A stretch of DNA of 29,633 nt from positions 1 to 29,633 of the IMG/VR virus record IMGVR_UViG_3300000117_000141. One strand, written 5' to 3'. Made by a program: the position numbers and the translations under genes. How positions within the stretch are numbered: the stretch's first letter is position 1; every line of letters begins with the position of its first letter. The DNA comes from a virus. This document shows, one piece after another, positions 1 to 29,633 of this stretch. Under the pieces are notes generated by a model. That model did no database searches and was not told where the DNA came from. It saw nothing but the letters and a program-made list of their open reading frames with translations.

Positions 1-322
1 ATGAGAGACGCTGGCCATATTTTTTGGAAAGGTCGCCTGCCTGTTTAAGTAACTTGCAGATTGTTTCGTAGCCTGGTAAATCCTTGAATTCATATTCCGA
101 CATCCAAGGGTACATGCTTGATGACATACGATACACCTTGATGCCATTGTCCTCATTCCATTGTATTATCTTAATTAGGTCTTCTGTATTAGCGATACAT
201 ATTTCTGATACATAATCCAAACCTTTTGCATCGTATGTTCGCCTAATCATTGTGCGACCTGTGTAAATTTTTTGTTTGCGTAATTGCATGTTAACACATG
301 CGTAACCTAGTTGTTTTGCCAT
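1..322 (-). CDS. uvdE: UV damage endonuclease, N-terminal part (cut by window edge)
   Basis: About 107 N-terminal residues of a UvdE/UvsE-type UV damage endonuclease, a TIM-barrel repair enzyme that nicks DNA 5' of UV photoproducts. What is seen: LGYACVN near the start, with Tyr7 and Asn11 in the spacing of the Tyr/Asn pair that probes the lesion in this family, then GRTMIRRTY, GLDYVSEI and IQWNEDNGIKVYRMSS, which follow the usual UvdE order. The metal-binding C-terminal part lies outside the window. The start is the ATG at 322; the ribosome binding site is weak. It is preceded by a promoter-like element shared with the polA-like gene. T4 itself uses the unrelated DenV for this job, so this is an alternative repair gene. 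The family call is confident; activity cannot be judged from a fragment. Confidence 0.88.
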   Translation of the reverse strand, partial: MAKQLGYACVNMQLRKQKIYTGRTMIRRTYDAKGLDYVSEICIANTEDLIKIIQWNEDNGIKVYRMSSSMYPWMSEYEFKDLPGYETICKLLKQAGDLSKKYGQRLS

Positions 323-328
323 ATTCTA

Positions 329-349
329 TAATATAATAAATTTATTTGA
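329..349 (-). promoter_or_regulatory. Promoter-like element, class E, before uvdE
   Basis: Coding strand reads TCAAATAAATTT, then A, then TTATATTA, seven bases before the uvdE start codon. The same 21-base element with one difference lies before the polA-like gene at 3728-3748. Read as a possible early or middle promoter with TATATT as the -10 box; this is inference from repetition and position. Confidence 0.45.
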
Positions 350-359
350 CATAGAGAAA

Positions 360-704
360 TTATTTCCATAATATTTGTATGCATACCAAAGTTGTTGCTA
401 ATACAAGTGATACTGCAGTCTTTGTTGTTATACCTTCGCCCATAAAAATCCATGTAAGTATAACAAATGATATCATACCTGTTCCAAAGCCTATAAATCT
501 ACCTGGCCATAACAAGCCATCAAAATGACCTACAACATGCTTTGTAGCAAATATAAACATATAGGATATTATGCTTCCCATACCTATCGATAAAATTAGT
601 GGGTTTTTTTCGAACCATTTCCATAAAAACTGTCCGTTTGTTTGGAACCAGATTAAAGACTGGCCTGCAAAGAAAAGTACTATCGCTAGTGTCAATTGTT
701 TCAT
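360..704 (-). CDS. Small four-helix membrane protein
   Basis: 114 residues with four hydrophobic segments at roughly 2-20, 36-54, 66-86 and 94-112, so an integral inner-membrane protein. Size and topology, and the C-terminal pattern GEGITTKTAVSLVLATTLV, resemble small multidrug resistance/DMT-type transporters. I see no conserved catalytic residue that proves transport. The central GLLWPGRFIGFGTGM segment is a conspicuous glycine-rich stretch. The ribosome binding site is weak (AT-rich leader), and a class L promoter-like motif lies about 33 bases upstream. Role unknown: a change to host membrane transport or a superinfection function are both possible. The gene is certain, the function is not. 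Confidence 0.75.
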   Translation of the reverse strand: MKQLTLAIVLFFAGQSLIWFQTNGQFLWKWFEKNPLILSIGMGSIISYMFIFATKHVVGHFDGLLWPGRFIGFGTGMISFVILTWIFMGEGITTKTAVSLVLATTLVCIQILWK

Positions 705-736
705 TTGTTAGTAATTATTCGTTATTAGTTATTTAT

Positions 737-746
737 ATATAAATAT
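737..746 (-). promoter_or_regulatory. Promoter-like motif, class L (ATATTTATAT)
   Basis: Exact copy of the recurrent intergenic decamer, between the 807 gene and the membrane protein gene. Here it forms part of a longer near-palindrome (731-746) that also contains TATAAATA on the coding strand. Confidence 0.5.
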
Positions 747-806
747 AACAAAAATATCCGAGATATAAAAATTTTTTTAGGTTTTTTTTACAAAGTTATT
801 AACAAT

Positions 807-1208
807 TTATTTTTTAACTTTGATGTATATAACTTCTTTAACTGCCGTGTCGATTCTTCGCAAACCTTCTTCATTAGTAACCATAATACAGTTCCTGTAA
901 GATTCCCAGTTTAATTGGAATTTAGTATCTAGCATTCCATTGTTATTATTCTTAATACATTCGTTAAGTGCGTTAATTGTATAAAGAGTATTTGTCTGTT
1001 TTTTTCTGTGAAGTGAAATGGTGTCCTGTATGATTTCTACATTATTGCTAGAGTCTATATTGTATGTGCACATTAAATCGTTTTTGTTTTCAATACTATT
1101 CAATATGAATATTTTGTTATAAAGTACGTCATATGTATCTACGATAGTATCAACGGTTTTTGTCAAAAATTTAGAAACAGTAAATGTACATAGTAATTGA
1201 GTTTTCAT
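807..1208 (-). CDS. Hypothetical protein (133 aa)
   Basis: Not recognised. 133 residues, soluble, with no signal peptide, membrane segment or metal motif. The N-terminal part is beta-like (LLCTFTVSKF) and the C-terminal part contains NCIMVTNEEGLRRIDTAVKE. Its ATG overlaps the stop of the PD-(D/E)XK-like gene by one base (TAATG), with GGGG about seven bases upstream, so the two are translationally coupled and may work together. A hundred bases of AT-rich spacer follow it, with no clear terminator. Confidence 0.7.
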   Translation of the reverse strand: MKTQLLCTFTVSKFLTKTVDTIVDTYDVLYNKIFILNSIENKNDLMCTYNIDSSNNVEIIQDTISLHRKKQTNTLYTINALNECIKNNNNGMLDTKFQLNWESYRNCIMVTNEEGLRRIDTAVKEVIYIKVKK

Positions 1209-2674
1209 TATATATCCCCGCCTTTAGTTTGGCTTGCAGGGTTGATTAAAAGTCTACATCCAATCATTAATCCATCTTTTACTACCATTTTAGATTCACC
1301 TGTATACCTTGCAACCATATAAGGTTCATACTGCTTTCCAAATGAAGGAAACTTTTTAGCGCCTCCATATATTTTAGGATTCCACATTATATGGCCAGCA
1401 CTACTTACACCAATATGTACAGCTGTAGCTTCACCATCATCATTAATTGCAAAGCCTACAGAGAATGCAGCATTGTCTTGCATTAATATATTACAGTTAT
1501 TTATTCCAGCCTTTCCTGTAAAATAATCATTTCCAAATATAGACATCATAGAAACATCTTGACCAACCTTGCCTGCTTTTAGCACAGATCTTCTTCTAGA
1601 CCATCCGGATGCATTTTCTAAAACATATAAGTTTTTAGGCTTCATTTTATTTATTTTAGAAACATGCTTTGTCCATAGTTTTGAATTTTGGTCTTTAGGT
1701 ATAATATCCTTTCCACCTGCTGTTAAAATCCACTGACCTTTTTCGTTTCTTATCTTTGTCACATTTTTATATACCTTGCCTGATTTTGCAACTTGCTTCT
1801 TAACAGCTTCTACAAAATCATCAATCATTTTTTTAACACCAGGCACTTTTTCCATTTGTGCTGTAAACTTCTTATTATAAAAACTAGATATCGAGCCATA
1901 TTGTTGAAATGAAGCTTTTAACTCGTTTCCTGATGGGTCAAACATTGCACCATGTTTATATGATATAAAGAATGTAGGTTTACCTCCTATACCAAATGCT
2001 AAATCTGCTTTTGGCACGCCTGATACTTTTGCACCGCCATCTATTTCTACGCCTGTGTCTTTACCTTTTATAAATAAAGGAAGTGATTTTTTATTTCCTA
2101 AATTAGTCTTCATCCAATTATCAAGGTTTTCTATTTGCATATTTTCATATCCAATACCTGCAGCAACCTTTCCTTTTATTTCTGCACCTAGTTGGAGTAA
2201 TTGCAAAATTGTATGTACTCTACCTAAATGTTTATCAGAACCTTGCTTTACCTTTTTAGATAATTGGCAAATTCTTTCACCATATTGCGAGCGAACCTTT
2301 GTAATAGAGCCAGCTGTTGTAATTACAATCTTTCCTTTTGACATCAACGATTTAATATCTGATAAAGAGTATTCTTTTTTGGAAGCGTTAAATGTATTAC
2401 CGCTGCCTGCTGTTAGACTTTGTAAAGGAATCGTAGAGATTTTATCAACATCTTCTTGAGTTATATCATCACCACCTATTTGTTTTACAATACCTACGTC
2501 AAATATTCCTTTTGCTTCTGATATTTGACTAATGTAAGCCTGCACGCCTTCTCTTGGGTGGCCTTGTTGAATCATATACTCGGCAAGTATTTCCAAGTGA
2601 CTTCTGTTTTTAGGGTCAGGACAACCGCCATTAAGCCTTAACGCCCATTCTCTTATAAGGTGTTCAATATTCAT
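1208..2674 (-). CDS. PD-(D/E)XK nuclease-like protein (488 aa)
   Basis: 488 residues. The middle holds a restriction-nuclease-like core: PKAD (Asp224), a beta strand ending in ISYK (Ser238, Lys240), and FQQYG (256-260). This is the order of the PD-(D/E)XK fold, with Ser in place of the usual acidic residue before Lys. Residues 3-40 form a separate helical module (IREWALRL, then CPDPKNRSHLEIL). The C-terminal half has IFGNDYFTGKAG and NILMQD, regions I cannot assign. AGGAG lies 12 bases upstream of the chosen ATG, and an out-of-frame ATG sits between them. The gene starts its own unit behind a class L motif and couples to the 133-aa gene. Possible roles are DNA processing or attack on host or rival DNA; these are inference. 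Confidence 0.6.
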   Translation of the reverse strand: MNIEHLIREWALRLNGGCPDPKNRSHLEILAEYMIQQGHPREGVQAYISQISEAKGIFDVGIVKQIGGDDITQEDVDKISTIPLQSLTAGSGNTFNASKKEYSLSDIKSLMSKGKIVITTAGSITKVRSQYGERICQLSKKVKQGSDKHLGRVHTILQLLQLGAEIKGKVAAGIGYENMQIENLDNWMKTNLGNKKSLPLFIKGKDTGVEIDGGAKVSGVPKADLAFGIGGKPTFFISYKHGAMFDPSGNELKASFQQYGSISSFYNKKFTAQMEKVPGVKKMIDDFVEAVKKQVAKSGKVYKNVTKIRNEKGQWILTAGGKDIIPKDQNSKLWTKHVSKINKMKPKNLYVLENASGWSRRRSVLKAGKVGQDVSMMSIFGNDYFTGKAGINNCNILMQDNAAFSVGFAINDDGEATAVHIGVSSAGHIMWNPKIYGGAKKFPSFGKQYEPYMVARYTGESKMVVKDGLMIGCRLLINPASQTKGGDI

Positions 2675-2697
2675 AATTAATCATGTCTCCTATCTAT

Positions 2698-2707
2698 ATA
2701 TAAATAT
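2698..2707 (-). promoter_or_regulatory. Promoter-like motif, class L (ATATTTATAT)
   Basis: Exact decamer between the polA-like gene and the 488-aa gene. It starts about five bases after the polA-like stop and is followed by TAGATAGGAG, so a transcript from it would have a short leader carrying the ribosome binding site. Confidence 0.5.
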
Positions 2708-2711
2708 AAGA

Positions 2712-3722
2712 TTATATGTCCAAAGGCCGCATATTGTGGTAGTCTCTTCCTATTTTGAGCTTTACCGGAAACACCATTAACTTTTTAATTTCTTCTAAAA
2801 TCTTCTTACCGTCATCAGAACTAATATCAAATACAAATGCATCATATATATAAAGAATCATTTTGCTAAACTTGCCATCAAGTAATTCATGCAAGTTTTT
2901 TATAACTTGAGAATTCATCTCTGTTTCATATGCCTGTATGTAATAGTTAAATAGCTTTTGAGGATTCATATCCTTAAAATTGCTTTTATAAAACCTACGC
3001 TTTAAATTTGGTGTTTCTATATAACCTTTACTATTATAAATATCCCACAACTTAAAAATAAAGTCATTTGTCTTTTTAAAATATTCTATGTGTAAAAATT
3101 CTTTTGGCACGCCACCATAAAGTATTTGAAAGCTTATTTTTTTAGAATCATTATACTGCTCGTCTGTAAGATTATCAGTATCAAAGTATAGCTTACCTAA
3201 ATATCTATGAAAGCTTCCTTCTATCTGCTCCATTCCTATCATCTTTGCAATAAGTCGTAAATGATATGCGTCATAATCAAACTCTGCAATAATACCACCT
3301 TGATGTCTACTTTTATATTTCATTCTAGTGCCATCATCTTTATTTAAAGCTGCATAGTTTATACCTTTGTGAGAATTTGCTGGCCTTCCTGTTGTTGTAA
3401 AAAGATTGTATTTTGTATATTCAAATCCATCTTCTGTCCACAAACCGTTTTGTTCAATTTTTCTAAAAGGAGCCACTATATTTTCATTATAATCACTAAT
3501 ATGTTTATCAGAAACATCAGGAATCGCATGCGAGAGAGTGTTTAAATAATCAATTTCTTCTTCTTTCTTACATTCAGGTATAATATCATATACATCATAT
3601 CTACCTCCGTAAAGCCTGTCATAGAAATTATAAATAGGAGTGTTTAGTTTTTCAACCTCTATTGCCTTATTATTTTTAAGGTAGTGTTTTATAGATATTT
3701 TATTGCGTAGTTCGTTTATCAC
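2712..3722 (-). CDS. Small family A DNA polymerase-like protein
   Basis: 336 residues carrying the family A polymerase palm and fingers motifs in order: TTTGRP (109-114); motif A FDYDAYHLR (148-156, Asp149 for Pol I Asp705, His154 for Glu710); motif B KKISFQILYG (194-203: Lys194, Phe198, Tyr202); NYYIQ (259-263) for the Asn/Gln pair; motif C YIYDAFVFD (291-299, Asp294 for Asp882, Ala295 for Glu883). Both catalytic aspartates are present, so polymerase activity is possible. There is no 3'-5' or 5'-3' exonuclease domain. KIEQNGL (88-94), which normally precedes the thumb, sits only about 15 residues before TTTGR, so most of the thumb seems absent. The start is GTG directly after an in-frame TAG; the ribosome binding site is weak. 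It lies among tail and accessory genes behind a class E element. The family call is firm; the role is unknown. Confidence 0.8.
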   Translation of the reverse strand: MINELRNKISIKHYLKNNKAIEVEKLNTPIYNFYDRLYGGRYDVYDIIPECKKEEEIDYLNTLSHAIPDVSDKHISDYNENIVAPFRKIEQNGLWTEDGFEYTKYNLFTTTGRPANSHKGINYAALNKDDGTRMKYKSRHQGGIIAEFDYDAYHLRLIAKMIGMEQIEGSFHRYLGKLYFDTDNLTDEQYNDSKKISFQILYGGVPKEFLHIEYFKKTNDFIFKLWDIYNSKGYIETPNLKRRFYKSNFKDMNPQKLFNYYIQAYETEMNSQVIKNLHELLDGKFSKMILYIYDAFVFDISSDDGKKILEEIKKLMVFPVKLKIGRDYHNMRPLDI

Positions 3723-3727
3723 CTATC

Positions 3728-3748
3728 TAATATAACAAATTTATTTGA
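3728..3748 (-). promoter_or_regulatory. Promoter-like element, class E, before polA-like gene
   Basis: Coding strand TCAAATAAATTT, then G, then TTATATTA, ending six bases before the GTG start. It is identical to the element before uvdE in 20 of 21 positions. With so short a distance to the start, a transcript beginning just after the -10 would be almost leaderless, which fits the weak ribosome binding site. Confidence 0.45.
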
Positions 3749-3758
3749 TATAAAAAAA

Positions 3759-4583
3759 TTATTCAGGTAAATCTATATCAGGTCTGTAATATGTATCTTC
3801 TTCGATGTCATATATGTATTTAGCACACCAGTAATTTTCTTTTACTTCTGCACCAAATTTTTCACACCATCCGTTTTCATGGAATATACAACCTGCACAG
3901 TTTTGTCTTATAGGTACAATTGGATTTGTTTGCACCAAGCCATTTCCTTCTTGATACGCTTTTGGAAGCACATCAGGTACTCTGTCACCTTCAGGATAAA
4001 ATCTATTTGAAAGTCTGTCTCTTTGTATACCTCTAACGTTTCTTGGCCAGTTCATATAATCAGTTGGCATTATAAAGTTTTTTATTTCTTTAATTTTTTC
4101 TGCAGCCTTTGCAATTTGCTGTTTATTATATGATATTGATTTTACAGAAGTTTTTAATTTTATTTCTACAATTTCAATATTTTTATGATAAGGCGTAGAG
4201 TCTTTTTTAAAATATTTATGCTGCTCTTTGTTTACTTCAACAATAGAATTTAGATTTAGTATCTCGCAAAAATATCTAGAGTACTCACCTTTTTCTTTTT
4301 CTTCATCTGTCAATCTATGCTTATAAGGTATAGGTTCAATAAAGTTTCTAGAATATTTAGGTTTTATTTCATCATACAGTATATTGTCTTTTGATGCCTC
4401 AAATTCATACAGCTTCATTTCTTTTTCTAGCTTAGGTGACATTTTTTCACCACCAAAAGGCTCTCCTGAATAAGATATAATAGGACCTATATATTCTGTA
4501 TATTGACCTTTTTCATTTCTTGTCATCCACTCACCACCTGTTGTAAAGCTTCTTTCAATATATTTGTCTTTATATATTCTCAT
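3759..4583 (-). CDS. Probable virion protein with C-terminal four-Cys cluster
   Basis: 274 residues. The C-terminal 50 contain NCAGC (Cys229, Cys232), then GWC (Cys240) and YWC (Cys253), a Cx2Cx7Cx12C arrangement with aromatic residues beside it, as in small iron-sulfur (HiPIP-like) or zinc modules. The N-terminal part has GGEWM, then YTEYIGPIISYSG, a Gly/Tyr-rich motif of a kind I associate with structural proteins of marine T4-like phages. The ATG overlaps the hub gene stop (ATGA), so it is translated with the hub. Position suggests a baseplate, spike-tip or hub-associated protein. The metal type and exact role are inference. Confidence 0.55.
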   Translation of the reverse strand: MRIYKDKYIERSFTTGGEWMTRNEKGQYTEYIGPIISYSGEPFGGEKMSPKLEKEMKLYEFEASKDNILYDEIKPKYSRNFIEPIPYKHRLTDEEKEKGEYSRYFCEILNLNSIVEVNKEQHKYFKKDSTPYHKNIEIVEIKLKTSVKSISYNKQQIAKAAEKIKEIKNFIMPTDYMNWPRNVRGIQRDRLSNRFYPEGDRVPDVLPKAYQEGNGLVQTNPIVPIRQNCAGCIFHENGWCEKFGAEVKENYWCAKYIYDIEEDTYYRPDIDLPE

Positions 4584-6595
4584 ATTCTTAGTGCCGTTTC
4601 AATCGTTGTTGTCCAATCTTTTTGAGAGACTGTATGTTTTATTTGGGTTGTTTGTAGCTTATATTCTACTCCTTCAAGAACAGGGCCTACCTGGTCAGCT
4701 TTAAATAACATACCCCAAGTCAGTCCTCCTATTCCATCAAATTCACCTTCGAATCCTATAGGTATTACAGTACCTCCTTGCTCAGGTGGTGGAGAGTTTC
4801 TATTAGCATAGTTTTTCAATGCACCTTTTGCTTCATCTACCGTCTCGTCATCTCTATCATCTGCAAGGTTTGCAAGTGCAGCCTTGTATGATTTTGAAGG
4901 ATTTGATGCTGGTGCACCTGCGTCTTTTTTAGGCTGGTCAGGTTTTGTACATTTTTCCTGAGCATTAGGTGTTTCATCTAACTCTTGTTTTTGGAGCATA
5001 TCATCTGTAACTCCTTTTGCATATATAAGCATTGAACCTTGAGGTTCATCTGTATTTTTAGGACCTGTCGATGATGCCTTTTGTGTTGCCATCATTATTG
5101 AGTGTCTTAGTGCTTGCGGTATGTTTGTTGACATTCCCCAGTTTCTTGCAGATGTATTACCATATATTTTTATTTCTGGTGCATCAACACTTGGTACATA
5201 ATTTACGTCAACAACTCTCATTGTTGATGGGTCATTTGGGTCGTCGACTAATTCTAAATTCCAAAAGTCACCACAAACTTCATTTACTGATTTTGCTACC
5301 TTCATAACATACTCATCGATTGTTTTGCAATCTAAATATGTCTGCCATAAAAAGTAAGTATTTAGTAAGACTCGACCTAGATACATTGTACCTTCAGGTG
5401 CACCGTCGCTAACTTTAGGTGCTGCTGTAATTCCTTCATCGTTTTTAAGTCCGCTTAACCAACCTGACTCATAGTCTCCTGCATTTCCATTATCCCAATG
5501 AAAAAATCCTGGCAACAAACATACCCACGGGTCTGATGAAGCATAAGGTTTTGATTTAGGTATTTTTAATATTGACTTACTACTATCTAGTCTCCATACG
5601 TGTTTCTTTCCCCAATTCTTAAGAGGTGTCTCATCAGATATAGAACCTAGATTTTTTACAGCATCGTGCTTTGGTGATATTGGAGACATGCCTGAAACAA
5701 TTGTTGATTCAAACCAATTCCATGTTACGTAATGGTTTGTACCTCTAGAAAAGAACTTCCCTATATTTCTTCTCCACCAACTAGCATCTTCTTTACCATC
5801 TTCAAACATGCTTAATGTACCACCTAAATAAACGCTTCCATCTTTCCACGGCTTATTTTCAGTCATGTTTTTTTCAGCAATGTCTTTAAGTGCAACTCTC
5901 ATCCAGTTACCACTACCATCACCTTTTTCTTCGTTATCTTTATTTTTACAGCCTGCGCCTTGTTTGTTTGCTACTGTAACAGGTCCACTAATATAAGCCT
6001 TTCCTGGTGAGTCTATAACAATTTCACATGAATATGATTTTGAACCTGGGTCGAATGACCAGTTAAAATCTGATATAACACCAAACATGGCATCCATACA
6101 ATTTTCCTGTTGCTCAATCCAATCGTTTATTTGTTTTTGTCCATCAAAGAAACTTTTAAATGTTTTTGATGGAAACCTTTTTACAGCAGAGCCATCACTA
6201 GACTTGATATTCCATCCCCATTGAACTAAGCATGATAGTCCTGGAATAAAATATGCCTTTTGTATTTTCTTTAATTGGTCTATTGAATAAGCGGTGAAAC
6301 TAACTGTAGCCTTTCTCATAGCTCCATTTGTTCCTGTAGTACTTATACTTACGCTATTGACAATGGGCTTAGGAACAATTCTACCTCCGCCATCTGAATT
6401 GTCATAAAAATCTTCAACAGTCCTTTTTTCAAATCCTGCTATTTTATATTTTTTACTTGAACCTGAGTTTAACTCTATCCACACCTTTTTAGAAACGTGC
6501 CAAGAAGTTGCTCTTCCTGCAGAACCTCTTCGGTTCATCTCAGAAATAAGCTTTGCAGGCATAGGCCTACCTGTTATGTAATTACTGTCTGCCAT
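4580..6595 (-). CDS. Baseplate hub protein, gp27-like
   Basis: 671 residues. I assign it to the tail hub (T4 gp27 / P2 gpD type) from position after the tape measure and the LysM-like protein and from two patterns: MFGVISDFNWSF followed by YSCEIVIDSPG (about 168-194), typical of the first hub beta-barrel, and a C-terminal end IKHTVSQKDWTTTIETALRI, typical of hub proteins. A low-complexity Lys/Asp/Pro stretch lies around 540-590 between domains. Hubs form a trimer at the centre of the baseplate, joining spike and tube. The ATG has only a weak AAG-type ribosome binding site and follows the previous stop by a few bases, so coupling is likely. It is longer than T4 gp27 (391 aa), so extra domains are present. 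Confidence 0.6.
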   Translation of the reverse strand: MADSNYITGRPMPAKLISEMNRRGSAGRATSWHVSKKVWIELNSGSSKKYKIAGFEKRTVEDFYDNSDGGGRIVPKPIVNSVSISTTGTNGAMRKATVSFTAYSIDQLKKIQKAYFIPGLSCLVQWGWNIKSSDGSAVKRFPSKTFKSFFDGQKQINDWIEQQENCMDAMFGVISDFNWSFDPGSKSYSCEIVIDSPGKAYISGPVTVANKQGAGCKNKDNEEKGDGSGNWMRVALKDIAEKNMTENKPWKDGSVYLGGTLSMFEDGKEDASWWRRNIGKFFSRGTNHYVTWNWFESTIVSGMSPISPKHDAVKNLGSISDETPLKNWGKKHVWRLDSSKSILKIPKSKPYASSDPWVCLLPGFFHWDNGNAGDYESGWLSGLKNDEGITAAPKVSDGAPEGTMYLGRVLLNTYFLWQTYLDCKTIDEYVMKVAKSVNEVCGDFWNLELVDDPNDPSTMRVVDVNYVPSVDAPEIKIYGNTSARNWGMSTNIPQALRHSIMMATQKASSTGPKNTDEPQGSMLIYAKGVTDDMLQKQELDETPNAQEKCTKPDQPKKDAGAPASNPSKSYKAALANLADDRDDETVDEAKGALKNYANRNSPPPEQGGTVIPIGFEGEFDGIGGLTWGMLFKADQVGPVLEGVEYKLQTTQIKHTVSQKDWTTTIETALRI

Positions 6596-6598
6596 ATC

Positions 6599-6979
6599 TT
6601 ATAACTTATATATTCGCTGCTGCAACATTTCATTATATTCAGCAATGATATCACCAACTCTATCAGGATTTGGTATGCGTATTCTTTGTCCTGGTGCAAT
6701 AAACATAGAACCTTTACCTATACCGCCTTCTTGTCTAGAAGTGATACCATATTGAGAAGCTCTATCAAGTTTATTGCCGTTTGCGATTATCCACCAAAGA
6801 GTGACATCACCATAATATTGATATGCCAAATTGTCAACTCTGTCTTCTGAAATAACATCTATGTATATATCAGTTTCGTGTCTTTCAATCTTAGGATATA
6901 TTATTGTTCCGTATACGCGCTTATTAGTTTTGTTAAACTTATCTGTAGTTTTTTGTTGATTTGGTTCATATCTTTTCAT
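6599..6979 (-). CDS. 53: LysM-like baseplate protein (gp53-like)
   Basis: 126 residues. Residues 46-105 read as a LysM-like module: EDRVDNLAYQYYGDVTLWWIIANGN, then a glycine-rich loop, then PGQRIRIP. The same pattern occurs in T4 gp53 and in the LysM baseplate proteins of P2 (gpX) and contractile injection systems, where the domain links hub/tube to the wedge. Position between the 684-aa tail protein and the hub agrees. It begins four bases after the upstream stop and is followed within a few bases by the hub gene. The T4 gp53 identity is by pattern; a P2 gpX-like inner-baseplate adaptor is the alternative. Confidence 0.65.
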   Translation of the reverse strand: MKRYEPNQQKTTDKFNKTNKRVYGTIIYPKIERHETDIYIDVISEDRVDNLAYQYYGDVTLWWIIANGNKLDRASQYGITSRQEGGIGKGSMFIAPGQRIRIPNPDRVGDIIAEYNEMLQQRIYKL

Positions 6980-6982
6980 ATT

Positions 6983-15850: not shown

Positions 15851-15865
15851 TTATTTATCTCCTAT
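15846..15865 (-). promoter_or_regulatory. Ribosome binding region of sheath gene, identical to that of tube gene
   Basis: Same 20 bases as at 13590-13609, spanning AGGAG to the codon after ATG. The bases further upstream differ, so the identity is limited to the initiation region. Confidence 0.8.
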
Positions 15866-15901
15866 AATAAGAATTTAGTTGTCGTGGTCATACCAATTCT
15901 A

Positions 15902-15911
15902 ATATAAATAT
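15902..15911 (-). promoter_or_regulatory. Promoter-like motif, class L (ATATTTATAT)
   Basis: Exact decamer between the 85-aa gene and the sheath gene, followed by TAGAATTGG and an 83-base spacer in total. Confidence 0.5.
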
Positions 15912-15933
15912 ATTGATTAAAACTCAAAAGTAT

Positions 15934-16191
15934 TTAATTTGCTGGCATAAAAACGCCTGTATCTAAATCTATTGAGCCTTGTCCATACTTTTTTGAAAGA
16001 CTGTCGACAAACTTTCTTTCGCTGTCTAAAGTCTCGTTCCACTTTGTTTTTATATCGTTTTCTGTTTTATCTAGAACCATTCGTTCTACAGATACTTGTC
16101 CCATTCTTATAGTCATTGTATCATATAGTCCTTTAAATTCTTTGATTTTTTTCATTTCATCTTCTGTAAACTTTGTGCTTTCTTTAGCCAT
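15934..16191 (-). CDS. Small coiled-coil protein (85 aa)
   Basis: 85 residues: FTEDEMKKIKEFKGLYDTM, then long charged helices, ending KKYGQGSIDLDTGVFMPAN. The helix plus a C-terminal KYGxGxxDLxTGxF ending is a pattern I associate with small conserved proteins of T4-like phages, without a known function. AAGGAG lies at good distance before the ATG. It sits between gp15 and the sheath gene, so a role in tail completion or as an assembly factor is plausible but unproven. Confidence 0.65.
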   Translation of the reverse strand: MAKESTKFTEDEMKKIKEFKGLYDTMTIRMGQVSVERMVLDKTENDIKTKWNETLDSERKFVDSLSKKYGQGSIDLDTGVFMPAN

Positions 16192-16213
16192 TTTTATTCT
16201 CCTTATAACTTAT

Positions 16214-17017
16214 TTAAAATTCAGATTCGTCTCTGGATTGATTTTTATTTATATCCTCTAACGACGAAACTGTTTCACTATTAACATTTATTTTTACTTT
16301 TCCATAATCTTTAGGATTATAGTTACTCATTGCTTTTTGTATATTATCAGGTATCACAAATCCATTCATTGTCAATGTAAATGTAGATTTTGATAGCCTG
16401 TCTTCTCCTTGATTTGCAACAGATTCAATATCAAAACTATCAATTTTAGAAAGAAACTTAAATGTGTCACCTTCACCCCAATATTGGTCTGCAGCATAAT
16501 TTACATCTTCTACTATCTTATTTAGTTGTTCTAAATATTCTGTAAATATAATACAATCATATGTAAGTTTTACATAATCAGGTATTACTACATTGTGAAA
16601 TTCAGTTTGAGGTTTTCTACCTATCAGCAAATCAAATCTATCATATTTGTTTCTTGATGTATATTTTCTTTGAAAACCATAATATAAAGGATTGTTTGTA
16701 TCTACTTTACTTCCTAAATCTCTACGTCTTTCTACACTTGTTCTTTTATATACTATAGCTGGAAACTGAACCTTTCCTTTTTTGTCTCTATATATTCCTG
16801 TTTTCTGTATTGTTTTCCATCTTTCAGGTGAACCGTATACTATAGGTACATTTACTCTTTGGTTGTTTTCAATAACACTTGGCTGTATTACATTGTCGAA
16901 ATAATATTTAATTACCGAATCAACATCATAAAGACTTACAGATAAGTTTTTTATATCGTCGTCTCTTTGTATCTGATTTGACCTATCGACGTTTTGTGCT
17001 TCTTCGTTACTAGCCAT
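16214..17017 (-). CDS. 15: Tail completion / sheath stabiliser protein, gp15-like
   Basis: 267 residues (T4 gp15 has 272). Shared features are an N-terminal helix VDSVIKYYFDNVIQP, VPIVYGSPERWKTIQK (VxYGxPER is typical), then FPAIVYKRTSVERRRDL, and FTEYLEQLNKIVEDVNYAADQYWG. gp15 forms the hexameric ring at the head-proximal end of the tail that ends the sheath and joins the neck. The start overlaps the gp14-like gene by eight bases and its ribosome binding site GGCGG lies inside that gene, so the two are coupled. The gene order 13-14-15 is the T4 order, which supports all three names. Confidence 0.85.
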   Translation of the reverse strand: MASNEEAQNVDRSNQIQRDDDIKNLSVSLYDVDSVIKYYFDNVIQPSVIENNQRVNVPIVYGSPERWKTIQKTGIYRDKKGKVQFPAIVYKRTSVERRRDLGSKVDTNNPLYYGFQRKYTSRNKYDRFDLLIGRKPQTEFHNVVIPDYVKLTYDCIIFTEYLEQLNKIVEDVNYAADQYWGEGDTFKFLSKIDSFDIESVANQGEDRLSKSTFTLTMNGFVIPDNIQKAMSNYNPKDYGKVKINVNSETVSSLEDINKNQSRDESEF

Positions 17018-17618
17018 ATAATCCGCCTCTCTGTTCGTCTAATTTAGTTTTTGTACTTAGAATATGCTCATCATATCCTGCTCTAACATTTTCAAGTGTA
17101 TTGATTTTACTTCTTCTCATCTCGTGTGTTTGTACTACTACAGACCAATTAGCTCCATGAGTTCCACCATTGCTGTCTGTATCTGGATTTTTACCAAATA
17201 GATACTGACCTTGTCTTACCTCATCTACCTCGCAATATTTTCCATCCCAGAATATTACATCACCTACTTCAAAGAATATATTTGCATCTTGTGCATTTTC
17301 ATTTGGATTTTCTGTATTTTGTGTTGTTCCTATTTCTAACGAAGCCAAGTCATCTCTTAAAAACGAGAATTTAATTTGTCTTGAATAATCAGAGCCTATA
17401 TCTTCTGATGTATATTCTTTTCCATCCTGTTCGATTAAACCTGCAACTCTTACACCAGGCTTAAATACTTTTGCTAAAGCTTCACCATATAAATTTTCTT
17501 TAGTGTCAAATATTGAATACTTAAATATATCACATCGAGTATCTATGATTTCATTAATCAACTCTCTGTTTAAATGTCTAAAAAGACTTATGTCTCTGCT
17601 GCCTCCAAATAGTGCCAT
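17010..17618 (-). CDS. 14: Neck protein, gp14-like
   Basis: 202 residues. Pattern FRHLNRELINEIIDTRCDIFKYS, then ENLYGEALAKVFKPGVRVAGLI, and VGDVIFWDGKYCEVDEV fits the gp14 head-completion/neck family of T4-like phages. It joins the portal-attached gp13 ring to the tail. The start is one base after the gp13-like stop, and its end overlaps gp15. It is shorter than T4 gp14 (256 aa). Confidence 0.82.
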   Translation of the reverse strand: MALFGGSRDISLFRHLNRELINEIIDTRCDIFKYSIFDTKENLYGEALAKVFKPGVRVAGLIEQDGKEYTSEDIGSDYSRQIKFSFLRDDLASLEIGTTQNTENPNENAQDANIFFEVGDVIFWDGKYCEVDEVRQGQYLFGKNPDTDSNGGTHGANWSVVVQTHEMRRSKINTLENVRAGYDEHILSTKTKLDEQRGGLYG

Positions 17619-17619
17619 A

Positions 17620-18756
17620 TTATCCTATGTATATATTAAGTGGTGCTTTATTAAGCATCTCTTGTTGAAAATTATTTACTTCGCTTTCTTTTTCAATCAT
17701 TATTCTTTTAGATGTTGCTTCTAAATCTTCTCTTAGTTGAGCAATTAATGCTTCAGCTTCTGCAATGCCTTCTGCTCTCATAGTATCGCCATCTAAACTA
17801 ACCTCTGCTCCAGGAATAGGAACTGATGAATATTTACTTCTTACCGAACCTAGCACCTGTTTAGTTAATGAAAGAGTATATTTTCTTATCCATTGTTTAC
17901 CTGGCTCGTTAATATTTGTATATGTCATATTACCATATCCCATGTTAGAATAGTCAGACACTACCGATGCTGTGACTAATGTATTTCTATCAGATGTATG
18001 TATATATTGTATATAAAACTTGTGGCTACTTGCCGGTATAGGATGTATTTTAAGTTTGTTGTTTTGTATTTCAAATGTATAAGCAGATTTTCTAACAAGG
18101 TCGTTAAATTCAGTCTGCTGGATTTTAAGTAATTCGTCATAGATAGGCATTGCTAAATATTGAACACCTACCATTGTTCCTCCCCAGCCAAATGAGTTCA
18201 TAGTATAATCAGCACCGTATTGTGGGTCATAGTGTCTATCTGACGCAGGTGTTATTTCATGAAATACCTTTTTTATTTCTATATCATTTGTTTCTGCAGA
18301 TCCGTCAGAGCCTGTAAGTACAGCGGTTAAATCATATGTCTGTTGGCTTGCAGTAGTAACTATATGACCTGTTCTCCAATCTACAGTACCACCGCTTCCT
18401 GCTTCAGAACCATATTGTTTTGATAAGCCTATTATTCTACCTAAGTTAGGGTCAATTAATTTATGAGTATAGTCTTTGCTTGTAGAATTACCTTGTGCAC
18501 TTAATAAATTTTCTCTTATATTAAATCTATTTACTTGTGCAGAGTATTCAGTTACAGCTTCTTCAAAGCATGCAAAAAACTGTATGTTTTGTATTTCTAT
18601 ATCTGTAACAGGGTAACCTAATCTTTTAGCGCACCAATTAGCTGTATTTGCAGATGCAGTAAGATATGTTAAATCTGTATCATATAAACCAAAAGGTGTG
18701 TTTCCTGATACTGAACCTGAATTTGCTGCTCCGTCATATATTGCTATGTTTGCCAT
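17620..18756 (-). CDS. 13: Neck protein, gp13-like
   Basis: 378 residues. Features of the gp13 neck family: FGLYDTDLTYLTASANTANWCAKRLGYP, IQFFACFEEAVTEYSAQVNRFN (a strongly conserved helix), and NPLL-type C-terminal helices (EALIAQLREDLEATSKRIMIE). It is somewhat longer than T4 gp13 (309 aa), with a Ser/Gly/Thr-rich stretch around 90-165. AGGGAAT precedes the ATG and a class L motif lies 24 bases before the start. It is the first gene of the 13-14-15 neck set, here placed after the capsid genes instead of before the terminase as in T4. Confidence 0.8.
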   Translation of the reverse strand: MANIAIYDGAANSGSVSGNTPFGLYDTDLTYLTASANTANWCAKRLGYPVTDIEIQNIQFFACFEEAVTEYSAQVNRFNIRENLLSAQGNSTSKDYTHKLIDPNLGRIIGLSKQYGSEAGSGGTVDWRTGHIVTTASQQTYDLTAVLTGSDGSAETNDIEIKKVFHEITPASDRHYDPQYGADYTMNSFGWGGTMVGVQYLAMPIYDELLKIQQTEFNDLVRKSAYTFEIQNNKLKIHPIPASSHKFYIQYIHTSDRNTLVTASVVSDYSNMGYGNMTYTNINEPGKQWIRKYTLSLTKQVLGSVRSKYSSVPIPGAEVSLDGDTMRAEGIAEAEALIAQLREDLEATSKRIMIEKESEVNNFQQEMLNKAPLNIYIG

Positions 18757-18779
18757 TTTGTATTCCCTATTTTACTTTT

Positions 18780-18789
18780 ATATAAATAT
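18780..18789 (-). promoter_or_regulatory. Promoter-like motif, class L (ATATTTATAT)
   Basis: Exact decamer between phoH and the gp13-like gene, followed by AAAAGTAAAATAGGG. Confidence 0.5.
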
Positions 18790-18805
18790 CAAGTACTAAG
18801 TTCTT

Positions 18806-19468
18806 TTACATACCCATTAGTTTTTCAAATACCTCATCTATTGCTGGGTGTCTATGGTTATCTAGCAGTATTCGCTTATATACATATTCTGAATCTGCAA
18901 TTTTTGCTATATCATGTATTGCTGAATAGTTTTTATCTTTTAAATCTATCTGCTGATTGTCTCCACAAAATATCATTGTCGAACCTTTTCCTAATCTACC
19001 TAGCGCCATTCTTAATTGCGATCTAGTTAAATTCTGAAACTCATCTACAATTACTACAGAGTTTTCAAATGTTCTACCTCTAAAGTGCGCAAGTGATACT
19101 AGCTCTATATCTTCTTGGTTTTCCATTTTTTCTAGTATCATTGGCTTATTGTATACCTTTCTCATATTAGAACGAATAGGCACCAACCACGGTTCCATTT
19201 TTTCTTTTTCACTACCAGGTAAAAAACCATTATCTTCTGTAGATACAGTTGGCCTTGTTATAATGATTTTATTTATCATTCTCTTAAAGAACATATCTAA
19301 TGCTACCTGACATGCTAAAAGTGTTTTACCGCTACCTGCTTTTCCTACTATAAAATTATAGGGATGGTGTAGCATTGCCTGCTTTGCTGCCTTTTGCTCT
19401 TCTGATAATGTGATTGAGAATTTAACATTTCCTTTTGGTGGTGTTTTCTCTATATTTTGTTTTGCCAT
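18806..19468 (-). CDS. phoH: PhoH-like P-loop ATPase
   Basis: 220 residues, the PhoH ATPase core. Walker A is GKAGSGKT (42-49), Walker B is VVIVDEFQN with Asp142 and Glu143, and sensor-like FCGDNQQIDL lies at 167-176; TRPTVS (71-76) is also typical. There is no KH or PIN domain, as in other phage PhoH proteins. It is cytoplasmic, with a likely role in RNA or nucleotide metabolism that is still unproven in phages. GGAGG precedes the ATG at good spacing. It lies right after the capsid gene terminator and before the neck genes, behind a motif of its own, so it is made with late structural genes. The family call is firm. Confidence 0.93.
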   Translation of the reverse strand: MAKQNIEKTPPKGNVKFSITLSEEQKAAKQAMLHHPYNFIVGKAGSGKTLLACQVALDMFFKRMINKIIITRPTVSTEDNGFLPGSEKEKMEPWLVPIRSNMRKVYNKPMILEKMENQEDIELVSLAHFRGRTFENSVVIVDEFQNLTRSQLRMALGRLGKGSTMIFCGDNQQIDLKDKNYSAIHDIAKIADSEYVYKRILLDNHRHPAIDEVFEKLMGM

Positions 19469-19489
19469 AATAAACCTCCATTGTATTTA

Positions 19490-19499
19490 CTATAAATAT
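19490..19499 (-). promoter_or_regulatory. Promoter-like motif, class L (one mismatch)
   Basis: ATATTTATAG on the coding strand, one base off the decamer, eight bases after the T run of the capsid-gene terminator and 21 bases before the phoH start. Confidence 0.45.
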
Positions 19500-19507
19500 G
19501 CAGACAT

Positions 19508-19534
19508 AAAAAAAGAGCCACAATTAAGTGGCTC
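19508..19534 (-). terminator. Intrinsic terminator after major capsid gene
   Basis: Stem GAGCCAC / GTGGCTC (7 bp), 6-base loop, followed by seven T on the coding strand, 29 bases after the gp23 stop. Confidence 0.92.
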
Positions 19535-19563
19535 CTTTAATAATATAATTAATCTAATTTAGA

Positions 19564-21129
19564 TTATGCAGGTAAACCGAATGAGTTTGACCAAGCATTG
19601 TCGTTAACTGTGATAGCACCGTAGAAGTCGTTTCTTACAACTTTCTTAGCGTATCTAGTCATAACACCTTTACGTGGAGTAAAGTTAGTTGGGTCATAAA
19701 CCAACGGAGTCATGATTAACGGAATGTATGGAGCAAATACAGCACCAGTTTCTAGGAATTGGTTTCCTTTGAATCCTAATAAGATATCATCACCTGTCCA
19801 GTATGGATTTTTGTAGATAGTGAATCTATTAGAAAGTGAACCGATTGCAGAAACACCCATTGCAAATTCAGCAGCCTCACCAGTAGTGTTAGCAGTATAA
19901 CCTGCCATTGACTCTAGGTAAGTAGCGATTTGTGGTGAACATACAGCGAAGTTAGCACCACCTCTCATAGTCGATCTGTGAATTGCATTTGACATAGCTT
20001 GCATAGCAATACCTAATTGTCCGAATGCGTCACCGTATTTCTCACCAGCTGTTGGAGCAGCAGCTAAGAAGTTAGATGTGAATCCACTTGACTTAGCAGC
20101 TAATGTAAGCATTGATAAGATTTCTAAATCGATTTCCATTGAGATGTATTCAGATAGCATAGACGTTAATTCTGCTTCAGCATCAATTGAATGATAAGCA
20201 TTTAAGTCTTGTGCGAATTCTGGTGACCATTTAACTTTTAATTTTCTAGTCTTAGCAACTAAAGCCTCTTGAGTTAATTGAACATCTAATTCAGGAATTT
20301 CTAAATCATCACCAGCAGCGCCAGTTGAAGTAATTTCAGCTTGATTAGTATCTTCAAAATCACCTCTCTTAGTAGCATCAGTAGTGTTTTTGTAGTAGTA
20401 TAAGTGTCCACCAGTTCCTGGTGCAGCTAGTGCAGTACCAGCACCTACCAAGTTAAACGTTACATCAGTTCCACTTACTGCAGATGAAGTATATACATTT
20501 GAACCTGAGATAACATAGAAAGCACCAGATAAATCGTAATCTACATCAGAAGCTGCAGCTGAACCAGTTAATTCAGCAATTGAAAGTACACCAGAGTTTA
20601 ACATTCCAGAGTTAGATACAGCAACTTTAACTTTTGCTAATGAGAATCCAGCACCTTCACCAACTAATGATGAAGAGAACGCACCGTAAAGTCCATCCGT
20701 TAAGTTTGCTTTGTCTTTACCTGAAGCACCGAAAAGTGAATCACCGTTTGCGTGACGTCCTTTACCAGTTCCAGCAGAACCTGCATAACGGAAGTCTAAC
20801 CAGAATACTAATCCTGATGGTAAATTCATTGGTTGTACGCTAACAAATTCCTTTGCAGAAATTTCAGCGAAAATTCGTCTTACTAATGGAAGAGCCACAC
20901 CATTCCAGTTTTCTCTATTTGTACCAGTATCGATAGCATTAGATTCTGAAATAAGTTGTTTAGCTTGGTTTTCTAAAAGAATTGCAGTATTGTGTTTGTC
21001 ATACTCTTTTCCAATTCCTTCTAAAAGACCAGTAGCTTCCCATTTAGTTACAAGACCTTTAGTTTGATTTCTCTGAGCAGCAAATTGTGCTTGAGAATCT
21101 TGTAATAAATTGTTAATGTTTGTTGACAT
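19564..21129 (-). CDS. 23: Major capsid protein
   Basis: 521 residues, the size of T4 gp23 (521 aa), with the family pattern LLEGIGKEYDKHNTAILLENQ near the start, ENWNGVALPLVRRIFAEI, VSVQPMNLPSGLVFWLDFRY, and C-terminal FAPYIPLIMTPLVYDPTNFTPRKGVMTRYAKK. Residues 57-66 hold LISE (Glu62) before SNAIDTG, a good (I/L)xE site for cleavage by the gp21 protease, close to the T4 site at Glu65. The middle (about 125-275) is Gly/Ala/Ser-rich and probably the surface insertion region. GGAG precedes the ATG. It is transcribed with gp22 from the motif at 22169 and ended by the terminator at 19508-19534. Confidence 0.96.
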   Translation of the reverse strand: MSTNINNLLQDSQAQFAAQRNQTKGLVTKWEATGLLEGIGKEYDKHNTAILLENQAKQLISESNAIDTGTNRENWNGVALPLVRRIFAEISAKEFVSVQPMNLPSGLVFWLDFRYAGSAGTGKGRHANGDSLFGASGKDKANLTDGLYGAFSSSLVGEGAGFSLAKVKVAVSNSGMLNSGVLSIAELTGSAAASDVDYDLSGAFYVISGSNVYTSSAVSGTDVTFNLVGAGTALAAPGTGGHLYYYKNTTDATKRGDFEDTNQAEITSTGAAGDDLEIPELDVQLTQEALVAKTRKLKVKWSPEFAQDLNAYHSIDAEAELTSMLSEYISMEIDLEILSMLTLAAKSSGFTSNFLAAAPTAGEKYGDAFGQLGIAMQAMSNAIHRSTMRGGANFAVCSPQIATYLESMAGYTANTTGEAAEFAMGVSAIGSLSNRFTIYKNPYWTGDDILLGFKGNQFLETGAVFAPYIPLIMTPLVYDPTNFTPRKGVMTRYAKKVVRNDFYGAITVNDNAWSNSFGLPA

Positions 21130-21161
21130 TTTTAAGTCTCCTTATTTGATTGTCGTTAATA

Positions 21162-22049
21162 TTATTTTAAACCTGCTAGTCTTTGCATTCTAGTTGCAAA
21201 GTCATTTGATTCAACAATAACATCTTTAGATGGTTTTGTTGACGCAACAGCTTTTGATGCTAAGCCTTCGTTCATTGATTTTTTCTTTGGAGTATATCCT
21301 GAAATAGATTCAGCTAACGTAGAATAAACTAGTTTTACTTCTCTTACAGAATTTGCTCTATCAAATGTTTCGATGACCTTCATCTTTTGTGATTCTGACA
21401 AGTTGTTAGTTCTAAATAATTTGTTAGAATAAAGCAGTTTAGAATTTAGTAGGTTAACTTCATTGATTTTAGATTTTAAAAATCTGATTACATTGTAAGC
21501 TTCTTCTAATTCATCTTCTTTAGTTTCTTCAAGTTCTTCAGTTTCTTCAACTTCGTCTTCTTCTTGTAATGCTTTGATTACTTCGTCCAAGTCTAATTCT
21601 TCCATTTCTTCTTCAGATTCTTCTAGCTCTTCAGTTTCCTCAACTTCTTCAGTTTCGTTAACTTCTTCGCCGTCTTCCTCTTCTTCTAGCTCTCTGATGA
21701 TTTCTTCTAATTCAGTATCAGTTTCTTCAACTTCGTCAGCTTCTTCTAAGTCTTCAGTTTCTTCAACTTCTTCCTCAGATTCTTCTAACTCGTCAGTTTC
21801 TTCAACTTCGTCAGTTTCTTCCATATCGTCAGTTTCGTTTTTGTATGTTTCTTCTGTGTCCATTGCCATTTCCATAGCATCTTCTTCAGTTTCTTCCATA
21901 TCATCCATTTCTTCTGCGATTTTGTTTGATAGCATAGATTGAATACGTGGAGTGAATGCCTCTTCTAAAGCAAGTTTAGCATTTGCAATTGCAGTTGAAC
22001 GAACCGCCTTTGCGTCAGCAATAGCTTCTTTTAATAAGTCTTTTGACAT
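21162..22049 (-). CDS. 22: Prohead core scaffold protein, gp22-like
   Basis: 295 residues. It begins LLKEAIADAKAVRSTAIANAKLALEEAF, has a very acidic middle (46-183), and a conserved end LLNSKLLYSNKLFRTNNLSES, FDRANSVREVKLVYSTL and FATRMQRLAGL. This and the place directly before gp23 identify the main scaffold of the prohead core, which is digested by gp21. Many LEE and VEE sites in the acidic part would suit that protease. AAAGGAG precedes the ATG. The leader of 202 bases contains a terminator of the previous unit, a class L motif and a hairpin. Confidence 0.9.
   Translation of the reverse strand: MSKDLLKEAIADAKAVRSTAIANAKLALEEAFTPRIQSMLSNKIAEEMDDMEETEEDAMEMAMDTEETYKNETDDMEETDEVEETDELEESEEEVEETEDLEEADEVEETDTELEEIIRELEEEEDGEEVNETEEVEETEELEESEEEMEELDLDEVIKALQEEDEVEETEELEETKEDELEEAYNVIRFLKSKINEVNLLNSKLLYSNKLFRTNNLSESQKMKVIETFDRANSVREVKLVYSTLAESISGYTPKKKSMNEGLASKAVASTKPSKDVIVESNDFATRMQRLAGLK
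21501..21911 (-). repeat. Acidic low-complexity repeat within gp22
   Basis: About 137 residues made mostly of Glu, Asp, Thr, Leu and Val, with recurring EVEETxELEESEEE units of 10-15 residues. The DNA is a degenerate GAAGAAACTGAAGAA-type repeat. Confidence 0.85.
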
Positions 22050-22082
22050 TATTTTTCTCCTTTAATAAATTGTTCGGGAAAT

Positions 22083-22100
22083 AAGGTTATTAGGAACCTT
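22083..22100 (-). promoter_or_regulatory. Hairpin in gp22 leader
   Basis: Perfect 6-bp inverted repeat AAGGTT / AACCTT with a 6-base loop, between the class L motif and the gp22 start. It may stabilise the gp22-gp23 message or be fortuitous. Confidence 0.35.
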
Positions 22101-22168
22101 AATAGGGATTTTGTTTGATATGCTGTATTATATAAGAGATAATACATTTTTTGCATATTATATTGTTT

Positions 22169-22178
22169 ATATAAATAT
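22169..22178 (-). promoter_or_regulatory. Promoter-like motif, class L (ATATTTATAT)
   Basis: Exact decamer just after the S21 terminator, the only promoter-like site for the gp22-gp23 pair. The leader to gp22 is unusually long, about 120 bases. Confidence 0.55.
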
Positions 22179-22199
22179 ATATGTAAATATTCAAAAACT

Positions 22200-22226
22200 A
22201 AAAAAGAGGCTAAAAATTGCCTCTTT
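22200..22226 (-). terminator. Intrinsic terminator after S21 gene
   Basis: Stem AAAGAGGC / GCCTCTTT (8 bp) with an 8-base loop, continuing into a run of T, 25 bases after the S21 stop. Confidence 0.88.
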
Positions 22227-22251
22227 CTTAAAACATTGTAAGTATTATTTA

Positions 22252-22566
22252 CTACATTGCGCCATACTTAGTCATTGCTGTCCAAACATAGCCTTTTTCA
22301 ACTCTCTGAGATACTCGCTGTCTATAAGCCTCTTTTCTTTTGGCTTCATTCATAAGCTCTCTTTTCTTTGTTGTAGGTTTTATATACTCTTTCTTTGCTT
22401 TATATCTTAACATCTTATCTGAATCTTTAAGTTGTTTTTTAAGATACTTCATTGCTTTCTCTAAAGCAAATGGACTTGAGTCAGGTACCTTTACTCCTTC
22501 AGGACAGCCTGGTAAATAAAAGTCGTGTCTTGCAAGTCTTTTACGATTATTAAATCTTTTTTTCAT
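22252..22566 (-). CDS. rpsU: Ribosomal protein bS21 homologue
   Basis: 104 residues, very basic. Residues 25-80 match bS21: KVPDSSPFALEKAMKYLKK (compare the ENEPFDVALRRFKR region of E. coli S21), then RYKAKKEYIKPTTKKRE, which corresponds to the YEKPTTERKR signature. bS21 sits on the 30S subunit near the anti-Shine-Dalgarno and helps start translation. E. coli S21 has 71 residues; this one adds about 25 N-terminal and some C-terminal residues. S21 is known to be the most common ribosomal protein in phages. Start ATG has AAGGA three to four bases upstream. The gene is alone between two intrinsic terminators and behind a class E-like element, so it is made separately from the structural genes. 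Confidence 0.85.
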   Translation of the reverse strand: MKKRFNNRKRLARHDFYLPGCPEGVKVPDSSPFALEKAMKYLKKQLKDSDKMLRYKAKKEYIKPTTKKRELMNEAKRKEAYRQRVSQRVEKGYVWTAMTKYGAM

Positions 22567-22602
22567 AATTCCTTATAATTTAGTTATAACTTAATTTATA
22601 TC

Positions 22603-22614
22603 TAATATAATAAA
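22603..22614 (-). promoter_or_regulatory. Promoter-like element, class E (partial), before S21 gene
   Basis: TTTATTATATTA on the coding strand, the same 12 bases as the end of the uvdE element, followed by GATATAAATTAAG. It overlaps the T run of the preceding terminator. Confidence 0.4.
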
Positions 22615-22644
22615 AAAATCCGACATATGAAAACATACACCGGA
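22612..22644 (-). terminator. Intrinsic terminator before S21 gene
   Basis: Eleven-pair stem TCCGGTGTATG with CATATGTCGGA (three G-U pairs in RNA), four-base loop, followed by seven T on the coding strand. It closes the head-gene unit that ends at 22674. Confidence 0.82.
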
Positions 22645-22673
22645 CTTTTTATAAAACTGTTATTTTTTATTTA

Positions 22674-24155
22674 TTATAGGCTATCAAATATACCTTTAAT
22701 TGCTTTCTTAACCTCTGCTTTAATACCAGGACTTCTAAACGAACCACCAATCTTATCAGCTTGTTTTTTGATGTCGTTAACAAACTTTTTCATATTATTA
22801 ACTGAAGCTTTAACAAGCATTGCTCGTTTCTTATCTTCGTCAGGTGATATTGTTCCATCTGGATTAGCTTCTGTAATTGACTCTCTAACTATTTTTGCAA
22901 AGTTCTTTTTGTCCATTATAAGCTTTGATTTTTTCAATAGCTCTTGATAGTAGCCTTTTACTTCTCCAGCTCTTGATGCAACATATTCTTTTCTCCAGTT
23001 ATCTAAGTCTTCTTTACCTTGTTCTTTTGCGTATGCTGCAGCTTCTCTTACATAGTTTTCGTATGCACTAACCATACTACCATATTGGCTTGATATTGTT
23101 TGATATGAATCCCAGCCTCTATTATACATACCTTGTTTAAGCATGTTTGTAGTAAACTTAAATACTTTTTCAACCAATACAGTTGCGTCATCTAACATTT
23201 TCTTTAATGCATCAGGGCCTTTTGCCATTACTTTAGCTTGTAAAAGCTTTCTGTATCTTTTTGCATTTGCGTTAGCAACGTCTCTAGCTTGCATAAGTGC
23301 CGTAGCTCCTTGCTTTGCCGCAACTCTATCTGCTTGTTTTTCTTTTGCTGAAGGTATATCGGACAGCGCGATGCTAATTACTCTATCAGCTACCTCGCTA
23401 TATCTTTTGTAATTATCAAGTTTTTTACCTTGACTACCAATTTTAGCATCTGGTGATGAATATCTCTGCTTTGGCCAGTACATAGATTTTTTACCTATTG
23501 TAACACCTATAATACCTGGCTGAAGTCTGCCGTATTCATATCCTACTTGATATGGATTTTCTTTTGCGCTGTCTACAATAAAAATATTCATATGGTCATT
23601 GGAAGGATTTGCTCCATTTTTTACCATAGAATCTTCTACATCTGACCAAGCCAGCCCTTTAGACTTTGCAGTTACCGCAAAGAATTTTCTGTCCCTTGAA
23701 TCCATTAACTTGAAAAGATTTGTTATTTTTTTTGATGCAAATTTTTCTGTCATTAAAGACTTCATTATTTCTTCTCTAATTAAATTTCTTAATTTATGCT
23801 CCATTGATTCGTATCTCCACTTCTTTGTTTTTCCTACTTTACCTTTGTTTATTTCGAAGTAATCGCCTAAAACATTTCCATATCCTTGCCCTTGGTCAGG
23901 CCCCCACTTCTTAAAATGGTCATATCTCATTATGTTTCCTGTCTTTGTTATCATAATATCGACTGGCTCGTCGTTTGCATTTATTGCAGTGTATACAGGA
24001 ATTTTGCCGATATTCTTTTTAAACTTAGCCTTTGTCAAAAGAAATAGATTTTTATTGATTGTTTTTTCTAGTTTTTTTCTATCTTTAATTAAAGCAGCAT
24101 ACTGTTCATCGGTTAATTCAGGAAATTTTTTCTTTTCGTTGATTTCGCTTTTCAC
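22674..24155 (-). CDS. Probable head-region protein of unknown function (493 aa)
   Basis: Not recognised. I place the start at GTG 24155: GGAG lies six bases upstream, while the alternative TTG at 24167 lies before that ribosome binding site. The N-terminal part has VYTAINANDEPVDIMITK and MRYDHFKKWGPDQGQGYGN; next comes MEHKLRNLIREEIMKSL, a charged helix of a type common in marine T4-like phage proteins; then RKFFAVTAKSKGLAWSDVEDSMV; and the last 250 residues are long charged helices. It lies between the protease and scaffold genes, so an internal head or core protein is likely. It begins one base after the previous stop and is closed by a terminator. Confidence 0.65.
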   Translation of the reverse strand: MKSEINEKKKFPELTDEQYAALIKDRKKLEKTINKNLFLLTKAKFKKNIGKIPVYTAINANDEPVDIMITKTGNIMRYDHFKKWGPDQGQGYGNVLGDYFEINKGKVGKTKKWRYESMEHKLRNLIREEIMKSLMTEKFASKKITNLFKLMDSRDRKFFAVTAKSKGLAWSDVEDSMVKNGANPSNDHMNIFIVDSAKENPYQVGYEYGRLQPGIIGVTIGKKSMYWPKQRYSSPDAKIGSQGKKLDNYKRYSEVADRVISIALSDIPSAKEKQADRVAAKQGATALMQARDVANANAKRYRKLLQAKVMAKGPDALKKMLDDATVLVEKVFKFTTNMLKQGMYNRGWDSYQTISSQYGSMVSAYENYVREAAAYAKEQGKEDLDNWRKEYVASRAGEVKGYYQELLKKSKLIMDKKNFAKIVRESITEANPDGTISPDEDKKRAMLVKASVNNMKKFVNDIKKQADKIGGSFRSPGIKAEVKKAIKGIFDSL

Positions 24156-24156
24156 G

Positions 24157-24927
24157 TTATACTCCAATCTTTGAATATTTTAACATATCGTTAATAGCCT
24201 TAAGTGCTTTTTTCTTTGCTGCGTCAAATTCTTTTCCATATCTTCCTGAGCCGCCGCCTTTTTTAGCATTTGAAACCATCTTCATTATATTGCCAATTTG
24301 TTTTTCTTCGCTTGAGCTTTTCATCTTTGGAGCAGCTTCAGTTCTAAGATTTAATCCTATACCTGGAGCAGATACTACATTTGATAAACCTTCAAATGCT
24401 TCTGTTACAAGTTGTTCAAATTTATCAACAGATTCATTTTTTTCTTTTTCAATAGCTTTTGCAACAGCTTTTCTTCTGTTAGCTAAATAATCATCTGTTT
24501 CATCTTCATCACCATCATTATCTATATCGCCGTCTTCTTTACCAACAGCATCCATAGCTTCATTGATTTCATAATATTTTCCAAGCTTTGTACCTATATC
24601 TTCAAATACAGATTCTAATCTTTGCTGTAGTGTAGATATTTCAGTAAATGTATTTTCAAATACTTTAACAGAATCAGATATTGCTTTTGTATCTCTTTTT
24701 ACTGATACAGCATCAAACCAATCAGCAGTTTCTTCTATTGCCATTCTGCTAGCATTTTCAGCCATCATTTTTATATTTTCAACAAGCTCCTTAATCTCTT
24801 GAGTTTTATATACATTTTTTCCTAACTCATTAAATCTTGAAACAGCTTCTAATGTTTTTTGTTTTTCTTCTTCTGTCATTCTTTTTGGTTTATCAGAAGA
24901 TTCGTTAATCATATTTGATAATTTCAT
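24157..24927 (-). CDS. Probable prohead core/internal head protein with Ca-loop-like motif (256 aa)
   Basis: Not recognised as a named family. 256 residues, mostly charged helix (residues 18-130 likely coiled coil). Residues 132-146 read DGDIDNDGDEDETDD, followed by YLANRRKAVAKAI: an EF-hand-like acidic loop followed by a helix, a module that I associate with proteins of marine T4-like phages. AAGGAG precedes the ATG and lies inside the end of the protease gene. Position between gp21 and gp22 suggests a prohead core component or internal protein. Calcium binding is inference. Confidence 0.65.
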   Translation of the reverse strand: MKLSNMINESSDKPKRMTEEEKQKTLEAVSRFNELGKNVYKTQEIKELVENIKMMAENASRMAIEETADWFDAVSVKRDTKAISDSVKVFENTFTEISTLQQRLESVFEDIGTKLGKYYEINEAMDAVGKEDGDIDNDGDEDETDDYLANRRKAVAKAIEKEKNESVDKFEQLVTEAFEGLSNVVSAPGIGLNLRTEAAPKMKSSSEEKQIGNIMKMVSNAKKGGGSGRYGKEFDAAKKKALKAINDMLKYSKIGV

Positions 24928-24928
24928 A

Positions 24929-25573
24929 TTATTTACTCCTTGTTGGTAATGAACATTTACATGTTAAGTCACAAAGCATTTCATTGATTATGTTAGTGAC
25001 TTTATCATATTTTCCTATATAAATATCTTGTTTTGATTCGTTAATAGATTCATTAACTGGTTTCATAAAAGCACCGTGTGTAGATGGATTAGAGACAAAG
25101 TCCCAGCATACTAATTCAAAGTCATCCTGTACTTCAAGCGTTCCGTCTTCTGAAAGCTGCTTTACTGAACCTAGTCCTCTTGAGCTAATTCCTAATTTAA
25201 CACCTGCTTTTAATAATTCTTTAAGTATATTTCCTGATGGTGTACCTAATACCTCTACAGTACCTACTACATCATCTCCATTCCACCAAACTTTTTTAAT
25301 ATTATGTGAAACGTTTTGAAGATTTACTACTGATGATTCAGGATGGTCTAACTCTCCAAGAGCTCTATTCTCTGATATCTGTACTTGAGAATATTTTTCT
25401 ACTTCTCTTTCTAAAACTTCTTTTGGATATACTCTACCATTCTGGTTTTTAGCTCCTGCTCTTTGTAGCACACCTGTTACAATAACTCTTCCGTCATTAA
25501 TTTTTTCTGACTCCGTTATCATCTGTGGTGTAATATCAAAGTTTGTATAATCTATAAGTACCTGCTTAGCCAT
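24929..25573 (-). CDS. 21: Prohead core protease, gp21-like
   Basis: 214 residues, the size of T4 gp21 (212 aa). GVLQRAGAKNQNGRVYP opens the fold. Catalytic residues by motif: His77 in GELDHPE, Ser131 in GISSRG, and Asp158 in WDFVSNPS. This serine protease of herpesvirus-assemblin type sits in the prohead core, digests the scaffold and trims the capsid protein. The C-terminal 40 residues (SINESKQDIYIG, then CDLTCKC) may be self-cleaved. The ATG follows the previous stop without a gap, with AGGGG upstream. Confidence 0.93.
   Translation of the reverse strand: MAKQVLIDYTNFDITPQMITESEKINDGRVIVTGVLQRAGAKNQNGRVYPKEVLEREVEKYSQVQISENRALGELDHPESSVVNLQNVSHNIKKVWWNGDDVVGTVEVLGTPSGNILKELLKAGVKLGISSRGLGSVKQLSEDGTLEVQDDFELVCWDFVSNPSTHGAFMKPVNESINESKQDIYIGKYDKVTNIINEMLCDLTCKCSLPTRSK
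25017..25026 (-). promoter_or_regulatory. Class L motif inside protease gene
   Basis: Exact decamer inside the 3' part of gp21 (codons for Ile-Tyr-Ile), 90 bases before the 256-aa gene. It may be an internal promoter or chance. Confidence 0.25.
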
Positions 25574-26032
25574 TTAGAATCCCCTTAGTTTTTCAGATAG
25601 TCTTTCCATCTTTGCAGAGATTTTTTCTAAATTCTCTCTTGTAGATTTCCAGTATTTAGTTTCATCAACACCTGTTTCATTTTTAAGTTTAATGTTTTGG
25701 TTTATTATTCTTTCAATTCTAAATAACTTTCCATTAACTTCTTTAATTGCTTTATTTACTTTCTGCTTTGAACTTAAAGATTCATCATTTTTATAATCTT
25801 TATAGCTAGCTTCATTTAACATTGTAAGCTTAGCCATTTTCATAAATGTAGATTCTTTAACTGGTTTATATCCCATAAGACCTTTTGTTAAATCTTTCTT
25901 CTTTTTCTTTCCAAAAGCATATTTTGTATCATATTCACCACCAGCATCTACAGTAGTGTTAGCCTCTTCTATTTCTTCTTCTTTGTCAAAATCATCTTCA
26001 AACATTTTATCTAATTTTTTATTTAATGACAT
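25574..26032 (-). CDS. Small probable prohead core protein (152 aa)
   Basis: 152 residues. An acidic N-terminal part (DKMFEDDFDKEEEIEEAN) is followed by a basic segment (FGKKKKKDLTKGLMGYK) and a helical half: VNGKLFRIERIINQNIKLKNETG, then YWKSTRENLEKISAKMERLSEKLRGF. The helical half is a pattern I have seen in marine T4-like phages, without assigned function. T4 has core genes 67 and 68 between 20 and 21, exactly here, so a core role is likely. AAGGAG precedes the ATG, which overlaps the end of the previous gene by 14 bases. Confidence 0.68.
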   Translation of the reverse strand: MSLNKKLDKMFEDDFDKEEEIEEANTTVDAGGEYDTKYAFGKKKKKDLTKGLMGYKPVKESTFMKMAKLTMLNEASYKDYKNDESLSSKQKVNKAIKEVNGKLFRIERIINQNIKLKNETGVDETKYWKSTRENLEKISAKMERLSEKLRGF

Positions 26033-26864
26033 TGAAAGTCTCCTTGATTAAATCATAAGCTCTTAAAACTGAAAGCATATGCATATCTTTTATTTTGGTT
26101 TCTTCTTTTATAAGATTTAATTGCGTTGCAACTTCATTAAGTTTTATAGAAACTATTTTGTCAGAAACTTTGTTGGATAAGTTTTCTATCGAGTTTGATG
26201 TTTTATCTATTTCGGAATGTAAATAAGTTTTTAATTTTGTAGTATTTGAAATATTATTAATATATTCCCTTAACAAAGTTTTTTGGTCTTTTGAAAGGTT
26301 TCCATATTTATCGTTAAATTTTTCAATCATTATTTTATATGAAAGCGATCTAACGTCTTTGTCTTGTTTTGAATAAAGTTGATAAGTTTCATCTACTCTA
26401 TTTTTCTTTTTACTTTTTCTTGTAATTGTTTCTACAAGATTATATCTAAATCTAATTGATTGTGCAGGTGCAGATCTATTTTCGAATAAACAATATATTG
26501 AAGCGTTGTCAGAATAGTTTTCTACTTTAGACTTAAAAAACTCTTCTACATTATAATTGTTTTTTATTTCTTTTATTAGATTGTATTTTTGTTTTCTTAA
26601 CTCTGTGTGAGATATTTTACTTCTTTCTTTTAATACAGCATCAATAAACTTTTCAGCCTTTGTGTCTGTATCGAATTTCTCGTTTAATAAAGTTTGGTAT
26701 AAGTTTAATTCTTTTTTAATCGATGTATTCTTTTTGAAGAACTCTCTTATTATTTTTATTGCAGGTGATGTTTTAACACCATTTAAAGTATCACTTGTTA
26801 TCTGTCTTACAAGCAATTCAAAGATGATTCCTGTGTTTTTGTATTTAGAGTGTTTTGCTTTCAT
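26019..26864 (-). CDS. Conserved protein next to portal (281 aa)
   Basis: Function unknown. The product opens MKAKHSKYKNTGIIFELLVRQ and is mostly charged helix, with no membrane segment or catalytic motif. I chose the ATG at 26864 because AGGA lies about ten bases upstream and the class L motif then stands at the usual distance; the in-frame ATG at 26882 has no ribosome binding site. Its place directly after the portal gene matches T4 gene 67 or 68 by position only; it is longer than either (80 and 141 aa). A prohead core or portal-associated role is inference. Confidence 0.65.
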   Translation of the reverse strand: MKAKHSKYKNTGIIFELLVRQITSDTLNGVKTSPAIKIIREFFKKNTSIKKELNLYQTLLNEKFDTDTKAEKFIDAVLKERSKISHTELRKQKYNLIKEIKNNYNVEEFFKSKVENYSDNASIYCLFENRSAPAQSIRFRYNLVETITRKSKKKNRVDETYQLYSKQDKDVRSLSYKIMIEKFNDKYGNLSKDQKTLLREYINNISNTTKLKTYLHSEIDKTSNSIENLSNKVSDKIVSIKLNEVATQLNLIKEETKIKDMHMLSVLRAYDLIKETFNVIK

Positions 26865-26897
26865 ATCAATTCTTTCCTGCATATATCTTTATATATT

Positions 26898-26907
26898 ATA
26901 TAAATAT
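26898..26907 (-). promoter_or_regulatory. Promoter-like motif, class L (ATATTTATAT)
   Basis: Exact decamer between the portal and the 281-aa gene, inside a longer inverted repeat (CTTTATAT / ATATAAAG, about 26887-26911). Confidence 0.5.
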
Positions 26908-26919
26908 AAAGTACTTCGG

Positions 26920-28725
26920 TTATATATCCTCTTCTATTATGTTGCTTTCATTTAAAAGTGATGTTTTATTTTGCTCTACCTTCTTAAACATGTTTCTTAC
27001 ATTTCTACCTTCAAATCTTCTTAAAGACTTATTGTTAGAAAGCTTTGTATCTCTTTTTCTTTCTTCCTTGCCAACAGAATCTCTACCTCTTGCAGATTCT
27101 TGAGAATCAAATGATGTTGGCTCTTCTGGTCTTCCTTGACCTGGTTCGTTTCCAATATTGCCAAATAAACTTGTATTTGCTCCATCAGTATTTTCAGGGT
27201 CAAGAGTTGCAAGCGTATGAGGTGTACCTAGTGCCTCTCCTGTTTCCATTGGGTCATTACCTTCTTGTTCTATTTGAGTCTTTCTAAATGTTTGTTTTAA
27301 ATCTTCAATAAGAGAAAGCTTTTCGCTGTCAATTTGTTCACTGGTCATGTTATACACATTTTTGTATATCCATTCCTCTGACATCATTTGATTACTCTTT
27401 ATAGAATCAGCAAGACTTATTTTTGTAGACCATAGTTCTAATTTTTCTTGTTCTGCAATGTTAGAAGGATTTGTCATTGATAATTCAAACTCTACCATTT
27501 CTTCGTTTTCAAAGCCTTGAGAGTATAAATGTACCATTGCAACTTTTGTTAACTCTGAAATAAATATTCTTTGTAGTCTTTCAATTGTTCTAGAGAATCT
27601 TACATCTTGTGCAGCTAATGTTGCTTTACCGTCAACTCCTTCCTCGTATCCTAAAAACGCTTTAGGTACTTTCAATGCAGCAAACATTCTTTCTTTTAAA
27701 TAGTTTACATCATCTATACCATCAAAGCTCATACCTGATAAAGTATCTATTTCTGTACCTGATTGTCCACCTCTTACAGGAAGGTATACATCTTCTAACA
27801 TATTTGACATATTAAATTTAAGATTATACTGGCCTGTTTTTTCATCGATATATGGAGTCTTTTTCATATTCTGAATAACTCTTTGCATATATGCTTCTAC
27901 TTCATTTGGTGGTATGTTACCTATATCTATTTTGTATACTCTTTTTTCTGGTGCGCGCATTATTCTATGTATTAACATTGCGTCTTCCATAAGAGTTAAC
28001 TGCTTCCATGTTTTTCTTGCAGGTTCTATTATTGATTTACCATAAGGTAAGAAATTCATATCGTTTAACAATCTAAAGTGAGCAACCTCATAGTTCTCAT
28101 ATTTCATCTGATTGTTTGCAGTCTTTCCATATCCTTGTGCGCCTCCCATTGTAGGGTCATGTGTAAAGTTTACAACTTCAGGATTCTCTGGGTCTACACC
28201 TTCCTCTCTAAACATTTCATATGATGAAAGAGGTACTGCATTTGTTATACCTACTTTTTCTGTTATATCTAATTTAAGATAAAAATCTCCATACTTGCAC
28301 ATGTTTCTTAACCACGGCCAAGCATTGAATTCTATATTAAGTACATCGTAAAATAAATTATTAAGTACCTTTTGTACTTTTTCATTATCAGTTTTTATTT
28401 CTATAATATTTCCATACTCGTTTTTAAGTGTAGACTCATCTGCATAAATGTCTAGTGCAGAAGAGATTATAGAATCTTCGTCCATTATTTCGTAATCAGT
28501 ATAAAGCTGGAGTCTCATTGTATGGAAATTAGCCTGTTGGTTATATCCGTGAGTGTTTGCTTGATATATTCTATTATATCTATCGATTAATCTGTTTGTT
28601 GCAAGCTTTGTATTTGCTTGAACTTTACTTAGGTCTGAAACCTTTAATCCTGAATCTGTTCTTCGTACAACTGTACCTGTCGAAAATAGTGTTTGTAGTC
28701 TTCCAAAAAATGTTTTATCAGCCAT
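26920..28725 (-). CDS. 20: Portal vertex protein
   Basis: 601 residues (T4 gp20 has 524). It carries the gp20 pattern: YRIYQANTHGYNQQANFHTMRLQLY-type N-terminal part, EYDIMDED-like DYEIMDEDSIISSALDIYADEST, PARKTWKQLTLMEDAMLIHRIMRAPEKRVY, LPVRGG, IDTLSG and VPKAFLGYEEG. Twelve copies form the ring through which DNA enters and to which the neck attaches. AGGAG lies nine bases before the ATG, and the gene begins 12 bases after the terminase stop. The C-terminal part from about 500 is polar and low in order, longer than in T4. Confidence 0.94.
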   Translation of the reverse strand: MADKTFFGRLQTLFSTGTVVRRTDSGLKVSDLSKVQANTKLATNRLIDRYNRIYQANTHGYNQQANFHTMRLQLYTDYEIMDEDSIISSALDIYADESTLKNEYGNIIEIKTDNEKVQKVLNNLFYDVLNIEFNAWPWLRNMCKYGDFYLKLDITEKVGITNAVPLSSYEMFREEGVDPENPEVVNFTHDPTMGGAQGYGKTANNQMKYENYEVAHFRLLNDMNFLPYGKSIIEPARKTWKQLTLMEDAMLIHRIMRAPEKRVYKIDIGNIPPNEVEAYMQRVIQNMKKTPYIDEKTGQYNLKFNMSNMLEDVYLPVRGGQSGTEIDTLSGMSFDGIDDVNYLKERMFAALKVPKAFLGYEEGVDGKATLAAQDVRFSRTIERLQRIFISELTKVAMVHLYSQGFENEEMVEFELSMTNPSNIAEQEKLELWSTKISLADSIKSNQMMSEEWIYKNVYNMTSEQIDSEKLSLIEDLKQTFRKTQIEQEGNDPMETGEALGTPHTLATLDPENTDGANTSLFGNIGNEPGQGRPEEPTSFDSQESARGRDSVGKEERKRDTKLSNNKSLRRFEGRNVRNMFKKVEQNKTSLLNESNIIEEDI

Positions 28726-28737
28726 CTAATTTTACTC

Positions 28738-29633
28738 CTATAATAGCCAGGTTAAATCCTCGTCATCGTTACCCAGTTTCATTTTCCATGGGTCTCCGTT
28801 AGCGTTGGACGTTTTGTAAGCACCTCTAGTGTTTACTATATTATTAATTGCATTTTTATTCATATTCAATCCTTCAGTATGCAGTCTGATAGCATTGTCT
28901 CTAACATATAATGCAATTGTAAAAGCCATTGTCAAATCATCATTATATCCTCGTTGAGCTTCTGCTTTATGGCCGTTCCATATAAAAACAAAAAGCTCAT
29001 CAATTAATCTTTGAGATTTGATAGTGCACGCTTTTTCCCTAAAATAAATATCTAGCTTCGATATCAAAAGAGGTCTAGTTCGTGATGATGTAGTAAATCC
29101 TGGCGTCATATTTTCTTTATTTTTTAAATCATAACCTTTACTTAATTGCGTTGCAGCATCATGAACTCCTTCATGTTTAAACGTATAGTATAGATTTCTA
29201 TAATTTCTATCTATCGCAGGTTGTATTGCTGCCCAACCTATGTTTGCATTTTCTACTACTAATAAAGCTTCATTATATTCTGTAGCTATATTGACAAGAT
29301 AATTTCCAAATTCTTTTGTACCAAGCTGGCCTCTGAATTCTGCAACCTGTACCATGTTTGTCAAATCAATTACGTGAAATGCAGAGTAGTCACTTCCATC
29401 ACCTCGCGCAACGTCTGCTACTACCATATATGATTTTGTATAATCTGCATATTCCCATATCCAAAGCTCTTCGTTTGCACCGCGTTTTTCAATAGGGTCT
29501 TGCACCATATTGTCAACATACCATGTTAATAAATCACCAGGTATTACAGTGTTACCAGAAGATACAAAATCGCAATCACATTCTTGAGCAGCCATTTTTG
29601 GTCCAAGTAATTCATCTTGCATGTCTCTCCATG
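28738..29633 (-). CDS. 17: Terminase large subunit, C-terminal part (cut by window edge)
   Basis: About 297 C-terminal residues, open to the right edge; the frame continues past the first visible Met as W-R-D-M. It holds the nuclease domain of the packaging motor: QECDCDFVSSG, then VVADVARGDGSDYSAF (first catalytic Asp), VVENANIGW (Glu), and GYNDDLTMAF (last Asp pair). These match the three acidic residues of the RNase H-like nuclease in T4 gp17. The ATPase domain lies outside the window. It heads the unit gp17-gp20 as in T4, where 17 precedes 18. Confidence 0.94.
   Translation of the reverse strand, partial: WRDMQDELLGPKMAAQECDCDFVSSGNTVIPGDLLTWYVDNMVQDPIEKRGANEELWIWEYADYTKSYMVVADVARGDGSDYSAFHVIDLTNMVQVAEFRGQLGTKEFGNYLVNIATEYNEALLVVENANIGWAAIQPAIDRNYRNLYYTFKHEGVHDAATQLSKGYDLKNKENMTPGFTTSSRTRPLLISKLDIYFREKACTIKSQRLIDELFVFIWNGHKAEAQRGYNDDLTMAFTIALYVRDNAIRLHTEGLNMNKNAINNIVNTRGAYKTSNANGDPWKMKLGNDDEDLTWLL

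Follow-up and report, generated by a model that had tools for sequence, protein, structure and literature searches.

What is a DNA polymerase of only 336 residues doing among the tail genes of a phage? The question is raised by an ORF on the minus strand at 2712-3722 of the window, which here means the whole 29,633-nucleotide stretch of viral DNA that was analysed. The first-pass annotation had described its product as a thumb-poor family A polymerase and had offered two explanations: part of a split replicative polymerase, or a special enzyme for repair, priming or end handling, perhaps acting with UvdE. The ORF proves to encode a member of divPolA1, a family described in 14 phages including immuto, whose gp001 is the founding member (Yutin et al. 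2024, Virol J 21:200, PMC11348598). As published, divPolA1 has an active palm, a truncated thumb and an inactivated exonuclease domain, occurs besides regular PolA, PolB or PolC, and lies ahead of replication genes (PMC11348598). In the literature, the name was found only in this paper and its preprint.

Domain content of a reduced family A polymerase

The ORF begins with GTG; relatives L004, L005, L007, L008 and L010 start at this position too, but with ATG. Its 336-aa product matches Pfam DNA_pol_A (PF00476) at 5.3e-11 and 42.5 bits, reaching the curated family score (cut-off 34.3), and PHROG 17, DNA polymerase, at 1.2e-15. It is 34% identical to immuto gp001 (tblastn, E 5e-50, 94% coverage), and an alignment and tree that include immuto are concordant with this. 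A scan of IMG/VR returned at least 587 stretches encoding divPolA1 relatives. The dN/dS ratio against close relatives ranges from ∼0.03 (L003, with a 99% identical protein) up to ∼0.14, and the gene is thus maintained under purifying selection. Motifs A, B and C, both catalytic Asp residues, TTTGR and the Asn/Gln pair, all reported in the first-pass annotation, are indeed there and show little or no variation across 66-69 relatives. Judged from conserved residues, profile alignment and a structural model, the product is a family A polymerase reduced to a palm and shortened fingers, with neither a thumb nor proofreading.

The proposed absence of the thumb is borne out by both alignment and model. 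A profile of 66 relatives aligned to Klenow leaves a single gap of ∼103 residues, exactly at the thumb. The gap starts just past Klenow IERNGVKID (KIEQNGLWT in the window) and stops just ahead of GRVHTSYHQAVTATGR (GFEYTKYNLFTTTGR in the window). The junction spans residues 93-105 (3408-3446, minus strand); it opens at the G in EQNGL and closes at the Y in YNLFTTTGR, and the ∼103 Klenow residues have no counterpart there. The interval from E90 to T111 is 21-22 residues long in the window's clade and many relatives, and 31-41 in other relatives. An AlphaFold2 model (mean pLDDT 92.5, pTM 0.88) overlays on Klentaq (3po4_A, VIA-align 2) with a Z of 25.4 and an rmsd of 2.7 angstrom over 303 residues, model residues 1-333 falling on chain residues 346-832. 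A thumb concealed in residues 1-105 was ruled out: residues 1-92 form helices matching the pre-thumb segment of Klentaq, and the profile gap lies at the thumb. From Klenow, loss of the thumb is expected to weaken DNA binding and processivity.

Nor was an exonuclease domain recognised, in line with the earlier claim: a Pfam scan of the 336-aa ORF gave no exonuclease match. Once entries cut by contig ends are excluded, divPolA1 lengths are bimodal, at 332-344 aa in the window's clade and 417-465 aa otherwise, with Mel-JY01 sitting between at 408 aa. The short forms, that of the window among them, group as one clade, with support of 99/89 and recovery in 98% of bootstrap trees; on this tree, which has no outgroup root, the initial stretch of the exonuclease remnant was probably lost once. 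The N-terminus of this clade is ∼90-110 residues shorter and the model alignment begins at Klentaq residue 346; by alignment and model, the stretch that would hold the first exonuclease motifs seems to be missing, not mutated. Compared with the published description, in which the 3′-5′ exonuclease domain is inactivated, the window's clade appears to have gone one step further, with the N-terminal part lost. An RNase_T-type proofreading exonuclease had no match in the fragments G003, G006, G007 and G008.

A rebuilt nucleotide site

Residue conservation was counted over 69 non-redundant divPolA1 members. Arg113 (Pol I R668), Asp149 (D705), Lys194 (K758), Phe198 (F762), Tyr202 (Y766), Gln263 (Q849) and Asp294 (D882) are invariant, and Asn259 (N845) is kept in 68 of the 69. 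On the minus strand, the alignment places motif A (DYDAYH, with catalytic Asp149 at 3276-3278) at 3261-3278, motif B at 3117-3155, the Asn259/Gln263 pair at 2934-2948 and motif C (YDAFVFD, which holds catalytic Asp294 and an invariant Asp299) at 2826-2846; the TTTGR motif, conserved in divPolA1 relatives, occupies residues 109-113.

Three departures from the canonical site are fixed. His154 (3261-3263) stands at the steric-gate position of Glu710 in every member (69/69), so the Glu-to-His change noticed earlier in motif A is real. Tyr190 replaces Arg754 in motif B (67/69), and Tyr293 replaces His881 in motif C (69/69). Seven canonical phage PolAs used for comparison have Glu, Arg and His at these positions, and the steric-gate His is absent from them. 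In Pol I, Glu710 is the steric gate, Arg754 contacts the triphosphate and His881 makes a minor-groove contact. We infer from these replacements that the substrate choice of divPolA1 may be changed; with the dNTP site altered family-wide, either activity or substrate may differ. The word 'steric' is absent from the main text of PMC11348598.

The first-pass annotation had also drawn attention to Ala295, in place of the second acid of motif C. The replacement is real, other members having Ser or Gly, but it is nothing special, as several canonical phage PolAs have HDS. With Ser at this position in those enzymes, the Ala is uninformative, and it was ruled out as a mark of inactivity.

Neighbours, linked p133 and coexisting polymerases

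The gene order around the polymerase is baseplate, divPolA1, p133, SSB, UvsX, 5′-exonuclease, DnaB. Among loci with enough sequence, the upstream side holds a gp033-like baseplate gene in 46 of 46 and a gp034-like gene in 45 of 46. In the window, PHROG matches and locus comparison place the end of the baseplate module, a 671-aa immuto gp033-like protein and a 126-aa baseplate wedge protein, ahead of divPolA1 (4580-6979, minus strand). Downstream, SSB and UvsX each occur in 52 of 53 loci, the 5′-exonuclease in 44 of 53 and DnaB in 39 of 53, the last two counts being limited by flank length. The window itself stops within UvdE, and the near-identical L003 has SSB and UvsX downstream of divPolA1. 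The description of the gene as lying among tail genes therefore holds for its upstream, baseplate side, but not for its downstream side, which in relatives is a replication and recombination block of SSB, UvsX, 5′-exonuclease and DnaB. Two divPolA1 loci, L148 and L149, come from contigs binned as Winogradskyella and Rickettsiaceae; the phage gene order is the same there, which suggests phage contigs within those bins.

Other minus-strand ORFs surround the polymerase in the window. Upstream, a 274-aa ORF (3759-4583; Pfam scan, locus comparison) was ruled out as a missing polymerase exon, since it is also present beside the longer relatives. Towards its C-terminus, a Cys pattern (CAGCIFHENGWCEKF...WCAKY) could, judged by eye, be a metal or Fe-S site, with no family match. 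A 488-aa ORF (1208-2674; 678 aa in G003) lies between divPolA1 and p133 in the window's clade and is variable, not being found in most of the divPolA1 family. By eye, its stretch VPKADLAF...FFISYKHG might be PD-(D/E)XK-like; no family matched. A 114-aa protein (360-704) is kept in 16 of 53 loci by locus comparison. At 1-301, an ORF named by sequence resemblance as a UvdE-like UV-damage endonuclease is cut by the window start, and a full copy lies at 35541-36557 of G003. The proposed link to UvdE is thus real as a neighbourhood, but UvdE-like genes occur in only 13 of 53 loci and so cannot explain the whole divPolA1 family. A single hand-picked short motif, CNCCTATCTA, which precedes both divPolA1 and the next ORF, was tried as the shared promoter-like element; its count in the window is not above chance. 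Elsewhere, between structural genes, a 104-aa protein (22252-22566, minus strand) weakly resembles ribosomal protein S21 (PF01165, 5.9e-5, 23.1 bits, below the cut-off of 27).

A constant neighbour is p133 (807-1208, minus strand), an orphan 133-aa protein with the signature HRKKxTNTLYTINALN. It accompanies divPolA1 in 53 of 53 testable loci, and in the reverse direction divPolA1 accompanies p133 in all 26 loci with 4.5 kb of upstream sequence. Some of the loci are near-duplicates, and a linkage can persist through common descent alone, so this is suggestive of joint function rather than proof. Its invariant residues include H67, R68, Y76, N79, N82 and W101. The Pfam, PHROG and NCBIfam libraries gave no family and nothing reliable for p133. 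Its model has a pLDDT of 93.9; the best PDB match (Z 6.2 over approximately the first 63 residues) covers an ACT/ferredoxin-like half only and gives no usable assignment, and among viral proteins it strongly matches only an uncharacterised one from Caudovirales. By its linkage, p133 would be the first candidate for a partner that supplies DNA grip to divPolA1, possibly through direct contact.

The window record gives no view of its own replicative polymerase because it is a 30.6-kb fragment, and coexisting polymerases were therefore sought in relatives. A family C polymerase of 1117-1118 aa is present in the closest long relatives, G003 and G008, with a piece of one in G006. Within the window's exonuclease-less clade, G013 has its family C polymerase spread over two frames (447 + 750 codons, 113366-114467, in the record of L090) and G019 a family B polymerase, which is also found in G012 and G014-G018. 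Besides divPolA1, Mel-JY01 carries a family B polymerase, and immuto encodes another enzyme of family A that is a full polymerase (778 aa). Since relatives have a full polymerase from family A, B or C, divPolA1 is an extra enzyme, not the replicase. On the gene content of these relatives, the phage genome is probably copied by another polymerase, which in the closest long relatives of the window belongs to family C. A single record, LR756508.1 (W03, a 484-kb phage), combines three polymerase families, as divPolA1 occurs there with a family C match and with a family B polymerase that spans two ORFs. The polymerase coordinates are 47415-48068, 241318-242268 and 260623-266900, and L019 corresponds to 221318-262268 of the record.

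Candidate roles and known systems

We favour, with roughly even confidence, a role for divPolA1 as an accessory enzyme, extra to the replicative polymerase, that fills gaps or synthesises DNA in connection with recombination. The special accessory polymerase proposed earlier fits the coexistence of full polymerases in relatives. Such an enzyme would work beside SSB, UvsX and the 5′-exonuclease and make short, distributive, non-proofread patches of DNA. It could fill gaps after the 5′-exonuclease takes off primers or flaps or, alternatively, extend recombination intermediates made by UvsX. Partners would provide the DNA grip in place of the lost thumb, p133 being the first to consider. In a bolder form, to which we give little credence, divPolA1 and p133 would be an obligate two-protein polymerase, with p133 replacing the grip of the thumb and the remodelled site (His steric gate, Tyr for Arg754) giving an unusual substrate choice. 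If true, T4-related environmental phages would widely carry a minimal family A holoenzyme of a new kind.

The main rival, in our view unlikely, is a catalytically dead scaffold or regulator whose polymerase fold is kept for binding protein or DNA in the replisome. The lost thumb, the constant linkage to p133 and the replacement of the steric-gate Glu, the triphosphate-contacting Arg and the minor-groove His would all suit it. However, both catalytic Asp residues and the motif B Lys, Phe and Tyr are invariant in 69 of 69 members, and a role in binding alone would not need them; together with strong purifying selection, this makes a dead remnant unlikely. A split replicase is far less probable still. 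Rhodothermus phage RM378, a distant T4-type relative, has a family A polymerase in parts, and a short ORF near replication genes and without an exonuclease recalls that arrangement. The first of the two earlier explanations is nevertheless largely refuted by the separate full A, B or C polymerases in relatives, by the two thumb flanks joined in one ORF, and by the neighbouring ORFs, among which a Pfam scan found no exonuclease or polymerase family match.

Two further readings retain catalysis and change its purpose. Gap filling as the partner of UvdE in UV-damage excision repair draws on the position of UvdE, four genes downstream of divPolA1 in the window's clade, and on the 5′-exonuclease in the same block; with the patchy occurrence of UvdE set against the almost constant order of divPolA1, p133, SSB and UvsX, we regard it as improbable. 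Somewhat less so, though still doubtful, is a polymerase with a changed sugar choice that adds ribonucleotides or modified nucleotides and serves as a maker of primers, tags or RNA. This would explain a steric-gate His that is universal here and absent from the seven canonical phage PolAs, and an RNA polymerase role has been raised for a separate group, divPolA2 (Yutin et al. 2024, PMC11348598). Yet the His side chain is still bulky and may exclude a 2′-OH, and priming is already covered by a DnaG-like primase, which the immuto annotation lists and of which G007 encodes a homologue (weak DNAG_N match).

The divPolA1 family is already published, its prior record comprising 14 genomes with no biochemistry found in the literature; the additions here are a sub-clade with still further reduction and p133, an orphan protein that accompanies divPolA1 in every testable locus, along with the abundance of the family in IMG/VR and a nucleotide site rebuilt in a fixed way. 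If active, divPolA1 would show how little of a family A polymerase suffices, and would provide a small enzyme whose sugar choice may be changed. Like published divPolA1, it keeps the palm residues, has a truncated thumb and the same neighbourhood, and has regular PolA, PolB or PolC in its relatives; unlike the 417-465 aa forms, its 332-344 aa clade appears to have lost the inactive exonuclease domain's N-terminal part. Its palm and most of its fingers superpose on those of Klenow and Klentaq, representing bacterial DNA polymerase I, but ∼103 thumb residues are gone, His, Tyr and Tyr stand at the E710, R754 and H881 positions, and there is neither a 5′-nuclease nor an active proofreading domain. 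It also differs from the split enzyme of RM378, in that relatives of the window phage have a full replicative polymerase elsewhere and divPolA1 is not half of one. A further comparison is divPolA2 of barbaviruses, by published description also a thumbless family A palm beside a regular polymerase, but one that has an N-terminal globular domain to itself and whose neighbourhood varies (PMC11348598).
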